From contig NZ_CP010868.1 in NCBI RefSeq assembly GCF_000875775.1, positions 1,189,707 to 1,253,706 on the forward strand: a stretch of DNA of 64,000 nucleotides, read 5' to 3'. How positions within the stretch are numbered: position 1 is the stretch's first letter; each line of letters starts with the position of its first letter. Below, piece after piece: positions 1-64,000 of the stretch. The notes beneath the pieces were generated by a model. That model was given only the letters and a program-made list of their open reading frames with translations, was not told the DNA's origin and made no database searches. This stretch comes from Nitrosopumilus piranensis (GTDB taxonomy: Archaea; Thermoproteota; Nitrososphaeria; Nitrososphaerales; Nitrosopumilaceae). The translations under genes and the position numbers were made by a program.

Positions 1-193
1 GTTCTTCTTTATCAAAATCCATAGCAAGTGCTTTTCCAGCAGCTGATGGGGCAATAATTCCAGAGTAAGCTAAAAGGCTGTCACTCATAGTAGTTTTTCC
101 ATGGTCAACGTGAGCAATTACACCAAAGTTTCGTATCTGATCCTTATTTTTGATAATTTTCATTACTTCACTTGTTGACTTGAATTTTACCAT
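1..193 (-). CDS. fusA: Elongation factor 2 (EF-2), N-terminal fragment
   Basis: This is the first 64 residues of translation elongation factor EF-2, the GTPase that moves tRNA and mRNA on the ribosome; the rest lies beyond the window's left edge. The start is the ATG read from 193 downward. The G1 P-loop of the GTPase domain (residues about 26-33, AHVDHGKTT) is intact and is followed by the LLAYSG and MDFDKEE stretches typical of EF-2/EF-G. The fragment is in frame up to base 1, so nothing suggests a broken gene. The SIS-domain gene lies 49 bases upstream on the same strand. Confidence 0.95.
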
Positions 194-242
194 ATTCGCA
201 AACCCTAGGATTCAGCTATTAAACCTTAGCCTTCCAAAAAGA

Positions 243-1151
243 TCAATAGATCATGTCATTACTTACATTACGAATCTTTTTTGCCGTCACAAAATAACAG
301 TCTTTTTTCCGTTTTCTTTTTGCCTCATTTAGTGCAATGAATTGAGAGAAAAATGTACAGTACAACACTTGAGATATTTTATCAGATGGCATACTGGGAT
401 GAACCACATTAATTCCAATTTTTTTAAGATTTTTTGTCAATTGCACATTATGTAGATTTTTTTCTTCAAAAATTATGACAGTGTCACCACTTTTAGCTGA
501 AAATAACTCCATGTGAGAAAACTGCTCTATTCTACAATAGTGTGCATCATACCCCAACACCTCATAGAATTTTGCAGCACAATACATTGCAAGAGGGAAA
601 GTCAATAAATTGCCAAGGATGTAAATTTTTTTAGAGATTTGGACTCGCTTGGAATCAGATTTTGCTTTTGAATATAATCTAGCAGGATGGGAGATACGTA
701 TAGGCGCAACTAGAGAAATGCAACATAAGGCACTTTCTAAAAATGAGATGCTGCCTGCAGTAAAAACTCCATTATTAGGAGAGTCAAGTAGAATTACATC
801 ATTAGAGACTTTAGCTAATTGGCCATCAGACTTTGATGTAATTGCAGTTGATTTTTTTGTAATTTTTGCAACCTTGACATTAGTAATGGTGTTACCAGAA
901 ATTGAAACAAAGTAAACATGTTTTGATTTTACTAAAGATCTATTTTTGTACAAGTCTAATGGATCCATTGCCTTTACCAATCCATTAGAAAAAGATTCAG
1001 CCAACATAGAAGACACCATTGAATCACCACTTCCAGAAAAAATGATATTTTTTTGCAGAGTCTTTGAAATAGGTTTTTGCTTTTGAAAGGATTTTAGAAA
1101 ATCTACTTGGAGATGAATGTCTTTTTCAAATGCATCCATAGTATTCATCAA
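243..1151 (-). CDS. SIS-domain sugar-phosphate isomerase-like protein
   Basis: The 302-residue protein has the fold signature of phosphosugar-binding SIS domains: SGSGDS near residue 40, SISGNT near 105 and SKSDG near 128 line the sugar-phosphate site in GlmS and related isomerases. A second, weaker SIS-like half follows from about residue 165 (the YILGN stretch, then an EQFSHME segment that in the bifunctional GlmS/phosphoglucose isomerase group carries the catalytic Glu). No glutaminase domain is present, so it is not a full GlmS. It probably binds or isomerises a sugar phosphate; the substrate cannot be read from sequence. It lies directly upstream of EF-2 on the same strand. Confidence 0.7.
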   Translation of the reverse strand: MMNTMDAFEKDIHLQVDFLKSFQKQKPISKTLQKNIIFSGSGDSMVSSMLAESFSNGLVKAMDPLDLYKNRSLVKSKHVYFVSISGNTITNVKVAKITKKSTAITSKSDGQLAKVSNDVILLDSPNNGVFTAGSISFLESALCCISLVAPIRISHPARLYSKAKSDSKRVQISKKIYILGNLLTFPLAMYCAAKFYEVLGYDAHYCRIEQFSHMELFSAKSGDTVIIFEEKNLHNVQLTKNLKKIGINVVHPSMPSDKISQVLYCTFFSQFIALNEAKRKRKKDCYFVTAKKIRNVSNDMIY

Positions 1152-1232
1152 TTCAAATAATTTTTTGGCATATATTAGAAAATCTGTTTTAGCTGTGTTT
1201 TGATTTTTATTACGACTAGAATTGAACTAATT

Positions 1233-2060
1233 ATGGAAATTTCAGTAGGGCATACTCCTGATTCGGATGATGCATTCATGTTTTATGGTATGTTTACAGG
1301 AAAAGTTCCATCTCCAGATTTTGAAGTAAATCATGTCATTGAAGATATTGAAAAATTAAACCGCAAAGCAACAAATCCACAACTAGATGTCACAGCAGTT
1401 TCAGTTCATGCATGTGCATATATTCCAGGATACACTGTTTTACGAAGTGGCGGAAGTTTTGGAATTGGATATGGCCCCATAGTTACTGCAAGAAAACAAA
1501 TGACTATTGATGAGATAAAAAAATGCAAAATTGCAATTCCAGGAAAGATGACATCAGCATTTTTACTACTACAATTAATGATCGGAAAATTTGATTATGT
1601 TGAAATGAACTTTAGCGACATTCCAGAAGCTGTAAAATCAGGCAAAGTCGATGCAGGGCTAGTAATTCACGAGACACAATTATCATATGAGCAAGAAGGG
1701 AATGCCAAAATTCTAGATGTAGGAGAATGGTGGGATAAGACAACTGGCGGATTGCCAGTACCACTTGGAATTAATGTCATGAGAACAGACTTAGGATCAG
1801 AGACAATACAGAAATTTGACAAATATCTTCAAGCATCAATTGAATATGGATTAGAAAATTTTGATGATGCACTAGAGTATGCAATGCAGTATTCCAGAGA
1901 AAAGCCAAGAGAATTGATTGAAAAATTTGTAAAAATGTATGTAAATCAAGTAACAGTCAATATGGGAGATTCTGGGGAAGAATCCATAAGAAGAGTATTT
2001 GAGATGGCAAAAGAAAAAAATCTAGTTCCAGATTTTGAACTAAGCATAGCCATCAAGTAA
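1233..2060 (+). CDS. mqnD: MqnD, 1,4-dihydroxy-6-naphthoate synthase
   Basis: MqnD releases 1,4-dihydroxy-6-naphthoate from cyclic dehypoxanthine futalosine in the futalosine route to menaquinone. The 275-residue protein begins HTPDSDDAFMFYG, the hallmark N-terminus of the family, followed by the VSVHA and GYGPI segments and a GLVIHE block near residue 145, where the catalytic His of the family lies. The ATG at 1233 is preferred over an upstream in-frame TTG at 1200 because homology begins exactly there. An mqnE gene lies 1.2 kb downstream on the opposite strand, which supports the pathway call. Menaquinones are the known respiratory quinones of this group. Confidence 0.88.
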   Translation: MEISVGHTPDSDDAFMFYGMFTGKVPSPDFEVNHVIEDIEKLNRKATNPQLDVTAVSVHACAYIPGYTVLRSGGSFGIGYGPIVTARKQMTIDEIKKCKIAIPGKMTSAFLLLQLMIGKFDYVEMNFSDIPEAVKSGKVDAGLVIHETQLSYEQEGNAKILDVGEWWDKTTGGLPVPLGINVMRTDLGSETIQKFDKYLQASIEYGLENFDDALEYAMQYSREKPRELIEKFVKMYVNQVTVNMGDSGEESIRRVFEMAKEKNLVPDFELSIAIK

Positions 2061-2087
2061 TTATAGAACAAAAAATTTTTACAATTA

Positions 2088-2378
2088 ATGGGTGACGGAA
2101 TAGGCGGTCCAGTAATTGGCATTCTAACTAACAATGCATTTGAATTACTTGTAAGTCATGTTAGAAAAGACAACAAAGATGAATATGGTAAAACAGAAAA
2201 AATTATCATGAGCAAAATTGACAATCCAGACGACCCACAATATGAAGAAAAAACAAAAGAAGACTTGGAAAGAGCACTAAAAGGAAAGTTTGTTTCATGC
2301 AATGTTCAATACAGAGATAAAAAAACAGATGCACTCATTTGCAATGTATTTGTACAAAAGCCACCTGAAGGATTTTGA
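2088..2378 (+). CDS. Conserved small thaumarchaeal protein, unknown function
   Basis: A 96-residue soluble protein that starts 27 bases after mqnD on the same strand and may be cotranscribed with it. The N-terminus is Gly-rich (MGDGIGGPVIGILTNN) and is followed by a charged middle and a C-terminal half with two Cys (VSCNVQY and ALICNVF). No domain is recognised. Codon use and AT content match the neighbours, so it looks like a genuine gene. Confidence 0.65.
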   Translation: MGDGIGGPVIGILTNNAFELLVSHVRKDNKDEYGKTEKIIMSKIDNPDDPQYEEKTKEDLERALKGKFVSCNVQYRDKKTDALICNVFVQKPPEGF

Positions 2379-2662
2379 AATTTTAGCTAGACTCAATGAT
2401 GTAATGTAATTTTGTCACACGTGATCGTTCTTTTATGCTAATAGAGCACAAAATTTTCGTGAGATACATTTGAGATTTACAGCATGACTATTAGTATTGT
2501 ATTTATCACAAAAATGGAGTCTGCAAAGTTGCAGATTCAGCAGGAATGCTGATAATTAATTCAGGAGATCAAGGTACAATTTCACTCAAGTTGCACATGG
2601 AAGAAAAATAAATACGGAGGATCCAATTTCCTAATATATGATAAATACAAAATAATATCAAA
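2379..2662. other. Intergenic stretch with a possible coding remnant
   Basis: No full gene is seen. Between about 2492 and 2611 one plus-strand frame stays open and reads like protein (the stretch from 2546 to 2611 would be a 21-residue ATG-started peptide), but a stop precedes it and only about 40 codons remain. It may be the tail of a decayed gene or a chance frame. The 3' part of the gap is AT-rich and probably carries the promoter of the following TTG-started gene. Confidence 0.35.
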
Positions 2663-2938
2663 TTGGTACTAATTGACAAGAAAATTTTTGGTGGAGGCAT
2701 TGCCATGATTGTTGCAGGAATTGTTATCGGCTTATCAATTGGAGAGCCACCCACAGGTCAAGCTGGAATGTCTGAAGAAGAGATTATTGATTTAATGGTA
2801 GCAGAAGATGAAAACCAGGCTTTGCAGTTATTGTATGGACTTTTAATTGGTGTAGGATTTTTGTTGATTTTAATTAGTTTTGGAGCAAGGCGTAGAAAGG
2901 GCAGTGCAAAAAGATCAGAGAAAAAGCCTGCAGAGTAA
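2663..2938 (+). CDS. Small two-span membrane protein
   Basis: A 91-residue protein with two hydrophobic segments (about residues 9-26, and 54-73, the latter LLYGLLIGVGFLLILIS) joined by an acidic loop with two EE/ED clusters. The C-terminus is strongly basic (ARRRKGSAKRSEKK), placing both ends in the cytoplasm by the positive-inside rule. The TTG at 2663 is the only start that keeps the first span whole. No family is recognised. Confidence 0.6.
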   Translation: MVLIDKKIFGGGIAMIVAGIVIGLSIGEPPTGQAGMSEEEIIDLMVAEDENQALQLLYGLLIGVGFLLILISFGARRRKGSAKRSEKKPAE

Positions 2939-2976
2939 TTCAAACTTTTTAATCCAATTAAAGTACAGAAATAAAG

Positions 2977-3282
2977 TTGATTCATGCAGAAATTAGTATA
3001 TATCCAATAGCGACAAAAACTACTAGCGCAAGTTTTTACATTGCAAAAGCAATTGAATCAATTCAAAAGATAGAAAATCTCACATACGAAATTAATTCAA
3101 TGGGGACAGTTTTAGAGTCAGATGATATGGATGTAATTAACAAAGCAACAAAACAGATGACAGAAACAGTTCACAATCTAGGAATTGGTAGAGTAGAAGT
3201 TGTAATTAAGATAGATTCAAGAAGAGACAAACATCTAAAGATGCATGAAAAGATAGAGTCAATTAAAAAACATTTAGATTAA
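2977..3282 (+). CDS. MTH1187/YqgV-family thiamine-binding-type protein
   Basis: A 101-residue protein of the MTH1187/YkoF-like family (UPF0045), a ferredoxin-like fold whose members bind thiamine or related ligands as oligomers. The recognisable blocks are the N-terminal AEISIYPI strand, the TYEINSMGTVLE segment near residue 37 that lines the ligand site, and the VIKIDSR strand followed by a basic helix. The TTG start at 2977 puts the first beta strand immediately after the initiator, as usual. Its stop overlaps the end of the convergent mqnE by four bases. Ligand and role are inferred from the family only. Confidence 0.75.
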   Translation: MIHAEISIYPIATKTTSASFYIAKAIESIQKIENLTYEINSMGTVLESDDMDVINKATKQMTETVHNLGIGRVEVVIKIDSRRDKHLKMHEKIESIKKHLD

Positions 3283-4376
3283 AAATTCTTTAAAATTCCA
3301 AAATGAGTATTACGTTGTGCAGGAGTACGGCCTATTTCTTTTACCATAGTTGCAAGCTCATCAACTGATGATGTTGTAGGTTTTCCTGCAGCACGATAAA
3401 TCTCCTCAGAAAATGCAGTTCCAACCAAGTCACTTCCACCATTAGACAAGGCAACTTGAGCAAGTTTCTTTCCATATGCTACCCAATAAACAGAGATGTT
3501 GTTTAGAGTATTTGCAAGCATAAGTCTTGATAATGCAATGATTCTCAAATCATAAACAGAAGAACATTCATTATTTACCAAATGCTCTTGTTCTAGTTCG
3601 GTATTATCTAAACTGAATTTTAGTGGAATGAGTGTGATGAATCCATTTGTCTTTTTTTGTAACTCACGAATTTTTACAAGATGATCAACAATGTGTTCAG
3701 GTTTTTCAATGTGTCCATAAAGCATAGTTACATTACTTTTGATTCCCATATTATGGGCCTCTTCAATTACATCTAACCATTCTTGACCAGTACATTTTCC
3801 TCTTACAATCTTTTTTCTAATTTCTGGATGAAATAGTTCTGCTCCACCACCAGGCATTGAATCAAGTCCAGCATCTTTCAGTCTAGACAGAATTTCTTTA
3901 GTGGAATTTTTTGTAAGTTTTGATAGATAAAAAATCTCTGCTGCAGTTAATGCTTTGATGTTTAGTTTGGGATGATTTTTCTTAATTATTTTCATCATGT
4001 CTTCATAGTATTCAAGGGGAAGTTTGGGATGAAACCCTCCAACAATGTGTACTTCAGTTGCACCCATCTGTTTTGCAATTCCTACTCGCTGTTCAATTTC
4101 TTGAGGAGTTAATGTGTAAGCATCTTCAGCACCATCTTTTCTATAAAATGCACACATCTGACAACTTGCAGCACACACATTTGTGTAATTCATGTAGTAT
4201 GATGCTGCAAAAGTTACAGTGTCACCAACTAGTTCCTTTCTTCGGGCATCAGCTACTGCTCCAAGCAAGTGCAGATTATCATAATTCATCAATTCAAGAC
4301 CATCTTTGTAGGATAGTTCTTGACCTGCTATGGCGCGATCTAGTGCCTGAGAATCACCTACTAGTTGTTCTAGCAT
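3279..4376 (-). CDS. mqnE: MqnE, aminofutalosine synthase (radical SAM)
   Basis: MqnE uses a radical-SAM [4Fe-4S] cluster to join 3-[(1-carboxyvinyl)oxy]benzoate with S-adenosylmethionine, the first committed step towards futalosine. The cluster ligands are C68, C72 and C75 (Cx3Cx2C). The VGGFHP block, the KALTAAEI segment, the GLDSMPGGGAE segment and the TMLYGH segment match MqnE rather than MqnC or CofH, whose corresponding blocks differ. The 365-residue length is normal for the family. The gene is convergent with the plus-strand run that carries mqnD. Other Mqn steps are not in this window. Confidence 0.87.
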   Translation of the reverse strand: MLEQLVGDSQALDRAIAGQELSYKDGLELMNYDNLHLLGAVADARRKELVGDTVTFAASYYMNYTNVCAASCQMCAFYRKDGAEDAYTLTPQEIEQRVGIAKQMGATEVHIVGGFHPKLPLEYYEDMMKIIKKNHPKLNIKALTAAEIFYLSKLTKNSTKEILSRLKDAGLDSMPGGGAELFHPEIRKKIVRGKCTGQEWLDVIEEAHNMGIKSNVTMLYGHIEKPEHIVDHLVKIRELQKKTNGFITLIPLKFSLDNTELEQEHLVNNECSSVYDLRIIALSRLMLANTLNNISVYWVAYGKKLAQVALSNGGSDLVGTAFSEEIYRAAGKPTTSSVDELATMVKEIGRTPAQRNTHFGILKNF

Positions 4377-4452
4377 ACAATAAGACTAACCCATCATGAT
4401 ATATTCCTTAGTCAGACTCAAGAAATAAGTAGTCAGATAACAATATCACTAC

Positions 4453-4626
4453 ATGGTGCTCCCACTAGTAGATGAACACAAACCAAAATGCTATCTATGC
4501 CATGAAGGGTTTGATAATTTAGAAAAACTCAGAGAGCATCAAAAATCAAAACATACAGATTTTTTTGAATCACATGAAAAAGAGATGAATCGAGAGCCAG
4601 CACCTGGCGATGTTACAGTGTTTTAG
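4453..4626 (+). CDS. C2H2 zinc-finger microprotein
   Basis: A 57-residue protein with one C2H2 finger: CYLCHEGF at residues 13-20 supplies two Cys and the HQKSKH stretch at about 29-34 supplies two His. An acidic tail follows. Single-finger proteins of this size are common in this lineage and are thought to bind nucleic acid or protein, but no target is known. The last 14 bases overlap the end of the convergent TPR gene. Confidence 0.7.
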   Translation: MVLPLVDEHKPKCYLCHEGFDNLEKLREHQKSKHTDFFESHEKEMNREPAPGDVTVF

Positions 4627-5104
4627 TTTGTTCTTTAATTGATTTCAGTAAATCTTGTGCCAAATCTTTTGAAATATTGGCCAGATCAAATCCTTTGTCA
4701 ATAGATAATGCTTTTTTAAAATGTTTTAGTGCATCTTGTAATTGTCCAATTTCACCTAAAGACAATCCTTTGTATGCAAGGGCCATTGTGCATTTTTTAT
4801 CAATTTTTAAAATCTCATCATAGCATTTTATTGCCTCAACATATTTTTGATCAGAATGCAGTGCAGTACCTTTGTTTAGTAGAGCATCAAGGTTTGCAGG
4901 AGAAATTAGCAAGGCTTTATTGTATGAGCGGATTGCAAGTTTAATTCTGCCCATATTTTGTAATGTAACTCCTTTATCAATAAGGGCACTGACATTTGCA
5001 GGTTCACTTTTCAATACTAAATCATAGAGGTCTAGCGCATCATCAAAATTACCATCTTCAACACACTCATAGGCTTGAGACAACATCTTTTTTGTATTAT
5101 TCAA
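4613..5104 (-). CDS. TPR-repeat protein
   Basis: A 163-residue protein made almost wholly of about four tetratricopeptide repeats, seen in the regular spacing of GNFDDALDLYD, GRIKLAIRSYN, QKYVEAIKCYD and GQLQDALKHFK, each about 34 residues apart. TPR arrays form a superhelix that holds partner peptides; no enzyme domain is attached. The TTG at 5104 is preferred because an AT-rich TATA-like stretch lies about 25 bases upstream; an ATG six codons in is possible. A shorter relative lies at 6407-6634. Confidence 0.8.
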   Translation of the reverse strand: MNNTKKMLSQAYECVEDGNFDDALDLYDLVLKSEPANVSALIDKGVTLQNMGRIKLAIRSYNKALLISPANLDALLNKGTALHSDQKYVEAIKCYDEILKIDKKCTMALAYKGLSLGEIGQLQDALKHFKKALSIDKGFDLANISKDLAQDLLKSIKEQTKTL

Positions 5105-5264
5105 TATATCAGATAATATTTTGTTAATAAAGTAGTTTTACTTTACAAGATATTATACGTACAAACAATGAATTTACCTCCATGATCGGTTTATGATAAT
5201 ATGGTATAAAATTAGATTTTTTGATTAATTATTGATTAGAGGTAAACTGTGGATTAACTTCAGA

Positions 5265-6317
5265 TCAGGAAATTCTATCCACTCGCATGTATCCTTGAGG
5301 CTTGCTATTTGACTGATCCCAACAAGTAATCAAGAAGTTCATTTTTCTTCTTGTTTTTGTACTGTATAGTGTAGTATGAGGTCTATGAGCATTGCCTAAA
5401 ACAATTGTTTTTTTACCATATTGCTTGAATTTTCCATCTACAACATATCTCATGATATTTGCACCAGATGGAAATTTTACTTTCTTTTTTAGATTATAAT
5501 CTTTTACCGTAAGTATACCAAAATTATTTTTCCAATATACCATAGAAGACATTGAATAGTTATGACCAGTTTTTTGAAGAATTTTTGAACTTGATGTAAT
5601 TTGCCATTTTTTATCAACAATTAAATGAATTAAGCTACCTTCAACTGTTTCAACTATTTTTTCAGGCATGAATGCCATAAAGCATGGAGACACATGAGCA
5701 GGGCATCTTCCCGTTTGTAAATAAGCAGTGCCACCGTTTGAGTAGTTATGGTGAGAATCAGCAGGAACAGTTTTGACACCTTTTCCAATTCCATTAATGC
5801 CAAACTTGCAAATAATCATTCGAGGTTTACCAGTGGAAGATTTGTCACCATGTTGAAAAAGTGCAACTGCAATACCATTTTTTTCTTCTACAAGAAAATG
5901 ATCATTTGTTACTGTATTTGGGAATCCTTTTGAATTTCGACTGCTGTATACTGAAAATTTTCCAATACGATTAAAATTACTATCTAGTTTTAACAAAAAA
6001 CACTTCTTTGCACTTGCTGTGGAAAATGAAATCCAATGATACCCATGAGCAAAAACATGCCAGTGATCTGCAATATTTTCACCACCAGAATCTACTGAAG
6101 TTGCAACTGTAGTCCAAGATGGCGAACCAAAAGATGGGGGATTAAGAGGATCAACTCTAGACATAATAATTTCTCCGTTTGTTTCTGCAGACAAAACTAA
6201 ACCTTGGGAATCATCTACTACTGGGAATAACCACAAATCTGTACCATAAACTGCAGTTTTTTTTACAAGTGAGACTAGTGTGGGAGGTTCTTTTGTCACA
6301 GAATACAATAAGATCAT
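5265..6317 (-). CDS. Unassigned protein, possibly a beta-propeller
   Basis: A 350-residue protein without a signal peptide or membrane span. It is rich in short beta-type segments spaced about 45-55 residues apart, each with aromatic and Gly/Asn residues (GTDLWLFPVV, HWHVFAHGYHWIS, NGIAVALFQHG, NFGILTVKD, MNFLITCWDQ), suggesting five to seven blades of a sialidase-like or WD-like propeller. A His-rich loop (DSHHNYSNGG) and two nearby Cys (GRCPAHVSPCF) stand out. No catalytic signature is recognised. The ATG at 6317 has an AT-rich box about 25 bases upstream, fitting a leaderless transcript. Confidence 0.55.
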   Translation of the reverse strand: MILLYSVTKEPPTLVSLVKKTAVYGTDLWLFPVVDDSQGLVLSAETNGEIIMSRVDPLNPPSFGSPSWTTVATSVDSGGENIADHWHVFAHGYHWISFSTASAKKCFLLKLDSNFNRIGKFSVYSSRNSKGFPNTVTNDHFLVEEKNGIAVALFQHGDKSSTGKPRMIICKFGINGIGKGVKTVPADSHHNYSNGGTAYLQTGRCPAHVSPCFMAFMPEKIVETVEGSLIHLIVDKKWQITSSSKILQKTGHNYSMSSMVYWKNNFGILTVKDYNLKKKVKFPSGANIMRYVVDGKFKQYGKKTIVLGNAHRPHTTLYSTKTRRKMNFLITCWDQSNSKPQGYMRVDRIS

Positions 6318-6406
6318 ATATTGATAAGGGTTCTATCTTTTATTATCATACAGAATTAAGTTATTTTTCATAATATATGAAATAATAATATAGATTCAAT
6401 ATAAAA

Positions 6407-6634
6407 TCAAGAAGAATACCTATCACGAGGATCAATTTGCAATGATTTGTTAAAACAATCCATTGCTTCTTCGTATCTCCCAAGACTGCGAAGTGTAATT
6501 CCTTTGTAATTCCACAAGTCAGGATCATCTTGATTCAAAAGAAGGGCTTGCTCAAAAAATCCTAGCGCATCATCAAAATTGCCATCCTCTAGGAAAGACT
6601 TTCCTTGTGAGATAAGTTCTTCAATTTCACTCAT
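6407..6634 (-). CDS. Short TPR protein
   Basis: A 75-residue protein holding two TPR units (GNFDDALGFFEQ and GRYEEAMDCFNK, 34 residues apart). The first unit closely resembles the opening of the TPR protein at 4613-5104, so the two are probably paralogues by duplication followed by loss of repeats. It reads divergently from the Lrp gene. Two TPR units are few for a stable superhelix, so it may act as a dimer or partner another TPR protein. Confidence 0.7.
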   Translation of the reverse strand: MSEIEELISQGKSFLEDGNFDDALGFFEQALLLNQDDPDLWNYKGITLRSLGRYEEAMDCFNKSLQIDPRDRYSS

Positions 6635-6728
6635 GAAAATATGATTCCAAGCATTTGTTTTAAATTTGACATGACTGAAAAAATTTGAGCCTAATCAATT
6701 AAACAGATTTTTAGTTATTTAGTGAAAA

Positions 6729-6738
6729 TTTAAATAAA
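6729..6738 (+). promoter_or_regulatory. TATA box of the Lrp gene
   Basis: TTTAAATAAA is centred about 25 bases before the GTG start at 6758, the distance from TATA box to transcription start in archaea, so the message is probably leaderless. Confidence 0.6.
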
Positions 6739-6757
6739 TTTTTTCAATATAACTAGT

Positions 6758-7201
6758 GTGAATTTAGATAAGACAGATGAAAGAATTCTAAAAAATTTGA
6801 TGGTAGATGCAAGATTATCAGCAAGACAACTTGCATTGAAATTAGGAATGTCAACTGTAACTGTTCTATCTAGAATAAAAAAAATGGAGAAAGCCAACAT
6901 CATAAATGGATACTCAGCAATAGTTGATCATGAAAAACTTGGTTATTCGCTTACTGCAATAATTGAAATTATTGCAAATAATGACAAAGTTGTGGATATT
7001 GAGGAAGAGTTATCAAAATTTGAAAATGTTTGTGGAGTGTATGATATTACTGGTTCAACAGATACGATAATTATTGCAAAATTTAAAGAAAGAAATGAAC
7101 TAAGCAAGTTTGTCAAAGGTCTTGCAGTTATCCCCAATGTTGAAAACACAATTACACATGTAGTATTAAATACTGCAAAAGAAGATTTTAGATTAGCATA
7201 G
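6758..7201 (+). CDS. Lrp/AsnC-family transcription regulator
   Basis: A 147-residue full-length Lrp/AsnC regulator. Residues 1-50 form the winged helix (DERILKNLMVDARLSARQLA, then the recognition helix STVTVLSRIKKME). Residues about 65-147 form the RAM effector domain, with the GVYDITGSTDTIIIAKF core that usually binds an amino acid at the dimer interface. The GTG at 6758 fits the TATA box; an adjacent GTG at 6756 is out of frame. Its target and ligand are unknown. The membrane J-domain gene begins 10 bases after its stop. Confidence 0.9.
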   Translation: MNLDKTDERILKNLMVDARLSARQLALKLGMSTVTVLSRIKKMEKANIINGYSAIVDHEKLGYSLTAIIEIIANNDKVVDIEEELSKFENVCGVYDITGSTDTIIIAKFKERNELSKFVKGLAVIPNVENTITHVVLNTAKEDFRLA

Positions 7202-7211
7202 TGAAAAAGAA

Positions 7212-7760
7212 TTGAAAATTGTAAGTATTTTTCTAGTTTTAGTAATGTTATTTCTAATACAACAATCATACGGACAAAATGAAGAATTAGATATGGAACT
7301 TGAAGTTTCAGATGAGGAAAAAATTATTCTATTTGGAGGGTTTGCAATAGCTATAATTGGATTATTCTTGTTTTTAGCTAGAGATATCATTCTTAGAAGA
7401 AAGACATCATATGATAAAGAAGAGTTAGAATCAAAAAAAGACAAGACACAAGAAAAATATCATTCTGATTGGGGAGATGATTACGAAGAGATTGGAAAAA
7501 GAAGAAACACCATTAAAGATAAAGAATTTAGAGATGCTGTAAAAAATAATGAATTACCAAATTACTATAAAATTTTAGGGGTTTCAAAGGATGCAACACA
7601 AGAAGAGATAAAGAGTAAATTCAGAGAACTAGCAAAAAAGACACATCCAGATATAACAAAAAAAGACTCTGAAGAAGAGATGTCAAAACTAAACAAAGCT
7701 TACGAAGTACTTTCAGATAAAGAAAGTAAAGAAAGATATGACAAGTATTTTGTAGATTAA
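7212..7760 (+). CDS. Membrane-anchored J-domain (DnaJ-like) protein
   Basis: A 182-residue protein with an N-terminal signal or anchor (residues 1-20), a second hydrophobic span at about 38-56, an acidic/basic linker, and a C-terminal J domain at about 117-180. The J domain keeps the catalytic HPD triplet (145-147) that stimulates Hsp70/DnaK, with the YYKILGVSKDA opening and the NKAYEVLSD closing helix. By the positive-inside rule the J domain faces the cytoplasm. It lacks the Gly/Phe and zinc-finger regions of true DnaJ and probably recruits DnaK to the membrane. Confidence 0.85.
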   Translation: MKIVSIFLVLVMLFLIQQSYGQNEELDMELEVSDEEKIILFGGFAIAIIGLFLFLARDIILRRKTSYDKEELESKKDKTQEKYHSDWGDDYEEIGKRRNTIKDKEFRDAVKNNELPNYYKILGVSKDATQEEIKSKFRELAKKTHPDITKKDSEEEMSKLNKAYEVLSDKESKERYDKYFVD

Positions 7761-8161
7761 ACTGATTCTAGTTTTACAATAATCATACTAAGTTCAATTG
7801 AATCAGGTGTTTGAACACTATTTGTTAGATTTGTGAAAATTTCCAAATTTTTTGTGGAATCATTAATGCTCACAATAGTTGTGATTTTTATTTCGCCAAA
7901 TTCTGTATTTGGTCCAAGCATCTTTTTTGTAAGTAATGGAACTACAGAAAGATCCTTAATTGTACCCTTCATCTTATAAGCAAATTTTTCTGAAAAATAT
8001 ACCCCACCACGGGTGGTGGGTTTGTTTACTGGAATAGGAGAATAAGTTACAGAAACATCTGTCAATATGTATGAATTATCTTTTAAATCGAGTTTGAATT
8101 CAAGAGAATCAGATTTTGTTGAATCAATTAAAAATTTTAAAATGTTTTCATCAACAGTCAT
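7757..8161 (-). CDS. Conserved thaumarchaeal protein, unknown function
   Basis: A 134-residue soluble protein rich in alternating hydrophobic residues typical of an all-beta sandwich (YILTDVSVTYSPI, IKITTIVSIND, IELSMIIVKLE). No known domain is recognised. It converges on the J-domain gene with a four-base overlap. A GC-rich perfect inverted repeat (8003-8020) lies inside the coding region and encodes the KPTTRGG loop. Confidence 0.55.
   Translation of the reverse strand: MTVDENILKFLIDSTKSDSLEFKLDLKDNSYILTDVSVTYSPIPVNKPTTRGGVYFSEKFAYKMKGTIKDLSVVPLLTKKMLGPNTEFGEIKITTIVSINDSTKNLEIFTNLTNSVQTPDSIELSMIIVKLESV
8003..8020. repeat. GC-rich perfect inverted repeat inside a gene
   Basis: CCCACCAC, a GG centre, then GTGGTGGG: eight perfectly paired bases per arm, almost all G/C, inside a strongly AT-rich region. 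The frame stays open through it, so it was either selected in the gene or inserted in frame. Confidence 0.75.
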
Positions 8162-8228
8162 TTAAAAATAGCAAAATAGTAATTCTATTGAATCTTTCTA
8201 CAGGAAATTAAAATTTCAATCAGATCAA

Positions 8229-8240
8229 CTTTAAAAATAA
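8229..8240 (+). promoter_or_regulatory. TATA box of the HD-domain gene
   Basis: CTTTAAAAATAA is centred about 26 bases before the ATG at 8260, consistent with a leaderless message. Confidence 0.6.
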
Positions 8241-8259
8241 GAAAAAAGACTGATGAATA

Positions 8260-9573
8260 ATGCAATTATTTGCAAATACGCAGGTAATGAGAAATAATAT
8301 TTTAGATTTATTGATAGAGAATAGACTAGAAGACGATTGCTATGTAGAAATGCTAGATTACACTATTGACTTGTTTGAAAGTAGGGGTCTTGGTAGAGAT
8401 TATTATGGATATCATAATATCAATCATGAATTAGAAGTAACATATTTTTCATTATTAGCTGCAAAACAAGAAAAAATAAAATTCACACATGAGGACATAA
8501 AATATCTATATGTTGCAGCATTGTTTCATGATTTTGATCCAGAAAAAAGTGTCGACAAACCTCATGAAGAAAGTGTTTTAAAATTTATTGCAACTGACAA
8601 AAAACTTGGTCAATTAATTAAAACTGCAAAAATTGATTTAGAAATAATCAAAGTGTTAATCTTAAGAACAACATATCCTTGGGCAGGTCAACTTAAAAAA
8701 AATGCTGAAGAGCAAATCAAGCAATGTTTTCAAAATTCAGAATTGACTAGAAACAACATCGAATATCAACAACACATCATGAATATGGGATGGTATCTCA
8801 CAGTAGTTGACAGAGTTAGTGGATACGCATTAGGCGATTTTTCCAAGGCTATGGAAATGGCAAAAATGAATGCACATGCACTAGCATGGAGACCATCATT
8901 AATTGTTAGAAGCGCAGTAGCATATTTCGAAGAGCTGTTAAACAAAGAAACAGAGATGGTAAAGCCTGTTCTCAAAATACTTTCAAATGAAATGAGAAAG
9001 AATTTTTTTGACACAGTTTTATCATTTATGAGAATCAGACAACAAGAAATTACCATTCAAGCTGATTGTGCATATAGAAATCTTAGATTAGTGCCAACTA
9101 TCGAATGCATGTCTACTAGAAATGATCCAAATTTTATCAATTCGTTACATGACATATTATTAGAACTGCCTAGACCTTTACAATTCACAGACAAATTTGA
9201 AGAGTCAATAAAAGATCCAGACACCATTATCACCACACTAAGATTAAATGGAAAAAAAGGAGAAATTGTAGGATATGCCAAGGGTGGCGCTCTTGAAAAT
9301 TATAATCTAAGAGAAGAAATTAGAGATGAAAACTATGGTCTAGGAAATACAGTATTTTTGGAACCAATCGCAGTAAAGATGGGGTATTGGGGATTAAAAG
9401 GAGGCAGTGAGATGCGCCACATGTTTGTAATGCAGGCTCACTCAAAAAAATTCAAGTATCTTACAAGTTTTGCACTTAGAGATGTGATTCAGGCAAGAAT
9501 TGAAAAAGAGCAAGCAGAGTTTGTAGCACAGTTTGATCCTGAACGATGGGATTATTATCGAATCAAGATTTAG
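8260..9573 (+). CDS. HD-domain protein with unassigned C-terminal half
   Basis: The N-terminal part carries an HD metal-dependent phosphohydrolase signature: H52 and H56 (GYHNINHE), the H90-D91 pair (ALFHDFD) and a further H102, the order seen in HD nucleotidases and phosphodiesterases. From about residue 320 a separate alpha/beta domain follows (GEIVGYAKGGALE, then a long acidic loop, VFLEPIAVKMGYWG and MRHMFVMQAH), which somewhat resembles a GNAT acyltransferase core but lacks a clear acetyl-CoA loop. The 437-residue length indicates a two-domain enzyme; substrate unknown. The flavoprotein gene follows 9 bases later, probably in one transcript. Confidence 0.7.
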   Translation: MQLFANTQVMRNNILDLLIENRLEDDCYVEMLDYTIDLFESRGLGRDYYGYHNINHELEVTYFSLLAAKQEKIKFTHEDIKYLYVAALFHDFDPEKSVDKPHEESVLKFIATDKKLGQLIKTAKIDLEIIKVLILRTTYPWAGQLKKNAEEQIKQCFQNSELTRNNIEYQQHIMNMGWYLTVVDRVSGYALGDFSKAMEMAKMNAHALAWRPSLIVRSAVAYFEELLNKETEMVKPVLKILSNEMRKNFFDTVLSFMRIRQQEITIQADCAYRNLRLVPTIECMSTRNDPNFINSLHDILLELPRPLQFTDKFEESIKDPDTIITTLRLNGKKGEIVGYAKGGALENYNLREEIRDENYGLGNTVFLEPIAVKMGYWGLKGGSEMRHMFVMQAHSKKFKYLTSFALRDVIQARIEKEQAEFVAQFDPERWDYYRIKI

Positions 9574-9582
9574 ATTCATCAA

Positions 9583-11028
9583 ATGAATTCTTTGAAAACA
9601 GTATTATCAAAAGCAATTCAAGGTCAAATACATTCAGAAAAAGAGTTTCAAAAATTTTACTCAGTAGATGCAAGTTCATATCAAATCATTCCAAAAATGA
9701 TAGTTATTCCAAAAAATGAAAAAGACATCATCAATACAATTAAGATAGCAAAAAAATTTAAAACAACAGTAACTGTGCGTGGTGCAGGCACGGGGTTAGT
9801 TGGTAGTGCACTAAATAATGGAATTATTTTAGATATGAAAAATTTTGATTCAATAAAAATATTCAAAAATCATGCAACTGTAGGTCCAGGAACAATCAAA
9901 GGTAAATTAGATAAAAAATTAGAGGAAAAGAAAAAAATTTTTCCACCAAATCCATCGATTGGTTCCTTTTGTTCTGTAGGAGGAATGCTTGGAAATAATT
10001 CAAGTGGAAGTAGAAGTCTAAAGTATGGAAGTGTAATTGACAATGTAATTGAGATAACAGTAATCGATGGTAACGGTAAAAAAATTATTCTACCAAAAGA
10101 TAAAAAAATTTCAAATAAAATTCAAAGTAAAATTAGTGTAGATGAGAAACAGTTTCCAAATGTTTCAAAAAATTCTTCAGGATATAGAATTGATAAAATA
10201 AAATCAGGAAAAGATACTCATAAAATTATTATTGGTTCAGAGGGAACATTAGGAATTATAACATCAGCAAAACTCAAAATTAAAGACATACCAAAAAAAA
10301 GAATTCTTTTCGTAATAGAATATAGTTCAGTTAAAAATGCAATAAATGATTGTATCAAAATAAACAATACAAATCCTTCTGCAATTGAGTTTGTAGATCA
10401 TACCACATTAAAACAAATAAATTATATTTTTCAAAAAAATACAGAATGTTTACTTTTTGTAGAATATGATGAAAAGATTACTCTAAACGAGAGAAAAATA
10501 AAGTCAATTATTTCAGGAAATATTGTAAAAAAACTAACAAAAAAACAAGATATTCATCAATGGTGGAAATATAGAGATTCATCATTATTTTATAGCCTCA
10601 AAAGCATAAAGAAAGAAAATAGAATTCCCCACATAATTGAGGATGCAGCAGTACCAATAGAAAAATTGCCAAAATTATTTTTGATTTTAAAGAAAATTAA
10701 CAAAAAATTTCAGACAAAATCAGTCATATACGGACATATAGGAAACGGCAATCTACATGTTAGACTAATTTCAAAGAGAAGAAAAATGTCAACAATTAAA
10801 AAAATTGCAATGGAGTATTTTGATGAAATAATCAAGATTGGCGGAACAATTACTGCAGAACATGGAGATGGTTTAGCACGTTCAGAATTTATCAAAAAAC
10901 AATATGGGAAAACAAACTATGAAACATTTAAAGAAATTAAGAAATTATTTGATCCAAAAATGATATTAAATCCAGGAAAAATAATGACTAAAAAAAGTAC
11001 AGTAATTAGAAATTTTGAGAAAATCTAA
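9583..11028 (+). CDS. GlcD-type FAD-linked 2-hydroxyacid dehydrogenase
   Basis: A 481-residue member of the FAD-binding oxidase/dehydrogenase family (GlcD, D-lactate dehydrogenase). The PCMH-type FAD domain is seen in VRGAGTGLVGS (65-75), GGMLGNNSSGSRSLKYGS (about 129-146) and GSEGTLGIIT (about 218-227). The C-terminal substrate domain ends with YGHIGNGNLHVRL, EHGDGLARSEF and the FDPKMILNPGK motif. It probably oxidises a D-2-hydroxy acid such as glycolate or D-lactate; substrate cannot be fixed from sequence. No GlcE/GlcF partner is adjacent. Unusually Lys-rich, in line with AT-rich coding. Confidence 0.85.
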   Translation: MNSLKTVLSKAIQGQIHSEKEFQKFYSVDASSYQIIPKMIVIPKNEKDIINTIKIAKKFKTTVTVRGAGTGLVGSALNNGIILDMKNFDSIKIFKNHATVGPGTIKGKLDKKLEEKKKIFPPNPSIGSFCSVGGMLGNNSSGSRSLKYGSVIDNVIEITVIDGNGKKIILPKDKKISNKIQSKISVDEKQFPNVSKNSSGYRIDKIKSGKDTHKIIIGSEGTLGIITSAKLKIKDIPKKRILFVIEYSSVKNAINDCIKINNTNPSAIEFVDHTTLKQINYIFQKNTECLLFVEYDEKITLNERKIKSIISGNIVKKLTKKQDIHQWWKYRDSSLFYSLKSIKKENRIPHIIEDAAVPIEKLPKLFLILKKINKKFQTKSVIYGHIGNGNLHVRLISKRRKMSTIKKIAMEYFDEIIKIGGTITAEHGDGLARSEFIKKQYGKTNYETFKEIKKLFDPKMILNPGKIMTKKSTVIRNFEKI

Positions 11029-11341
11029 TTTTGAATTCGATATCAAACTAATTGTTTAAAATATTTTAAAAGAGATCAGATAAAGAATTTAAAACTAATT
11101 TTAATTATTTAAAATTAAAAAATAATTTTTGTGAACTCAAAATAAAGTTATAATACAAAAAATGAAAATGAAAAATATCTAATATTTAAAAAATATGCAG
11201 AACTTGTTGCTAAATTTACCCAAATTACATCCATTACGAAAAAAATGAATCCAGAATGTAATAATTAAGATCGGAGATTTGCCTCTTAGTGAAAAAAATT
11301 CAACAAGTTCTTGCTAATAGAACCTTGAGCCTAGTGAGGGT
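11029..11341. other. AT-rich intergenic region, no gene seen
   Basis: About 310 bases, extremely AT-rich with repeated TTTAAAA/TTAATT runs and no frame longer than a few dozen codons on either strand. It holds the terminator of the flavoprotein gene and the promoter of the small zinc-ribbon gene at 11342, but no clear hairpin. A GAGGG stretch ends one base before that ATG, closer than a working Shine-Dalgarno site should be. Confidence 0.5.
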
Positions 11342-11485
11342 ATGACAATAGGATATTGCGTAAAATGCCGAGACAAACGAGAAATCGGTGGCGCTAAACC
11401 ATACACAATGAAAAATGGTAAACCTGCAATCAAAGGCACATGCCCAACATGCAGTACTGCCATTTTTAGAATCGGTAGAGGATAG
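11342..11485 (+). CDS. DUF5679-type zinc-ribbon microprotein
   Basis: A 47-residue protein with two CxxC knuckles, YCVKCR at residues 5-10 and TCPTC at 33-37. The arrangement (CxxC, an REI segment, a NGKPAIKG turn, CPTC and a terminal FRIG) matches the DUF5679 family of archaeal and bacterial tiny zinc ribbons. Function is unknown; ribosome- or RNA-associated roles are only a guess. Confidence 0.8.
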   Translation: MTIGYCVKCRDKREIGGAKPYTMKNGKPAIKGTCPTCSTAIFRIGRG

Positions 11486-11502
11486 ATTTCTTATATAGAA
11501 AT

Positions 11503-11754
11503 TTAGTACTGCCATTCATCAGTAAGGCCATTCCATAGCGAACGCATTGGGGATGGATCTTTTTCTATTTCTTCAGTAATTCTATTTTTTAATACAAAAA
11601 AGAAGTTTTCTAGTGCATCAATTCCACCATCAGCATATAGTTCGTGGCCTATCTCAGTAATTCTCTTATGTTTTTCAGGGATTTCAGAAGAATTTGGATT
11701 TTGTAGACAAAATGTCATCAGATCAATTAGTTCTTCTTCAAGCATAAAGTCCAT
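11503..11754 (-). CDS. Small acidic helical protein, unknown
   Basis: An 83-residue acidic, mostly helical protein (MDFMLEEELIDLM at the start, SLWNGLTDEWQY at the end). Its C-terminal Trp-containing tail is distinctive. No domain is recognised. It sits 58 bases downstream of the 129-residue gene at 11813-12202 on the same strand. Confidence 0.55.
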   Translation of the reverse strand: MDFMLEEELIDLMTFCLQNPNSSEIPEKHKRITEIGHELYADGGIDALENFFFVLKNRITEEIEKDPSPMRSLWNGLTDEWQY

Positions 11755-11812
11755 TACACAATTACCAAAATTCTAATCAAATTTAGGTTTTGGTAAAAAA
11801 GAATTAAAGAGA

Positions 11813-12202
11813 TTACTTTAGGCGTTTGTAAATCTCTTTGAATTCAAGTGAAATGTTGTATGACATGTTAAGAAGATGTGCAAGTTGATTCATAGATGTT
11901 TTGTCATGACCTAGTTGTCTCAAAATAGTTAATGCCTTTTGTGGAGAACTTGACAATAACGGGTTTTGCCCCGACCAAGTCTTAAATGCCTCCTCCACAT
12001 CCAAACTGAAATTTAAAACAAATTCTTTCCAGTTTGGCATTTTTTTTAGTGCTTTTTCTGTTAACAAAACTTGAGATAGTTCTCGAAATTCATTTTTTCT
12101 GTCTACATACAACATGTCTAATGCTTGCTGAATTTTTTCTTCCCTATATTCAGGGGTGTTTAACATATACATTCCAGATTTACTCATAACATCATTATTC
12201 AT
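11813..12202 (-). CDS. Conserved helical protein, paralogue of 52026-52400
   Basis: A 129-residue all-helical protein. It shares the signature blocks MYMLN.PEY, WKEFVLNF, FKTWSGQ, SPQKALTILRQ and NISYNIS-type segments with the protein at 52026-52400; by eye roughly two thirds of about 119 aligned residues are identical. No known family is recognised. Two copies in 64 kb suggest a lineage-specific family. Confidence 0.65.
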   Translation of the reverse strand: MNNDVMSKSGMYMLNTPEYREEKIQQALDMLYVDRKNEFRELSQVLLTEKALKKMPNWKEFVLNFSLDVEEAFKTWSGQNPLLSSSPQKALTILRQLGHDKTSMNQLAHLLNMSYNISLEFKEIYKRLK

Positions 12203-12303
12203 GTTATTAGTGATAAACAGTATAGTTGATTCTCTGAAAATTTGTTAGCGTTTTTTAATTAAATTAAACAAATATGAGGAATTGAAAAAGAAAAGAGTGG
12301 ATC

Positions 12304-13581
12304 TTATTGGAATGGGTCAATAAATGGACAGTTAACTATATGGTCACTATCCATTGGACGTGCAATACCAATATCGATCAAGCCAGCCTCTTTGTATGCA
12401 TTCAAATCATCAATGGTTTCTAGCAATTGAGCATTTTCTGGATTTGTCCAGTCAGTCATGAAAATTCTCCACATGGGGGAATAGTTTGCATCACCAGGAG
12501 CTCCAGCAGCAATTCCTGCTTGAAATCCCAATGGGCCAGAACCAGTCAATCCATTTTTGAATTGAAATAGATCAACTGCAGCTGAATTTGCAATCAAACT
12601 TGCAGATGTTGGTGAACTTACAACACCCATCATTCCAGCAGGGCCACTTGGAGTAGCATCTGTTACAATGTAATAGATTGTTCTACCATCAGGACCCCAT
12701 CCACGATGAGCTATGAAAGTTACAGTCATCTCTTCTGTATCGATATCAAGAACTTGTCCACCACCATAGGGTGTTTCATCAGTCAAAGTTTTGTCTTCTT
12801 TGACCATCATTTGACCATCAGGCCAAACAATTTGTGGCATGTTCAAAACCACATCAACAGTAGTTAATGTGACTTCACCATTGTCTGCAGCTTCCATCAC
12901 CATTGCATCAGAATTCAAAACTCTTGGTGTAACACCTTCATTCCATGTTACATGTACATGTGAAGTTAATGCACTATACACATCTGGTTGTGCAGGAGTA
13001 CTAGTAAAAACTTCTCCTTGGAAACCATGTACACCATTACCTTCTATTCCATTTGTAAACATGTAGGTTTTTGAAAGTGCCTTATCAGGAGCATTCTTTA
13101 ACAATGGAGCAAGCTCTACTTTCCAACCTTGATTTTTTGTTATCAAGTCTGCATGAGTTGGATCACTTGAATCTGTGATGATGTAATAAACATCTCCACC
13201 ATCATAGAATCCTTGATGCATAGGAATAGTTGCAGGAACATTTGCTCTTGACAATCTAAGTACAGATCCCAAATCAGCCTCTGTTATCTTTTCCATCATA
13301 GTTTCTTTTTCCATCATGGTTTTTTCCTTCATTTTTTCAGAAGGTTCAGAAACTGGAGCTACAGGCTTGGATTTTCCTTGTTCTGCCATCCATGCGGCTT
13401 TTCCACCAGAAATTTCAGAACATAGTTGCAATCCACAAACATTTGTGCTAGAACCATATTTTGAAGAACTAACACCTTTGCTTTTTAGGGCTTCAGCATC
13501 TGTGAAAGAACCGGTGGTAATTCCAACTGTAAACAAAGGGAGTATTGCAAGTAATGCAATGTATCTTAGACTCTTGTTCAT
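12304..13581 (-). CDS. Secreted protein with a duplicated domain (DUF7482-like)
   Basis: A 425-residue exported protein. Residues 1-31 form a Sec signal (basic NKSLR, a hydrophobic core, then A-rich cleavage region). A low-complexity Met/Glu/Lys segment (KEKTMMEKETMMEK) at about 85-100 links to two related domains: the first has YYIITDSSD, NGIEGNGVHGFQG and HVHVTWNEG; the second has YYIVTDAT, NGLTGSGPLGFQAG and IFMTDWTNP. The matching blocks show an internal duplication, although the His of the first copy are not kept in the second. Such proteins are typical of ammonia-oxidising archaea. The DUF label is from memory and tentative. It lies just upstream of superoxide dismutase's 3' end, on the same strand. 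Confidence 0.7.
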   Translation of the reverse strand: MNKSLRYIALLAILPLFTVGITTGSFTDAEALKSKGVSSSKYGSSTNVCGLQLCSEISGGKAAWMAEQGKSKPVAPVSEPSEKMKEKTMMEKETMMEKITEADLGSVLRLSRANVPATIPMHQGFYDGGDVYYIITDSSDPTHADLITKNQGWKVELAPLLKNAPDKALSKTYMFTNGIEGNGVHGFQGEVFTSTPAQPDVYSALTSHVHVTWNEGVTPRVLNSDAMVMEAADNGEVTLTTVDVVLNMPQIVWPDGQMMVKEDKTLTDETPYGGGQVLDIDTEEMTVTFIAHRGWGPDGRTIYYIVTDATPSGPAGMMGVVSSPTSASLIANSAAVDLFQFKNGLTGSGPLGFQAGIAAGAPGDANYSPMWRIFMTDWTNPENAQLLETIDDLNAYKEAGLIDIGIARPMDSDHIVNCPFIDPFQ

Positions 13582-13630
13582 TAAGGAGAAAAACCCAATT
13601 TTCTTTAAAAGAATTTATCCAAATCAGCAC

Positions 13631-14254
13631 TTATTCTGAAAGTTCTGAGAATCTATTTTCCACATAATCCCAATTTACAACATTCCACCATTCTTTAACA
13701 TAGTCAGATCTTTTGTTTTGATATTTCAGATAGTAAGCATGCTCCCATAAATCTAATCCCAGTAAAGGTATTTTTTGCAAAGTCCAAGGACTCGTTTGGT
13801 TTTCAGTGGAAATTATTTCTATTTTATTATATGTAGAATTAAAAACTAGCCAACACCAACCACTGCCCTGAATTTCAATAGCAGTATTTGAAAAAATTTT
13901 TTTGAAATTATCAAAGCTGTCATAGTAAACATCTATTGCGTCTTCCATCTTTCCTCCGGGCGAACCATCACCATTTGGAGTCATTGTTTCCCAAAACAAT
14001 CTATGATTTTCAAAGCCACCTCCAAAAAAGTTAATTTTATTTCTTCCAGATTCAGGAATCAGGTTTAGATCAGATAGAACAGATGTTATGTATTGGGGAT
14101 GAGATGCACTACCAATTTCTTCTAGAGAGATATTCAAGCCATCAACATATGATTGATGATGTTTCTGATGATGAATCTTCATCGTTTGAGCGTCAATGTA
14201 TGGTTCTAATTCATCATAATCATAAGGTAAGCGTGGCAGTTCATATCTAACCAT
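13631..14254 (-). CDS. sod: Fe/Mn superoxide dismutase
   Basis: Superoxide dismutase turns superoxide, a by-product of aerobic ammonia oxidation, into oxygen and hydrogen peroxide. The 207-residue protein has the four metal ligands in place: H28 in KIHHQKHHQ, the His of the NHRLFW-type segment, and the Asp and His of LDLWEHAYY. It keeps the GSGWCWL segment and the terminal VVNWDYV. The ATG at 14254 is chosen over an in-frame codon at 14278 because VRYELPRLPYDYDELEP is the family N-terminus. Whether Fe or Mn is used cannot be decided. No signal peptide, so cytoplasmic. Confidence 0.93.
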   Translation of the reverse strand: MVRYELPRLPYDYDELEPYIDAQTMKIHHQKHHQSYVDGLNISLEEIGSASHPQYITSVLSDLNLIPESGRNKINFFGGGFENHRLFWETMTPNGDGSPGGKMEDAIDVYYDSFDNFKKIFSNTAIEIQGSGWCWLVFNSTYNKIEIISTENQTSPWTLQKIPLLGLDLWEHAYYLKYQNKRSDYVKEWWNVVNWDYVENRFSELSE

Positions 14255-14331
14255 AAAAGAAATTAGAAATATCCACATATAATCTTCAAGAAAAAATCAG
14301 GTTTTTATTTAAAATTAAATTCTAAAATATA

Positions 14332-14895
14332 TTGGTTCATCCAGTAATTACACAAATTTTTTCAAAAGAGAAGAATGCAGAAATATTTTTTTCATGGATT
14401 TCTAAGAAAATAAACAATGCTAATGCATTACAAGAATTCTTTGAATGGCATTTACAAGTAATCTCAGAAGTAGTAAAAGAAATCGAAAATACAAAAAAAG
14501 TAAATTTTGAAGATAAACCAGAGTCTGAGGTATGGGCAAAGAATTTTTTAGAAAATTATGATGAAAAAATTAGAAACATGAGAAAGAAAAGCAACCAAAT
14601 ATTTGAGAGGTTTCATGAATTAAAAAAAGAGTTCAATAATACAATTCCAAAAGAACACGAATATTATAAAAAATCAAATGAGATAATGCAAGTATTTCTC
14701 AATAATCAAGAATTGTTAGTTGGAAAAATCATTTTTTCATACAGAGAAACATGGTTTTTAGCAAATCAAATTATCGATTCAAATTTTAAATTAGGTTCAA
14801 TCAAAAACTATCAAAATTGGGTTGAAGCAAACTTTTCAAATTTAAAAAAAGTTAAACAAGCACTAGAATACATTGAAAACGAAATTTCAAAGTAG
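14332..14895 (+). CDS. Helical protein of unknown function
   Basis: A 187-residue Lys/Glu/Asn-rich protein predicted to be almost entirely helical, with long amphipathic stretches (EFFEWHLQVISEVVKEIE, KKSNQIFERFHELKKEF). The TTG start at 14332 is preceded by a TTTATTTAAAA box at about 14302-14312. It reads divergently from superoxide dismutase and is followed by a winged-helix gene 34 bases later. No known family. Confidence 0.6.
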   Translation: MVHPVITQIFSKEKNAEIFFSWISKKINNANALQEFFEWHLQVISEVVKEIENTKKVNFEDKPESEVWAKNFLENYDEKIRNMRKKSNQIFERFHELKKEFNNTIPKEHEYYKKSNEIMQVFLNNQELLVGKIIFSYRETWFLANQIIDSNFKLGSIKNYQNWVEANFSNLKKVKQALEYIENEISK

Positions 14896-14929
14896 AAAAG
14901 ATGATAAGAGTTGAAAGAAGTAAAAAAAT

Positions 14930-15544
14930 ATGAGAAAGTTAGGAACAATTGATTTAGAAATTTTGCATTTAGCAGTTAAAGAAAATGGTACTTTTAATGA
15001 AACAAACCTTGAAAATTCAGAATTAAAACGACTAGGGGTAGGAAAAATTTTGGATTCGTTAGGAACTTTGAAGGATAGAAAATTTCTTTCATTAAATAGT
15101 GATGGGTCATTTTCAATAACACCGGTTGCAAAAGAGATTCTATGGACTGAAAACATACCAGTTTGGGCTAGAATATTACGTCTTCTCCAAATTAAATCAT
15201 GCAACATGGACCAAATTATTGACATTCTAAGATTACCTGAAGATAAAATTTTAGAAGAAATTGAAAAGTTAAGGCAAAATCAATTGGTGTTAATGTCTCC
15301 ACAAAGACAAGATGATAAAATTGTCAAGGTGTATGAAATATTACCTGAAGGAATTGAACAAATTGATAAAACAGAAAAAGATGGTTTTGATAAAATAAAG
15401 TTTGGACAAATAGAGCCTGAATTTGAGATTCTAAGTTTAATTGACGAAGTCACAAAGGAGATTCAGGATTCACAAATAGAACCATACAAGAAAACCAGAA
15501 TTGTGGAAAAATTATCGACCCTAAAAAAGAAATTAGACATTTAG
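14930..15544 (+). CDS. Winged-helix DNA-binding protein
   Basis: A 204-residue protein with two helix-turn-helix-like units: residues 5-55 (IDLEILHLAVKENG then GVGKILDSLGTLKDRKFL) and about 78-120 (ARILRLLQI, MDQIIDILRLPEDKILEEIEKL). The C-terminal third is charged and helical. It is probably a transcription regulator or chromatin factor restricted to this lineage. It converges with the SNF2 helicase with no spacer: its last base is 15544 and the helicase's is 15545. Confidence 0.6.
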   Translation: MRKLGTIDLEILHLAVKENGTFNETNLENSELKRLGVGKILDSLGTLKDRKFLSLNSDGSFSITPVAKEILWTENIPVWARILRLLQIKSCNMDQIIDILRLPEDKILEEIEKLRQNQLVLMSPQRQDDKIVKVYEILPEGIEQIDKTEKDGFDKIKFGQIEPEFEILSLIDEVTKEIQDSQIEPYKKTRIVEKLSTLKKKLDI

Positions 15545-17269
15545 TTATTTTGAACGTATTTTATCTTGTATCTGTGCCAAAATGAGCTCGGCCTTGTCTT
15601 TATTTTCAAAGTTTTCAACACTTTCATCCATAATTTCATCAATTTCATAACTTTTGTCAACTAGAACATTTGCAACATGATCATCCAAAGTACCATTTCC
15701 AATCAGATAATATGCAAACACTGTATTTTTTTGACCAATTCTATGCAGTCTATCCTCAGCTTGTCTATGTATTGCAGGACTCCAGTCAAGCTCTGCAAAA
15801 ATAACGTATTTTGCCCTAGTCAAATTTATACCAACATTTCCCGCACGAATTCCTGCAATCATTAGTTTTGATTCGCCTTTTTGGAATTTATCTATCTGAT
15901 CTTGTCGTACAGAATCTGACTGTCCACCAATGATAGACACTGGTGAAAACTCCTGGAGGCTCTCATGTAGTAATTTATGAATTACTTTATGATGACAGAA
16001 TACAACAACACTTTCTTCAATCTCCATAATATTTTTTACAAAATTAATAACATGTGGGAGTTTGGCTAATCCTGCAATCTGTCTTTCACTTTGTATTGCA
16101 CGATGATATGAAGCAGATTTTGAGAATTCAGATTCTGCATCCTTTTGTTCGTCTTCTAGCTTTTTCCAAATCTTATCTAATTCCTCAAGATAATAATCAG
16201 TATCTGCAGCAATAACTTCCTTATAGCGAACCTTATCTTTTAGTTCCTTTAGTACGTCAGATTTTTTTCTTCTAAGCATAACATGTTTTTGTAGTTCATT
16301 TCTTAGCGATGCACGCTTATTTTCTAAAACTATTGCTTTGCCTTTTTCATTAACATAACAAAAGTATTCACAAAATTCTTTAAAACTTCCAAGAAGTCCA
16401 GGTTTTAAAATGTCAATAATGGGCCATATTTCAGAACCACGATTGTAAATAGGAGTTCCGGAAAGACCAATTCTGTATGATACGGACGACAAAGCTGCTA
16501 GTTTTTTTATTGATTTGTATTTCTGGGTTGTTTTAGATCTCAAGTTATGTACTTCATCACAAACAACAGTTTTGATTCCAATTTTTGCTAAATCATCATA
16601 TCGCTTGAAAAGCAATTCATAATTAATTACATAAATATCAGTTTTAGGAAGTTCTTTTCGTTTTCCAGTACGAATCAAAGTAACACTAGGAGAATCAGAT
16701 TCTAATATTCGTCCATTTCTACTTTTTTTCTTGAGGAATTTTTCAATCTCTCTTTCCCAATTGTTTAATGTAACTAATGGTGCAACAACTAAAACAGGAA
16801 ATGTTTGTTTTTCTGTAGCAACATAAGACAGAGTCTGCACCGTTTTACCAAGGCCCATTTCATCAGCTAAAAGTGCATTACCAGAAGATTTTATTAAAAA
16901 GTCTAATCCCTCTTTTTGAAAATTGAGTAATTTTCCTCTAAATTGGTCACCAGCTTTTGCTCTCTTTAACTTATGCTTAATTGGCGGTAAAGTCGGTTTG
17001 GGAGCATAAGTTTTTACAATTTTTCTCTGCCAAGTGGTTTTCGATAGAATCTCAAGGGGGTATCTATCAAGGATCAGTTTGATCTGTTTGACGTTTTCAG
17101 TACTATCAGGAATTATAACTTCATTGACATTTTCACCATACCATGCCTCAGGCACCAATCTTGAAATCATGCTTACAGCACGCTCACCAGTTATCTTCCA
17201 GCACCAGATTTTGGAGTATTTGTCAAGGACATACTCAAGTGTTCCAATGTTTTCCATGGATGTTTCCAT
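15545..17269 (-). CDS. SNF2-family ATPase/helicase
   Basis: A 574-residue SWI2/SNF2 DNA translocase. Motif I is DEMGLGKT (136-143), motif II is DEVH near 240, motif III is GLSGTP near 268, and the C-terminal RecA lobe has SIIGGQ, GIRAGNVGINLTRA (motif V) and HRQAEDRLHRIGQKN (motif VI). No bromo-, chromo- or nuclease domain is attached; the first 110 residues are an HARP-like or unassigned N-terminal region. Archaeal members remodel protein-DNA complexes or act in repair and fork restart. A second start four codons in is possible. Confidence 0.9.
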   Translation of the reverse strand: METSMENIGTLEYVLDKYSKIWCWKITGERAVSMISRLVPEAWYGENVNEVIIPDSTENVKQIKLILDRYPLEILSKTTWQRKIVKTYAPKPTLPPIKHKLKRAKAGDQFRGKLLNFQKEGLDFLIKSSGNALLADEMGLGKTVQTLSYVATEKQTFPVLVVAPLVTLNNWEREIEKFLKKKSRNGRILESDSPSVTLIRTGKRKELPKTDIYVINYELLFKRYDDLAKIGIKTVVCDEVHNLRSKTTQKYKSIKKLAALSSVSYRIGLSGTPIYNRGSEIWPIIDILKPGLLGSFKEFCEYFCYVNEKGKAIVLENKRASLRNELQKHVMLRRKKSDVLKELKDKVRYKEVIAADTDYYLEELDKIWKKLEDEQKDAESEFSKSASYHRAIQSERQIAGLAKLPHVINFVKNIMEIEESVVVFCHHKVIHKLLHESLQEFSPVSIIGGQSDSVRQDQIDKFQKGESKLMIAGIRAGNVGINLTRAKYVIFAELDWSPAIHRQAEDRLHRIGQKNTVFAYYLIGNGTLDDHVANVLVDKSYEIDEIMDESVENFENKDKAELILAQIQDKIRSK

Positions 17270-17541
17270 AATTTGTCGATAGAATGTTTTTTTGCCTTAT
17301 GAATCTTCATGTTTTGTTCGATCATTAAAAAGAAAGTCAAAAATCGCAAAGAGTTAAAATATGATAGTGTTTTTACGTATTGGAAAAATCTATTCTTTAG
17401 TAGGCTCAAAATTAAAAACAGTTATCTTACAAATTTCATGATCAAATACAAAAATTACTGTATTAAAATTAAGAATTATAGAATTTTAAAATATTTTTTG
17501 AACTAGTATATGTTTAAAGTTCATGGAATTTTTAATCAAAC

Positions 17542-18222
17542 ATGGAATTCAAACAGGACGAAGAGCCAAATGTTGAAAAACCAATACTGATTGCTGCAAT
17601 GCAAGACATGGGAAACGTTGGCAGTATTGTAATAAATTTTATCAACGAATCATTAAGAACAAAAACATTTAGAATATCAAAAACTCCTTTTCCAACATAT
17701 ATTGTAGATAGAGGAGGATATATTGATCTTCCCGATGAAAGTTGGGATTACAAATACACAGATGATTTGATTGTTTTTGGAGGAGGTAAAGGCCAACCAC
17801 AAAATACTAGTGAGTTAAATGCACTTTGTCAAGATGTAATTGATGTGGCAAAAAAATATTCTGCTAAATTCATCTACACACTTGGTGGCTTTCACACAAA
17901 TAGAATGTTCAATAATAATCCTAGAACATACATCACTACAACATCACAAGAGCTAACAAAACAGATGGAGGGGTTAGGTGTAGACATTACTCCACAAAAA
18001 TCAATCATCACAGGTTTTAATGGATTAATTTTGGGGTTTGCAAAAAAGAATGGAATTCACGGGATTGGGATGTATGGAGAGTTAAATGAGCCCGAAATAC
18101 CGCAATATCGAGCAGCAATCAGCATAATCAAAACTCTTGAAAAATTAACCTATAGAAAATTTGGAGATACAAGTAGACTAGAAGTGATGGCACAAGAAAT
18201 TGAAAGAAAATTTAAAAATTAA
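17542..18222 (+). CDS. PAC2-family protein (proteasome-assembly-chaperone-like)
   Basis: A 226-residue PAC2 protein. The family signature is seen in LIAAMQDMGNVGSIVINFI near the N-terminus, DLIVFGGGKGQP at about 73-84, TLGGFHTNR near 113 and TGFNGLILGFAKKNG near 154, with GMYGE following. Eukaryotic PAC2 and archaeal PbaB proteins help assemble the 20S proteasome, but most archaeal PAC2 proteins remain uncharacterised. A proteasome beta subunit lies at 39829 in this window, not adjacent. The ATG at 17542 follows an AT-rich promoter region. Confidence 0.85.
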   Translation: MEFKQDEEPNVEKPILIAAMQDMGNVGSIVINFINESLRTKTFRISKTPFPTYIVDRGGYIDLPDESWDYKYTDDLIVFGGGKGQPQNTSELNALCQDVIDVAKKYSAKFIYTLGGFHTNRMFNNNPRTYITTTSQELTKQMEGLGVDITPQKSIITGFNGLILGFAKKNGIHGIGMYGELNEPEIPQYRAAISIIKTLEKLTYRKFGDTSRLEVMAQEIERKFKN

Positions 18223-18225
18223 TCT

Positions 18226-18360
18226 CTAATGTGACTTTCCCACTGGATGGGGTTCAGTATTTTCATCATGACAATCACATGAGCAGAGATGAGTCTTGTG
18301 ATTATTCATACAATCAATGCATTCAAAATGCTTTCGTGTTTCACAAGCAGCACATATCAT
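18226..18360 (-). CDS. Cys/His-rich zinc-binding microprotein
   Basis: A 44-residue protein with eight Cys-type ligands in about 30 residues: CAAC at 3-6, CIDC at 14-17 and CSCDCH at 26-31, plus several His. The pattern fits a two-zinc B-box-like or treble-clef fold. It converges on the PAC2 gene with three bases between the stops. No known family. Confidence 0.65.
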   Translation of the reverse strand: MICAACETRKHFECIDCMNNHKTHLCSCDCHDENTEPHPVGKSH

Positions 18361-18411
18361 CTTACTACATGTATTAACCAGATGAATTTGAATTTTTTCT
18401 TATTTTTACAC

Positions 18412-19071
18412 CTAATACACTATTCCACTTCTATCAAGCAGATCATTTGTTAAATCAACATAACCTTGTGGATCTAACTCCCTAACAAATCCACCATCAA
18501 TATTGATAAGATATATGGAATGTAAATGGGCATTCAAAATATCATCATATTCTATAGGAGGATTTTTGTAATATCGATCACACAAGTCTTTTACTTTTTT
18601 TACATCATCTTTTTTTCGTGCATTAGGAGGCAACAAGAAAATTTTTGGGATGGGTAAAATTCCAGTTGCAGGACTAGCTAATGAAAATTTGGAGCAGTGT
18701 TGGCTATATCTGGCAATCTTACTCATTATTCTTGCAGTAAAATAATCTATGGTATCCATGGCATGCTCTGGCGGAGTGAATCCCGTTTCAATTTCAATAA
18801 TGGTGTTGCCCCCTCCTTTTTTTGCAAAAATATCACAAACTAAAATTTCTGAAATATCTTTTTCAACATCTACAGCATAACCGCGTGAAATTAAATTACT
18901 TGCACATATTAGCTCCAAAATAGAATGGTTGATTTTTACTAGATTTTTTTGATACATATCAATTAATTGTTGTCGCACATAATTTAATTTCGAAGTGTCC
19001 TTTTCTTGTAGATTTACAGACAGCTTCTTTGTCATATCATACACATCATTACGAAATTTTTCTAAGTCCAT
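18412..19071 (-). CDS. Unassigned protein with PD-(D/E)XK-like nuclease core
   Basis: A 219-residue protein. The central part reads ELICASNLISRGYAV, then about 15 residues later LVCDIFAKKGGGN and TIIEIETGF. A helix with Glu, an Asp at the end of a strand, then a following strand with E-x-E is the usual layout of PD-(D/E)XK endonucleases and Holliday-junction resolvases. The C-terminal half is unassigned. No methylase or toxin partner is adjacent, so restriction is unlikely; a repair role is possible. The nuclease reading is inference by eye. Confidence 0.5.
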   Translation of the reverse strand: MDLEKFRNDVYDMTKKLSVNLQEKDTSKLNYVRQQLIDMYQKNLVKINHSILELICASNLISRGYAVDVEKDISEILVCDIFAKKGGGNTIIEIETGFTPPEHAMDTIDYFTARIMSKIARYSQHCSKFSLASPATGILPIPKIFLLPPNARKKDDVKKVKDLCDRYYKNPPIEYDDILNAHLHSIYLINIDGGFVRELDPQGYVDLTNDLLDRSGIVY

Positions 19072-19228
19072 AATTCAAGATTAGATGAATTTAGGGGTTT
19101 AAGAATAGTCTGAAATTACAAAGTTCGATATTAAGCACAAAAATGGTCAAGATTAATCAAATAAAATTTAAAATTAGCGAATTTTTATTCATACTTTGTC
19201 TTAACAACAAAAAATAACACAGAATCAA

Positions 19229-20146
19229 GTGTACAAAAAAGCAGGAATAGTAGGGATATTTTCATTTTTGATGCTATTTTCATTTATCCAGACATCTGAG
19301 GCGGAATTATGGGAGTTAGTCATAGACCTCAACATGGAGAAAAGTGCAATAGTTTCAGGAGAAACAGTAGTTATCACAGGTAAGGTAGTAGACCATGCAT
19401 ATAATCCCATTCAAGGAGCAGAGGTACTAATCAGAACAGGTTCAGATACCACAAAAGCATTCACTGACCCAGAGGGAGTGTTTAGAGGGGAATTCAAGGA
19501 TTTTGACAAAATTCCAGGAACCTATACAATTAATGTAATTGCAACATGGAATGGAATGACAGGACTCAAAACAACACAATTCCAAGTAAAGGGGGACATT
19601 TCACCTGTTTCAGCATTACAAGAAAAATTAAACACAGAGGAGGCAAGAAGATATCTTGGTTCAAATGAAAGTGATTTTGAAAAAGATCCAATTGGGCAAA
19701 CCCTCTTCAAATATTATCATGGATTATTACAAGAATTACTTTTAGAACAAAAAGATGAAAGAGAGTCAATTGAAGAAGACTTGTACTTAGAAGAACAAAG
19801 AATCATAGCAGATGAACTAAAAGTTCAAGCAATTGAAGAATATAATCCAGGTTATGGAGTGTTTGAAGGGTTAAACTATGAAGACTATGTAAATAACTTG
19901 AATCCTGAAATTCAAGACATCGTTAGTAGCCAATTAAACTTTACAAAGAATATTTTTGAAGAAGCACAAATAGTAAAAGCCCAAATTTTAGCAGATGGTG
20001 GAACATATGAAGAAGCACAGAAGGCATATCTTGAAATGTTATCAATTCCAAAAGAGAAATTAGACGAATTTATTGATGAAAAACTAAGAGAATTAGAAAA
20101 TTCTGAAGAATCATCAGAAGAGAATTATGAAGAAAAGAACGATTGA
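19229..20146 (+). CDS. Secreted protein with Ig/CarboxypepD-like domain
   Basis: A 305-residue exported protein starting at a GTG. Residues 1-25 form a signal peptide ending SEA. Residues about 35-115 make a beta-sandwich of the carboxypeptidase-regulatory/big-Ig type (GETVVITGKVVD, GAEVLIRTG, TDPEGVFRGEF, GTYTINVIATWNG). The rest is acidic and helical with long Glu/Gln stretches and ends in a low-complexity acidic tail. It lacks a PEFG tail or C-terminal span, so it is probably released or bound to the S-layer. Function unknown. Confidence 0.7.
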   Translation: MYKKAGIVGIFSFLMLFSFIQTSEAELWELVIDLNMEKSAIVSGETVVITGKVVDHAYNPIQGAEVLIRTGSDTTKAFTDPEGVFRGEFKDFDKIPGTYTINVIATWNGMTGLKTTQFQVKGDISPVSALQEKLNTEEARRYLGSNESDFEKDPIGQTLFKYYHGLLQELLLEQKDERESIEEDLYLEEQRIIADELKVQAIEEYNPGYGVFEGLNYEDYVNNLNPEIQDIVSSQLNFTKNIFEEAQIVKAQILADGGTYEEAQKAYLEMLSIPKEKLDEFIDEKLRELENSEESSEENYEEKND

Positions 20147-20191
20147 TAAATTCTACGTGCGCCTTATATTCAAAATTCACTGAGATTATTT

Positions 20192-20359
20192 ATGAAAATA
20201 GATATTCCAATACCATGCCCAACTTGTGGTGGAAAAATGTATTCAGTTAGTTATGAATCATCAATTTCTCTTTTAAAGAAAAGAAGTTGGCAAGTATGCA
20301 AAGAATGTGACTTTGAAAGAAATTCTGAAGAATTTAAAAAATCAATTTGCTGTGCATAG
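20192..20359 (+). CDS. Zinc-ribbon microprotein
   Basis: A 55-residue protein with CPTCGGKM at residues 9-16 and CKECDF at about 38-43, a classical two-knuckle zinc ribbon, and a terminal CCA. It stands alone between the secreted protein and the ArsC-like gene. Family and partner are unknown. Confidence 0.65.
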   Translation: MKIDIPIPCPTCGGKMYSVSYESSISLLKKRSWQVCKECDFERNSEEFKKSICCA

Positions 20360-20415
20360 CAGCACAAATATTTTTTCTAAACAATTTTTAATCATATGCA
20401 AATACAATCTATGAA

Positions 20416-20751
20416 TTGAAAGTATTTCACAAACCCACATGCATTACATGCAAAAAAACCATATCAGAAATAGAAAGAATGCGTGTAGATATTGAAAAGA
20501 GGGATTTTTTTAAAGATCCATTCTCTGAGGCAGAATTAAAAAAGATAGTAAAAATGACGGGGAAAAAGCCATCAGAACTCTTAAGAAAACGAGATAAAAT
20601 GTTCAAAGAATTAAATTTGGAAAATAATAAAAAAACAGATGCTCAAATAATCAAATTGATGGTCAAGTATCCAGGACTAATTTTAAGGCCAATCATAATA
20701 TCAAAAAATAAAGCATACATAGGAAAAGTCGATCCGGCTAAAATAAAATAA
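20416..20751 (+). CDS. ArsC/Spx-family thioredoxin-fold protein
   Basis: A 111-residue protein of the arsenate reductase ArsC/Spx/YffB family. The N-terminal C9xxC12 (KPTCITCKK) matches the redox site, followed by the EKRDFFKDPFSEAEL segment and the ILRPIII strand with the cis-Pro region. In ArsC proper a conserved Arg triad completes the arsenate site, whereas Spx uses CxxC as a redox switch; the CxxC favours Spx-like or glutaredoxin-like function. Start is TTG; a nearby ATG at 20411 is out of frame. Confidence 0.8.
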   Translation: MKVFHKPTCITCKKTISEIERMRVDIEKRDFFKDPFSEAELKKIVKMTGKKPSELLRKRDKMFKELNLENNKKTDAQIIKLMVKYPGLILRPIIISKNKAYIGKVDPAKIK

Positions 20752-20753
20752 TT

Positions 20754-20999
20754 TTAAGGGTTTTCTTTTTTGAATATTCTTATTGCCTCTAAATGAGAGC
20801 AATTTGCTTTTAGTCCCTTTCCATGATGAAATTTGTAAAAATTTTTGAATCCAGGGCACTCACAGGTATCAGAAGTTACAAAATAAGATTTATCAGGATC
20901 AGAGGAAGATTTTATTTGAAATAAATCATCATCAATTTTCGATACGCCACCACTCTCAACTAATTTTTTGGCTTTTCGAATTGTGTTAGCACTCATCAT
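20754..20999 (-). CDS. SWIM zinc-finger protein
   Basis: An 81-residue protein with a SWIM finger: C46-x-C48 (TCECPGF), an 18-residue loop, then C67-x-H69 (NCSHLEAIRIF). SWIM domains bind DNA or protein and are found with SNF2 ATPases and recombination mediators; here the domain is alone. It converges with the ArsC-like gene two bases away. The first of two adjacent ATGs is taken as start. Confidence 0.8.
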   Translation of the reverse strand: MMSANTIRKAKKLVESGGVSKIDDDLFQIKSSSDPDKSYFVTSDTCECPGFKNFYKFHHGKGLKANCSHLEAIRIFKKENP

Positions 21000-21015
21000 A
21001 ATATGAAAGACATTA

Positions 21016-21312
21016 TCATTTTTTATTCTTTAATTTTTTTAGTATGTTTGCCCATTCTTTGTCTTGAGCCATTGCATTTTGATAAAGAAGTTCAAATGTC
21101 CATGCAATAATTTCATTCCAAATTGCTTTTAGAGATTCATCATCAGTCCATAAAACACTGGTTTTAACTGCAGTCATTGCAATAATGTTATTTGCGTTTT
21201 TTGATGGATTTTTATTCCATTTTTTTATTACCCTGTCACAAAATTCTAAAATTTCAGATTTGGTCAATACCAATTCATCAGGATCAAAGAAATTTTTACC
21301 ATTCTTTACCAT
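21016..21312 (-). CDS. Small helical protein, unknown
   Basis: A 98-residue helical protein rich in Asn, Lys and Trp (KTSVLWTDDESLKAIWNEIIAW). It lies directly upstream of the SWIM protein on the same strand, 16 bases apart, so the two are probably one transcript. No domain recognised. Confidence 0.6.
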   Translation of the reverse strand: MVKNGKNFFDPDELVLTKSEILEFCDRVIKKWNKNPSKNANNIIAMTAVKTSVLWTDDESLKAIWNEIIAWTFELLYQNAMAQDKEWANILKKLKNKK

Positions 21313-21365
21313 AGATTACCAATCACATAACAGATTATAATTTTTTAGAGTAATATTTTCATAAA

Positions 21366-21375
21366 ATCTTAAATA
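21366..21375 (+). promoter_or_regulatory. Promoter box of small RNA copy 1
   Basis: ATCTTAAATA, identical to the box at 44641-44650 and at the same distance (30 bases) from the conserved TGACGAGA. Confidence 0.6.
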
Positions 21376-21395
21376 ATGTTAACACCATAGTACAA

Positions 21396-21455
21396 TGACG
21401 AGAGGCCTGCTTTTCTGCCCAGAATATATGCCTAGAGTTCGTTTCACTCTCGTCA
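21396..21455 (+). ncRNA. Candidate structured small RNA, copy 1
   Basis: About 60 bases in a non-coding gap. The ends TGACGAGAG and CTCTCGTCA pair perfectly over nine bases. Inside, TTCTGC and AGAATA (21413-21426) form a small hairpin, and AGAGT/ACTCT could form an alternative stem near the 3' end. The 5' part matches the locus at 44671: same octamer, nine-base spacer, same hairpin arms. It is not a tRNA (no D or T arm geometry) and has no canonical C/D or H/ACA boxes. The flanks extend the pairing (TACAA with TTGTA). Likely a small RNA gene with its own promoter. Confidence 0.6.
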
Positions 21456-21516
21456 AATTGTACAAGTTAATTTTCAAATGATTATAAACTAATTTTCATA
21501 TCCGTGATTATTGAGT

Positions 21517-22566
21517 ATGAAAAGATATGTTGCCACACGTTTGGCAACAATGTTTGGGGTTCTAATGATTACATTGCTAATTACAATTGCATTAGTTGGC
21601 TCAAATATGGACACCATTCTCAAACAAGGAATAGTGTTTCAGGTAAGATCAGAGATAACTGAAAATCCAGCAATTGTTGAAAGTTTTTCATCTGTTGATG
21701 AGTTTGAGGAGTTTATACAAAATCAAATTGATCAAAGAACCAAAGTTTTAGGATTAGATGAACCATGGTATTCACCACAAAGAATAGGATTTACAATGTA
21801 CAAAATTTTGCTTTTAGATTTTGGTCATGCCACATTTCTTACTAGTGATGTAGGGTCATCAGATGTAAAAGATATCATATTTGAGAAACTTCCAAGAACG
21901 ATTCTTCTATTTACGACAGCCACCATAATAATTTCAATAATTGGGATTTTCTTAGGATCATTATCTGCAAGTAAAGTGGGTTCAATTATAGACAGAATTA
22001 CATCTAGTTTTGCAATTATTAGTTCTAGTTTTCCGGTATGGTGGATAGGAATGCTAATGATATTTCTATTTGCATTCACATATCAAATATTTCCAGCAAG
22101 AGCAACACCAGACATTCCTACAACAGATCCAGAATACATTGGTTCGTTGTTATACCACATGGCATTGCCACTAATTACAATTGTAATGATTGGATTTGGA
22201 TCATGGGCATATTTGGTAAGAAATTTCATGGTAGGAATTATGCAAGAAGATTTTATCATGGCAAAAAGGACAATTGGAATAAAACAAAAAAAGATAATAT
22301 ACATACACGCACTAAAAAATGCAGCACCCCCCATTGTTACAATTTTAGCTCTTAGTCTATCAGGTTCTCTAGGAGGGGCAATAATTACAGAAGCAGTATT
22401 TGATTGGCCCGGAATGGGCAGATTATATTTTGAGGCAATAACAGTTATGGACTTGCCTGTAATAATCGGAGCCACATACATCCTAACAGTATTTTTTCTA
22501 GTCAGTATATTTATTGCAGATTTACTGTATGGGTACTTTGATCCGAGGGTGAGAACTGGTCAATGA
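21517..22566 (+). CDS. ABC transporter permease, DppB-like
   Basis: A 349-residue inner-membrane permease of the dipeptide/oligopeptide/nickel class. It has an N-terminal span followed by a roughly 90-residue external region and five further spans; the permease (EAA) loop is seen at MAKRTIGIKQKKIIYIHALKNAAPP, and the EAVFDWPGMGRL segment is typical of DppB/OppB. The ATG at 21517 is preferred to the TTG two codons upstream. Its stop overlaps the start of the DppC-like gene by four bases. No ATPase or substrate-binding protein gene is nearby, so those parts must be elsewhere. Confidence 0.88.
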   Translation: MKRYVATRLATMFGVLMITLLITIALVGSNMDTILKQGIVFQVRSEITENPAIVESFSSVDEFEEFIQNQIDQRTKVLGLDEPWYSPQRIGFTMYKILLLDFGHATFLTSDVGSSDVKDIIFEKLPRTILLFTTATIIISIIGIFLGSLSASKVGSIIDRITSSFAIISSSFPVWWIGMLMIFLFAFTYQIFPARATPDIPTTDPEYIGSLLYHMALPLITIVMIGFGSWAYLVRNFMVGIMQEDFIMAKRTIGIKQKKIIYIHALKNAAPPIVTILALSLSGSLGGAIITEAVFDWPGMGRLYFEAITVMDLPVIIGATYILTVFFLVSIFIADLLYGYFDPRVRTGQ

Positions 22567-23930
22567 GTAGCATAACCCCCCAAGAAATAAAGCAAGAATT
22601 TCTAAAAAGCAAAATAGGAATTGCAGGAATTGCCATTCTCAGTATTCTTATTGCAATATCAATTATTGCCATAATTGCCATTCCAGTTGAGACATTTCAA
22701 GAATGGAACAATCCTGGAAACTGGATCCTGTATCCCAAAGTCGCAATTCCTATTTGGGTAAATATTTTCATGACTGAAAAAATTCCTGAACATAAAATTC
22801 TTGAAAACCCAACCATCCAAACTAATTCTGAAGGTGAAATTAATTTATCATCACATAAATTTGGAATTGATTTTGACTATGAGTTTTTTCCAAATGACTT
22901 TATCTATGTTTTTTCATCAGAATATTCTGAATCAGTGTTATTACAAATGTCAGTTATTAGACCTGACGGAATAAAATTAGAACTGATATCAACATCATTG
23001 CCACATTCTAATTCAAAAACAATTCATACAGAAAGGATCTTTTCAACAGATGAAGCAATAAAGAAAAATTTGTTTTTGCAATCAGAAATATTTGATTTTA
23101 GTTTAGAAAGATTATCAGCTGAAGACATTGTATTTTCAAAAACTAAAACAAACGAACCACTCAAAGGAAAATATATTTTTTCAATCGATACATATTCTAT
23201 TAATTCAGAGATTAAGACTCATGAATCCAAATTGATTATTGGTGGCAAAGCATTTGGAATGATGGGAACAGATGAATTAAGACGTGATCTTGCCATAGGA
23301 TTGCTATGGGGAACCCCACTGGCATTATTCATAGGATTAGTTGTATCTATTGCGTCAGTAATTATGGGATTATTGTATGGAGTTTATGCAGGATTCAAGG
23401 GCAAAAAAACAGATGAAGTGATGATGCGCTTTAATGATGTCATATACGCATTGCCAGCACTACCATTTCTCATTATTTTATCAGTTACAATTAGCAACAG
23501 CATATTTGTTCTAGTAGGATTTTTGATGATTTTTGGATGGGTAGGCATTGCAAAAGTTGCCAGAAGCATGTCATTACAAATCAAAACTAGAGGATATGTA
23601 GATGCTGCAAATATGATGGGACAAAAAAATTCCAAAATTGTACTCAAACATATCTTGCCTCAATTACTGCCCTATGCATTTGCAAGTATTGCAATATCAG
23701 TACCTGCAGCAATTACTACAGAGGCCGGTTTGAGTTTCTTGGGGTTAGGCGATCCATCATTTCCAACATGGGGGCATATTCTTCACGATGCAAATACATT
23801 TGGCGCTGCAGCAAGAGGATTGTGGTGGTGGATAATGCCGCCAGGAGTAATGATTGCAATTGCAGGTCTGGCATTTGTGTTTATAGGAAACGCATTAGAT
23901 GCTATTGTCAATCCAAAACTAAAAAGATGA
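22563..23930 (+). CDS. ABC transporter permease, DppC-like, with large external insert
   Basis: A 455-residue partner permease. After the first span (about 15-40) there is an external insert of some 180 residues, rich in beta-type segments, much larger than the short loop of ordinary DppC. The conserved GTDELRRDL motif then opens the core permease domain, with the EAA loop at YVDAANMMGQKNSKIVLKHILP and the GLSFLGLGDPSFPTWG signature near the C-terminus. With the DppB-like protein it forms the membrane channel for a peptide or similar solute. The insert may replace or dock the binding protein. Confidence 0.88.
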   Translation: MSSITPQEIKQEFLKSKIGIAGIAILSILIAISIIAIIAIPVETFQEWNNPGNWILYPKVAIPIWVNIFMTEKIPEHKILENPTIQTNSEGEINLSSHKFGIDFDYEFFPNDFIYVFSSEYSESVLLQMSVIRPDGIKLELISTSLPHSNSKTIHTERIFSTDEAIKKNLFLQSEIFDFSLERLSAEDIVFSKTKTNEPLKGKYIFSIDTYSINSEIKTHESKLIIGGKAFGMMGTDELRRDLAIGLLWGTPLALFIGLVVSIASVIMGLLYGVYAGFKGKKTDEVMMRFNDVIYALPALPFLIILSVTISNSIFVLVGFLMIFGWVGIAKVARSMSLQIKTRGYVDAANMMGQKNSKIVLKHILPQLLPYAFASIAISVPAAITTEAGLSFLGLGDPSFPTWGHILHDANTFGAAARGLWWWIMPPGVMIAIAGLAFVFIGNALDAIVNPKLKR

Positions 23931-24242
23931 TTAAAAATAATTTCTAATTGTATCTACTGCAGATTCATTAAGTTTGATTGTATAAGTTTTAGAATTTGGA
24001 TCAGTCTCTTTTGTTTGAGCTAAAATTTCAGTAAATTTTGTTTTTTCTTCCTCAGTGGCTCCAGCTTCATGAGTACAAAGATTGAAAGCTTTGAGATTAA
24101 GATTATTCTTTAGCAAATATGCTATGAATTTCTTATACTCTTCAGGATTTGTCCAATCTTTGTTTTTTTCTCCACACGCAATGATCCAGACATCCACAGA
24201 ATTATGAAAAATTACTTTTTGACGAATTTCATCAAGAGACAT
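23931..24242 (-). CDS. Conserved protein, unknown function
   Basis: A 103-residue soluble alpha/beta-looking protein. It has two Cys (WIIACGEKN and FNLCTHEAG), the second within a CTHEAGATEEE stretch. It ends one base after the DppC-like stop (convergent). The zinc-ribbon membrane protein gene ends five bases upstream of its start on the same strand, suggesting an operon. Confidence 0.55.
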   Translation of the reverse strand: MSLDEIRQKVIFHNSVDVWIIACGEKNKDWTNPEEYKKFIAYLLKNNLNLKAFNLCTHEAGATEEEKTKFTEILAQTKETDPNSKTYTIKLNESAVDTIRNYF

Positions 24243-24247
24243 TTTTT

Positions 24248-24571
24248 CTAAAAGTCAGCACGTTGCATCTTAGAACCACATCTTGGACAAGACCCACCTT
24301 TGTGTTTGTTGTTACATACAAGACATACATAACGAACACCGCCAGAACCACCTTGTGAACCCATTCCAAAGAATCCACCACCAGTTCCAGAATCACTGCC
24401 ACCATAACCTCTCATACGGTTCATGTAGCGTCGTCTCAAAATTAGCGGAAATGCGATAAATATTGCAAGGGCAGCACCTAAACCATATGGGAAGGGCAAG
24501 ACCATCTGCAAACCAATGCTGATTGCAAGGGATGCAAATAAGAATATCAAATAAGTTTTGTAATTAAACAA
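24248..24571 (-). CDS. Membrane protein with C-terminal zinc ribbon
   Basis: A 107-residue protein. Two hydrophobic spans lie at about residues 5-20 and 26-45, then RRRYMNR, a Gly/Ser-rich flexible linker (about 54-80) and a C-terminal ribbon CLVC...CPRC at about 84-99. The ribbon would face the cytoplasm by the positive-inside rule. The TTG start at 24571 has a TTTATAAC box about 26 bases upstream. No family recognised beyond the ribbon. Confidence 0.65.
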   Translation of the reverse strand: MFNYKTYLIFLFASLAISIGLQMVLPFPYGLGAALAIFIAFPLILRRRYMNRMRGYGGSDSGTGGGFFGMGSQGGSGGVRYVCLVCNNKHKGGSCPRCGSKMQRADF

Positions 24572-24647
24572 TTCATTAAAAGTACCTTCAAAAAGGTTAT
24601 AAAGTTTTGTTAATTTTTTTAAAATTTAACTAGAGTTTTAAGAATAA

Positions 24648-25046
24648 TTATTTTATTGAAATTGGAATGGCATTACCACTGCTATCCCATGCAAAAACAG
24701 AATCATCAGAATAGGGGGATTTCACGATGATTGAAACAAGCCCAAAGAAATTATGAAGATCAGTTACCGAGGGTTCAGCAGAACCGCTAGGATGAGAATG
24801 AACAATTCCAACATAACTCATATCAAATGGTAAGAATGAATGAGGAAACCCTGCAAATGTAGGCCCAGTGTAATTGAAAGGGGGAATTACAAGTCCATCA
24901 ATCTTTATTTCGCCATTTTTTGATTTTCCTTTAAGAATCAAAATTCCTTCATTAGGATGTTTCATCTGACAATAAGATAAAATGCTATCAAGAACATCTT
25001 TTTCAAGTATCACTTTTCGCTCAAATTTTTTCCTTTTGAATAACAC
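24648..25046 (-). CDS. JAMM/MPN+ zinc metalloprotease-like protein
   Basis: A 132-residue stand-alone JAB1/MPN+ domain. All catalytic residues are present: E33 (HPNEGILIL) and the JAMM motif H83-x-H85-x10-D96, with S93 in the usual place (HSHPSGSAEPSVTD). Such archaeal proteins cut isopeptide bonds of ubiquitin-like SAMP modifiers or process MoaD/ThiS-like proteins. No ubiquitin-like gene is adjacent. The start is a GTG. It follows the coiled-coil gene at 25078 on the same strand, 31 bases away. Confidence 0.85.
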   Translation of the reverse strand: MLFKRKKFERKVILEKDVLDSILSYCQMKHPNEGILILKGKSKNGEIKIDGLVIPPFNYTGPTFAGFPHSFLPFDMSYVGIVHSHPSGSAEPSVTDLHNFFGLVSIIVKSPYSDDSVFAWDSSGNAIPISIK

Positions 25047-25077
25047 AAGAATGCTAGAGTTTTGAACTAATTTAATT

Positions 25078-26358
25078 TTAAGACATCAAAACCGTATATT
25101 TTGTGTTAGAGAATGAACGCAGTTTTTTCTCTATTTCAGAGACGAGTTGGGGCAGGGTAGAATCAATCTCGTCAATTTCACCTTGAAATGTTTCAGATTT
25201 TAGTTCCAAATCATCCTTTAACTCAGAAGTTTTTGCAAGCTCAGTTTCTAATGCAGTTAATTTTTCAGAACGAAGTGAGTTCAGATCATCTTGCATTTTT
25301 TTATATTTTTGATAGTACTCAGATACCTTTGAAATAAACCCATCTAATGTTTCTTCAGTTTCAGTAATTTGAGAAAAGGTCTTTTCAGTATCTTTAACAG
25401 ATATTGAACCTGAAGCAATTCCCTTTCTGACATTTTCTAAAATCAAAATTATTGAATCTCTGTTTTCAGGAATTAGTACATCAAAAGGATCATTTACTAA
25501 TTGTGTTAGTATATTTTTTTGGTCTTTATCTAAAGATGAAGCGTATTCATATCTTCCAAGAGGTCTAGATATTTTTGTAAATTGGAAATTGATTTCATCT
25601 TTGATTCTTGATTTTTGGTTTTCAAATGACTCTAGTAGTTTTTTTGATTCAATGTATTTTTTATAATTATCAGAAGATTTGATTTCTTCAATTGATTTTT
25701 GTAATGAGACAATATGTTCTTTAGTAGATTCCAACTCATTGTGAGTATCAATAATTTTTTGAGTTTTTTCTATTTTTTTTGATTTTAATTTATCAATTTG
25801 TTTCAAAGTGTTTAAAATTTCTTCAGAAGTCAACTTTGTATTTTCAAAGTTTTGAAGAATGTCATGAATCTCAGAGTGATTCTGGTTCATCACTTCTAAA
25901 CTATCTTTTAATTGAGCTGCATATTTTTTGGCAAAAATATGGATGATTCTAGTTTGACGACCCAGTACATCACCCACTTTTTTTAGAATTTGATTTAAAG
26001 AGACATCTAGTTTTTTTGCATCATCAATAGAAGATATTTCAGGAAGGGGTACCACTCCCTTTTTTATTATGTCAATAACCTGCTTTTTACCTCGAACCAC
26101 AATGATTGCAAGATGCTTATCAATATCATCAACATTTAGTGTGTCTTTTTCTAGTTTGTCTCCAATTTTGATTAAATCGTCAATTAATGGGGCAGTGCCA
26201 TTTCTAAGATGTTTTATTTCAGAGATAGTTTGAGATTCTCTTAATTTCGCTAAATCAGCCACAATTTTTTTTACATCAGATAAAGGAATCTCTTTTGTTT
26301 GAGTAATATCCTCTACAGGTTTCTCTTCTTGCTTCTTTTTTCCCCATCCAAAGACCAT
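25078..26358 (-). CDS. Long coiled-coil protein
   Basis: A 426-residue Lys/Glu/Ser-rich protein starting MVFGWGKKKQ. Two extended coiled-coil regions are seen, about 165-260 and 335-415, separated by a more globular part with LGRYEYASS and LIPENRDS. There is no Walker motif, so it is not an SMC or SbcC ATPase. It may be a structural or cell-division scaffold; that is a guess. It reads divergently from the SRPBCC gene and is followed by the JAMM gene. Confidence 0.65.
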   Translation of the reverse strand: MVFGWGKKKQEEKPVEDITQTKEIPLSDVKKIVADLAKLRESQTISEIKHLRNGTAPLIDDLIKIGDKLEKDTLNVDDIDKHLAIIVVRGKKQVIDIIKKGVVPLPEISSIDDAKKLDVSLNQILKKVGDVLGRQTRIIHIFAKKYAAQLKDSLEVMNQNHSEIHDILQNFENTKLTSEEILNTLKQIDKLKSKKIEKTQKIIDTHNELESTKEHIVSLQKSIEEIKSSDNYKKYIESKKLLESFENQKSRIKDEINFQFTKISRPLGRYEYASSLDKDQKNILTQLVNDPFDVLIPENRDSIILILENVRKGIASGSISVKDTEKTFSQITETEETLDGFISKVSEYYQKYKKMQDDLNSLRSEKLTALETELAKTSELKDDLELKSETFQGEIDEIDSTLPQLVSEIEKKLRSFSNTKYTVLMS

Positions 26359-26431
26359 TTGATGATATTTGCTAAAGGGGATTAAAAATGGTTGTACAAA
26401 ATTTAAAAATCACAAGATTTGAGTCCCACAT

Positions 26432-26893
26432 ATGGCAAAAATTCAAAAAAAATCATTTCATACAGGCACGGTAAAAAAAACAATAAAGATCAAGGCATCA
26501 AATCATAAAGTTTGGAGGAAAATTAGCAATATTGTTGGGCTTCCCACATGGCTAGTAGATGTAAAAGATACAGTATATCTTTCTAAAAAGAAAAAAGGAG
26601 TGGGTGCAATACGATTAATCACTTTTGCTGACGGTAATGAAATAGAAGAGCATGTAGTAGCATGGAAAACTGGAGAATATTTTACATATATTGCCACAGA
26701 AGGATTGCCACTTAGAGCATATGTTGCAACAATATCAATCAAACCAAAATCAAAAAATCTTGTGGAGTTAACATGGGAATCATATATCAATAGTAAAAAA
26801 ATGACAGAAAAACAATTCACAGATTTTCTTGTATTCATGGGTTCATTTTATGAGGCATCATTAGAAAATCTCAAAGCACTGTTAGAAAAATAA
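26432..26893 (+). CDS. SRPBCC (START/polyketide-cyclase) domain protein
   Basis: A 153-residue single-domain protein with the helix-grip pattern: the KTIKIKASNHKVWRKISN opening, GLPTWL, then strands VGAIRLITFADGNEIEEHVVAWKTGEYFTY and VELTWES, and a long C-terminal helix. These domains hold small hydrophobic ligands. No specific subfamily can be chosen. ATG start at 26432, divergent from the coiled-coil gene. Confidence 0.75.
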   Translation: MAKIQKKSFHTGTVKKTIKIKASNHKVWRKISNIVGLPTWLVDVKDTVYLSKKKKGVGAIRLITFADGNEIEEHVVAWKTGEYFTYIATEGLPLRAYVATISIKPKSKNLVELTWESYINSKKMTEKQFTDFLVFMGSFYEASLENLKALLEK

Positions 26894-26946
26894 CACCAGA
26901 GTATTTTTAGGTTAAAATGTAAATACTGTAAATCATAAAAAGTACT

Positions 26947-27288
26947 ATGAGCGATATGCGATTTATCCTTATTGGGATAGGTCTTACTTTTGCAGGATTT
27001 CTTGTCTTAGGTGTAATGGGATCACAGTACCAGGCTGCAACTTTTGAATCAGACGAATTTGGAACATGTTATGAATATTTTGAAGACAAACCCCCACAAG
27101 AGATTAATTGTTCATTTAAGATAATGGACCAAACTGTTTTCTTTGGATTGGTAATCGGATTACTTGGTGCAGGAGTAATTGCCCTAATAAAGGGAGTAAG
27201 AGGAGATTGGGACAGTAAAGTAAAACCCGAGGACATAGTAGGTCCAGGTAATACAGAAAACGAGGATTCAGAGAGAAAACAAGATTAA
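26947..27288 (+). CDS. Two-span membrane protein
   Basis: A 113-residue protein with hydrophobic spans at about 7-25 and 61-82, and an external loop containing two Cys (GTCYEYF and INCSFK) that could form a disulfide. The C-terminal tail is charged and cytoplasmic. No family recognised. Confidence 0.6.
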   Translation: MSDMRFILIGIGLTFAGFLVLGVMGSQYQAATFESDEFGTCYEYFEDKPPQEINCSFKIMDQTVFFGLVIGLLGAGVIALIKGVRGDWDSKVKPEDIVGPGNTENEDSERKQD

Positions 27289-27436
27289 GAAGTTTTTTTA
27301 GATTTTATTTTTTCATACTCATTAAACTCATCTTCTTCTAATCTTTGAAAGTATATTTCTTCATATGGCATTTTTATAATTATATAATATCCAAATTTAC
27401 TTTTAAGCTTAAAGAACAATTTGTACTAGTCTAGGC

Positions 27437-27814
27437 TCAAGATGACTCTATGATTTGTTTCATATTTTGAACCATTTCTCCAATCTCATCTACTCTTTGA
27501 TTGAATTGTTTATCTGTTATCTCATCAGGTTTATTCAGAGTAATCATTATTTCAGAATATTCATCATTTGAAATAACTCTCATAGGAACATCCCATACAG
27601 ATTCTTCATCGATGAATTTATGGTCCAAAATTCCAAGGGATTTATTTTCGTTGAATTTCAGTTTGGATTTTCCATGAGGTCCAGTAAATGACCACCATCC
27701 ATCTTCATTGATTTTTGCATCAGGCATCATTTTAGGAGGAAGCTGCAAGATTGCATCAAATGTATCGCCAGTCTTTTTCTTTACAGTGATACTAATAGTC
27801 CTAGATCTTGACAC
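27437..27814 (-). CDS. Conserved soluble protein, unknown function
   Basis: A 125-residue GTG-started protein that begins with a beta-type segment (RTISITVKKKTGDTFDAI) and has a DGWWSFTGPHGKSKLKF block, then a helix-rich C-terminus. The pattern slightly recalls SRPBCC ligand-binding folds, but this is weak. It is first in a same-strand run with the 58-residue gene at 27877 and the RAM protein at 28076 upstream. Confidence 0.55.
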   Translation of the reverse strand: MSRSRTISITVKKKTGDTFDAILQLPPKMMPDAKINEDGWWSFTGPHGKSKLKFNENKSLGILDHKFIDEESVWDVPMRVISNDEYSEIMITLNKPDEITDKQFNQRVDEIGEMVQNMKQIIESS

Positions 27815-27876
27815 GATATAAAATCGAATTAATGATTAAAAAGGATATAGTAGTAATGAGACGTATTATATGAAAT

Positions 27877-28053
27877 CTATTTATTCAAAAACTCTTTAAT
27901 TTTTTTCAAATTTTCAACATTTGATTCATGAAACATCACCATTGATTCTGCAACAGAGTTTGGTAAAACTGTTTTGAGGTTTTTGACTAATTCATCACCA
28001 CTAGAAATCATATTATCAATGAGTTTATCTATCTCATTTTTTTCGTCGACCAT
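27877..28053 (-). CDS. Small helical protein
   Basis: A 58-residue acidic helical protein (MVDEKNEIDKLIDNM to the FLNK end) with heptad-like leucine and valine spacing. It lies 22 bases downstream of the stand-alone RAM gene on the same strand, so the two are probably cotranscribed. Function unknown. Confidence 0.55.
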   Translation of the reverse strand: MVDEKNEIDKLIDNMISSGDELVKNLKTVLPNSVAESMVMFHESNVENLKKIKEFLNK

Positions 28054-28075
28054 CTAAATCAAGATGGGCCTAATC

Positions 28076-28309
28076 TTAATTATCTTTTTTTATGAGGGTT
28101 GCAGTAGAACGAACTTTGTCTAATTTTTGAATATTCCATGAAACAATTTCCCTGATCTTCTCAAAATTCTCTGCCTGTAATTTTACTAGCATATCATGAG
28201 TTCCAATAGTTTCAAAAACATCTGCGACTTGTTCAATCTCTTTGAGTTTTTCGATTATTTCAGTCTCTGCACCCAACTCACAATTTAACATCACATAAGC
28301 ATCAGTCAT
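28076..28309 (-). CDS. Stand-alone RAM (Lrp/AsnC ligand-binding) domain protein
   Basis: A 77-residue protein equal to the effector domain of Lrp/AsnC regulators without the DNA-binding part. It has the opening strand AYVMLNCELGAE, the VFETIGTHDMLVKLQA core and the closing strand with TLIKK. Single-domain SraM/RAM proteins bind amino acids or form mixed oligomers with full Lrp regulators; one full regulator lies at 6758. Confidence 0.85.
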   Translation of the reverse strand: MTDAYVMLNCELGAETEIIEKLKEIEQVADVFETIGTHDMLVKLQAENFEKIREIVSWNIQKLDKVRSTATLIKKDN

Positions 28310-28361
28310 GAATCTAACAAATTGTTTTGATTATTTAAAGATGAATAATTTTAGGAGGAGC

Positions 28362-29009
28362 TTACCATGTAACATGAACCAAGTCCTTGAGATTTCGTCT
28401 TGGTTTTGGGAATTTGGTTTGTTGAGGATATCCGATACATAATACGGAGGAAGGAACTAAATCAGTCCCAATTACATCCATCACTTTTTGCTCATCAAAC
28501 ATGCCAATCCAAATTGAACTCAAACCCAAAGCTTGTGCTGCCAATTGGGAGTAGCCTGCAGCCAAAGTAGCATCTTGAATGGCAAATTTCTTTAAAACAT
28601 ATTCAGGAAAATCAAATTTTACTCTAGAGGGGTTTTTGCAAAAAACCAACACGACTGGAGCATCGACATAAGGTTGTTTGTTACATGCCTCAACTAGTTG
28701 TTTTTTCTTTTCAGGGCTTTTTACATAAAAAATTTCAAACCCCTGATAGTTACCAGCTGTAGGAGCAGTATCAGCTGCTGCAATAATTTTATCAATTTTT
28801 GCAGTCTCAACAGGTTTATCTAAAAACTTTCTTGTTGAACGTCTTTTTGCCATAACAGCAAACAAGTCAGTATCAACGACTTCAGTGGGTCCTGATTTTA
28901 AAATGAAATTAATTAATTGATTTCGTACATTTGGATCAGTCTTTTCAGGTGTTACATGTGGCTCATAACCTAAAGGATAAATTTTCTCTTCTTTTACATC
29001 AGGGCCCAT
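28362..29009 (-). CDS. Nitroreductase-family flavoprotein
   Basis: A 215-residue FMN-dependent oxidoreductase of the nitroreductase family. The FMN-binding RRSTRKF (Arg pair near 51-56), TAPTAGNYQGFEIFYV, then the AAQALGLSSIWIGMF segment and the GYPQQTKF C-terminal block are diagnostic. Substrate unknown; members reduce nitro compounds, quinones or act in cofactor synthesis. ATG at 29009 is preferred to a TTG at 29015 because an AT-rich box lies about 26 bases upstream of the ATG. Confidence 0.85.
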   Translation of the reverse strand: MGPDVKEEKIYPLGYEPHVTPEKTDPNVRNQLINFILKSGPTEVVDTDLFAVMAKRRSTRKFLDKPVETAKIDKIIAAADTAPTAGNYQGFEIFYVKSPEKKKQLVEACNKQPYVDAPVVLVFCKNPSRVKFDFPEYVLKKFAIQDATLAAGYSQLAAQALGLSSIWIGMFDEQKVMDVIGTDLVPSSVLCIGYPQQTKFPKPRRNLKDLVHVTW

Positions 29010-29047
29010 AAACAATGTAGAGAAAATAAGTATTAAAGAATTTGAAG

Positions 29048-29242
29048 TTACTCTGCTTCAAATTTGTCACAACCAGAAGTACAGGGTTTATTCATTACAC
29101 CTTCACATTTGCCTGCAGCATCATGCATGATTCTATGGTGTCCACATATCTTGCATTTTTCTCGAAAATGAGAAATTAATTCAGCAGTAGAAATTTCTGA
29201 TTTTTGAATCTTTAATTCAATATCTTCAACCATATGGATCAT
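29048..29242 (-). CDS. Cys/His zinc-binding small protein
   Basis: A 64-residue protein with a helical N-terminus and a C-terminal metal site: CKICGHHRIMHD, then KCEGVMNKPC and SGCDKF. It has five Cys and three His suited to one or two zinc ions. The upstream TTTTTAAAGT box lies about 26 bases before the first ATG. It is 38 bases upstream of the nitroreductase on the same strand. Confidence 0.65.
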   Translation of the reverse strand: MIHMVEDIELKIQKSEISTAELISHFREKCKICGHHRIMHDAAGKCEGVMNKPCTSGCDKFEAE

Positions 29243-29347
29243 CTTCTAAAGTACTTTAAAAATTGATTCTAATTTCTGGCCAAATGTTACATAGACAAAA
29301 CATGAAAAAATCATTAGGTAATATAGTTAAGAAAAAAACAGGGGGGA

Positions 29348-29503
29348 TTATTCTTTATAATGGACAATCAAAGAATTATCCATAACAGGCATCACAGCAA
29401 TAACATTTTCACCTTTTTCAGCTAAAAAGTCATTTACTACATCTTGAAGATACACTCCTTGAGAAAGAGTCTTTGTTTCAAAATAGCGAATCTTATGAAT
29501 CAT
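29348..29503 (-). CDS. Small protein, unknown function
   Basis: A 51-residue protein if the ATG at 29503 is used (an upstream TTG-type start would make 68 residues). It reads as an alpha/beta sporulation-Cse60-like fold (VVNDFLAEKGENVIAV and NSLIVHYKE), but this is a weak resemblance. Stands alone between the Zn protein and Alba. Confidence 0.5.
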   Translation of the reverse strand: MIHKIRYFETKTLSQGVYLQDVVNDFLAEKGENVIAVMPVMDNSLIVHYKE

Positions 29504-29596
29504 TGTAACATGAATATTATTTTCAATGCTATTATACTTTGAAAAACATACCAAAAAAATCTTAGGTAAAATCAGACAAATTAAAATTAATTTTAC

Positions 29597-29878
29597 TTAT
29601 TTTGCTTTCTTTGAAATTGGAATTTCAATTGTTGAAACATCTCTTTTTCGTCCATCTTGAGATTCAAGAGATTCAGAATTAATTTTAACACATCCGACTT
29701 CAAACACATTTGTTTTTTTCAAAAGGACTTGAGTGACATCAACTGCCAAGCCAATACTCATTCCTCTAGCTTTAATGGTAATAGAGTCAAGTGATGCTAA
29801 TTGAATTATTGCAGAAGTAACGTATGACATTAGAGGTTTCTTTCCAATGAAAATCGTGTCAGTAGTATTATCTAACAT
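29597..29878 (-). CDS. albA: Alba chromatin/RNA-binding protein
   Basis: A 93-residue Alba-family protein that binds DNA and RNA as a dimer and coats the archaeal chromosome. The IFIGKKPLMSYVTSAIIQL opening, including the Lys that is acetylated in Sulfolobus Alba (KKP), the ITIKARGMSIGLAVDVTQVL block and the final beta hairpin are all present. The ATG at 29878 is chosen over a TTG at 29890 because the box TTTAAAT (near 29905) lies about 26 bases from it. Confidence 0.9.
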   Translation of the reverse strand: MLDNTTDTIFIGKKPLMSYVTSAIIQLASLDSITIKARGMSIGLAVDVTQVLLKKTNVFEVGCVKINSESLESQDGRKRDVSTIEIPISKKAK

Positions 29879-30012
29879 GTAAAATGGCAATTTTTACCTC
29901 ATTTAAACCGAGTACACACGTGCAGTCACAAATCTTAATTAATAAAAAAATTTGAGAGTTATCTAAAAATAATCAAGTTCAAAGTTAATCAAACGAAACT
30001 AATCTAAATCTT

Positions 30013-30141
30013 CTACTTTCTGTGTTTTGGTAAACATTCTTTGCAATATACTGGTCTGCCTTCTTTTGGTTCAAATGGAACCTCAGAATCTTTTCCGCAG
30101 TCAGCACATGTACATTTGTACATTTTTCTGTCTTGTGACAT
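30013..30141 (-). CDS. CxxC-x17-CxxC zinc-ribbon microprotein
   Basis: A 42-residue protein with CADC, exactly 17 residues, then CKEC, with the VPFEP and RPVYC blocks in between. This matches the known CxxC-x17-CxxC family (TIGR04272) found in archaea and bacteria. Function unknown; it is usually encoded near translation or nucleoid genes. Confidence 0.8.
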   Translation of the reverse strand: MSQDRKMYKCTCADCGKDSEVPFEPKEGRPVYCKECLPKHRK

Positions 30142-30387
30142 AATTCAAACTACAGTCTTGCCTATAATAACATCCGTATTTGGACAAAAATGTGAAATCA
30201 TATCAAAAAGTAAATTTTTAGAAATATTAAATCATAAAAATTAACTGATTATTGAATAATTAAGTAGACTGTTTGAAAATATGGTAATTTTACTGATCCA
30301 TTCAAGAAAAAAGAATCTAACAGCTATAGAATAGAGTAAAAAAAGTGAACGTATCCTGTATTTGAGCAAGTGAAAAACAAAAAGTTC

Positions 30388-30639
30388 ATGGCACAAACAA
30401 AAGCCCAACGTAGTGCTGCAGCACAAAAAGCTGCTAGAACTCGTAAAAGAAATGCAAAACTAAAGGCAGAAGCTGCAGCAAAGACTGCAGCCAAGCGAAA
30501 GAGATCAACTGCTGCTAAAAAAAGAGCAGCAGCAAGTGCTCCAAAAAGAAAAACTGCTTCTAGAAAGGCCCCTACAAAAAGAAAGGCCCCAAAAAGAGCA
30601 ATAAAGAGTACAATAAAATCAAAAGGAAAGAAGCGATAA
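30388..30639 (+). CDS. Lys/Ala/Arg-rich histone H1-like protein
   Basis: An 83-residue highly basic protein composed of Ala, Lys, Arg, Ser, Thr and Pro (AKRKRSTAAKKRAAAS, APKRKTASRKAPTKRK). It resembles the tail of histone H1 and bacterial HC1/AlgP-type proteins and should bind DNA or RNA by charge. The ATG at 30388 is chosen over a GTG six codons upstream. It resembles the repeat protein at 59127-59384, which has the same KRKAAP-type motif in pure form. Confidence 0.7.
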   Translation: MAQTKAQRSAAAQKAARTRKRNAKLKAEAAAKTAAKRKRSTAAKKRAAASAPKRKTASRKAPTKRKAPKRAIKSTIKSKGKKR

Positions 30640-30712
30640 ATGACATTCAATCTTATTCTAGAGCGTTTAGCTAGTCATTATCTAGAAAATGAAGATTATA
30701 GAAATTAATTCA

Positions 30713-30735
30713 ATTTTTTCTCTTTTTCTTTTTTT
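30713..30735 (+). terminator. T-rich terminator after the H1-like gene
   Basis: Three T runs separated by single C residues start about 75 bases after the stop codon. Archaeal termination uses such T tracts without a hairpin. Confidence 0.4.
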
Positions 30736-30799
30736 AACTTCAACAAAGGATTGAAATTCAATATAATCATATCCCCCAACAAGGAATACTGCAAAATAA

Positions 30800-30881
30800 C
30801 GCCGGGAAAGGGATTCGAACCCCTGCACGCTTGCACGTAGCCGTTTTCGAGACGGCCGCCTTACCACTTGGCTATCCCGGC
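30800..30881 (-). tRNA. tRNA-Ser (anticodon CGA)
   Basis: Read on the minus strand, the acceptor stem GCCGGGA pairs with TCCCGGC, the D arm is GCC...GGC, and the anticodon stem GCCGT/ACGGC carries the loop CTCGAAA with anticodon CGA. A long variable arm (GTGC/GCGTGC region) marks it as class II, as expected for Ser. The T arm is AGGGG-TTCGAAT-CCCTT and the discriminator base is G. CCA is not encoded and no intron is seen. Confidence 0.96.
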
Positions 30882-30921
30882 AATTAATCTAAGATTTTCT
30901 CCATAATAAAGCAAATCAGAA

Positions 30922-31197
30922 TTAGAGTTTTTTATCAATATCAAACAGTTCACCATTGAATCTTTTTTTGATTTGTTCTTTGGTTTTGTTCCATTCTTCT
31001 TCAGTAATTGTATCTGTAAAAATAGAATGAAATTCAGAAAATTCGATATTCATAATTGAGATGATTTCTTGTTTTTCATACTTAGTTAATGGAAAATATG
31101 ACGTTATCTTTGAGACATACCCATCAGAATATTTGATTTCAAATATCTTGTCTTCCAGATTGGGTGAGAGTATCAGATTGACCACAATAAAATACAA
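30922..31197 (-). CDS. Small protein, unknown function
   Basis: A 91-residue protein with an N-terminal beta-type half (KIFEIKYSDGYVSKITSYFPL) and a helical charged C-terminus (EEEWNKTKEQIKKRF). The start is uncertain: TTG at 31197 or a GTG four codons in. It reads divergently from FEN1 across a perfect 16-bp palindrome. Confidence 0.5.
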   Translation of the reverse strand: MYFIVVNLILSPNLEDKIFEIKYSDGYVSKITSYFPLTKYEKQEIISIMNIEFSEFHSIFTDTITEEEWNKTKEQIKKRFNGELFDIDKKL

Positions 31198-31209
31198 TCA
31201 GCATCAACA

Positions 31210-31225
31210 ATAAAATCGATTTTAT
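31210..31225. promoter_or_regulatory. Perfect 16-bp palindrome between divergent genes
   Basis: ATAAAATCGATTTTAT is a perfect palindrome in the 89-base gap between the small gene at 30922-31197 and FEN1. It could be an operator for a dimeric regulator. Confidence 0.45.
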
Positions 31226-31286
31226 CTAAAATACCGATCAAATAGAAAAGATAAACACAAAATAGCTTAAAATTTCAATTAAAAAT

Positions 31287-32309
31287 ATGGGCTTAAATCT
31301 AAAAGACTTGGTTGTAAGGGAGAAAACAACTCTTGAAGCATTTTCAAATAAAGTAATTGCAATTGATGCGTACAATGCAATCTATCAGTTTTTAGCAAGC
31401 ATTAGAGGTCCAGATGGATTACAACTATCAGATGCAGAAGGCAGGATTACAAGTCATCTTAGCGGTCTTCTTTATAGAAATGTGAATTTCCTATCTTTAG
31501 GAATAAAACCAGTATACGTATTTGATGGAAAGCCCCCATCCTTAAAAACTGCGGAAATCGAGCGTAGAAAACAAATCAAAATGGATGCCACAATAAAATA
31601 TGAAAAAGCCATTGCAGATGGAAACCTAGAAGATGCCAGAAAATATGCTCAGCAAACTACCAGTATGAAAGATGGTATGGTAAAAGAATCAAAACAACTT
31701 CTAACATATTTTGGCATACCATACATTGAAGCCCCATCAGAAGGAGAAGCAACTGCAGCTCATCTTACAAACACTGGTCAAGCATACGCCTCTGCAAGTC
31801 AAGATTTTGATTCAATTTTATGTGGCGCAAAAAGACTTGTTAGGAATTTTACAAATAGCGGAAGAAGGAAAATACCAAACAAAAACACATACATCGACAT
31901 CGTTCCAGAAATTATTGAAACACAGAAAACACTAGAATCATTAGAATTAACACGAGAAGAACTTATAGATGTAGGAATTTTAATTGGAACTGATTTTAAT
32001 CCAAACGGTTTTGAACGAATCGGTCCAAAGACAGCACTAAAGATGATCAAACAACATTCAAGATTAGAAGACATACCTCAAATTCAAGAACAGTTACAAG
32101 AAATCGATTTTCAACAAATTCGAGAAATATTTTTGAATCCAGAAGTTGCAGAGATAGATGAAATTATTTTTAACGACATAGACTATGAGGGAATAACTAA
32201 TTATCTTGTAAAGGAACGAAGTTTTTCTGAAGACAGAGTCAACTCTACATTAAACAGATTAAAAAAAGCATTAGAGAAAAAAAGTCAAAACTTAGATCAG
32301 TGGTTTTAA
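31287..32309 (+). CDS. fen1: Flap endonuclease FEN1
   Basis: FEN1 removes 5' flaps of Okazaki fragments and in base-excision repair. The 340-residue protein has the XPG N domain ([12 protein letters not shown] with catalytic Asp), VFDGKPP, the XPG I domain ([13 protein letters not shown] and ASQDFDSIL), and the helix-hairpin-helix GIGP-type segment ([11 protein letters not shown]). The extreme C-terminus QNLDQWF (334-340) is a PCNA-interacting PIP box. Length is normal for archaea. ATG start fits the MGLNLKDLV family N-terminus, whose processed Gly is functionally required. Confidence 0.95.
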
Positions 32310-32313
32310 CTAG

Positions 32314-32342
32314 ATTGTAATTTAATAACTAGTTGTTACAAT
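32314..32342. promoter_or_regulatory. Inverted repeat between FEN1 and the PAS gene
   Basis: ATTGTAA and TTACAAT are perfect seven-base arms around a 15-base loop, followed by TTTT. It may end FEN1 transcription or control the PAS gene that starts at 32351. Confidence 0.4.
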
Positions 32343-32350
32343 TTTAAAAA

Positions 32351-32875
32351 ATGCCACAAACGGAAGCAAGAAAAACACTCAAAGATGCACCAGTAATGTG
32401 GAGAAGAATCAACTCTATTGGGGCAATATTAGATTGTAATTCCACATATGCTTCAAATCTAGGATATGCCAAATCCGAGATTTTAGGTAAAACAATCTTT
32501 GAACATGTACCTAAAGAAGAATGGGAGACTATGAATAATTCCCTCAAAACATGGTTTGAAACAGGCAAAGTGACAGATAGAAAAATTACCTTTAAAAGAC
32601 AAGATGGAAGTACATTTCCAGGATTATTGCAAGCCACTAGCCTATATGATGAAAACAAGAATCTTCTTGGAAGTAATACAGTTATTTTTGATTTAACTCA
32701 AATGACAGATCAAAAAATTAACGAATATCAAAAATTTTTCAAAGATGCAAATGACAGATTAGATGAGATTAAAGAGAAAGAATACAATGAATTTGACAAA
32801 GAATCAAAATCAGAATATGACGGACTAAAAGAGATGTTCAAAATGTTATCTACTATGGACTTAAAAAGTCTTTAA
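32351..32875 (+). CDS. PAS-domain sensor protein
   Basis: A 174-residue protein. Residues about 10-120 form a PAS domain (ILDCNSTYASNLGYAKSEILGKTIFEHVP, then the GKVTDRKITFKRQDGSTFPGLL core) and the remainder is a charged coiled coil with two KE/DE stretches. No kinase or output domain is present, so it probably signals by dimerisation with another protein. The acetyl-CoA synthetase gene converges on it three bases away. Confidence 0.8.
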   Translation: MPQTEARKTLKDAPVMWRRINSIGAILDCNSTYASNLGYAKSEILGKTIFEHVPKEEWETMNNSLKTWFETGKVTDRKITFKRQDGSTFPGLLQATSLYDENKNLLGSNTVIFDLTQMTDQKINEYQKFFKDANDRLDEIKEKEYNEFDKESKSEYDGLKEMFKMLSTMDLKSL

Positions 32876-32878
32876 CAA

Positions 32879-34795
32879 TTAATCTGAATTTTGTATTGAT
32901 TTTTGAATCTCATCAAATGCTGTTTGCACTTCAGTAACAGCAGCACCATCTTCCAAAGTACTAACATCACCAATCTTTTCATTATTTCCAATTGCCTTTA
33001 ATAGTCGTCTCATAATTTTTCCACTTCTTGTTTTTGGTAATTTTGATACAAAGTAGATTTGTTTAGGCGTTGCAATTGCACCAACATCATTTCTAATCTT
33101 TTCAAATAGTTCTTTTTCTAAAATTTTTGTGTCAGTGGCAACACCTTGTTTGAGAACAACAAATGCAATTATTACTTCACCTTTTACTTCATCAGGAATC
33201 CCACATACGGCAGACTCTGCAACATCATCATGAGACACAATACAGCTCTCAAGTTCTGCAGTTCCAATTCTATGACCTGCTACTTTGAGAACATCATCAG
33301 CTCGTCCAAGCAACCACAGATATCCATCAGAATCTTTTAGTGCATAATCACCAGGATAGTAACAGTTTTTGTATTTTGACCAATACACCTTTTTGTATTT
33401 TTCATCATCACCCCACAATGTCAAAAGCATCCCAGGCCAGGGGTTTTTGATGACTAGATATCCCTTAGTGTTAGGTGCAACGTCTTCTCCATTTTCATCT
33501 ACAACTGTAATATTCATACCTGGAATTGGACGAGTTCCAGAACCAGGTTTCAGAGGGATTGTCTCCAGGCCAGGCAAAGGGGAAATTAGCATTCCTCCAG
33601 TTTCAGTTTGCCACCAAGTATCAATAATTGGACATTTTTCTTTGCCAATAGTCTTGAAATACCATTTCCATACTTCTGGATTAATTGGTTCGCCAACAGT
33701 TCCAAGTAGCCTCAATGAAGAAAGGTCAAATGAATTTGGAATATCATCTCCAAATTTCATAAACATTCGAAGTGCAGTAGGAGTTGTGTAAAAAATAGTT
33801 GCGTTGTATTTCTGTAAAATATCCCACATTCTAGATGCATCTGGAAAATCTGGTGCACCTTCATACATAATTTCAGTTGCACCATGTAGCAGTGGAGCAT
33901 ATACAACATAGCTATGGCCTGTCACCCATCCAATGTCAGCAGTACAAAAAAATACATCAGAGTCCTTAATGTCAAATGCCCATTTGAAAGTAGAATAAAG
34001 ATGAGTTAGGTAACCACCAGTACCATGTAAAACCCCTTTTGGCTTACCAGTAGTTCCCGAAGTGTACAAAATGTAAAGTGGATGTGTGCTTTGTAATTTT
34101 TCAGGAGGACATACATCGGATGCATCTTTCAGCAATTCATCCCAAAGTTTGTCTTTGTCTGTTATTGAAATTTCATTTTTTGTTCTTTGCACAACAATTA
34201 CATTTTCAACAAAATCAAATCCCTGTATTGCCTCATCAACTACCTCTTTTAGTGGCACAATCTTTCCACGTCGATACCCACCATCTGCAGTTACAATGAC
34301 TTTAGATTTTGAATCATCGACTCTATCTCGAATAGAAGTTGCACTAAATCCTGAAAAGATAACAGTGTGAATAGCACCAATTCTAGCACAAGCCAGCATC
34401 GCAATTGGCAATTCAGGAATCATTGGGAGATACAAAGTTACACGATCTCCTTTTTGAACACCTAAAGATTTGAGTGTATTTGAAAATTTTTGAACTTGGG
34501 CAAACATTTCCCCATATGTAAGAATTCTAGAATCACCATTTTCACCCTCCCACAATATTGCGGGTTTTTTAGATTTTGAGTTTTGATGGACATCCAACGC
34601 ATTGTATGAGGCATTAATTGTGCCTCCAACAAACCATTTTGCAAAAGGTGGATGCCAATCCAATGTTTTGGACCAAGGCGAAAACCAACTCAAGTTACGT
34701 GCCTGCTTATCCCAAAAGGAGACATAATCAGAGTCAGCATTTAGCCTAGTTTCAGCATCATTATTTCCAAGTCCAATGTTATAGGTCTCAGACAT
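32879..34795 (-). CDS. acs: Acetyl-CoA synthetase (AMP-forming)
   Basis: Activates acetate to acetyl-CoA with ATP through acetyl-adenylate. The 638-residue protein has the ANL-family motifs: [16 protein letters not shown] (A3), the WWQTETG (A5) loop, [32 protein letters not shown] (A7-A8), and [11 protein letters not shown] with the catalytic, acetylatable Lys. Length and blocks match acs rather than propionyl- or 3-hydroxypropionyl-CoA synthetases, which cannot be fully excluded; the ADP-forming synthetases of the 3HP/4HB cycle belong to another family. The ATG at 34795 is used, one codon after a TTG. Confidence 0.87.
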
Positions 34796-34849
34796 CAAAG
34801 AGTGTATGTACTAAGATCTTTCTAAATGTTAAAAAAATAATTAAAAAAA

Positions 34850-35761
34850 TTATTGTGCTTCCATTCTAGCAAGCCAATCATTATCGTTGTTATCTTTTGG
34901 AGTTTCTGCTGTCACCTGTTGGGGTGGTTCTGGAAATGCAAATGTTACTTCAGATTCTGTTGGAGGTTCTGGCATAGGGGCTGCCTCAGCTTCAATTGGT
35001 TCTGAAGGTGTTTGAACGGGTTCTGTTGGTGCTTCCGGAAGACTTGTTTGAACAACTTGTTGTGGTTCATTTGTCTCCAGATATGAAACGGCGGATTCTT
35101 GGATGTCTGGTGTTGGAGGGGCTGTTATTTCTTGCACTTCCAATCCTAAATCTGCAATTCTACTCTTAACATTTGCAATTTCTGCTGTTTCGTGAGTTAC
35201 ATGCTCAATTACCTCAGTTGTGCATGATTTCACAGTTTCAAATGTTTCTTCAGAGATTTCATTGCTCTTGAATTGTACTTTTGCATCAAACAATAACATT
35301 TTTGCAGACTTCATTTGTTCATCTAGCTCTGTCAATCTTGCCTCAAGTTTGGCTTTGATTTCACTTTCTGTCTCATCTAATGATACAAGTTTTGACTTGT
35401 ATTTTTCATGAATGATTTCTGCATCTTCTTTCATGTCATCATTTTCTGAAACAATATCAATCAAGGCCTTTAGACGACGTAGAGTTAGTTGTTTTTCACG
35501 AATGAGTCTTTGAGAGTCGAGTCTCCATTTTGGAATGTATATAACAACATCACCTTGAACTACCAGTTGCTCATATTGGATTTGCTGTAATCCTTGAGAA
35601 CCGCAGTCAATGCCGACGGATTGAATACTACCATCGATGTCAGTTATAGTTCCTGCGACTTTACCCATGAATGTTCCGTACATGTCTTTGACGTTTTTAC
35701 CGATTATCTCGATATCATCTTGGGTCATGTGAGTAACTTTAGAGATACGTATAACCGACAA
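34850..35761 (-). CDS. cdvA: CdvA-type cell-division protein
   Basis: CdvA marks the division site in ESCRT-III-based (Cdv) division. The 303-residue protein has an N-terminal PRC-barrel (IIGKNVKDMYGTFMGKVAGTITDIDG at about 18-45), a coiled-coil middle (about 80-210) and a Pro/Glu-rich low-complexity C-terminus ending DNDWLARMEAQ, which may be the ESCRT-III-binding peptide. CdvB and CdvC are not in this window, as is usual in this lineage where cdvA can be unlinked. Start is TTG at 35761; ATG at 35728 is possible. Confidence 0.8.
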   Translation of the reverse strand: MSVIRISKVTHMTQDDIEIIGKNVKDMYGTFMGKVAGTITDIDGSIQSVGIDCGSQGLQQIQYEQLVVQGDVVIYIPKWRLDSQRLIREKQLTLRRLKALIDIVSENDDMKEDAEIIHEKYKSKLVSLDETESEIKAKLEARLTELDEQMKSAKMLLFDAKVQFKSNEISEETFETVKSCTTEVIEHVTHETAEIANVKSRIADLGLEVQEITAPPTPDIQESAVSYLETNEPQQVVQTSLPEAPTEPVQTPSEPIEAEAAPMPEPPTESEVTFAFPEPPQQVTAETPKDNNDNDWLARMEAQ

Positions 35762-35861
35762 AGTGTAAGGAATCTTTTTAGTTTTAGTAAGATTAATTTC
35801 ACTAACTCAAAAACACGAATTTTATAGTAATTTTAAAATTTAGAGGCCAAATAGTAGGCTC

Positions 35862-36155
35862 ATGATTCAAAGAGAAGAACTAGAGCAGATTTTGAGTTTT
35901 GTATCAAATAGATGGACTGAAGTCAGTAGAGAAAAAGAAAGCAAAATCATGGAAAATCTGCCAAGTGACTTTTGGATGAATTCTGTAGGAGGAAAAACTG
36001 CCAATGGCGGATTTTGGGTAACAACTTTGATGTATACCGAAAATGAAGCTGATGCAGCTGCATTTAAAGAAGTTCTACTCAGATGGCAAGCTAAGGGTCA
36101 AGACAAGGACAAAGACAAAGGACCCGATCTAATTCAAATTGGAAAAAAGAAATAG
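35862..36155 (+). CDS. Small conserved protein, unknown function
   Basis: A 97-residue protein with an amphipathic N-terminal half and a basic, low-complexity KDKDKDKG tail. The middle SVGGKTANGGFWVTT is distinctive. It lies divergent to CdvA and 11 bases upstream of the ThyX-like gene, likely in one transcript. No domain recognised. Confidence 0.6.
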   Translation: MIQREELEQILSFVSNRWTEVSREKESKIMENLPSDFWMNSVGGKTANGGFWVTTLMYTENEADAAAFKEVLLRWQAKGQDKDKDKGPDLIQIGKKK

Positions 36156-36166
36156 ACTATTAATAA

Positions 36167-37804
36167 TTGAAAATCCTGACAGGAATATTGTCAGAATTTT
36201 CATCTAATGAAAAAAAGATTCTATCAGAACATTTTTCAAATACGGATGGAAATGTGTTTGCCATAATTACTCCACAACAAGTTGATCGTGGAGCACTGAT
36301 GTCAAGATACAGTAGAACCGACAAAAGTATGAGACGAATATTTCTTGATGAGTTTTTGAAAAATAAAAACAGAGGGGAGGAATTTTACAACAGAGTTCTT
36401 TTAGAATATGGGGACGACTCTGTTGCAGAACTTGGTGAAGCACAAATTGCAATTGAAGGGTTATCAAACATTGCAGTAAAAAAAATTGAAGATAGAAGAA
36501 TTGGATTATCATATTTAGAAAAATCATCAAGATATGTTGCATGGAATAAAAAAGAAAATGGAAAATACAGATTTTATCGAGACCCAAAAATTATGAAATC
36601 GAGATTTGCAGATAGGTATGAAGAAACATGTAACTTTTCATTTGATGTTTATTCAAAAAATATTGAACCCATGATAAATTATGTGAGAGAAAAATATCCA
36701 ATTGAAAAATATAGTTTTAAAGATTCTAAGGATGGAAAAGAAAAATCATTTTCTAAATTAAAAAATGAAAATGATATAAAATCAGCAAACATGATTTACA
36801 AAGGTTCAACAAAAGCCAAAGCACTAGATATTTTGAGAGGATTACTGCCAGCATCAACTTTGACTAATGTAGGAATTACAGGCAATGGAAGAGCGTTTGA
36901 ATATTTATTAACAATTTTAGGCTCATCAAATCTCAAAGAAGAGCAAGATTTAGCCTCAAAAATCAAGAAAGAACTAGACAAAATCATCAAATCATTTGTT
37001 CGAAGAGCAGATGACAAACATGGAAAAGCGTTTCAGAAATACCTTCGAGATGTAAAAAATAAATCAAAAACAATTTCTGCCAAAGAGATCAAGTCCAAAC
37101 CAAAAAAAGGTAATAGAACAAAATTAGTAGATTATGAATCAGAGAAAACTGCAATTGATAAAATAATTACCAGTATAATGTATGAACAATCCCCGAGTAC
37201 ATCGTACCAAGACATTTTGCAGCAAGTAAAAAAAATGTCAATTAAAAACAAAACAAAAATTATTGAAGAATTTGCAAAACTTAGAACAAATAGAAGACAT
37301 AGACCATCACGTGCATTTGAAAATGTATACTATACATTTGATTTGTATAATAATTTTGGAATGTTTAGAGATTTTCACAGACACAGAGCACTAACATTAG
37401 AAAGACAGTTACTTACAACAGATCATGGGTATAATATCCCCAGTGAAATTAAGATTCTAGGTATTGAAAAAGACTTTAAAGATTGTATGAATAAAACTAA
37501 AGAAACATTTGATAAAATCAGAAAAAAGTATCCAGAACAAGGACAATATGTAGTAAACTTTGCATACAACTATCCCTATTTTATGAAATTTAATCTAAGA
37601 GAAGCTTGTCACTTAATTGAACTAAGAACTGTGCCACAAGGACATGTAGATTATAGAAGAGTTGCACAACAAATGTTTACACAAATCAACAAAGTTCATC
37701 CGAACTTGAGTAAAATTATGAAGTTTGTAGATATGAAAGAGTATGACTTAGAGAGATTTGAGTCAGAAAAAAGAACAGAAGAAAAAAGAAAGAAGTTGAA
37801 ATAG
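36167..37804 (+). CDS. Tandem ThyX-like protein (FAD thymidylate synthase fold)
   Basis: A 545-residue protein that contains two ThyX-like halves. The first has [32 protein letters not shown] and SRYVAW; the second has [15 protein letters not shown] (RHR at 405-407), [22 protein letters not shown] and [14 protein letters not shown]. True ThyX has RHRx7S, but here the Ser position is Leu and the following ring of residues differs. It may still fold around FAD but its thymidylate synthase activity is doubtful. The TTG at 36167 is the start. It is followed by MsrB on the same strand. Confidence 0.75.
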
Positions 37805-37839
37805 AAAAAATTCAAATATTTTAAAAAGGAAAACATATC

Positions 37840-38247
37840 ATGACAGAAAAGATCACAAAAACTACAGAAGAATGGAAAGAACAGTTAACTCCAGAACAAT
37901 ATGAAATTTGCATAAATCATGGTACAGAACCCCCATTTTCAGGAAAATATAACAATTCAAAACTAGAAGGAAAGTTCAAGTGCACTTGCTGTGGAGAAGA
38001 GTTGTTCTCATCAGATACAAAGTTTGATTCAGGTTCAGGATGGCCAAGTTTTTGGAAGCCAATTTCAGAAGACAAGATTGAGTATATTTCAGATACATCA
38101 TATGGAATGGTAAGAACTGAAGTTAATTGTAACAAGTGTGGAGCACACTTAGGACATGTTTTTGATGATGGACCCAAGCCTACAAATCAGAGATACTGTA
38201 TCAACTCTATTTCATTGAAACATGAAAAAGATGATGAAGAGCAGTAA
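37840..38247 (+). CDS. msrB: Peptide-methionine (R)-S-oxide reductase MsrB
   Basis: Reduces methionine-R-sulfoxide in proteins. The 135-residue protein has the zinc ligands C48xxC51 and C97xxC100, the GSGWPSF substrate block (65-71), the GMVRTEV strand and catalytic C120 in RYCINS. The resolving Cys seen in some MsrB is absent or elsewhere, so regeneration may use a thioredoxin directly. It follows the ThyX-like gene by 35 bases. Confidence 0.95.
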
Positions 38248-38339
38248 TTTCAAAAATTATTAATAAAACACATTTAATGATAAGAAAATCAAATGAAAAA
38301 GAAAATGAGCAACAATCATGGAAAAAGGAATGACGTAAT

Positions 38340-39350
38340 TTGAGGATAATATTATGTGGATTTGGTGTTGTTGGCCAAAGTTTAGTGAAATTATTTGAGT
38401 CTAGATCAGAGGACTTGTATGCAAAATACGGACTCAAACCTAGAGTGGTAGGGGTTTTTGATAGTAAGGGAAGTGCTGTCAATTCTTCAGGATTGGAATT
38501 AAACAAACTCATTGAGGTAAAGAAGAAATTTGGAACTGTAAAAAATTATGGAGGTACAAAAAATTCAATGTCAGGCATTGATATGCTCAAAAATGTTGAG
38601 GCAGATGTTCTGATTGAAACTACTGCTAGTAATTACAAAGATGCAGAGCCAGGAATGACACACATTACAACTGCAATGAAAAAAGGGATGCATGTAATCT
38701 CAGTAAACAAAGGACCACTTGCGCTTGCATTTCCATCTCTAATGGAGCTTGCAACATACAACAGGGTTATGTTCAAATTTAGTGGAACAGTAGGCGGCGG
38801 AACACCAATTCTAGATTATGCAAAAAACAGTCTAAGTGGTGAAAGAATCACGTCATTTGCAGGCATCCTCAATGGCACTACAAACTACATCCTAACAAAC
38901 ATGGCAACTGGAACATCTTATGAAGATGCACTCAAAGATGCGCAAGACAAAGGATATGTCGAAGCTGACGAGGCATTGGATTTAGATGGTCTTGATGCTG
39001 CTGCTAAATTAGTAATTCTGGCTAATTGGATTATGGGAATGAAAGTTACAATGCCAGACATTAATTGTACAGGAATTCGCAAGGTAACAACAGAGGACAT
39101 CAAAAAAGCTGCCAAAAATAACTGTGCAGTAAAATTAATCGCATCATGCAATAAAGAACTAATTGTTGCACCAAAAGAGATTCCAAATGATGATCCACTT
39201 TGTGTAAATGGAACACTAAATGCAATTGCATTTACATCAGAGCATTCAGGGACACAGACAATAATTGGAAGAGGGGCAGGAGGAATGGAGACTGCTAGTT
39301 CCATACTAAGAGATTTGCTAGACATAAGACAAGAGATTGCTAGAACTTGA
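38340..39350 (+). CDS. hom: Homoserine dehydrogenase
   Basis: Reduces aspartate semialdehyde to homoserine on the way to threonine and methionine. The 336-residue protein starts with the Rossmann GFGVVGQSLV motif (7-16), and has the VISVNKGPLA, KFSGTVGGGTPI and GILNGTTNYIL blocks with the active-site Lys and Asp/Glu (GYVEADEALDLDGLDAAAKL). No ACT domain is present, so threonine feedback is not expected at this protein. TTG start. The last four bases (TTGA) overlap the start of the PUA gene. Confidence 0.93.
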   Translation: MRIILCGFGVVGQSLVKLFESRSEDLYAKYGLKPRVVGVFDSKGSAVNSSGLELNKLIEVKKKFGTVKNYGGTKNSMSGIDMLKNVEADVLIETTASNYKDAEPGMTHITTAMKKGMHVISVNKGPLALAFPSLMELATYNRVMFKFSGTVGGGTPILDYAKNSLSGERITSFAGILNGTTNYILTNMATGTSYEDALKDAQDKGYVEADEALDLDGLDAAAKLVILANWIMGMKVTMPDINCTGIRKVTTEDIKKAAKNNCAVKLIASCNKELIVAPKEIPNDDPLCVNGTLNAIAFTSEHSGTQTIIGRGAGGMETASSILRDLLDIRQEIART

Positions 39351-39823
39351 AGTCAAATTTAATTTCAAAGAGTGAAACATCTGCACTCTTGAAAACAGTT
39401 TCAGAACAATGGGGGATTGAATTTCCTAAAATTAAAAATCTCAAAGTACATCAAATTCTAGACAATGCACAAATTATTACAGGTAATGGGATTAAAATTC
39501 TAAAAATCAATGACGAGTATCTCCCATTTTTATCAGAAACTAAGATGTTGGAGAGATTTCCAAATGTAACAGTGGACATGGGGGCAGTCAAATTCATGTG
39601 TAAAGGTGCAAATCTGATGAGACCAGGAATTAAATCATTTACAGAATTTGAAAAAGATAAACTAGTTTGCATTGTTGAGGAATCTCAACACAAGGTTTTG
39701 GCAGTAGGAAAATCAGTGGTGTCAAGTTCAGAACTAGAAAAAATGGATAAAGGTGAAGTTCTAAAAAATCTTCATTATATTTCAGATAAATTCTGGGAAA
39801 CAGGAAAAACAATTTACGATTAA
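39347..39823 (+). CDS. PUA-domain RNA-binding protein (MCT-1-like)
   Basis: A 158-residue protein. The C-terminal half (about 75-155) is a PUA domain, with the VTVDMGAVKFMCKGANLMRPGI core typical of MCT-1/Tma20 and archaeal relatives. The N-terminal half resembles the pre-PUA region of the same group. These proteins bind ribosomes or tRNA in translation re-initiation. It overlaps hom by four bases, so both are in one transcript. TTG start at 39347. Confidence 0.82.
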   Translation: MKSNLISKSETSALLKTVSEQWGIEFPKIKNLKVHQILDNAQIITGNGIKILKINDEYLPFLSETKMLERFPNVTVDMGAVKFMCKGANLMRPGIKSFTEFEKDKLVCIVEESQHKVLAVGKSVVSSSELEKMDKGEVLKNLHYISDKFWETGKTIYD

Positions 39824-39828
39824 AAAAT

Positions 39829-40425
39829 TTATTTTATTTCTTCTGTAAATTCTTCAGTACCATCTTTAGTAATGACAAGAACATCCAAGCCATCACCACT
39901 AGCAGAATCTCGTAAAGATGCAGCACGTACTGCACGTTTTGCCAAATCAATTGCTTCATCCTTAGTCATGTTTGGCTTAAATTGTGGATCAAGTACGCCT
40001 AATGCCATTTCAGCTCCAGTTCCAACTGCAGCATATTCATCAGGAAGAACAGAACCCAAAGGATCAAGAGTATACATAATTGGTTTATCAACAACTCCGC
40101 CAACAATTACCTGAGTCAATAACGGAAAGTATCTTCTCTCATACATCATATTTGACATCATTTTAGCGACAGTGTTTGGAGGAACATCACGTTTAAGTTC
40201 CATTTTTCTAATTTTTGCAAGAGCAGCAATTTGCAATGATAAGATTTGCATATCTGCGACAAGACCAGCACATGTTGCTCCAACTTTAGGAGTTATAGGA
40301 AATGTCTTCTTGGTTGTTTTGCTAACAAGAAAGTTTCCAAAAGCGATCCTTTTTTCACTGGCAAAAACTACACCACCATCAAATGTAATTCCAACAGCAG
40401 TTGCTCCTGGCATATACATGGACAT
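39829..40425 (-). CDS. psmB: Proteasome beta subunit lacking the catalytic Thr
   Basis: A 198-residue 20S proteasome beta subunit. The fold is clear: GITFDGGVVFASEKR, the TLDPLGSV strand and GTGAEMALGVLD. Active archaeal beta subunits mature to an N-terminal Thr in G-TTTVG; here the sequence is G7-A8-T9-A10-V11-G12, so the residue aligned to Thr1 is Ala. Crenarchaeal proteomes have a comparable inactive beta subunit alongside an active one. Another, active beta subunit should exist elsewhere in this genome. The prosequence is only about seven residues. Confidence 0.88.
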   Translation of the reverse strand: MSMYMPGATAVGITFDGGVVFASEKRIAFGNFLVSKTTKKTFPITPKVGATCAGLVADMQILSLQIAALAKIRKMELKRDVPPNTVAKMMSNMMYERRYFPLLTQVIVGGVVDKPIMYTLDPLGSVLPDEYAAVGTGAEMALGVLDPQFKPNMTKDEAIDLAKRAVRAASLRDSASGDGLDVLVITKDGTEEFTEEIK

Positions 40426-40520
40426 ATTTCAAATAATTTTGCAGCATAATAAAGGGCTTTCTACATTCCACACAGAAATAATAGGAAAAATAGTTATACT
40501 GAAAAAAGCTGTTAGAGTGC

Positions 40521-40940
40521 ATGGCTACTAGTGAGATTAGCAAAAGAAGCGTAGTAGACATTTCGTTTATGGGATTACGATCATCAATTGGAGTAATCTT
40601 TATTGTTGCAGGCATGTCCAAACTAAGCAATCCAGGATTTGGAGGATTTTTGAGCAGTCTTGGCATGCCAGCAGAGATGCAAGTTCCAATTGCATTAGCA
40701 GAATTGATTCCAGGAATTTTGTTAATCATAGGTGTTTTGAGTAGATTATCTGCATCATTATTATCAATAATTATGCTAGGAGCTATTTTCCTTGTAAAGG
40801 AAGCTCAAAGTCTAACAGGAGATGGAGGATATCGTATTGATTTGATCTTGCTAGCAGCATGTCTGGTAATTATTGCAGGAGGTCCAGGTAGAGTATCATT
40901 ATCTCACATTGTGAAAAAATTACCTAGATGTCTTCACTAG
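40521..40940 (+). CDS. DoxX-family membrane protein
   Basis: A 139-residue four-span membrane protein. The DoxX/DoxD signature is seen in GVIFIVAGMSKLSNPGF, MPAEMQVPIALAELIPGILLIIG and RIDLILLAACLVII. DoxX proteins are associated with respiratory chains and redox defence, but most are of unknown function. Divergent from psmB; its stop overlaps the convergent M20 gene by four bases. Confidence 0.85.
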   Translation: MATSEISKRSVVDISFMGLRSSIGVIFIVAGMSKLSNPGFGGFLSSLGMPAEMQVPIALAELIPGILLIIGVLSRLSASLLSIIMLGAIFLVKEAQSLTGDGGYRIDLILLAACLVIIAGGPGRVSLSHIVKKLPRCLH

Positions 40941-42289
40941 TCTTTACCAAAATTTTCCATAATTATACACATACACTTTGTTGTCTTCTTTAGCAGATCA
41001 ATTCTTGCAAACTCATTTGGGGAATGAATTCTAGCAAACATGTATGTGCTTCCAATTGCAATGCATGGTGCCTTTAGAACATCAACAAATGAGTACATAG
41101 GACCAGTACCAGCATTTGAGACATTGAGAATTGATTTTCCAAAAGACTTGTCTGCAGCCATCTTTACCTGATTTACAAAGGGTTCAGAAGAATCAGTCCT
41201 TGCAGCTGCCTCCCCATGAAAAACTTTGATTTTAACATCACCAAATCCTTTGGATTTTAGATGTTTTTTTAATCGCATAATCTGCTTTTTTGGTTCCATT
41301 TTTGGAATTAATCTAAAATCAATTTTGACTAATGCCTCGCCAGGAAGAACAGTTTTTGCACCATCCCCAGTATAGCCAGAAACAAATCCGGCGATGTTAC
41401 ATGTTGCATCTCCAACTAGAGCTTTTTTTGCATCCAATCCTTTCTTAGCACCAACAAATGATTTGATGCCAAACTCTTTTTTGAAAACATTTTCATCAAA
41501 GGGCTCTTTTTTTATAATTTCTAAATCATTTTTTGAAAGTGGAGACACTTCCTTGTACCAATCTTTAATGAGAATTTTTCCATCAGAGTCTCTAAGGGTT
41601 TTTACAGCATCAATTAATCGCCATGCAGGATTTTTTATTAACACTGCCAAGCTGGAGTGGGCATCTCGAATTGATTCTTTTACAGATAATTCAACAAACA
41701 GCAATCCCTTCATTCCAAGTCCAATAATGGGTCTGTTTTTTGCATCAACATATCCAAATTCCCAGATAACACCATCGCATGAAAATTTCTTTTTGTATTT
41801 TTTCAAATATTCTTCAATATGAGCACTGCCAGTCTCTTCTTCTCCTTCAATTACAAATTTTATGTTACAAGGGACATCACCTGTTGTTTTTAGACAAGCT
41901 TCAACTGCTTTGATTCTAGTAATCAATTCACCCTTGTCATCAGTAGCTCCGCGTCCAAAGATTTTGTTTCCTTTACGAGTTCCACTAAATGGAGGAGCAT
42001 CCCACAGTTCAAATGGTTCTGCAGGTTGGACATCATAATGATTGTAAAACATGAGTGTTTTCTTTGGATTTTGTTTTGATTTTATTTCTCCATAAACAAT
42101 AGGTGCAACACCTTTTTTTAGTCGTAGAATTTCAGATTTTATTCCAGATTTTTTTAATAATTTTTGCACCAATTTTGCACATTCTTCAATTCCTTCATTT
42201 TTTGCAGAAACACTTGGTTGTCTAATCAGGGTTTGAAGATCTGAAATTAAATTTTCCATGTTAGTATCAACATGTTTTAGAGGGTTCAT
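40937..42289 (-). CDS. M20-family peptidase/deacylase
   Basis: A 450-residue zinc metallopeptidase of the M20 family (dipeptidase, carnosinase, ArgE/DapE group). The metal site is seen in NHYDVQP, GRGATDDKGEL and EGEEETGSAHIEEYL, and the lid (dimerisation) domain follows. It probably cuts a dipeptide or an N-acyl amino acid. The NnrD gene lies four bases upstream on the same strand. Confidence 0.9.
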   Translation of the reverse strand: MNPLKHVDTNMENLISDLQTLIRQPSVSAKNEGIEECAKLVQKLLKKSGIKSEILRLKKGVAPIVYGEIKSKQNPKKTLMFYNHYDVQPAEPFELWDAPPFSGTRKGNKIFGRGATDDKGELITRIKAVEACLKTTGDVPCNIKFVIEGEEETGSAHIEEYLKKYKKKFSCDGVIWEFGYVDAKNRPIIGLGMKGLLFVELSVKESIRDAHSSLAVLIKNPAWRLIDAVKTLRDSDGKILIKDWYKEVSPLSKNDLEIIKKEPFDENVFKKEFGIKSFVGAKKGLDAKKALVGDATCNIAGFVSGYTGDGAKTVLPGEALVKIDFRLIPKMEPKKQIMRLKKHLKSKGFGDVKIKVFHGEAAARTDSSEPFVNQVKMAADKSFGKSILNVSNAGTGPMYSFVDVLKAPCIAIGSTYMFARIHSPNEFARIDLLKKTTKCMCIIMENFGKD

Positions 42290-42293
42290 TGTA

Positions 42294-43157
42294 TCACACT
42301 ATTTTATCAAAGGGTTTCATAACTAATGGAATCTCGGATAAGAGATCCATAGAAGTCATATGCAATCCTAATTTCTTTTGCACTACCTTTCCTGCCAATC
42401 CATTGATGAAGGTCGCAGCTGCTGCAGATTCCAAGGGCTTTCTGTTTTTAGATAACAATCCTGCAACCAATCCAGACAACACATCGCCAGTTCCACCAAC
42501 AGTCATTGCAGGAATTTTTTTCTCATAAAGATAAGTTGTAGTTCCATTAGAAATTACATCAGTTGAGCCTTTTAGTAATACTGTAATTCCAAATTTCTTT
42601 GCATTTTTTTCTACTAGTTTAACTCGTTCGTTTTTTGAGGAAGGTGGAGATTGTCCAAATAATCTCTTAAATTCACCAGCATGAGGAGTAACTACCACAT
42701 TTTTGTTTGCTAAAAGTGGCAAGACATCAGGAATCAATGCACTAGCATCAAGAGACAATCTAACATCCCGATCAAGAAGGGATTTTACAAGGTGTAAAAG
42801 AGAGTTTTTCTCCTGAATTGCCAATCCCATTCCAATTGTAGCAGAATCAAGATTACGTGGCAATGCACCCAATAGTTTGTTTACCGCACCACGAGTCAAT
42901 TTTTGATCAACTAAGGGAATTACAATCAGGTTTGGAGATACTGATCTAGTTGATGCAACGTTAATTTTTGGAACAGAGGTGTAAACCAAATCAGTACCAG
43001 ACCTCAATGCCGCAATTGAAGATAAAATTGGGGCGCCATGGTAAATGTAACTTCCTCCAACAACTAGAACAATCCCATTTTCTCCTTTACGTGATTTTGA
43101 TTTTCTAGCAGGGATGAATTTTTTTACAATTGTAGAAGTTAGAGTTTTTTGCGCCAA
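42294..43157 (-). CDS. nnrD: ADP-dependent NAD(P)H-hydrate dehydratase
   Basis: Repairs hydrated NAD(P)H (NADHX) by ADP-dependent dehydration. The 287-residue protein has the YjeF_C/ribokinase-like core: GENGIVLVVGGS, HGAPILSSIAALRSGTDLVY, the VTPHAGEF strand and GGTGDVLSG. The YjeF N-terminal epimerase domain is missing; it is either elsewhere or not needed. TTG start. Confidence 0.9.
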   Translation of the reverse strand: MAQKTLTSTIVKKFIPARKSKSRKGENGIVLVVGGSYIYHGAPILSSIAALRSGTDLVYTSVPKINVASTRSVSPNLIVIPLVDQKLTRGAVNKLLGALPRNLDSATIGMGLAIQEKNSLLHLVKSLLDRDVRLSLDASALIPDVLPLLANKNVVVTPHAGEFKRLFGQSPPSSKNERVKLVEKNAKKFGITVLLKGSTDVISNGTTTYLYEKKIPAMTVGGTGDVLSGLVAGLLSKNRKPLESAAAATFINGLAGKVVQKKLGLHMTSMDLLSEIPLVMKPFDKIV

Positions 43158-43201
43158 TATGATATCTCTAAAGAATAGATGAATAAATCTTGTTTTGAAG
43201 A

Positions 43202-44065
43202 TTATGATGATTTTTTACGTGTCTTTTTAGCAGTTTTCTTGGCAGGTTTAGTAGTGGTTTTAGTTTTAGTAGGCTCTTTTGATTCTCTTCCAAAAAACGC
43301 CTTTCTTGCATAACAGAGGTATGTAGTGTGGCCTATGCCTTGAAATGAATGTCTTGTCTTTCCTTCTCGAGCTTCTATTGTACGTAAAACATGTTCTGTT
43401 GATTCGATATCAGTAAACTCATTTTCAACTAGAGCCATAGTTAATTTTTCTAATTGATTCATAGTAGGGCAAATAGCAAAAATTGAGCCACTGCCCTTTA
43501 ACATTTTTCTTACTTGTGGAATAACTATCCAAGGATCACCAAGATCAATCAATGCAACATCCATATCTGCCAGAGGCATTTTCTTGACAGTCTTCAAATC
43601 CAAGTTATGCTGGGTGACATATTTCGAAACACCTGCCTTTTTGATGTTTTTTTCTGCAATTTTCATAAAGTTTTCATCAACATCAAATGTGTAAACATGA
43701 CCACGGGGTTTTACAATACTTGCAACACATGAAGTCAAAGAGCCACTGCCAGTTCCAATTTCTAGAATCTTTTGACCGCTTTCAATTCCTGCTCTTGCAA
43801 TGATATAACCAATGTCTTTTGGATAAACAATCTGAGTGCCATGTTGGATTTTCATTACATAGTCATACATCGTAGGTTTTAGCAGATAGACATACTTGTC
43901 CTTGTTTGTGACAAGTCTAGAACCATACTCCTTACCTATGGCATCAGAGTGTTTGATGACTCCAATATGAGTATGAAGGGATTCTTTTTTAGATATTTTT
44001 ACAAGCCATTTTTTTGAATGATTAAAGTAGAATAGCACTGGTGAATTTTGTTTAATTTTATCCAT
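43202..44065 (-). CDS. trmI: tRNA (adenine-N1)-methyltransferase TrmI
   Basis: Makes m1A at positions 57/58 of tRNA. The 287-residue protein has the TrmI N-terminal domain, then the Rossmann methyltransferase core: LEIGTGSGSLTSCVA (motif I), YTFDVDE and ALIDLGDPW. The last 25 residues are a Lys/Thr/Ala-rich tail (KTKTTTKPAKKTAKKTRKK type), probably for RNA binding; it is longer than in most family members and resembles the two basic proteins of this window. Confidence 0.92.
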   Translation of the reverse strand: MDKIKQNSPVLFYFNHSKKWLVKISKKESLHTHIGVIKHSDAIGKEYGSRLVTNKDKYVYLLKPTMYDYVMKIQHGTQIVYPKDIGYIIARAGIESGQKILEIGTGSGSLTSCVASIVKPRGHVYTFDVDENFMKIAEKNIKKAGVSKYVTQHNLDLKTVKKMPLADMDVALIDLGDPWIVIPQVRKMLKGSGSIFAICPTMNQLEKLTMALVENEFTDIESTEHVLRTIEAREGKTRHSFQGIGHTTYLCYARKAFFGRESKEPTKTKTTTKPAKKTAKKTRKKSS

Positions 44066-44162
44066 AGAGTTTGCTAAGAAATTTTAGATAAGAATCTACT
44101 GGTTTTTCATCTTTTAACTGATATCCACTACTGTTAAAAATAGCCAAGATTAGATTGAAATC

Positions 44163-44267
44163 ATGACACGAAAGAAAAAAGATTTGAAACAACGCCAGAA
44201 CCTTCAGTGTCATTGGCATTGCCCGTGCGACGATTGCAGAGCTGATGAAACTCAGCAATATGCTTAA
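44163..44267 (+). CDS. Cys/His-rich microprotein
   Basis: A 34-residue protein with a basic N-terminus and a metal site CHWHCPCDDC (residues 16-25). It is first of three short plus-strand genes (44163-44596), the last two overlapping. No family recognised. Confidence 0.5.
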   Translation: MTRKKKDLKQRQNLQCHWHCPCDDCRADETQQYA

Positions 44268-44291
44268 GTTGATAATTAGCGCAAAAAATTC

Positions 44292-44411
44292 ATGGATCTT
44301 AACGAGTTACACCAAAGAGAGATAGATTCGCTTAGAGATGAAAATATCGAATTAAGAAAAAAGATAGAAGAACTAGAGGCCAAAGTCAAAGAATTAGAGA
44401 GCAAAAAATGA
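44292..44411 (+). CDS. Coiled-coil microprotein
   Basis: A 39-residue protein, almost purely a coiled coil (REIDSLRDENIELRKKIEEL), with heptads up to the C-terminus. The start of the following zinc-finger gene overlaps its stop (ATGA), so the two are translated together and may form a complex. Confidence 0.65.
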   Translation: MDLNELHQREIDSLRDENIELRKKIEELEAKVKELESKK

Positions 44412-44596
44412 ATTTCAACTGCGTATTCCCAGATTGCAATTACAAGCAAAACGATATTACAGAAGATGAATTTCTAAAACACTTGAAAGAAAACCACCAT
44501 GAGGAGATTATTAGAATTTCAAAAAAGGAAAACATACCAATCAAGATGGCAGAGATGATTACAATATCAAACTCCAAAGTATTCATTAATTCATAG
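44408..44596 (+). CDS. DUF1059-like zinc-finger protein
   Basis: A 62-residue protein with CVFPDCNY at the N-terminus and HLKENHHEE at about 25-33, giving a C-x4-C-H-x4-H finger of the DUF1059 type. The C-terminus is an unstructured or beta tail. It overlaps the coiled-coil gene by four bases. Function unknown. Confidence 0.65.
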   Translation: MNFNCVFPDCNYKQNDITEDEFLKHLKENHHEEIIRISKKENIPIKMAEMITISNSKVFINS

Positions 44597-44640
44597 ATTA
44601 GAATTTTCAACAAGTTAGCATTAGGTGATAATCAAGATCA

Positions 44641-44650
44641 ATCTTAAATA
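44641..44650 (+). promoter_or_regulatory. Promoter box of small RNA copy 2
   Basis: ATCTTAAATA, identical to 21366-21375 and also 30 bases before the conserved TGACGAGA. Confidence 0.6.
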
Positions 44651-44670
44651 TCAATTTGGCGTATAATTAG

Positions 44671-44772
44671 TGACGAGAAAACCGTTATTCTGCGTCGTAG
44701 AATAAAGGTATGGAAAGCATTTCATGTTAGGTTTGCGTCCTAGGAAAAACATGCTTTCCGTGTGTCTCGTTG
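44671..44772 (+). ncRNA. Candidate structured small RNA, copy 2
   Basis: About 100 bases in a non-coding gap. TGACGAGA (44671-44678) pairs with TCTCGTTG (44765-44772) using two G-U pairs, where copy 1 at 21396 uses Watson-Crick pairs, a compensated change. Then come nine bases, TTCTGC, five bases and AGAATA (hairpin 44688-44704), as in copy 1 apart from loop size. A long second hairpin, GGAAAGCAT with ATGCTTTCC, is unique to this copy. A T-rich stretch follows. Three-way junction fold predicted by eye. Confidence 0.6.
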
Positions 44773-44834
44773 TTTTCTAAAAATCCATTTTAATACAAAT
44801 AGTATTTTAATGCCAAAATAAAGAACAATTTGAA

Positions 44835-45185
44835 ATGACTGAATTAAAAGTTCAAGGTTCTGGAGGATACGTAATAGCAGATTTAACAGAAGAACAAGCA
44901 AAAAAAGCAGATTTAGGGGTTGGAAAATTATTTTTGGCTCCAATCGGAAAGATTGAAACTGAAAAAATGCTTAAGCATTATTGCAATAATTGTGAAACAG
45001 AATTTGATAGTCCACCAAAAATTCAGTTAGAAGAAAGTCCTAATGAAGAAGTTGCAGATAATTTGATCCTAATTGAAAGAGGTCAATACGTCTGTGAAAA
45101 ATGCAGTTCTGTTATCGGCGAATACAGAGAATTCAAAAAGAAAGACGAATCAAGCGATGTTGGAAATGCAAAACCTACTGGATGA
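44835..45185 (+). CDS. Zinc-ribbon-containing protein, unknown function
   Basis: A 116-residue protein with an N-terminal beta-type domain (GSGGYVIADLTEEQAKKA), a CNNC at about 50-53 and CEKC at about 86-89, making one zinc site. The tail is charged. The ATG at 44835 lies 62 bases after the small RNA. No family recognised. Confidence 0.65.
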   Translation: MTELKVQGSGGYVIADLTEEQAKKADLGVGKLFLAPIGKIETEKMLKHYCNNCETEFDSPPKIQLEESPNEEVADNLILIERGQYVCEKCSSVIGEYREFKKKDESSDVGNAKPTG

Positions 45186-45238
45186 TAGGCATATAATTAA
45201 TCCGTATTCAATAAATACAGCAAATTTTGATTAAATGC

Positions 45239-45376
45239 ATGGCAAATCAAAAATGCGTTTCTTGCGGCATAGGATTTTTCTCACCAACAGGTTCAGACAA
45301 ATGTTCTAGATGTGCAGGAAAAGAAACAGAGGGTCATGGAGGACATGATTCCTGTGGTTGTGGACACAGCCATTAG
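45239..45376 (+). CDS. His/Cys-rich metal-binding microprotein
   Basis: A 45-residue protein with CVSCG and CSRC knuckles at residues 6-10 and 22-25, then a His/Gly/Cys tail (HGGHDSCGCGHSH at 33-45). The ribbon fits zinc; the tail resembles nickel or copper carrier tails such as those in HypB or CobW proteins. No partner is adjacent. Confidence 0.65.
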   Translation: MANQKCVSCGIGFFSPTGSDKCSRCAGKETEGHGGHDSCGCGHSH

Positions 45377-45410
45377 TCTCTTTTTTCTATAACATGCATA
45401 TATTGCACAA

Positions 45411-45938
45411 ATGATGAGTGGTTTTATGGTAAAAACTTCAGAAGAAATGAAAAATCTTGTTGAAGAGTTTATCAAAGTAACTAAGATTAATTATGAAGAC
45501 CAAACAGAAAAAGTTAGAGAGAAAAGTCAGTTAATTGAATGGCAATTCCGAGTCGGAACAAATGTTATTGTCAGTAAAAATGCAAACAGAACAGATAGAA
45601 TTCATTTGAATGTAAACATGAGATTTCCAGCAGAAGATGCAAAATTATTGGTGATAAAAAATCCATCATTTTCAAAAGCAGTTATGGATATTAGTGAAAT
45701 TTGTACAATGTGTAATGTTGGACATCAATGGGTTAAAGACAAAAACGACATTGTAGGTCTAGCAGTATTCTCACATGTAGATGAAGAGATTCTAGACAGA
45801 GTTTCATTTCATGATACGTGGGATAATGTGGCACGAGTCACAGCACATATACAAAAAATCTTACGTTCAAATTTTAGTGGTTTTTCAGGACAGCCAAACC
45901 CAGCAGATGAAACTACTGAAAAATCAATGTATGGATAA
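45411..45938 (+). CDS. DUF2299-like archaeal protein
   Basis: A 175-residue protein of mainly archaeal distribution that resembles DUF2299 (an alpha/beta fold with the SQLIEWQFRVGTN and IHLNVNMRFP core). Two Cys (CTMCN) are close together and could bind metal. The C-terminus is unstructured. The domain label is from memory and tentative. Confidence 0.6.
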   Translation: MMSGFMVKTSEEMKNLVEEFIKVTKINYEDQTEKVREKSQLIEWQFRVGTNVIVSKNANRTDRIHLNVNMRFPAEDAKLLVIKNPSFSKAVMDISEICTMCNVGHQWVKDKNDIVGLAVFSHVDEEILDRVSFHDTWDNVARVTAHIQKILRSNFSGFSGQPNPADETTEKSMYG

Positions 45939-45949
45939 TTTAGTTTGAG

Positions 45950-46060
45950 TTAATCATCGGTTTTGTGTTTTTTGTGAGTTTTTTCATGTGCCAATACTTT
46001 ATCAAATGAGTCAGGGAATCCTTCCCAAGAAAATTTACAATCTCGACAGTTGTACTTCAT
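45950..46060 (-). CDS. C2H2 zinc-finger microprotein
   Basis: A 36-residue protein containing one classical C2H2 finger: CRDC at residues 5-8 and HEKTH at about 25-29, with a linker containing SWEGFPDSF. It has a basic KKHK end. It sits downstream of TFB on the same strand. Confidence 0.65.
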   Translation of the reverse strand: MKYNCRDCKFSWEGFPDSFDKVLAHEKTHKKHKTDD

Positions 46061-46094
46061 TTGTTTTCCTCATTTTGGAATTGTTTCTGAAACA

Positions 46095-47015
46095 TCAAAT
46101 ACCCAAATCCACATTTTGTTGGTTTTTTAGTCCTTTGAATCGATTTCTTATGGTAACTTCTGTAACGTTGGCAGCTTCTGCAAGGTTTCGTTGAGTCATG
46201 GCTTCCTTATTTTTAAGGCAAGAGATGTACAATGCAGTGGCTGCAAGCCCCATAGGGTCTTTTCCAGCAGATTCTTTGTTATCCTGAACATCTTGAAGAA
46301 TTTTTACTGCATGTCTTTTGGTTTTTTCTGAGAGTTCCAGTTTACTTGCAATTCTTGAAATACATTGGATTGAGTTTACAACAGGCATCTTTAGTTCCAA
46401 TTCATGATGGAGCAATCTGTAGCATCGTGCAATATCTTTTCGTTTTACATTTGCAGCAGTAGATATATCATTTAGAGTTCTGGGAGTTTCTGTATCGCGA
46501 CATGCAGCATAAAGGGATGCTGCAATCATTGCAGAGATAGATCTGCCTCTAACTAGTTTCTTATCCAAAGCCTTTCGATACAGATAAGCAGCCTTTTCAA
46601 GAACATTTGCAGAAAGTGCAATCTTGTCTTTTAATCTAGATAATTCGTTAAGAGCTTGTCGAAGATTTCTATCAACAGGGGCATGAGATTGACTTCTACT
46701 ATCCCAGGTTCTTAACCGCTCAATGGTGCTTTTCATTGATGTAGAAAGCGGTTTACCTGTTGCATCCTTATTTTGAGGATTAATTACGGTAGATAACCCC
46801 ATATCATGCATCAAAAGAGAAGAAGGGGCACCGGCTCTTGCAGGATTTACATTTCCTTCGGTTGAAAAAGATCTCCATTCAGGACCAGATTCATTTGATT
46901 TTTCAGAAACAACATACCCACATTTTGAACAGAACTGTTCTCCAGTAACATCATCAGTTAGCAAAGAATTTTTTCCACAGCGCAAGCAGTTAGAATTTGT
47001 GGTTGAAACTACCAT
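46095..47015 (-). CDS. tfb: Transcription initiation factor TFB (TFIIB)
   Basis: Recruits RNA polymerase to TBP-bound promoters. The 306-residue protein has the N-terminal zinc ribbon (CLRC at 10-13 and CSKC at about 29-32), the B-finger/linker with GPEWRSF, and two cyclin repeats; the second ends in the BRE-binding helix RNLAEAANVTEVTIRNRFKGL. Length is normal. Thaumarchaea usually have several TFBs, so this may be one of a set. Its C-terminal NQQNVDLGI is unremarkable. Confidence 0.94.
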   Translation of the reverse strand: MVVSTTNSNCLRCGKNSLLTDDVTGEQFCSKCGYVVSEKSNESGPEWRSFSTEGNVNPARAGAPSSLLMHDMGLSTVINPQNKDATGKPLSTSMKSTIERLRTWDSRSQSHAPVDRNLRQALNELSRLKDKIALSANVLEKAAYLYRKALDKKLVRGRSISAMIAASLYAACRDTETPRTLNDISTAANVKRKDIARCYRLLHHELELKMPVVNSIQCISRIASKLELSEKTKRHAVKILQDVQDNKESAGKDPMGLAATALYISCLKNKEAMTQRNLAEAANVTEVTIRNRFKGLKNQQNVDLGI

Positions 47016-47026
47016 GTAAGGTGCTG

Positions 47027-47269
47027 TTATGCCGCCACCTTTTTGATTGTGTTTTTAATCAAGTGGAAATCTTTTTTAAAATTTTTAAATTCTGTAGTTT
47101 CAGCATCACCTATCATGGTATCTGAGGAAATGGTATTTTTAGTTGTTAATGCATCACGGAATTTCTCCAACATAGTTCCATCCATGTTAGCTTTGAAAAA
47201 TAGAAATTCTAACTCTAATCTCTTTAGTCGATTCATTTCTGCTAATTCCTCTTCGATTCTTTTTGTCAT
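47027..47269 (-). CDS. Small coiled-coil protein upstream of TFB
   Basis: An 80-residue charged helical protein (RIEEELAEMNRLKRLELEFLFFKA) ending just 11 bases before the TFB start on the same strand, so probably cotranscribed. A role with TFB is only suggested by position. Confidence 0.6.
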   Translation of the reverse strand: MTKRIEEELAEMNRLKRLELEFLFFKANMDGTMLEKFRDALTTKNTISSDTMIGDAETTEFKNFKKDFHLIKNTIKKVAA

Positions 47270-47292
47270 AATTCTATTTCAGTTCATTTCAT

Positions 47293-47397
47293 TTAAGAAT
47301 GATTGTTTTTTAGGCAGTTACAACCACAGTCAAACATTCCTGCTTTTCCCATGCATTGATCATGATGTTCATTATAGCATTTATTGCAAATTAACAA
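47293..47397 (-). CDS. Cys-rich microprotein
   Basis: A TTG-started 34-residue protein with CNKCYNEHHDQC and CGCNC, six Cys and two His, probably one or two zinc ions. It lies 10 bases downstream of the 32-residue gene at 47408 on the same strand. Tentative because of its size. Confidence 0.45.
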   Translation of the reverse strand: MLICNKCYNEHHDQCMGKAGMFDCGCNCLKNNHS

Positions 47398-47407
47398 AAT
47401 ATTTCGT

Positions 47408-47506
47408 TTATTTCCCTATCTCTTTTGCGCAGTTTGATGAGCATGTGGAATCATTAGTCAAACTTTCATATTCCAATCCACAATGAACACATGTTCTAAA
47501 AGACAT
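47408..47506 (-). CDS. Zinc-ribbon microprotein
   Basis: A 32-residue protein with CVHCG at residues 6-10 and CSSNC at about 22-26, a minimal ribbon. It may share a transcript with the next gene downstream at 47293. No family recognised. Confidence 0.5.
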   Translation of the reverse strand: MSFRTCVHCGLEYESLTNDSTCSSNCAKEIGK

Positions 47507-47750
47507 GTTATCTTTACTTGTTCATACTATAAAAGACAGATAGATTTGTGAATAATTTTATCATCACATTTAGTCACTGAAAAATGATGTATTTTAGGTC
47601 AAAAGAAGAAAAATTAGTTGAAAAACAAAAAAAAGTTCAAGTTAATTCAAATAAAACAAAGAAATCCAGGTTAGGGATTGAAAATAACAGGCATTCAAAA
47701 TTTTGACATTCAATACCAACGTTAATAGCATTAGAAAGGCGTAAAATGCG

Positions 47751-48065
47751 TTGGGAAAACGACAAGTAAAAAATGAAAGTGCTCTAAAAGAAATCAGACT
47801 TCCTGAAACAGATGAAGAGATGTTTGGCAGAGTCATCAAAATGTTAGGGGGAGAAAACCTTCTAGTCAAATGTCAAGATAAAATTGTAAGAAGAGGTCGA
47901 ATTAGAGGCAAACTAAAGAGAAGAGTTTGGATAAGAGACAACGATGTAGTAATAATTGCACCTTGGACTTTTGGGAAAGAGGAAAAAGGGGACATTTTGT
48001 GGAGATACACATTATCTCAAGTTGAATGGTTAAAGCAAAACAAACACATCCCGTTGGATTTTTAG
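47751..48065 (+). CDS. eif1A: Translation initiation factor aIF-1A
   Basis: Binds the A site of the small ribosomal subunit in translation initiation. The 104-residue protein has the OB fold of eIF1A: RLPETDEEMFGRVIKMLGGENLLVKC, then RGRIRGKLKRRVWIRDNDVVI and the terminal basic helix region. TTG start at 47751. It converges with the universal stress protein. Confidence 0.93.
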   Translation: MGKRQVKNESALKEIRLPETDEEMFGRVIKMLGGENLLVKCQDKIVRRGRIRGKLKRRVWIRDNDVVIIAPWTFGKEEKGDILWRYTLSQVEWLKQNKHIPLDF

Positions 48066-48073
48066 TTTACAGA

Positions 48074-48511
48074 TTAATTTAGAATTAATAATGCACCACG
48101 AAAATGCTTTGAAACATCCTCAATAGTACTTGGAAAATGAATCTTTTCAAATCTGGTGAGTTTTTTCAATCCCATAATGATTAGATCTATATCATTTTTT
48201 TCAGTGAATTCAAGAATTGCTTGAGAAGGCATGTTGGTTTTAACCAGTTTAGATTTTAGTGAAACACCATGATCTTTTGCAAAAGATGCCAGTCTTGAGT
48301 GTTCTTTTAGGATCAACTCCTTTTCTTTTTCAGATTCTTTTTTGTTAGTTTTTGTCTTAAACAAGCCAAATGTAGATTTATCTTCCATACAAGTCAAAAT
48401 GGTGATTGTGGAATTTTCCAATACTGCTAAAGATATTGCTTTTTTGAATGCCTTTTGACTGCCTGGGCACCCATTATAGGGAACCAAAATATTGTTAAAG
48501 GCTTTATCCAT
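48074..48511 (-). CDS. Universal stress protein family member
   Basis: A 145-residue single Usp domain. The fold is clear: NILVPYNGCPGSQKAFKKAISLA, an extended charged loop, then DIDLIIMGLKK and the final RGALLIL strand. The ATP-binding G-x2-G-x9-GS(V) motif normally following the fourth strand is replaced (GLKKLTRFEKIHFPS), so it belongs to the non-ATP-binding UspA-like group. Ligand unknown. Confidence 0.85.
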   Translation of the reverse strand: MDKAFNNILVPYNGCPGSQKAFKKAISLAVLENSTITILTCMEDKSTFGLFKTKTNKKESEKEKELILKEHSRLASFAKDHGVSLKSKLVKTNMPSQAILEFTEKNDIDLIIMGLKKLTRFEKIHFPSTIEDVSKHFRGALLILN

Positions 48512-48585
48512 CTTTCCTCATAAAAGTCATAATTACAAATACCTTCTGTTTAAAACAATTAAGCAAAATAAAATAGTCAATATTT

Positions 48586-49575
48586 TCATCTAATATCGCC
48601 TCCTATGTCACCTACAATTTCTTCTAGTAGATCTTCTATTGTGATAATTCCTTGCAAATTCTCATTGTCATCTAAAACAACGGCCATATGGCTCTCATTT
48701 TTTTTAAGTTCCACAAGCAAAGCACTGATTTTTTCATCAGAATAAACAAAAAATGGTGTTCGCATAATTTTTCCAACTTTTATTTTGGCAAATTTATTTT
48801 CAGGAATTTTTGCAATATCCCAAATATGTAATATACCAATTATGTTCTCAAATGTTTTAGAATAGACCGGTATTCGAGAAAACCCTTTTGTAACAATTAA
48901 TGAAAAAACCTCAGATAGTAGGATTTGATCATCTAATGAAAAAATATCATTTTTGGGAGTCATTACATCAATGATAGGTTTGTCATCAAATTCAAGGGCT
49001 TTTTTTACAAGTCGATGCTCTTCTTTTTCAATAGCTTTTTCTGACAAACCTAGATCAACAACTTCTTGAATGTCTTCTTCAGTAATGGGTTTTGGGTAAG
49101 ATTGTCCTCCTATCAATTTCAAAAATGATTTCGTTAATTTGTCTAAAAACCAAACAAATGGGTACATGAGATATGTAAATGCTAGAAGAAAATTACTGAA
49201 ACGTAAAGCCATTTTTTCAGATTGTATATGAGAATATGTTTTTGGAAATATCTCTCCAAACACCAAAATAATAAAAGTCATAATGCCTATTGCAATTCCA
49301 ACACCCTGATTTCCCAGCATTTTAATTGCAACATCTGCTGCAAGGACAGATGACGCCACATTTACCAATGTATTTCCCAGATTAACGCTCGAAGTCATCA
49401 TACTTGGGTTTGATTTTAATTTGTAAAGAGCTGATGAGCCACGTATTTTTTTACGATATAATCTCATAACCTTTGAACGTCGAATTCCAACTATGGCAAT
49501 TTCTAATCCACTAAAAAGTGCGTATAACCCAATGAGAATGATTATGGCAGAGATCTCAATTAAAAGAAAATCCAA
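48586..49575 (-). CDS. CNNM/CorB-type membrane protein with CBS pair
   Basis: A 329-residue protein with an N-terminal DUF21/CNNM membrane domain (three to four spans within residues 1-145) followed by two CBS domains (VMTPKNDIFSLDD and VGKIMRTPFFVYSDE) and the closing GIITIEDLLEEIVGDIGG segment. The C-terminal CorC/HlyC domain is absent. CNNM/CorB proteins export Mg2+ or respond to nucleotide via CBS. TTG start. Confidence 0.88.
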   Translation of the reverse strand: MDFLLIEISAIIILIGLYALFSGLEIAIVGIRRSKVMRLYRKKIRGSSALYKLKSNPSMMTSSVNLGNTLVNVASSVLAADVAIKMLGNQGVGIAIGIMTFIILVFGEIFPKTYSHIQSEKMALRFSNFLLAFTYLMYPFVWFLDKLTKSFLKLIGGQSYPKPITEEDIQEVVDLGLSEKAIEKEEHRLVKKALEFDDKPIIDVMTPKNDIFSLDDQILLSEVFSLIVTKGFSRIPVYSKTFENIIGILHIWDIAKIPENKFAKIKVGKIMRTPFFVYSDEKISALLVELKKNESHMAVVLDDNENLQGIITIEDLLEEIVGDIGGDIR

Positions 49576-49708
49576 TTAATACCAGTGGTTTTGTTATAAG
49601 TTAAAAGATTTTTAGAATATCATATTTGAGAATGAATTACAAATAAAATCATTAATTAAATTTTTTGAGTTAATTTGGTATTTTTGACATTAGAAAATAT
49701 TTGAGTCA

Positions 49709-50164
49709 TTATTTGTCATTTTTACTTCGGCTGATTTTCACTTCATCATGAAGGTCTTTGACCATAGATATCAATAATTCCACCTCATGTTTCTCAAGAT
49801 TTTCAATCTCCCGAATTTTTTTGATAATTAGAGCTTTTGTAGATGATTCAACGGATTCATGTTTTTTTAATCTAGAACCAATAAGCATAGCACCAAATGC
49901 AGAGATAAAAGTACCAATTATGGCAATTCCAACAAACATTAGCCCTATTCCCAATAATCTTCCAGCTTCGGTGACTGGAACAACATCACCATATCCTACA
50001 GTAGTGACAGTAGCAGATGCCCACCAAAAAGCGTCAATTAGATTTGTGATTTGAGCGTCATCATGAGGAGACTCAATAAGGTAGATGGCAATACCGCTTC
50101 CCCCAACCACAAGAAATGAAACAATAAATAGGTAAATCAGTAATTTCAACGAGTATTTTATCAA
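49709..50164 (-). CDS. Two-span potassium channel
   Basis: A 151-residue 2-TM channel subunit. The selectivity filter TVGYGD is at residues 55-60 in the re-entrant loop, between a first span (about 7-30) and a second (about 70-95). The C-terminal coiled coil (SLTKALIIKKIREIEN type) would aid tetramerisation. No RCK nucleotide domain is attached. TTG start. Confidence 0.88.
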   Translation of the reverse strand: MIKYSLKLLIYLFIVSFLVVGGSGIAIYLIESPHDDAQITNLIDAFWWASATVTTVGYGDVVPVTEAGRLLGIGLMFVGIAIIGTFISAFGAMLIGSRLKKHESVESSTKALIIKKIREIENLEKHEVELLISMVKDLHDEVKISRSKNDK

Positions 50165-50246
50165 GACATCTTACTAAAACTAAATTAAGATTTTCAACTC
50201 GGAGAATATGACTACTTTTTTTATTAGATAAAACATATCACATGGG

Positions 50247-51584
50247 ATGGAGATAAGGTCTTTTACACATTCTATTCCTCAAATAAGATATCTCATAAAG
50301 AAGAAGCTTTGGGCGCAGGTACTTGTAGCGCTATTTGTAGGATTGTTAGTAGGCCTTGCATTAGGACCAGAGACAAATTGGGTTGAAAAAGAGACTGCTG
50401 AAACAATTACAGAATGGCTGTCAATTCCTGCCAATCTATTTCTAAAAATTATTCAGATGATTATAGTGCCTCTAATTTTTGCATCAATTATCAGAGGCTT
50501 GACATCATCAGGTAGTATCGAACAACTCCAAAAACTTGGATTTGGTGTTGCGATATATTTTGTAATTACTACTGCAATTGCGCTTACCATCGGAATCTTG
50601 ATTGTTACAACAATACAGCCGGGCAATTTTATTGACAGTGACTTGATTAGAGAAAGTTTTGGGATTGAAGATTTAGAGATAGTTGAAAGTACGGATCTTT
50701 CGATTCAAGATATTCCTCAAAGCATAATTGGTTTGATTCCAAGCAATCCACTTTCTTCGTTTATGTCGGGGGAAATGCTGAGCATAATCATTTTTGCATT
50801 AATTGTGGGTGTTGCAATGATTACGTTACCTCCAAAAAGCTCAAAGTCTATTCTGGATTTGCTAGAATCCATACAGGATTTCACAATGAAAGTTGTATCT
50901 TGGGCAATGCGTCTTGCACCATTTGCAGCATTTGGCCTTATGGCAGGAATTGTTTCAAAGGTTGGGCTTTCTGCATTAACAGGACTTGGGGCATACATGG
51001 CAACAGTAATTGCAGGATTATTTGTAATGATGATAGTCTACATCATCATCATCAAGTTTTTTGCAAAAAGACCACTTTCATCTACATTGACAGCAATACG
51101 AGATCCACAGCTTTTGGCATTTTCAACATCTAGCTCTGCTGCAGTAATGCCAGTATCTATCAAAACAGCAGAAGAAAAATTAAAGATCAAACCTAAAGTT
51201 TCTCAATTTGTTATTCCCTTAGGAGCAACAATTAACATGGATGGTACTGCCATGTATCAAATAATTGCAGTATTTTTCTTGGCCCAGCTCTTTGATGTGA
51301 ATCTAAGCTTTACAACCATAATCCTAATTGCATTAACTGCTCTTGCCGCATCAATTGGTGCACCATCAGCTCCTGGAACTGGAATCGTAATATTATCAAC
51401 AATATTAATTGCTGCAGGAGTTCCAGCTGTAGGAGTCATTTTACTTTTAGGAGTTGACAGGTTATTAGATATGACTAGAACGATGATAAATGTGACTGGA
51501 GATCTCACTGCCTGTATGTTCTTTGATAAGAGACTCAAGATAGATGATAATAAGAATCAAAATCATGAGGTAATTAAAAAATGA
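50247..51584 (+). CDS. Dicarboxylate/amino acid:cation symporter (GltP/GltPh-like)
   Basis: A 445-residue transporter of the DAACS (SLC1) family taking up glutamate, aspartate or C4-dicarboxylates with Na+ or H+. The HP1 Ser-rich tip (TSSSAAVMPVS), NMDGTAMYQ in TM7, the HP2 tip (SAPGTG) and the TM8 DRLLDMTRTMINVTGD block are all present, including the Asp and Arg/Asn that bind substrate. The presence suggests some uptake of organic acids. Confidence 0.92.
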   Translation: MEIRSFTHSIPQIRYLIKKKLWAQVLVALFVGLLVGLALGPETNWVEKETAETITEWLSIPANLFLKIIQMIIVPLIFASIIRGLTSSGSIEQLQKLGFGVAIYFVITTAIALTIGILIVTTIQPGNFIDSDLIRESFGIEDLEIVESTDLSIQDIPQSIIGLIPSNPLSSFMSGEMLSIIIFALIVGVAMITLPPKSSKSILDLLESIQDFTMKVVSWAMRLAPFAAFGLMAGIVSKVGLSALTGLGAYMATVIAGLFVMMIVYIIIIKFFAKRPLSSTLTAIRDPQLLAFSTSSSAAVMPVSIKTAEEKLKIKPKVSQFVIPLGATINMDGTAMYQIIAVFFLAQLFDVNLSFTTIILIALTALAASIGAPSAPGTGIVILSTILIAAGVPAVGVILLLGVDRLLDMTRTMINVTGDLTACMFFDKRLKIDDNKNQNHEVIKK

Positions 51585-51689
51585 AATCTATGATTTGTGA
51601 TGCATTATCTTAAAAGTTTGATTTTTTGATATATTCAGATGTAAAAATCTACAATTATTTTATAACTTTGACACAGTATAAGTTACCAA

Positions 51690-51956
51690 ATGGAAATAAT
51701 TGTGATAAGGGCAAAAGACTACAAGGATTTGCCTGATCTAGAATTGTGTGTTGAGGGATTAAAAAAAGATGGAATTCTAAAAGCCCTTGGTGAAAAAAAT
51801 AACATCACAGTTGAAGAGTTATTAAAAAAACCATTTTTAGAAAAAAAGGCTATAATTTTTGAAGATACAGAGTATACTGATTTTAAATCAGGAGATATTC
51901 TTATTTATCAAAATGGGAATTTTAAAATCTTTACAGGAATTAGTAGAGATGAATAA
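51690..51956 (+). CDS. Small protein, unknown function
   Basis: An 88-residue alpha/beta protein (MEIIVIRAKDYKDLPDLE, FEDTEYTDFKSGDILIYQNGN). No domain recognised. It lies 69 bases upstream of the paralogue gene at 52026 on the same strand. Confidence 0.55.
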   Translation: MEIIVIRAKDYKDLPDLELCVEGLKKDGILKALGEKNNITVEELLKKPFLEKKAIIFEDTEYTDFKSGDILIYQNGNFKIFTGISRDE

Positions 51957-52025
51957 AGAATAGTAATTGTTTTCAACAATGATAATTTCAGATGGGTTTA
52001 ATTGTAGATTTTAGGGATTAAAATC

Positions 52026-52400
52026 ATGGAACTAAAAGGAATGTACATGCTAAACATACCAGAGTACACTGAAGAAAAAGTTCAAGAATCACTCAAATTA
52101 TTATATACAGATAGACAAAATGAATTTAGCGTAATTGCTGAAGTGTTTCTAGGAAAAGAAAAATTATCGCAAAATCCCAAGTGGAAGGAATTTGTGTTGA
52201 ATTTTTGTCTAGATGTGGAAGACTCTTTTAAAACGTGGTCTGGTCAAAAACCACCATCTGCGACATCCCCACAAAAGGCTTTGACTATTCTAAGACAGAT
52301 TGGTAAGGATATGAAATCAATGAATCAATTAACGCACATACTAAATATTTCATATAACATCTCAAAAGAATTTAAAGAGATTTACAGACGCCTGAAATAA
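52026..52400 (+). CDS. Conserved helical protein, paralogue of 11813-12202
   Basis: A 124-residue all-helical protein very similar to the one at 11813-12202, with the same MYMLN.PEY opening, WKEFVLNF, FKTWSGQ, SPQKALTILRQ and FKEIY.RLK end. Differences are spread throughout, so the duplication is not recent. Function unknown. Confidence 0.65.
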   Translation: MELKGMYMLNIPEYTEEKVQESLKLLYTDRQNEFSVIAEVFLGKEKLSQNPKWKEFVLNFCLDVEDSFKTWSGQKPPSATSPQKALTILRQIGKDMKSMNQLTHILNISYNISKEFKEIYRRLK

Positions 52401-52567
52401 TACATTGAATTCATCTTAGCCCTGCTTAATTAATAATCAAGTCTATAATGATTGATAGGTTTCAATTTGAATTAAATTCTTGATTCAGCATATAGAGTCA
52501 CATAATTGATCTATATTGTTATCAACAAATTCCTAAAACGAATAATGGTTTTGAAATTATTATTGAG

Positions 52568-52575
52568 TTAAATAT
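52568..52575 (+). promoter_or_regulatory. TATA box of the flavodoxin gene
   Basis: TTAAATAT is centred about 25 bases before the ATG at 52596, consistent with a leaderless message. Confidence 0.6.
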
Positions 52576-52595
52576 GATTAAAACGGTAATCACTT

Positions 52596-53120
52596 ATGGC
52601 AATTGGAATTTACTTTGGCTCACAAACCGGCAAGACTGAGATGGTATGCGCCAAGATAAAAAGTGAGTTAGGTGACGCAGTTACAGATCCTAAAGATGTT
52701 TCTGAGATTGGAGGAGATCCAAGTCAATTTACAGAAATGGACGGTCTCATTTGTGCTATCCCTACATGGAATACAGGCGAGGAGGAAAATAGATCAGGTA
52801 CTGCATGGGACGACCTATTAGAAAAAATTGGCAAGTTAGACCTCAAGGGAAAACCCGTTGCAATATGTGGCCTAGGTGATGCTGCAGGTTATGCTGACAA
52901 TTTTGTTGATGCAATGGAGGAATTACACAGATATTTTGAAAAAGCAGGGGCAAAAATGGTCGGACATGTAGGTACAAATGGTTATACTTTCACAGGTTCA
53001 AAGAGCATCATTAATGGAAAGTTTTGTGGACTGCCAGTTGATGAAGACAGTGAATCAGAACATACAGATGAAAGAATCACAAAATGGTGTTCCCAACTAA
53101 AATCGGAAATGGGTTTGTAA
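52596..53120 (+). CDS. fldA: Flavodoxin
   Basis: A small FMN electron carrier that can replace ferredoxin under iron limitation. The 174-residue long-chain flavodoxin has the phosphate loop GSQTGKTE (8-15), the isoalloxazine loops IPTWNTGEE and GLGDAAGYADNF, and the TFTGSKSIINGKFCGL insertion of the long-chain type. Iron limitation as inducer is known for the family, not shown here. Confidence 0.93.
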   Translation: MAIGIYFGSQTGKTEMVCAKIKSELGDAVTDPKDVSEIGGDPSQFTEMDGLICAIPTWNTGEEENRSGTAWDDLLEKIGKLDLKGKPVAICGLGDAAGYADNFVDAMEELHRYFEKAGAKMVGHVGTNGYTFTGSKSIINGKFCGLPVDEDSESEHTDERITKWCSQLKSEMGL

Positions 53121-53185
53121 AAATAATTCCATTTTCTGTCATTATTTACAATCTAAATTCTAGAAGTTTGAATCGTTCATGAGGA

Positions 53186-53596
53186 TTAATTTTGAATTTT
53201 AAACCCGAGTTCTTTTAGTTCGTCTCGAATATTTTGCTTAATTTGATCCAGTTCTGCCTTTGGGATATCAAGGCTAACCATTTTTACAATTTGATTATAC
53301 ATAACACGACCATCCCGATCATCAGATAGTTTTTGCCCAGACTCTTGAAATGTATAATATGCTTTCATAATTTCTAATCTTTGCTCTCTATCATCGTCTT
53401 GAGGATTTTCCATCCATTCATCAATCATTACTCTCAAGTCTTGCTGAGTTACAGGTGGGACAGGTTCTGGTTTTGTATCAATAAACCCAAAGTAGGTATC
53501 TTTGTTTTCTCTAAGATTAGAATTAGTCAATGCAAGTACAAATACAGTAATGGCAATTGCTGCAATTCCAATTCCCACAAGTGTTGTTTTGTTCAC
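53186..53596 (-). CDS. Membrane-anchored protein, unknown function
   Basis: A 136-residue protein with an N-terminal anchor (residues 4-26) and a charged, helical external domain containing DEWMENPQDDDREQR and the YYTFQESGQKL segment. GTG start at 53596. The domain is probably extracytoplasmic. No family recognised. Confidence 0.6.
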   Translation of the reverse strand: MNKTTLVGIGIAAIAITVFVLALTNSNLRENKDTYFGFIDTKPEPVPPVTQQDLRVMIDEWMENPQDDDREQRLEIMKAYYTFQESGQKLSDDRDGRVMYNQIVKMVSLDIPKAELDQIKQNIRDELKELGFKIQN

Positions 53597-53775
53597 AAGA
53601 TGTTTAGAATTTGTAATTATTTAGATGAATCGATAGAAGTTTGAATCATTTTCGGTCTTCAAAAAAGGCCTGTCAAATTGTTACAAGACCCCAAACAATA
53701 AGATCCAGAATAATTAAGAATTGGAAATGAACATTAAGAACAAACAAGATTATTGATTTAGTGTTTAAAATAATT

Positions 53776-54594
53776 TCAATTATATCGTAACATGCTTCCA
53801 ATATTTTGCTTTCGTGATAATACAACTAAAGAAAATACAGATATCGTTAAAATCACTAAAACTATTTCGCCAAATTCAGGAACAATTGTTGTTCCGTCCA
53901 CAACAATAATTTTAGAGTTAGGAGGTATATCATTTATTTCCAAAATAATCATATCATTTTCAAATTCTTGAGAAAATGTTTCAGAAGATACACCATCAAT
54001 TGTAACTGAATTAATACCATTAATCAAACCAGATGGCAGTAATAGCATCAAGGAGTTATCATCGCTGAAAGTATTACCTTTTAATTCAAATACAATGGAT
54101 TTGGATTCTTCGACAACGCTCACATTATTAATCAGTCGATTGAATTTGTATTCTACATCAAAAAATGTTGTTCCATCTCCAGCATCCATTCCAACATTTG
54201 ATAAAGTTCTATAGCCGCTAACTACGCTAACCATACCAGTTCGCCATGGATGAATTGTACAATAATATTCAAATTCACCGATTTCAGAAAATGTTCTTTG
54301 GAAAAATTTGCCAGGTTCAATAGTGCTATCAAAAATTCCATCAGGTCCAGTTTGAGGGTTTCCCGAAGTTATAGTATGAGAAACAGAGTCCGCATTTTTC
54401 CAAAATATAGTGTCACCTACAATAATTTCAATAAATCCAGTTGCATCACCATCTTTTTCACTTGACCAATGAAAGGGGGCATTTTTATCAGATGAACCAG
54501 ATGGGATGTTAATATCATATTGTGATTCAGAATATGCATCATAGATTGGAAATAGTAAAAATATCATCAAAGTAAAAACCATGAGTAATTTCAA
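53776..54594 (-). CDS. Cupredoxin with PEFG-CTERM anchor
   Basis: A 272-residue secreted type-1 copper protein. Residues 1-20 form a signal peptide. The cupredoxin domain at about 25-126 has the ligands H73, C112, H115 and M121 (YYCTIHPWRTGM). A second, beta-rich region follows, then the C-terminal sorting tail: PEFG at 239-242, a hydrophobic span (243-260) and basic SRK. This is the PEFG-CTERM signal cut by a thaumarchaeal archaeosortase. Such proteins probably carry electrons at the cell surface in copper-dependent ammonia oxidation. TTG start at 54594. Confidence 0.85.
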   Translation of the reverse strand: MKLLMVFTLMIFLLFPIYDAYSESQYDINIPSGSSDKNAPFHWSSEKDGDATGFIEIIVGDTIFWKNADSVSHTITSGNPQTGPDGIFDSTIEPGKFFQRTFSEIGEFEYYCTIHPWRTGMVSVVSGYRTLSNVGMDAGDGTTFFDVEYKFNRLINNVSVVEESKSIVFELKGNTFSDDNSLMLLLPSGLINGINSVTIDGVSSETFSQEFENDMIILEINDIPPNSKIIVVDGTTIVPEFGEIVLVILTISVFSLVVLSRKQNIGSMLRYN

Positions 54595-54704
54595 GTAATT
54601 TTGTTGGTCAGATTAGAATTTAAAAATTGCTAAAAATCCCACCAGTGAAAGTCCATGAGTAAAATCCAAACATTTATGGCTTAATTAAGATTAATGAACA
54701 GTAA

Positions 54705-54764
54705 TTGGTTTGCACGCCAACAACCCAGTGAGACAGCCAACATTCGTGTAGTGCACTCACTGGG
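54705..54764 (+). ncRNA. Candidate structured RNA or hairpin next to argS
   Basis: A GC-rich island in an AT-rich gap. CCCAGTGAG (54724-54732) and CTCACTGGG (54756-54764) pair perfectly around a 23-base loop; TTGG/CCAA just upstream could form a second small stem. The sequence GCCAAC occurs twice. A CTTAATTAAG box lies about 25 bases upstream on the plus strand. The hairpin ends three bases before the argS stop codon (argS is on the minus strand), so a role in argS termination is the alternative; no T run follows on that strand. Confidence 0.4.
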
Positions 54765-54767
54765 ACA

Positions 54768-56654
54768 TTACATTTTATCAGGAGCAGTTATTCCAAGAAG
54801 GTCTAATGCCTTTTCTATTGTAATCTTAAATGAGTTTACTAAACACAGTCGTGAATTTTCCAGTTGTTCATCTCCTAAATCAAGTACTTTAGATTTTTCA
54901 TAAAAAGAGTTGAATGCTACTGCCAAATCATGACAATACCTGGAAATTACTTTTGGAGATAAATTATTTACAGCATCACGAACTTGTAAATTAAAAAGAC
55001 CAATTGTTTTTACTAAATCAATTTCAGAGTATTCTTTTAGTAAAGAAAAATCAACATCAATAGAGGGTGTACGGCCTGACTTTTCTAAAATCCTTGATGC
55101 TCGAGCATGAGTATATTGGATGTATGGTGCAGTGTCACCTTCTAAGCTAAGAGATTTTGTTAAATCAAATGTAATAATTTTGTCTAAATCTTGTTTTATC
55201 ATTTCGTAACGTAATGTTGCAACAGATACCGAATGGGCAATCGAATTAATTTCAACATCATCCATTTCAGGATGTCTCTTTTTTGTCTCTTCAATTGTTT
55301 TTTCTTTTAATAGATCATAAACAGAATCTGCATTAACATACAGTCCTTTTCTACCAGACATTTGTGTTTGCTTTCCGTCAGTCTCCAAACCAAGAACTTT
55401 GGCAGTGTCAGAACTCAATGTAACTGATTCATAGCCAAGATGAACATATGCATCAGGAACTGATTTGAATTTTCCCATAAGAGATGTGATGATTTTTTGT
55501 AATCTTGCCTGTCTTGAATCAATTACCGTAATTACTTTGTCACCAGAAAAGTTTTGAGGTTTTGAATCACTGCCATATAATGTGGTTTGCCACAAAATAC
55601 GGAAATTTGGTTGCGCTTTCTCATATTTTTCATAATTGAATGGATCATCAAGTAATCCCAATTTCCAGGCAGCATATGGAATATCTTTTGCAATATAGGT
55701 TGCAGTACCATTACTTCTAACAATCACTTTATCTTCTTCCTTACCTTTACCGCGAATAACCCAGCATCCAGCATTTTTCCCCCCATTTTCAAATTCTATT
55801 AGGTTCATCTTCTGTAATTTCTCAAAGATACCATTCCACAATCCTGAACGGATTATTTGTGACTCAAAATTCAGACAGTCATAGTATACCGCAAGATTCC
55901 AGCAGGTTTCAAGCTGGTTTGACAACACACGACGAGTGATCTTATCTGCAAACTGTGCAGTCTCAGAATCTCCATCTTCTAACTCTTTGAGAATGTTTTT
56001 TCTAATTTCTTCAAGACTAGGATCTTGGTCATATTTTTCAGTGGTCTTTACATAAACATCATCCCCACAATAATGATCAAACTTCTTTCCGTTTGGAGGT
56101 TCTATATCAAACCCAAAATGTTTGAAACCAACAATAATGTCAGCAACTTGAAGTCCAGAGTCATCAACATAATTTAGAACATTAACTTTGTAGTTTGCTT
56201 TTTTCAAAATTCTAGATACAGTATCACCAATTATGATATTGCGTATATGGCCAATGTGTAATGCTTTGTTGGGATTGACACTTGTATGTTCAACTACAAT
56301 TGTAGAGTTTTTTCCAATATTTACATCACCAAATTCTGGAAGATGAGATTCAGATAAAATTAGTTGGTTTAATTTTTCCCAATCAGCATAAAAATTCAGA
56401 TATCCAGAGGGATGAGATTCAGATTTTGAAACTAATGTACTAGTACATTGAGAATATTTTTCAGACAGCATTTGAGAAATTTCTTTTGGACTTTTCTTGA
56501 GTTGTTTTGCAAGTAAGAAAGAGACATTAGAACTGACATCACCAAATCCAGGTTTTGCAGGTTCTACAGAAAATTTTACATCATCAATTGAAAAGTCATC
56601 TAAAATCTTGTTAAGATTATTTTCAACTTCATCAATTATAGATTTGAAAGTCAT
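54768..56654 (-). CDS. argS: Arginyl-tRNA synthetase
   Basis: Charges tRNA-Arg. The 628-residue class I synthetase has the N-terminal Add-1 domain, HVNPNK-type HIGH signature (NPNKALHIGHIRN), the YVDDSGLQ block, the MSGRKG loop replacing KMSKS and the C-terminal DALR anticodon-binding domain (TQYTHARASRILEK, then the helical bundle). Length and order are normal. ATG start at 56654; the phosphatase gene lies two bases upstream on the same strand. Confidence 0.95.
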   Translation of the reverse strand: MTFKSIIDEVENNLNKILDDFSIDDVKFSVEPAKPGFGDVSSNVSFLLAKQLKKSPKEISQMLSEKYSQCTSTLVSKSESHPSGYLNFYADWEKLNQLILSESHLPEFGDVNIGKNSTIVVEHTSVNPNKALHIGHIRNIIIGDTVSRILKKANYKVNVLNYVDDSGLQVADIIVGFKHFGFDIEPPNGKKFDHYCGDDVYVKTTEKYDQDPSLEEIRKNILKELEDGDSETAQFADKITRRVLSNQLETCWNLAVYYDCLNFESQIIRSGLWNGIFEKLQKMNLIEFENGGKNAGCWVIRGKGKEEDKVIVRSNGTATYIAKDIPYAAWKLGLLDDPFNYEKYEKAQPNFRILWQTTLYGSDSKPQNFSGDKVITVIDSRQARLQKIITSLMGKFKSVPDAYVHLGYESVTLSSDTAKVLGLETDGKQTQMSGRKGLYVNADSVYDLLKEKTIEETKKRHPEMDDVEINSIAHSVSVATLRYEMIKQDLDKIITFDLTKSLSLEGDTAPYIQYTHARASRILEKSGRTPSIDVDFSLLKEYSEIDLVKTIGLFNLQVRDAVNNLSPKVISRYCHDLAVAFNSFYEKSKVLDLGDEQLENSRLCLVNSFKITIEKALDLLGITAPDKM

Positions 56655-56656
56655 AA

Positions 56657-57391
56657 CTATATTTCAGATAATCTAGGTGCTAATTTATCTAATGCTTCAA
56701 GGACACCATCGCCAGCATGTGCAGATACAGTAATTGTGGCCTCAGATTTGACATCATCTGACGCATTACCCAAAGCAACACTTGTTTTTGCTACCTTGAA
56801 CAATGGAACGTCAGTTGCACTATCACCAATTGCAATGACATCGTCTTTGGAGATGGCGAATCTTTTCATAATTTCTTGAAATCCAGTACCCTTGTCAATT
56901 CCAGAAGAGTTGATGTGGTAGGCATACTGACTATCAGACAATTTTACATCCAGATTATGTTCAGATAGTATATCCCTAGCCAGATCTAGATCAAATGTCC
57001 TTTGTAAAACGACTTCAGTCATTCTAGGAAAAACGTATTTTTCTTCTACATTATCTAAATTATTTTTTAGAACATCTAGTGCATTTTTGCACTCATCAAT
57101 ATTGCCCAGCAAAACGTGATCGTTTGAATCAAGAGTGATACATCCACCATTTTCACCCACAGCAACTTTGGTCATTCCACCAAAAACTGAGAGCAAAAAC
57201 CCTTCAACAGACGATCGTCCGGTAACAAAAATTACATCATGACCCATGTTGGTAAGACGTCTTAATGCATCTAGGGCATCTAAGTGAATCCTACCACCTC
57301 CATTTTCAGTTATAGTTCCATCAATGTCTACTGCAAAAGTTCTTTTTATCACATCAATGATTTTTTGTACTGAATAATATTTGCTACGCAT
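56657..57391 (-). CDS. Archaeal phosphoglycolate phosphatase (HAD)
   Basis: A HAD-superfamily phosphatase of the archaeal phosphoglycolate type (TIGR01487). The 244-residue protein has the DxDGT nucleophile motif (FAVDIDGTITENGG), the GRSS motif II, a C2 cap and the closing GDSATDVPLFKVAKTSVALGNAS block. It probably removes phosphoglycolate formed by repair of DNA ends or by side reactions. The ATG at 57391 is chosen over a TTG-type start at 57430, because family members begin near here. argS follows two bases later. Confidence 0.85.
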   Translation of the reverse strand: MRSKYYSVQKIIDVIKRTFAVDIDGTITENGGGRIHLDALDALRRLTNMGHDVIFVTGRSSVEGFLLSVFGGMTKVAVGENGGCITLDSNDHVLLGNIDECKNALDVLKNNLDNVEEKYVFPRMTEVVLQRTFDLDLARDILSEHNLDVKLSDSQYAYHINSSGIDKGTGFQEIMKRFAISKDDVIAIGDSATDVPLFKVAKTSVALGNASDDVKSEATITVSAHAGDGVLEALDKLAPRLSEI

Positions 57392-57476
57392 GAAACAAGA
57401 TATCAAAAAATTTTGTTTCACACATAGCAAAAAAGAAATGCGTATTGTTCATTAATGCAGTGATTTTAGTGGAAAT

Positions 57477-57704
57477 GTGGTAAAAAAAGGAGCAATAGAG
57501 GAGATTTTCAGTAAAGCAAAATTTGCAGATGAATCAAAATCATACAAAATTTTCTATAGAAATTTTGAAAAAACTGTTGAAACCACATTGCCAGAATTTT
57601 TAATTCAGTCAGACAACTTGCAAACCATACCAATAAGCAGAATAAAGAAAATTAAAAAAAATAATACGGTTTTATTTGAAAAGAAAATAGCAAGAGGTGA
57701 ATAG
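57477..57704 (+). CDS. MJ1316/DUF504-like RNA-associated domain protein
   Basis: A 75-residue single-domain protein resembling the MJ1316 RNA cyclic-group end-recognition domain (DUF504): IEEIFSKAKF, the YKIFYRNFEKTVE strand pair and LQTIPISRIKKIK. The usual HRI is changed to SRI. It starts at a GTG, and its stop is two bases before the DRG GTPase start, so both are probably in one operon. Confidence 0.65.
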   Translation: MVKKGAIEEIFSKAKFADESKSYKIFYRNFEKTVETTLPEFLIQSDNLQTIPISRIKKIKKNNTVLFEKKIARGE

Positions 57705-57706
57705 TA

Positions 57707-58816
57707 TTGGGAATTCCTGAAAAAATTAAAGCCATTCAAGATGAAATGGCAAAAACGCAGATCAACAAAGCAACAGAGCACCATCTAGGATTACTAAAAG
57801 CAAAGATTGCAAAACTCAAGCGAGAGCAAGAAGAAAGTGTTGCAAAAAAATCTGGAATGAAGTCAGATGGATTTGATGTTAGACGAACAGGGGATGCAAC
57901 AGTGGTGTTTATTGGATTGCCAAGTGTTGGAAAATCTACACTACTTAACAAATTAACTGGAGCAAAATCAGCTGTCGGGGCATTTCAATTTACAACACTA
58001 ACAGTGGTTCCAGGAATGATGGAGTATAGAGGAGCAAAAATCCAAGTACTAGATCTTCCAGGAATCATAAAAGGAGCATCAACAGGTAAGGGACTTGGAA
58101 AGAGAATCCTCTCAGTGGCAAGAACTGCAGATCTTGTCTTACTAGTTCTAGATGTCTTTCAGCCATATCACGAAGATGTACTAATTAATGAATTAGGAAA
58201 CATTGGAATTAGATTAAACCAACTTCCTCCAAACATAACAATTGAGAAGGCATCGATGGGAGGAATTGCAATTGCCCAACAAGTTAAACTTACAAAAATT
58301 ACAGAAAAACATCTAAAAGACATTTTACATCTTTATGGAATTGTTAGCGCCCGTGTTGTTGTCAGAGAAGACATAACATCTGAGCAATTGGCAGATCACA
58401 TTGCAGGAAATATTAGTTATTCAAAAGCACTTACAATTTTAAATAAAATCGATCTAGTTGACAAGAAGTTTTTGAAGGACTTGAAAACAAAAATAAAATC
58501 AGATGTAATTGAAGTGTCTGCAAATTCAGACATAAACATAGAATTACTAAAGGAGAAAATTTACGAGAAATTAAAATTCATTAGAATATACATGCGTCCA
58601 AAGGGTGGCGAGACAGATTTCAAAGAACCATTAATTGCAAGAGAAGGAGATTCAGTTGAAGATATTTGTAACAAGTTGCATAGAAGAATGAAAAGGGAGT
58701 TCAGATACGGATTGGTGTGGGGTAAAAGTGTAAAGTTTGGAGGACAGAGAGTAGGATTAAATCATATTTTACAAGATGAAGATGTATTAACAATTATCAA
58801 AACTCGTGGAACATAA
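57707..58816 (+). CDS. DRG-family GTPase (OBG/DRG, translation-associated)
   Basis: A 369-residue GTP-binding protein of the DRG (developmentally regulated GTPase) family, which acts on ribosomes. G1 is GLPSVGKST (70-78), G3 is DLPG near 115, G4 is NKID near 247, and the TGS domain (about 292-367) ends with RREFRYGLVWG-type and VGLNHILQDEDVLTI blocks. The N-terminal helix (AKTQINKATEHHLGLLKAKIAKL) is typical. TTG start. Confidence 0.93.
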   Translation: MGIPEKIKAIQDEMAKTQINKATEHHLGLLKAKIAKLKREQEESVAKKSGMKSDGFDVRRTGDATVVFIGLPSVGKSTLLNKLTGAKSAVGAFQFTTLTVVPGMMEYRGAKIQVLDLPGIIKGASTGKGLGKRILSVARTADLVLLVLDVFQPYHEDVLINELGNIGIRLNQLPPNITIEKASMGGIAIAQQVKLTKITEKHLKDILHLYGIVSARVVVREDITSEQLADHIAGNISYSKALTILNKIDLVDKKFLKDLKTKIKSDVIEVSANSDINIELLKEKIYEKLKFIRIYMRPKGGETDFKEPLIAREGDSVEDICNKLHRRMKREFRYGLVWGKSVKFGGQRVGLNHILQDEDVLTIIKTRGT

Positions 58817-58834
58817 TCAAAAAGAAAGTGCAAT

Positions 58835-59011
58835 ATGGATCAAGAATTTGAACATCGATGGTGCAAATTTTGCATGACAAAAACAAAACAAGAACTAGTT
58901 TTTCTTCCAGAAATGGCAACATACAAGCGCAGACGGAAGTACAAATGCACAATTTGTGGAAAAACTAGTTGGTTGCAAGGTAGAAGACCATCAGCTGAAG
59001 GTGTTTACTGA
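58835..59011 (+). CDS. Zinc-ribbon microprotein
   Basis: A 58-residue protein with CKFC at residues 10-13 and CTIC at about 40-43, joined by a basic stretch (YKRRRKYK), and an RRPSAEG end. It lies 18 bases after the DRG GTPase on the same strand and may be cotranscribed. No family recognised. Confidence 0.6.
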   Translation: MDQEFEHRWCKFCMTKTKQELVFLPEMATYKRRRKYKCTICGKTSWLQGRRPSAEGVY

Positions 59012-59126
59012 AAATTTTACGATCATGAAAAAATTTTTTACAAAAAAATTACTTGACAATTTGTAATCAATTTGTGTAAATTTCTTTAGTTTAACCACTG
59101 AAAAACAATGAAAATGTCGATCCAAC

Positions 59127-59384
59127 ATGGCAGCTAAACGAAAAGCAGCTCCAAAGAGAAAAGCAGCTCCAAAGAGAAAAGCAGCTCCAAAGAGAAAAGC
59201 AGCTCCAAAGAGAAAAGCAGCTCCAAAGAGAAAAGCAGCTCCAAAGAGAAAAGCAGCTCCAAAGAGAAAAGCAGCTCCAAAGAGAAAAGCAGCTCCAAAG
59301 AGAAAAGCAGCTCCAAAGAGAAAAGCAGCTCCAAAGAGAAAAGCAGCTCCAAAGAGAAAAGCAGCTCCAAAGAGAAGACGATAA
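59127..59384 (+). CDS. Basic repeat protein, 13 copies of RKAAPK
   Basis: An 85-residue protein: MAAK, then 13 perfect copies of RKAAPK, then RRR. It is purely Lys, Arg, Ala and Pro apart from the initiator and carries a very high positive charge; it resembles the C-terminal tail of histone H1 and PAAK repeats of AlgP/Hc proteins. It probably binds DNA, RNA or polyphosphate. It is related in composition to the protein at 30388-30639 but is pure repeat. ATG at 59127. The next gene, on the other strand, is the collagen-like protein. Confidence 0.75.
   Translation: MAAKRKAAPKRKAAPKRKAAPKRKAAPKRKAAPKRKAAPKRKAAPKRKAAPKRKAAPKRKAAPKRKAAPKRKAAPKRKAAPKRRR
59139..59372 (+). repeat. 13 tandem 18-bp repeats inside the basic protein gene
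   Basis: The unit AGAAAAGCAGCTCCAAAG is repeated 13 times head to tail with no base change except the first codon (CGA instead of AGA). No spacer is present. Exact copies at DNA level suggest recent expansion by slippage or recombination, so the copy number should vary between strains. Confidence 0.95.
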
Positions 59385-59400
59385 TCTCGTCAGTAAATTA

Positions 59401-59423
59401 ACAATCGTCACAAAGACGAATTG
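59401..59423 (+). terminator. Hairpin terminator after the repeat gene
   Basis: ACAATCGTC and GACGaATTGT form a nine-base stem with one bulge, followed by TTTTCCATTTTTC. Confidence 0.5.
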
Positions 59424-59498
59424 TTTTCCATTTTTCTAACAGCGATTAGTGAGAACTGTACAAAAATGAAAAATATTTTAAAAAAATATTTCTAAAAA

Positions 59499-61133
59499 TT
59501 AGTAAAGATAACTCATTAGTTTGATTTGGTCTTCAGTGGAAATTACATTTTTCTCAGTTAATATTTCCAATAATTCTTTGAATAATGCTTTTTGTTCAGA
59601 AGACATTCCACCTGCAGGACCTTTTTCTCCTGGTGGACCGGGAGGACCTCTTGGACCTGGGGGACCTACCGGGCCTTGTTCTCCACGTGGACCTTGTTCT
59701 CCAATAGAACCAATCGGACCTGTTGGGCCACGTTCACCTTGAGGACCTTGAATTCCTTGTGGGCCTTGTGGACCTTTTTCTCCCGATGGACCTGTTGGAC
59801 CACGTTCACCTTGAGAACCTTGTGGACCTACCGGGCCTTTGTCACCGGGTGGACCCGTAGGACCAGTTAATCCTTTTTCTCCTGTGGGTCCCTGTGAACC
59901 TTTTTCTCCTTTTTCTCCCTGAGGACCAGGAACTCCTGTAAGACCTTTTGCGCCAGCTGGACCTTGTGGACCTTGTGGACCTTTTTCTCCAATTGGTCCT
60001 TCAGTTCCTCTAACACCTTTTTCTCCAATTGGTCCTGGAGGACCTACCGGGCCTTTGTCACCGGGTGGACCCGTAGGACCAGTTAATCCTTTATCACCAA
60101 GCGGACCTGGAGGACCAAACGGACCTTTTTCTCCTGCGGGACCTATTGGACCTTTTTCTCCAATTGGTCCTGGCGGTCCTTGAATTCCTTTTTCACCTTG
60201 AACACCTGTTTGCCCTGTTGGACCTTTTTCTCCGGGTGTTCCAATTGGTCCAGTTAATCCTTTTTCTCCGGGAGGACCTTGGGGACCTTTGTCACCTTTT
60301 TCTCCTGGAGAACCTCTTAATCCAGATAAACCTTTATCGCCAGGTGGACCTGTTGGACCTTTTTCTCCTTTATCACCAGTAGGTCCTTTTAATCCAGTAG
60401 GACCTTTATCACCAATTGGTCCTGTTGGGCCTTTGTCACCTTTGTCACCGGGTGGACCAGGTACACCTTTGTCACCTTTATCACCTTTATCACCAGTAAT
60501 TCCTTTTTCTCCAGTTAGTCCTTTATCACCTGAAATTCCTTTGTCACCTGGGGGACCTTTGTCACCAGTAGGTCCTTTGTCACCTGGTGGACCTTGAGGA
60601 CCTTCAGGTCCTTTGTCACCTGGTGGACCTATTTGTCCAGGTGGACCTGGGGGACCTTTGTCACCTGGTGGACCTTGAGGACCAGTGGCACCTTTGTCAC
60701 CGGGTGGACCGGTTACACTAGAACTTGTTTTAGTAGAACGTTTTTGTTTAGGAATTTCAGAAATTGTTTTAGTTTCAGTAGATGTTTGAGTAGATGTGGT
60801 TGATTTTGATTTTGATAAAGGAACATCAAAAACAGAATACAATGATGAAAATAGATCAGTTACAACTATCCATATTGTATCTAATTCTAATACAGAAGAA
60901 GGAATTGGGTTTTCAGGGGTGCCAATTGTTTCAGAGAATACTCCATCTTTTACTCTAAGATGAAAATTACCACGCCAAAGAGAAGTAAACTGTTTTGACT
61001 TTATTTGTTCATCAGTAGGTCTACTTCCAGTAATTGAGATTTGAGTCTCATATACACCTGATTGCTTGAATGGTGCCTGGCCTTGGATTTCTAATTTAGA
61101 CTGAGATGACACAATCGTTTGTTTATACTTCAA
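59499..61133 (-). CDS. Collagen-like protein
   Basis: A 544-residue protein. Residues 1-141 form an N-terminal domain: a beta-type module ([51 protein letters not shown]) as found in bacterial surface and tail proteins, then a Ser/Thr/Lys linker. Residues 142-507 are about 122 uninterrupted Gly-X-Y triplets, rich in GPPGDKG, GEKG and GPTG; Lys-Gly-Asp/Glu pairs would stabilise a triple helix without hydroxyproline. Residues 509-544 are an amphipathic helical end ([14 protein letters not shown]). A TAA stop lies just upstream in frame, so no signal peptide is possible. TTG start, with a TATA box about 26 bases upstream. Confidence 0.9.
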
Positions 61134-61214
61134 GTATTTCTGTATTTAGATCGCATAAATTGATTCTAAATCAAATTATTTTCAGGCTCGCGGAGGATAG
61201 TATTTATCTAGATA

Positions 61215-62354
61215 ATGAGGCATTTTGAGCTAGTGAAGAAACCATTCGGAAAAAAATCAGAGGAAAAAGAAGATGAGACTAGTTTAGAAAAAAAGAAAGA
61301 AGAGACCGCACTAGTCGATGTTGACTATAATCGCAAGAAACTGTTCAAGAAAGGGGTCAACTTGATGGCAGATGAAAAACTCGAAGAGGCCATCGTAGTC
61401 TTTGAGCAGGCCCTGAGAATAGATCCGGACAATGTAGAGACATTGCTAAAATTAGGATATGCAAGATTTCACATTGATGATCATAATGAAGCATTAAAGG
61501 TATATGATAGAATTTTAGATATTGATGTAACAAATCCAGAAGCTTGGAATCTTAAGGGATTGGTTCATTATGAACAAAAAAATTATTCAAAAGCTTTGGA
61601 TTCAGTTGAAAAGGCAATTGAGACTGACCCAACATATGGAATGGCATGGTACAACAAAGCATGTTTCTTATCATTACTAAATCAAGTTCCAGAATCACTA
61701 GAAGCATTAAAGCGCTCAATTGAAATTGATGTAAAGAATGCAAGAAAATCAATTAGAGACAAAGATTTTGTTAATGTTAGAATCGAAGAGGGATTCAAAA
61801 GAATTCAAGAAGTTGTAGTTTTAGAATCAATTAGACAAGGATACCACACATTGGGTTCAATTGTATGGACAACATTTCTAGATAAAAAAGATGCAGAAAC
61901 TGCATTAAGAAAATTATTAGAAAAAGGATTGATTGTTCAAAATGAAAAAAGAGATGGTCTAAGTAAAATTCCAATATATGATCTTGCACCAAATGTTGCA
62001 GAAAAAATGGGTAAAGAAAAGAAAGGTTTGTTTGGAATTACAAGAAAGAGATTACCAAAACCAGTAAAGAATCTCAAAGAACTAAGCCAAGCAATTCAAG
62101 ATGCAAGAGAAGCAATTGAGGAAGAGAATGCAGAAAAAGCAATTGAGATATTTGATGAGTTTGTAGACCCTAAAAAATCAGGAGAACAGATGATTGAAAA
62201 TTTCTTTGATGAACACAGAGAAATAAGATTGTGGAAAATAAGACTAAAAGATAGAGGCGATGATTACATTGCTGAAAACAAAGAAAAGATGTTAATGTTA
62301 TTTGGTAATGTCGAAGTTACAATCACAAAAAAACTTAGAAACGAAATTTCTTAA
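61215..62354 (+). CDS. TPR protein with C-terminal winged-helix region
   Basis: A 379-residue protein. Residues about 40-170 hold three to four TPR units (EEAIVVFEQALRIDP, NEALKVYDRILDIDV, SKALDSVEKAIETDP, PESLEALKRSIEIDV). A region at about 215-260 resembles a winged helix (HTLGSIVWTTFLDKKDAETALRKLLEKGLI). The C-terminus is helical and charged. It is the largest TPR protein in the window and probably a scaffold. Convergent with the sulfurtransferase: stops are adjacent. Confidence 0.75.
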   Translation: MRHFELVKKPFGKKSEEKEDETSLEKKKEETALVDVDYNRKKLFKKGVNLMADEKLEEAIVVFEQALRIDPDNVETLLKLGYARFHIDDHNEALKVYDRILDIDVTNPEAWNLKGLVHYEQKNYSKALDSVEKAIETDPTYGMAWYNKACFLSLLNQVPESLEALKRSIEIDVKNARKSIRDKDFVNVRIEEGFKRIQEVVVLESIRQGYHTLGSIVWTTFLDKKDAETALRKLLEKGLIVQNEKRDGLSKIPIYDLAPNVAEKMGKEKKGLFGITRKRLPKPVKNLKELSQAIQDAREAIEEENAEKAIEIFDEFVDPKKSGEQMIENFFDEHREIRLWKIRLKDRGDDYIAENKEKMLMLFGNVEVTITKKLRNEIS

Positions 62355-63161
62355 TTATTCAGCAGACAAATCCCAGTAATTTGCATCTTCTTGTTTTGCA
62401 GTAGGTTTTTGAAGATTCTTCCATTCCTTAAAAGAGCGAACATACAGTTTGGCATTTGGCAGTCCAGCAGTTTTTAGTGCATAATAGGCCAATCCAGAAA
62501 GAGTTCCCACACTTCCACAGTACGTAATAATTTCAGAATTCCCAGTCACGCCACGATTATCAAGCAAGCGCTTCATGTCATCTTTTGGTCGTAAAATTTT
62601 ATCATCTGATGCAAGGGTTCTGTATGGAAGGCTAATTGCCCCAGGAATATGTTGCTCAAGGAAATTTAGACGCTCTCTATTATCAATTAGAATCACATCA
62701 TCTCTTTGTTTTGCAGTCTCTAGATAATCAGAGGTGGCCAAAATATCAGGCTGTAATTTCAAAGAGTGTCCCTTACTTTGTACGTCAGGAGTCTGAGAAT
62801 CACTTTCCAATCCAAGAGACTTCCAATTACTATAAGTTGTTTCAAGAAGACTAACATCTGCATGTCCAAGATATTCTAATGTCCAAGCAACTCTTGATGC
62901 TAGAGCACCAAATGTATCATCATAAACTACAACACGAGTCTCATCATCAATTCCCATTGAATTTACTAATTTTAAAACACGATCAGGGCTGTCATCAGAC
63001 AATAGATTTGCCAAGGGTAAATTTACAGCAGTAGAGATATGATCTTTTTTGTAATCATCTTCTCGTCTCACATCAATTACTCGAACGCTCTTATCTCTAA
63101 TCTCAGAACGTAAAGAATCTACGTCGGTTGTTATTTTACCAGATTCTGTCAAGCAGCGCAT
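62355..63161 (-). CDS. Thiosulfate/mercaptopyruvate sulfurtransferase
   Basis: A 268-residue double-rhodanese protein. The first domain (about 10-125) has VIDVRREDDYKKDHISTAVNLPL but no catalytic Cys; the second has DNRERLNFLEQHIPGAISLPY and the active-site loop ITYCGSVGTLSG with Cys near 215. It transfers sulfur from thiosulfate or 3-mercaptopyruvate to an acceptor. Its start overlaps the end of the siroheme reductase gene by 13 bases, so the two are cotranscribed and may act together in sulfur assimilation. Confidence 0.9.
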   Translation of the reverse strand: MRCLTESGKITTDVDSLRSEIRDKSVRVIDVRREDDYKKDHISTAVNLPLANLLSDDSPDRVLKLVNSMGIDDETRVVVYDDTFGALASRVAWTLEYLGHADVSLLETTYSNWKSLGLESDSQTPDVQSKGHSLKLQPDILATSDYLETAKQRDDVILIDNRERLNFLEQHIPGAISLPYRTLASDDKILRPKDDMKRLLDNRGVTGNSEIITYCGSVGTLSGLAYYALKTAGLPNAKLYVRSFKEWKNLQKPTAKQEDANYWDLSAE

Positions 63162-64000
63162 TCACCCTTTCCAGTTTTAGTATGGTAACTAGTATCGCTG
63201 CCATAATCAAGATAGAAATCAGGATCCTCATCTTTTGTTGGAGGAGTTGTTAGTGGTTCAATTGCTTTTCTAATGTCATTTATGGATTTGATTTGTGAGT
63301 CCTCACTATTATTTACAATTCTATGAATCCAAGATTTGAGAGTATCATCAGATTTTTTATTTTCTTTGAACAGTTCAATAATCTTCAAAATTACTGGGAT
63401 TACTCTTTTTGCAGGAACTCTGTGACAAATTTGTCCTAACATTGTATCTCCATCAGAACGACCACCAATCAACATCTGGTAGTTTGCATACATGTCTTTT
63501 CCAAGACGTGCACCTCCACCAAAGAATCCAATTGTTGCAATCCCATGTTGACCACAAGAATTTGGACAGCCACTAATTTTGATAGAGGAATCACGAAGAT
63601 CATCATCTTCATCAAGTTTTAATTCCAAGAATTTTCTTTGGATTTCTTTTGCTAGTCTATGTGAATTGGTTAATGCAAGATTACAAGATGTAGTACCAGA
63701 GCATCCAATAGGAGCAGTCATGGTAAGGGCACCAGATTTTGCCAATCCAATCTCAAGGAGTTTAGAATACAAACGTGGTAAATCATCTTCATGGACATAA
63801 CGTAATGCAACATTTTGAACAAAGCCTGCACGTGCTTTGCCTTCAGAAGAAAAGTCGCGAATAATATCAGCTAGTGCTTTTAGTTGATTAGAAGTGATAT
63901 CTCCTGCTTCAAGAGTGATAAAGACTGTGCGATAATCAGTTTGTTTTTGTTTTTCAGTGTTTGTTTTTAGCCATCTCGCATAACCATCAGGTGTTCCACT
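63149..64000 (-). CDS. Siroheme nitrite/sulfite reductase, C-terminal part
   Basis: Partial: 284 codons to the window end, open throughout. It holds the siroheme/[4Fe-4S] motif, Cx5C (CSGTTSC) and Cx3C (CPNSC) about 45 residues apart, typical of ferredoxin-dependent nitrite or sulfite reductases, and the YQMLIGGRSDGD block. The N-terminal half lies outside. With the sulfurtransferase downstream (13-base overlap) an assimilatory sulfite reductase is likely, but nitrite reductase (NirA) cannot be excluded. A TTG-started piece inside (at 63772) is not the true start. Confidence 0.9.
   Translation of the reverse strand, partial: SGTPDGYARWLKTNTEKQKQTDYRTVFITLEAGDITSNQLKALADIIRDFSSEGKARAGFVQNVALRYVHEDDLPRLYSKLLEIGLAKSGALTMTAPIGCSGTTSCNLALTNSHRLAKEIQRKFLELKLDEDDDLRDSSIKISGCPNSCGQHGIATIGFFGGGARLGKDMYANYQMLIGGRSDGDTMLGQICHRVPAKRVIPVILKIIELFKENKKSDDTLKSWIHRIVNNSEDSQIKSINDIRKAIEPLTTPPTKDEDPDFYLDYGSDTSYHTKTGKGECAA

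Follow-up and report, generated by a model that had tools for sequence, protein, structure and literature searches.

A predicted structured RNA gene of Nitrosopumilus piranensis and a likely related group of RNAs in the Nitrosopumilaceae

In the window analyzed here, a 64,000-nt stretch of the Nitrosopumilus piranensis genome, two loci 23 kb apart carry the same short boxes, which raises the question of whether they encode small RNAs and, if so, whether a single RNA is present in two copies. At the first locus, designated F1, ATCTTAAATA occupies positions 21366-21375 and is followed, 30 bases on, by TGACGAGA at 21396, nine bases (GGCCTGCTT), TTCTGC, CC and AGAATA, the ends being TGACGAGAG and CTCTCGTCA. 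At the second, designated F2, ATCTTAAATA at 44641-44650 precedes TGACGAGA at 44671, nine bases, TTCTGC, GTCGT and AGAATA (to 44704). The initial annotation had reported this ordered set at both loci, and we confirmed it, with spacings identical as far as TTCTGC, including the interval of exactly 30 bases. It had also judged the likeness to be beyond chance, a judgment borne out by the better-than-shuffled folding of both stretches, by homologues in relatives and by a TATA-like box upstream. The folding z-scores were -4.94 for the F1 stretch and -5.33 for the second copy, and 0/200 dinucleotide shuffles equaled the native stretch in each case. A looser promoter-plus-stem pattern matched three sites in the strain's own genome, namely F1, F2 and one within a 369-aa ORF, the last of which was taken as chance.

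Predicted structure of F1 and F2

The features of F1 in the window, all on the forward strand, are as follows.

21369-21375 (+): TATA box TTAAATA, 29 nt upstream of the ACGAG stem
21396-21455 (+): predicted F1 RNA gene body, from the match of the F1 model (R1) and the 39-copy alignment; the 3' end is uncertain and perhaps extends to about 21478, at a TTTT run
21396-21404 (+): 5' strand of P1, TGACGAGAG, with its partner at 21447-21455; P1 helix cells 92.3% paired in 39 copies
21409-21419 (+): GCTTTTCTGCC, the conserved 5' strand of the inner stem, invariant in the first 8 copies aligned
21420-21429 (+): hypervariable apical loop, here CAGAATATAT, differing in length and sequence between copies
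21430-21447 (+): conserved GCCTAGAGTTCGTTTCAC, in which the 3' strand of the inner stem (AGAG/AGAA) is joined to TTCGTTTCA, the near-invariant strand of the internal loop
21447-21455 (+): 3' strand of P1, CTCTCGTCA, from the alignment of F1 copies

F1 is laid out as a 60-nt hairpin, in which P1 (GACGAGAG/CTCTCGTC) leads through an internal loop to the inner stem and the hypervariable loop. Across 39 copies, 94.9% of cells were paired and 7 of 17 pairs changed on both sides. These both-side changes numbered 16 cells against a shuffled mean of 6.3, and 0/500 shuffles reached 16; ten of the 16 lie in the outermost pair, which is itself unpaired in 12/39 copies. P1 varies little, and three copies (L106, L107 and L110) break P1 pairs without compensation. 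In a distant copy, L109, the inner part is longer and the 3' segment ATTCGTTTCACTCTCGTC is unaltered. No ORF of at least 60 aa covers F1, and the longest stop-to-stop frame across it has 38 codons.

The family alignment redraws part of the hairpin proposed at the outset. The pairing of TTCTGC with AGAATA did not hold, as TTCTG with AGAA just after it occurs in 4/39 F1 copies; TTTCT with a downstream AGAA or AGAG was found in 34/39. The pairing of the ends was retained where TGACGAGAG meets CTCTCGTCA and forms P1, and lost where it had been extended by TACAA/TTGTA, an extension absent in relatives. With the usual archaeal TATA spacing, a transcript would begin within the first bases of P1 and would therefore exclude the 5' arm of this extension.

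The second locus has a larger predicted architecture, again on the forward strand.

44636-44650 (+): F2 promoter, with a GATCA element and the TATA box TTAAATA (44644-44650)
44670-44776 (+): F2 RNA gene body, a three-way junction of about 105 nt
44681-44709 (+): P2 hairpin with a near-invariant TCTGCGT(C/A)GTAGA tip, with covariation
44711-44761 (+): P3 hairpin (GGAAAGCAT/ATGCTTTCC), whose internal loop contains the conserved TCATGTTA
44765-44776 (+): 3' strand of P1 and the T-run TCTCGTTGTTTT; TTTT is common after P1

The F2 structure was set by hand on the 12 well-aligned copies of 20 and then extended by the model. In these 12 starting copies, 98.5% of cells were paired and 9 pairs changed on both sides. 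Among 60 copies, taken from 72 loci after leaving out 12 near-duplicates or poor scorers, 92.8% of cells were paired. Both-side changes affected 20 of 33 pairs in one or more copies and filled 126 cells against a shuffled mean of 34.1. P2 has 13 bp, and in P3, whose arms across the family are GGAAAAC/GTTTTCC enclosing TCATGTTA, 7 of 9 pairs showed both-side changes in the 60 copies. RNAalifold on the raw MAFFT alignment missed P3 because the loops were misaligned. Since the shuffles ignore relatedness and the larger alignments of both families were fitted to models, we regard the F2 fold as well supported and the F1 fold as moderately supported; covariation thus argues for the predicted F1 hairpin more weakly. 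A 62-aa ORF with a C2H2-like finger (by eye) lies just upstream of F2 (44408-44596, +) and is also present in a close relative (L017).

Taken as copies of one RNA, as had been suggested, the two loci do not agree, one being a 60-nt hairpin and the other a 105-nt three-way junction; judging from the alignments and the predicted folds, F1 and F2 are two distinct conserved RNA families. The proposed relation between them nevertheless stands in the promoter, the closing stem and short motifs, which both have in common.

Distribution, promoters and further members

The initial annotation had called for a search of related genomes, and more copies with covarying stems were found there. BLAST against 40 relatives matched the RNA body of copy 1 in 7 other genomes of the same genus (L002-L008), with four further genomes in the tally matched in the A+T-rich promoter part alone; copy 2 was found in 18 other genomes, in G010 by a 20-nt match only. 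Across 250 genomes of the family, R1 detected F1 in 39, with one copy each (38 in the window's genus and 1 in another), and detected none in 211, in a scan that loses weak matches. The F2 model, R2, matched 85 of the 250 genomes, in four genera and with up to four copies a genome, and R3, a model from 60 F2 copies, was run on 400 genomes of the order and at E 0.1 matched 91, every one of which belongs to the same family. Because the filters of all three scans were strict, a missing match says little about true absence. With its stronger covariation, wider spread and near-invariant loop motifs, F2 is the better supported of the two predicted RNAs. Genomes G153 and G182 hold four F2 copies each, and in G176 two copies share a contig (L246), separated by about 2 kb.

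Pattern searches gave a similar range. An exact-pattern scan of named genome contigs for the F2 core found it in Nitrosopumilus, Nitrosarchaeum and Nitrosotenuis, the best 80 of 81 matches being mostly labeled as these genera or as thaumarchaea. At least 11 matches in that scan were named bacterial or euryarchaeal; the three of these that were inspected (L238, L241 and L259) had no clamp, and two of the three we take to be gltX coding sequence. On viral contigs, the F1 pattern had 0 matches and the F2 core pattern had 5, of 32 or 53 nt compared with the usual 36-42 nt of F2. Short clamp families sought by pattern in 61 genomes were, beyond the F1 copies, no commoner than the reversed control. 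In 300 genomes of the order, matches to a stricter long-gap clamp pattern were accompanied by a TATA box at the correct spacing only in the same family, and all matches in other families lacked one. Within these searches, the predicted RNA group appears confined to one family, the Nitrosopumilaceae.

We fetched and inspected 19 places with weak R3 matches. Twelve resembled three-way-junction RNAs, mostly clamped by ACGAGGAA/TTCCTCGT and carrying a P3 of the type GGAAAAC..ACGA/TTCGT..GTTTTCC. Another four carried ACAAG clamps (L192-L195); this variant is shorter, and two of its copies are identical and lie in one genome (G133). L181 looks like a degenerate F2, and L196 and L198, which lack the clamp, were taken as chance. 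We use F3 for the further three-way-junction RNAs of Nitrosopumilaceae genomes, such as L183, L185, L191 and L212, most of which have ACGAGGAA clamps; promoter and stem are common to F3, F1 and F2.

In 35/37 F1 copies, 69/72 F2 copies and 15/15 further copies, the ACGAG stem is preceded at 22-40 nt by a TATA-like box. Two of the 39 F1 copies were left unscored because the stem motif was not recognized; of the 19 weak R3 places, 15 were used, L187 being at a contig start and L181, L196 and L198 having been dropped. All but two of the counted positions fall at 28-31 nt, and a TATA-like hexamer occurred at random sites in 12.7% at 22-40 nt and in 2.9% at 27-30 nt. The upstream consensus of 72 F2 copies is GATCA.t.TTAAATAt.ATTTT.acgTA. 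No such arrangement was seen in the 100 bases upstream of the RNase P and SRP RNA genes of this genome. At the other end, TTTT follows P1 within 25 nt in 35/39 F1, 52/70 F2 and 4/9 F3 copies scored, against a background of 24%.

F1 meets the F2 superfamily in promoter spacing and in the ACGAG/CTCGT clamp, and differs from it in forming one hairpin only, which leaves no space for P2, and no three-way junction. Four F1 copies were among the R3 matches listed, with scores of 15.8 to 21.5 bits and E-values between 0.017 and 0.4; the F1 copy of the window scored a weak 15.8 bits (E 0.4), and L073 scored 21.5 bits. One three-way-junction RNA, L212, carries F1's CCTAGAATTCGTT at the matching place in P3. 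Against one F1 copy, 17 of 18 nt aligned and 0/1000 shuffles of L212 equaled the score, whereas a score as good was obtained in 4/100 family-wise nulls. Because of these nulls, the kinship of F1 with the three-way-junction group is likely and not proven, and homology with F2 itself is unproven. In its layout, F1 looks like a reduced member of that group.

Genomic context and rival explanations

We consider it very probable that F1 is a real structured non-coding RNA gene, on the strength of its conservation, fold, promoter spacing, lack of a reading frame and lack of a fixed downstream gene. The original reading of the locus, as a short gene for a non-coding RNA that has a TATA promoter of its own and a 5' end near 21396, was upheld as a prediction.

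An ABC-transporter permease gene (21511-22566) begins 55 nt after F1 on the same strand of the window, and F1 might be a cis-acting leader or riboswitch of it. The neighborhood, consisting of an ArsC-like ORF, an ORF of 80-odd aa, F1 and an ABC permease (PF00528), is kept in the 8 loci examined, with a varying distance between F1 and the permease. However, in 7/7 other F1 loci examined, the permease lies about 540-785 nt further on, and in most of these an intervening ORF is called on the opposite strand; these are mechanical ORF calls, with the next gene on the opposite strand in several. F2 neighbors, in turn, differ freely between loci. A leader is unlikely because neither F1 nor F2 tracks one downstream gene and strand. 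The 81-aa ORF beside F1 in the 8 loci (20754-20999, - in the window) has a CECPGF..H..C.H pattern that is SWIM-like by eye, and had no Pfam match at E 0.01. A link to small zinc-ribbon proteins was considered and rejected: a gene for one lies within 700 nt of F2 in 27 of 64 scorable loci, which are not independent, and the corresponding figures were 13% of random window positions, 6/26 intergenic midpoints and 2/36 for F1. That the locus is instead a DNA inverted repeat, an operator or recombination site that is never transcribed, we hold to be very unlikely. The P1 arms do form an inverted repeat with a nearly invariant 3' arm, but the TATA box sits at a fixed one-sided spacing with the T-run on the opposite side, the interior is conserved and asymmetric, and changes are compensatory. 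The size of F1 and its succession of stem, internal loop and stem recall a single H/ACA hairpin, which would make it a very divergent modification-guide RNA of the H/ACA or C/D type. We found ACA within 8 nt after P1 in 0/39 F1, 0/72 F2 and 0/15 F3 copies, counting copies with an unrecognized P1 end as misses, and a C box (RTGATGA) together with a D box (CTGA) likewise in 0/39, 0/72 and 0/15. Rfam gave the tRNA alone at the gathering score in the window and, in permissive searches, 0 matches at E up to 1 (4 loci) and 0 at E up to 5 (10 loci); against this, a guide RNA is highly improbable. ARAGORN found in the window only tRNA-Ser (30799-30882) and no tRNA at F1. The reported lack of tRNA, C/D, H/ACA and SRP signatures was therefore upheld by ARAGORN, the box counts and the Rfam models. 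F1 as SRP RNA (RF01857) or RNase P RNA (RF00373) was rejected, both of which match elsewhere in this genome.

Two further explanations concern what F1 might bind. An antisense match (BLAST, 88% over 26 nt, E 0.009) at 560637-560662 of the strain's own genome (L015) lies near the start of a 522-codon frame, presumably NuoM-like by eye, and would make F1 an antisense regulator of complex I. Yet the pairing energy of -38.7 kcal/mol here compares with -12.1 to -31.8 kcal/mol in 13 other F1-bearing genomes, and 4 of 3650 windows taken across the 64 kb gave energies at least as low. With pairing that is not conserved and 26-nt complementarity at chance level, control of nuoM by F1 was rejected as extremely improbable. 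A more serious competitor, although still a somewhat unlikely one, is that F1 and the rest of the group sequester a common RNA- or DNA-binding protein by way of the clamp, with no target pairing. The ACGAG/CTCGT P1 is kept across F1, F2 and F3 while the loops differ, and because the clamps are shared, F1 strands might pair with F2 strands, which would also favor sequestration. Titration by P1 alone, however, requires none of the strong conservation of the inner loops within each family.

Proposed function and comparison with known RNAs

Our tentative preference, which we regard as possible, is that F1 is a structured sRNA acting in trans as part of a common RNP. In this model, a canonical archaeal TATA promoter would start the F1 transcript at about 21396, its ends would pair as the nine-base-pair clamp P1, and the inner stem UUCU/AGAR would close the hypervariable loop, with the near-invariant single-stranded UUCGUUUCA facing a variable strand in the internal loop. 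One protein common to all members would bind P1, and UUCGUUUCA may contact an RNA target or a second protein. Transcription, a single clamp-binding protein and action in trans are thus what we infer. Extended to the whole group, this would amount to a modular sRNA system of the Nitrosopumilaceae, with one promoter type (TTAAATA, with GATCA in F2), a constant clamp, one protein and exchangeable specificity loops, of which F1 would be a stripped-down member; this wider scheme is doubtful at present.

If true, it would represent a regulatory RNA family spanning a lineage of ammonia-oxidizing archaea, which rank among the ocean's most abundant organisms. Little literature on RNA regulation in these archaea was found, and a covarying group absent from Rfam, with a common promoter and clamp, offers concrete genes for knock-out or pull-down. 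The F1 and F2 models also allow an immediate search of existing metatranscriptomes. In the literature covered, which leaves out most subscription journals, we found no description of F1- or F2-type RNAs. Ocean metatranscriptome work has reportedly described putative small RNAs, which may include thaumarchaeal ones.

Among known RNAs, archaeal H/ACA and C/D guides resemble F1 in size range and in the layout of stem, internal loop and stem, whereas F1 lacks the ACA tail, the C and D boxes and any Rfam match. RNase P RNA and SRP RNA are, like F1, stand-alone structured archaeal RNA genes, and differ from it in size and fold. Tan1, a 229-nt ncRNA of no known function reported from marine group II Euryarchaeota (PMC5069720), is likewise a marine archaeal structured RNA; it differs from F1 and F2 in its length and its reported host group. 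A parallel in kind comes from archaeal intergenic trans-encoded sRNAs, which are like F1 short, stand-alone and intergenic, with a TATA promoter and a T-rich end; according to a review of them (PMC3432209), no thaumarchaeon had been examined for sRNAs up to 2012. By contrast with these sRNAs, the F1/F2 group shares a clamp and a covarying three-way-junction scaffold. Stand-alone archaeal sRNA genes are thus already known, and it is the predicted group sharing a scaffold that we rate as new.

Follow-up and report, generated by a model that had tools for sequence, protein, structure and literature searches.

A covarying three-helix RNA of the Nitrosopumilaceae, very probably the product of an independent small RNA gene

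The described systems with which the present RNA is best compared are Thalassoarchaea ncRNA 1 (Tan1), a 229-nt RNA of marine Euryarchaeota whose expression has been measured (PMC5069720), and archaeal regulatory sRNAs such as s479 of Haloferax (PMC8155600). For the Nitrosopumilaceae, a search of the literature found no described small regulatory RNA. Members of this family are among the most abundant cells of the ocean and are drivers of nitrification. Here we describe a segment of a 64,000-nucleotide stretch of the Nitrosopumilus piranensis genome (contig NZ_CP010868.1, positions 1,189,707 to 1,253,706; hereafter the window), positions 44670-44778 of which almost certainly constitute an independent structured RNA gene. 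This RNA is previously uncatalogued and represents a new family seen only in ammonia-oxidizing archaea of the Nitrosopumilus family.

The small RNA is approximately 105-109 nt long and folds as a three-helix junction, composed of a closing stem (P1) and two hairpins (P2 and P3). Folding of the strand 44668-44780 yields an energy of -37 kcal/mol, compared with -21.3 +/- 2.9 kcal/mol in dinucleotide shuffles (z = -5.44). Two covariance models were built, R1 from 20 sequences and the broader R2 from 55; R1 scores the segment at 105.6 bits (cmsearch, E 3e-28), the window's own sequence being one of its training set. The original prediction had delimited an element at 44671-44772. The element is real, its limits are better drawn at 44670-44778, and the features ascribed to it (a TTAAATA box, TGACGAGA, nine bases, TTCTGC/AGAATA, GGAAAGCAT/ATGCTTTCC and TCTCGTTG) are all present. 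The locus comprises the following parts:

44636-44651, forward strand: promoter, with a GATCA box at 44636-44640 and the TATA box TTAAATAT at 44644-44651; conserved columns at fixed spacing
44652-44669, forward strand: spacer between TATA box and RNA, here CAATTTGGCGTATAATTA; ATTTTGACGTA-like in most homologues
44670-44778, forward strand: the small RNA, a three-helix junction, as indicated by the R1 match, the fold z-score and covariation
44671-44678, forward strand: 5' strand of the P1 closing stem, TGACGAGA; 96% of cells paired, double-sided changes in three of eight pairs
44681-44709, forward strand: P2 hairpin with tip CTGCGTCGTAG; double-sided changes in nine of 13 pairs
44712-44759, forward strand: P3 arm with base GGAAAGCAT/ATGCTTTCC; double-sided changes in six of nine base pairs
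44722-44729, forward strand: near-invariant P3 internal-loop element TCATGTTA, present in nearly every alignment row
within 44712-44759, forward strand: variable upper hairpin of P3, TAGG/CCTA in the window
44765-44772, forward strand: 3' strand of P1, TCTCGTTG, from fold and covariation
44773-44778, forward strand: U-rich 3' end TTTTCT, a probable terminator

Conservation and covariation in relatives place this RNA far beyond chance. In the 55-sequence alignment, which was fitted to the covariance model and is hence biased towards the structure, 93.5% of cells are base-paired, a value that falls to 35-59% when partners are slid by 1-3 columns. Double-sided changes occur in 18 of the 30 pairs (10.3 expected from shuffling) and in 92 cells (about 21, precisely 21.3, expected), with contributions from P1, P2 and P3 alike. 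A plain MAFFT alignment of 20 sequences, for which the structure was taken from a single member, gives the same picture: nine double-sided pairs against 2.2. Stem conservation and structural selection, as originally proposed, are thus borne out by the relatives. The particular compensation first put forward, a change of the 3' arm from TCTCGTCA to TCTCGTTG, compared non-homologous sequences; true P1 compensation lies elsewhere, for example at one pair that changes from G-C to A-U in six sequences.

Two conserved parts are left unaccounted for by pairing: the tip of P2, which is partly paired and reads TGCGTMGTA (M = A or C; UGCGUMGUA as RNA), and the P3 internal-loop element TCATGTTA, the RNA form of which is UCAUGUUA. 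The second hairpin had been regarded as an optional, variable module carried on a common 5' platform. This does not hold across the family, since P1, P2 and the P3 base are kept in essentially all rows of the 55-sequence alignment, with variation confined to copy number and the upper half of P3. Upper P3 is strongly clade-dependent: the window's clade carries TAGG/CCTA, for example, where Nitrosotenuis-type sequences carry ACGAAA/TTTCGT. A loop-loop kiss between P2 and P3 (GCGU with ACGU) was considered and rejected, as it is not kept in L019, L088 and L096, the alignment being judged by eye.

Several diverged relatives were observed alongside the typical members. A very diverged paralogue (L085:3340-3438, minus strand) has a normal copy about 400 bases away and a TTAAATAA box of its own, and two further diverged paralogues (L104 and L082) have changed P2 tips. 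In another genome (G018) a second copy (L030:1501-1606) keeps the fold without the GATCA/TTAAATA promoter and is possibly silent. Finally, in L079:3075-3187, a homologue belonging to a different genus within the family, the P1 and P3 stems persist and both conserved loop elements are replaced, which makes it a useful case for testing the role of the loops.

The sequence upstream of the RNA is as distinctive as the RNA itself. It follows the pattern GATCA-nnn-TTAAATAT, and among 73 upstream regions anchored on the TTAAATA-like box, 62 have the first base of TTAAATA exactly 26 bases ahead of RNA position 1, a pattern that includes the window. The upstream columns of these homologues read GATCAtnnTTAAATAt, with GATCA columns conserved at 90-97%; the GATCA box is probably a BRE or a factor site. 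A distance of 26 bases agrees with the start distance expected of archaeal TATA promoters, so that the predicted RNA start falls where such promoters should initiate. At the other end, most homologues carry a U-rich tract after P1, typically TTGTTTTAA. Judged by sequence, the locus therefore forms a self-contained transcription unit, with both the promoter of its own and the probable U-rich terminator by which an independently transcribed archaeal sRNA gene is recognized, and from these signals we infer its transcription and the exact ends of the RNA. In the whole genome (1,713,078 bases, one contig) GATCAWNNTTAAATA occurs once, at this RNA, and the extended promoter motif likewise occurs once with up to three mismatches allowed. 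The motif was not seen upstream of the RNase P RNA, tRNA-Ser or 16S rRNA genes, and a regulon sharing this promoter was rejected because no other gene carries the motif.

The RNA adjoins a zinc-ribbon gene on the same strand, whose ATG lies at 44835, approximately 57-60 bases downstream of the RNA end, in line with the distance of about 60 bases given at the outset. This arrangement could suggest a leader or riboswitch that acts in cis on this gene, given the shared strand, the 57-base interval and a neighbourhood that is conserved in the window's clade. Flanking genes, however, form different sets in different clades. The largest clade has AspRS (recognized by eye) accompanied by small unknown proteins, the window's clade has the zinc-ribbon protein and a tRNA methyltransferase of the TrmI/GCD14 type, and several Nitrosotenuis-type genomes have citrate synthase (also recognized by eye); further contexts occur as well, so that the RNA holds no fixed place before one gene or regulon. 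Moreover, one relative (G034) has a zinc-ribbon homologue (57.5% identical) with conserved upstream sequence and without the RNA, its RNA being located on a different contig, and in several genomes the intergenic stretch 44784-44829 contains sequence whose conservation is independent of the RNA. We therefore consider a leader or riboswitch extremely improbable; transcription solely as part of a longer mRNA is likewise at odds with an RNA that is separable from the zinc-ribbon gene. The varying neighbours, together with a zinc-ribbon gene that lacks the RNA elsewhere, make an independent, trans-acting RNA gene the most likely reading, as the original prediction of an independent structured RNA had favoured. 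The zinc-ribbon protein itself matches only the TFIIB zinc ribbon in Pfam, weakly and below threshold. Just upstream of the RNA, 44292-44596 contains two small overlapping reading frames, one for a 39-aa coiled-coil-like peptide (44292-44411) and one for a 62-aa protein whose C2H2-like finger reads CVFPDCNY...HLKENHH (44408-44596); the window's clade alone conserves the two beside the RNA.

The family has a narrow distribution. Matches by blastn were found in 27 of 61 relatives, every one within the genus Nitrosopumilus, a few weak ones consisting of neighbouring intergenic sequence only. R1 matches 66 of 95 genus genomes and 44 of the 56 of good quality; the 12 good-quality genomes without a match imply that the RNA is dispensable, or has diverged past the model, in some lineages. 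In a 300-genome sample of the class, R1 matched five genera of a single family, the Nitrosopumilaceae (the genus and four further ones), and nothing outside it. Of 397 genomes sampled from the phylum, R2 found a match in 32, all Nitrosopumilaceae, with no homologue beyond that family in the sample; these large scans with R1 and R2 used stricter filters and may miss weak relatives. The core pattern, searched in 84,980 species, matched 66 stretches, all archaeal, and those with a genus name belong to the Nitrosopumilus group. The homologue-bearing genera include Nitrosopumilus, Nitrosarchaeum, Nitrosotenuis and Nitrosomarinus. No Rfam 15 family reaches its gathering threshold at 44670-44778, and one homologue searched against Rfam at E <= 10 hit only a nematode snoRNA model, far under its cut-off. 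Literature on Nitrosopumilus and related terms yielded no description of this RNA, and an earlier sighting is possible, for example in early small-RNA metatranscriptomics of the ocean. Each matching genome has between one and five copies, in varying positions, which might point to a passive repeat or to a relic of a mobile or viral element, but the core pattern has zero matches in 2.9 million viral contigs, and nearly all copies retain the specific promoter and the pairing, which is unexpected for a passive repeat; such an origin is most improbable.

The segment had been presented as the second copy of a family whose first member lies at about 21393-21458 of the window. Neither R1 nor R2 finds that first copy in the window, even at E <= 10, and among the loci of its homologues only one (L114) gives a marginal match at the right place (E 0.12). 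The supposed hallmarks of the pair dissolve in a similar manner: most homologues of the present RNA have eight bases between ACGAGA and TTCTGC, the nine-base spacer being confined to the clade of the window and a small number of further ones, and AGAATA is absent from the homologues of the first copy. We treat the two RNAs as separate: the models do not connect them, and each of the two seemingly most telling features, the nine-base spacer and AGAATA, is lacking among the relatives of one member of the pair. The 21393-21458 segment is a separate conserved RNA candidate of about 60 bases, with a stem GACGAGAG/CTCTCGTC and a near-invariant interior (GACGAGAGACTTGCTTTTCTGCC...GCCTAGAATTCGTTTCACTCTCGTC in its relatives), preceded by its own TTTAAATG-like box and then GATCGCGTATA; its blastn matches lie in 15 of 61 genomes, all within the genus. 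Both RNAs are preceded by a TTAAATA-like box, close with a CGAGA/TCTCG stem and have TTCTGC downstream, whereas they differ in length, interior, promoter and conserved elements, and the smaller one is outside the reach of the covariance models. A very distant relation between them may exist.

What such an RNA does can be approached through its conserved elements. A small peptide read from the conserved ATG was ruled out, as the frame encodes peptides that range from 1 to 66 residues and share neither length nor sequence. A housekeeping guide or ribosome-related RNA (H/ACA, C/D, rRNA-binding or tRNA-like) would agree with the strong structural conservation and small size. Against this, box C (RUGAUGA) and box D (CUGA) of archaeal C/D box sRNAs are found in only four and five of 55 sequences, and the ANA box near the 3' end that marks archaeal H/ACA sRNAs in two of 55; there is no Rfam snoRNA, SRP, RNase P or tRNA match at this place, and the RNase P RNA of this genome (RF00373) lies elsewhere. 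Complementarity and duplex energies of the conserved elements with rRNA are no better than those of shuffles, and the lack of a match in some complete genomes also speaks against a housekeeping role, which is therefore quite improbable. A trans-acting antisense sRNA, in which the P2 tip, or UCAUGUUA together with neighbouring bases, would pair with mRNAs as a seed and block their translation or alter their stability, has more to recommend it, as the gene is independent, with its own promoter and a U-rich 3' end, and a short unpaired element is conserved over genera and paralogues, as seeds often are. U-rich 3' ends of this kind are bound by Lsm proteins. Yet CTAACATGA, the complement of UCAUGUUAG, has 16 sites in the genome compared with 14 for the reversed control, none of them at a clear translation start (exact 9-mers, one genome), and we regard an antisense function as a doubtful possibility. 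Although these base-pairing tests have low power, the lack of excess rRNA complementarity and of any gathering of CTAACATGA at starts favours protein binding over base-pairing.

We thus lean towards an independently transcribed, trans-acting non-coding RNA of the Nitrosopumilaceae whose junction presents two conserved elements to a protein. Transcription would start at about 44670 from the dedicated TATA promoter with its GATCA box and end within the U-rich stretch that follows P1. The resulting RNA would then fold into the three-way junction, fixing the P2 tip UGCGUMGUA and the internal-loop UCAUGUUA in position, and these two would most likely form the binding surface of a protein partner, whether in an RNP or in a protein-sequestering or scaffolding RNA. 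A more specific proposal, namely a lineage-specific RNP or protein-titrating RNA of marine ammonia-oxidizing archaea that is the sole user of its promoter element, so that one transcription factor or TFB would control one RNA and this RNA would in turn be a global regulator, is unlikely. With a sharply defined, well-covarying RNA gene and a one-of-a-kind promoter, and with cultured-type species among the carriers (for example G063:C1:630613-630723, minus strand), expression, partner and function are all directly testable.

Like Tan1, the present RNA is an orphan structured non-coding RNA of an abundant marine archaeal group; it is set apart by its description, since Tan1 is a 229-nt euryarchaeal RNA with measured expression and the RNA at 44670-44778 is known from sequence (PMC5069720). 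With archaeal regulatory sRNAs such as s479 of Haloferax it shares the status of an independent archaeal small RNA gene (PMC8155600); no relation in sequence or structure is claimed, and the present family is distinguished by its compact, conserved fold and by two elements that are nearly invariant.

What the first reader, a model, noticed from the sequence alone, without database searches (positions are those of the whole stretch)
59499..61133. Archaeal collagen-like protein without a signal peptide
About 122 uninterrupted Gly-X-Y triplets, a globular N-domain of a bacterial surface/tail type and a helical C-terminal cap form a complete three-part trimeric fibre protein. Collagen-like proteins are rare in archaea. 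An in-frame stop just upstream excludes a signal peptide, so it either works inside the cell or leaves by a non-Sec route. Lys-Gly-Asp/Glu repeats are suited to a stable helix without proline hydroxylation. At about 366 residues the rod would be roughly 100 nm long (inference from known helix rise), close to a third of the diameter of typical cells of this group.
Basis: partly seen in the sequence, partly recalled or inferred. Interest (0 to 1): 0.8.

Follow-up and report, generated by a model that had tools for sequence, protein, structure and literature searches.

The report
Core signal-less collagen of ammonia-oxidising archaea
Nearly every marine-type ammonia-oxidising archaeon carries one copy of an unstudied collagen-like protein that lacks an export signal and should form a stiff rod about 100 nanometres long, so these very abundant microbes may use a collagen rod inside the cell or send it out by an unknown route.

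Summary
The gene runs from a GTG at 61112 to 59499 (-), 537 aa: an Ig-like beta-sandwich head (about 98 aa), a linker, 123 uninterrupted Gly-X-Y triplets, and a two-helix C-terminal cap. It is not a curiosity of one genome. The head occurs in 206 of 250 Nitrosopumilaceae genomes (122 of 131 good ones, all 22 genera, almost always once) and in no other archaeon sampled from the phylum. Eight of nine missing cases checked look like assembly gaps. The gene sits in one fixed neighbourhood. None of 72 complete relatives interrupts its 84-185 triplets (mode 124). A conserved promoter-like box ends 19 nt before a start codon that is GTG or ATG in one alignment column, which rules out a missed signal peptide. 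Head and cap match no Pfam, NCBIfam, PHROG or PDB family; the head shows only a distant, memory-based similarity to bacterial fibre N-domains. Best reading: a homotrimeric rod about 105 nm long, nucleated by the cap and a conserved GPRGPPGPP, more likely cytoplasmic than exported by a non-Sec route. No experiment places it, and its function is inferred. New variant of a known kind.

The parts
59499..61112 (-). collagen-like gene, 537 aa, GTG start at 61112, stop 59499-59501
60819..61112 (-). N-terminal head, residues 1-98: Ig-like beta-sandwich (strands 7-12, 19-28, 46-55, 58-63, 79-86, 92-98)
   Evidence: AF2 pLDDT 90.9, pTM 0.83 from 64 sequences; invariant G, P, F, W, H, D columns
60711..60818 (-). 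low-complexity basic linker, residues 99-134 (pI about 10), variable between species
59604..60710 (-). 123 uninterrupted Gly-X-Y triplets, residues 135-503
59901..59990 (-). conserved collagen island [30 protein letters not shown] (0.86 mean X/Y identity in 72 members)
59721..59810 (-). conserved collagen island [30 protein letters not shown] (0.84)
59622..59657 (-). [12 protein letters not shown] next to the cap; the two GPP triplets kept in 94-99% of members; inferred triple-helix nucleation site
59502..59603 (-). C-terminal cap [34 protein letters not shown], two helices; inferred trimerisation/registration domain
   Evidence: AF2 pLDDT 94.4; invariant columns; found only with this protein in the order
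61132..61147 (-). conserved box AAATACAGAAATACTT ending 19 nt before the start codon; inferred TATA-type promoter element, very short 5' leader
   Evidence: upstream DNA alignment of 20 species
61215..62354 (+). divergent neighbour, TPR-repeat protein; beside the collagen gene in 96 of 100 loci, but older than it

Best explanation
The gene encodes a homotrimeric collagen-like rod made and probably kept in the cytoplasm. Three two-helix C caps associate and set the register of the chains; the adjacent, almost invariant GPRGPPGPP nucleates the triple helix, which zips toward the N terminus into a stiff stalk about 105 nm long; three Ig-like heads end up together at the far end on short basic linkers. 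The molecule then acts as a rigid spacer or tether between a partner bound by the heads and a partner bound by the cap or by the conserved collagen islands. Shown: architecture, family-wide conservation, absence of a signal peptide, predicted folds of head and cap. Inferred: trimerisation, folding direction, cytoplasmic location, tether function; the partners are unknown.
For: Head present in 206/250 family genomes, 22/22 genera, almost always single copy. No interruption of Gly-X-Y in 72 complete members; silent but no replacement Gly-codon changes. Start codon fixed by alignment and a conserved promoter-like box, so no signal peptide. Maximum hydropathy of the first 60 residues is low (median 0.47 over 95 members, against 3.39 for a signal-peptide collagen of a relative). 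58 of 95 members have no N-glycosylation sequon and 84 have no cysteine (weak). Head and cap fold confidently in AF2. Conserved nucleation-like GPP pair at the cap and two conserved islands. Length mode 124, with 34 of 72 members at 120-126. Housekeeping neighbourhood, conserved.
Against: Collagen-like stalks of bacteria are usually surface or virion proteins (own knowledge), and the head resembles, distantly, exported bacterial fibre domains. No proteomic localisation was found. Length varies between genera (84-185), which argues against a strict ruler. No trimer could be modelled with the tools. The ortholog of one lineage has a broken frame (G041/L187; sequencing error or decay).
Confidence: 0.5

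Rival explanations
1. It is an extracellular adhesin or envelope fibre that leaves the cell by a non-Sec route or on lysis/vesicles, with the head as anchor or ligand binder and the collagen stalk projecting through or above the S-layer.
For: Similarity of the head to a bacterial fibre N-domain consensus; Ig-like fold whose top structural neighbour is the SgrA ligand-binding region (Z 6.9, tied with unrelated folds). A 2026 study of Nitrosotenuis chungbukensis MY2 reports an up-regulated 'LPXTG-anchored collagen-like adhesin' seen in the proteome (PMC13037477), but MY2 has three collagen-like proteins and the paper's one cannot be identified from the main text.
Against: No signal peptide in any of the members examined while another collagen-like protein of the same lineage carries one (L172); no export genes next door.
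Confidence: 0.3
2. It is a domesticated or resident virus or phage-tail-type fibre.
For: The collagen region scores against PHROG tail-fibre families.
Against: Those matches are to the triplets only; head and cap match no PHROG, no IMG/VR contig, no phage record at a meaningful E-value. Single copy, fixed housekeeping neighbourhood and family-wide conservation, including 0.8-Mb genomes.
Confidence: 0.06
3. The Gly-X-Y tract stays as a flexible disordered spacer or binding scaffold and does not form a triple helix at growth temperature.
For: No prolyl hydroxylation is expected; trimerisation is not shown.
Against: Strict Gly periodicity over 84-185 triplets in 72 members, G-P-P content, GDK/GEK triplets and a helical cap all fit selection for a triple helix.
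Confidence: 0.12

Closest known systems
Pfam PF01391 Collagen triple-helix repeat proteins
   Same: Long uninterrupted Gly-X-Y tract, E = 1.5e-61
   Different: Head and cap belong to no known family; no signal peptide; an archaeal core gene
Streptococcal SclA/SclB (NCBIfam NF038330, NF038329)
   Same: Collagen tract aligns
   Different: Below cut-off (235.8 against 325 bits); no signal peptide, no LPXTG; different head. Misnaming of such archaeal proteins after these models is plausible
Bdellovibrio mosaic adhesive trimer (MAT) fibres, NF053851 (PMC10769870)
   Same: Beta-rich N-terminal domain followed by a long trimeric stalk; a consensus of that bacterial domain type aligns with the archaeal head
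   Different: MATs have a signal peptide and beta-helical stalks with variable tips; the archaeal heads do not match NF053851 directly
Bacillus BclA exosporium collagen (own knowledge)
   Same: Collagen-like stalk protein made in a cytoplasm without a classical Sec signal
   Different: BclA trimerises by a C-terminal beta jelly-roll and ends up on spores; here a two-helix cap and a non-sporulating archaeon

Membership tests
Collagen-like proteins (PF01391) | Gly at every third residue over many triplets, score over the curated cut-off | tested here: met
   204 bits against cut-off 27.2; 123 triplets
Collagen-like proteins (PF01391) | Homotrimeric triple helix | not testable with these tools
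   monomer prediction only; sequence logic only
LPXTG-anchored collagen-like adhesin Scl2/SclB (NF038329) | Score over curated cut-off 325 | tested here: not met
   235.8 bits; orthologs 186-214
LPXTG-anchored collagen-like adhesin Scl2/SclB (NF038329) | Sec signal peptide and C-terminal LPXTG sorting signal | tested here: not met
   start fixed at 61112 with no hydrophobic segment; protein ends [11 protein letters not shown]
Mosaic adhesive trimer fibre (NF053851 Bdello_MAT_N) | Match of the N-domain to the family model | tested here: not met
   no hit for 19 archaeal heads; the whole-genome hit lies elsewhere at E 0.07
Mosaic adhesive trimer fibre (NF053851 Bdello_MAT_N) | Remote profile similarity of the N-domain | tested here: inconclusive
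Phage or virus tail fibre | Head or cap related to a viral structural protein | tested here: inconclusive
   no PHROG for head or cap; none in IMG/VR or phages; Foldseek viral library no E below 1e-3
Phage or virus tail fibre | Located in a viral or mobile gene block | tested here: not met
   fixed housekeeping neighbourhood in about 100 loci
BclA-type spore collagen | C-terminal beta jelly-roll trimerisation domain | tested here: not met
   cap is predicted as two helices

The most novel reading that the evidence does not exclude
All Nitrosopumilaceae, including streamlined lineages and genomes of only 0.8 Mb, use a dedicated intracellular collagen: a trimeric rod about 100 nm long that works as a cytoskeletal spacer or tether in cells only 0.2-0.3 um wide.
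Probability: 0.35. Interest if true: 0.9.

Novelty: new variant of a known kind. Interest (0 to 1): 0.68.

Why it matters
Nitrosopumilaceae are among the most abundant organisms in the ocean and central to nitrification (own knowledge). A conserved, single-copy collagen at a fixed site in practically the whole family, with no paper found that studies it, means these cells have an unrecognised structural component. If it stays inside, it would be a core cytoplasmic collagen of a cellular lineage; if it leaves, a non-Sec export route for very long rods exists in these archaea. [quoted passage not shown]

Tried and rejected
Missed signal peptide upstream of the start: rejected, because the region holds a conserved promoter-like box and the start-codon column is GTG/ATG in nearly all of the 20 aligned species (the two with a shifted start have an ATG close by). 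Phage or virus origin: no relatives of head or cap. Head as a known PDB family: sequence profile finds nothing, Foldseek nothing below 1e-3, VIA-align best Z 6.9 to SgrA, tied with unrelated Brr2, Nir2 and DUF3823 domains, so only 'Ig-like beta-sandwich' is claimed. Cap elsewhere: weak own-genome hits look like chance, none outside this protein at E 1e-3 in the order. Functional link to the TPR neighbour: weakened, since the TPR gene also occurs in other ammonia-oxidiser families without a collagen neighbour. Real bacterial members of the similar N-domain: none found in plasmids, phages or IMG/VR with a memory-typed bait. An apparent tract interruption in L179 is a run of N, not a real break. 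Papers: no study of this protein found.

Full report
WHAT IS THERE. The window lies at 1189707-1253706 of a single-contig genome of 1,713,078 bp. Its gene content and relatives place it in Nitrosopumilus; the size fits N. piranensis D3C (from memory). The reported ORF is real. Aligning the DNA upstream of 20 species shows a conserved box AAATACAGAAATACTT (window 61132-61147) and, 19 nt further, a start codon that is GTG or ATG in one column in nearly all. The gene therefore starts at 61112 and codes for 537 aa.

ARCHITECTURE. Residues 1-98 form a beta-sandwich head (AF2 from 64 natural sequences, mean pLDDT 90.9, pTM 0.83). Residues 99-134 are a basic, variable linker. Residues 135-503 are 123 uninterrupted Gly-X-Y triplets, with GDK 19, GPP 18, GEK 15 and GPT 11. 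Residues 504-537 are a cap of two helices (pLDDT 94.4). The protein has no cysteine. Two islands in the C-terminal half of the tract and the [12 protein letters not shown] beside the cap are strongly conserved between species, while the N-terminal half varies more. This is what C-terminal nucleation plus binding sites would give; that is inference.

DISTRIBUTION. The head was found in 206 of 250 Nitrosopumilaceae genomes, 122 of 131 good ones, all 22 genera, nearly always once. The profile found it in no genome outside that family among 201 of the order and 300 of the phylum. Of nine family genomes without it, four lack the neighbouring TPR gene at the cut-off too and four have that gene cut at or ending near a contig end; only G028 has sequence upstream of the TPR gene without the collagen gene. 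Deep genera, including a single-contig 1.2-Mb genome and 0.8-Mb genomes, keep it. One lineage (G041, L187) has a broken reading frame in the tract. All 24 family genomes in a further sample have a strong collagen match, against 9 of 97 outside the family.

CONSTRAINT. 72 complete members have 84-185 triplets, none interrupted; 34 fall at 120-126 and the mode is 124. In the anchored last 60 triplets, Gly codons differ silently 26,069 times in 993 pairs and never change residue. The pairs are related and the tracts were defined as unbroken runs, so this describes the constraint and is not a test statistic.

NEIGHBOURHOOD. The order HAD phosphatase, TGS GTPase, zinc-ribbon protein, collagen gene, divergent TPR gene, rhodanese, nitrite/sulfite reductase-like gene recurs; the TPR gene is adjacent in 96 of 100 loci, which overlap in part. 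The TPR gene also occurs in other ammonia-oxidiser families without a collagen neighbour, so the collagen gene seems to have appeared beside it at the base of Nitrosopumilaceae (inference).

LOCATION. No member examined has a signal peptide; hydropathy of the first 60 residues is low in 95 members, whereas another collagen-like protein of Nitrosotenuis chungbukensis has an obvious one. The simplest reading is a cytoplasmic protein; a non-Sec route cannot be excluded. [quoted passage not shown]). That name is an NCBIfam model name (NF038329) which the family's proteins match below its cut-off through the triplets alone. The species has three collagen-like proteins, so the report cannot be assigned to this one.

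RELATIVES. Head and cap have no meaningful Pfam, NCBIfam or PHROG match and no meaningful PDB sequence match. Structure comparison gives only the Ig-like class. The archaeal heads themselves do not match that model. This is a lead, not a membership.

VERDICT. The finding is real, broader than reported, and looser than reported in some details. It is a new variant of a known kind. The structural reading is strong (my estimate 0.85), cytoplasmic residence moderate (0.55-0.6), the tether function a guess guided by anatomy.

Noticed in passing
window 59127-59384 (+): 85-aa protein made of 13 perfect 18-bp repeats (AAPKRK), histone-H1-tail-like, convergent with the collagen gene; a K/A/P/R-rich protein with varying repeats sits at the same place in most relatives.
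   Followed up: partly
L039 5313-7208 (-): DnaK of the same genome ends in five GADGQQ repeats, about ten Gly-X-Y triplets, giving a sub-threshold Collagen match.
   Followed up: partly
L172, L168 (Nitrosotenuis chungbukensis MY2): Two further collagen-like proteins of another type (GATGPQG triplets); the one in L172 has a signal peptide.
   Followed up: partly
L187 (G041): Ortholog with stop and frame breaks inside the collagen tract; sequencing error or gene decay not decided.
   Followed up: no
window 61215-62354 (+): TPR protein conserved across several ammonia-oxidising archaeal families, function unknown.
   Followed up: partly
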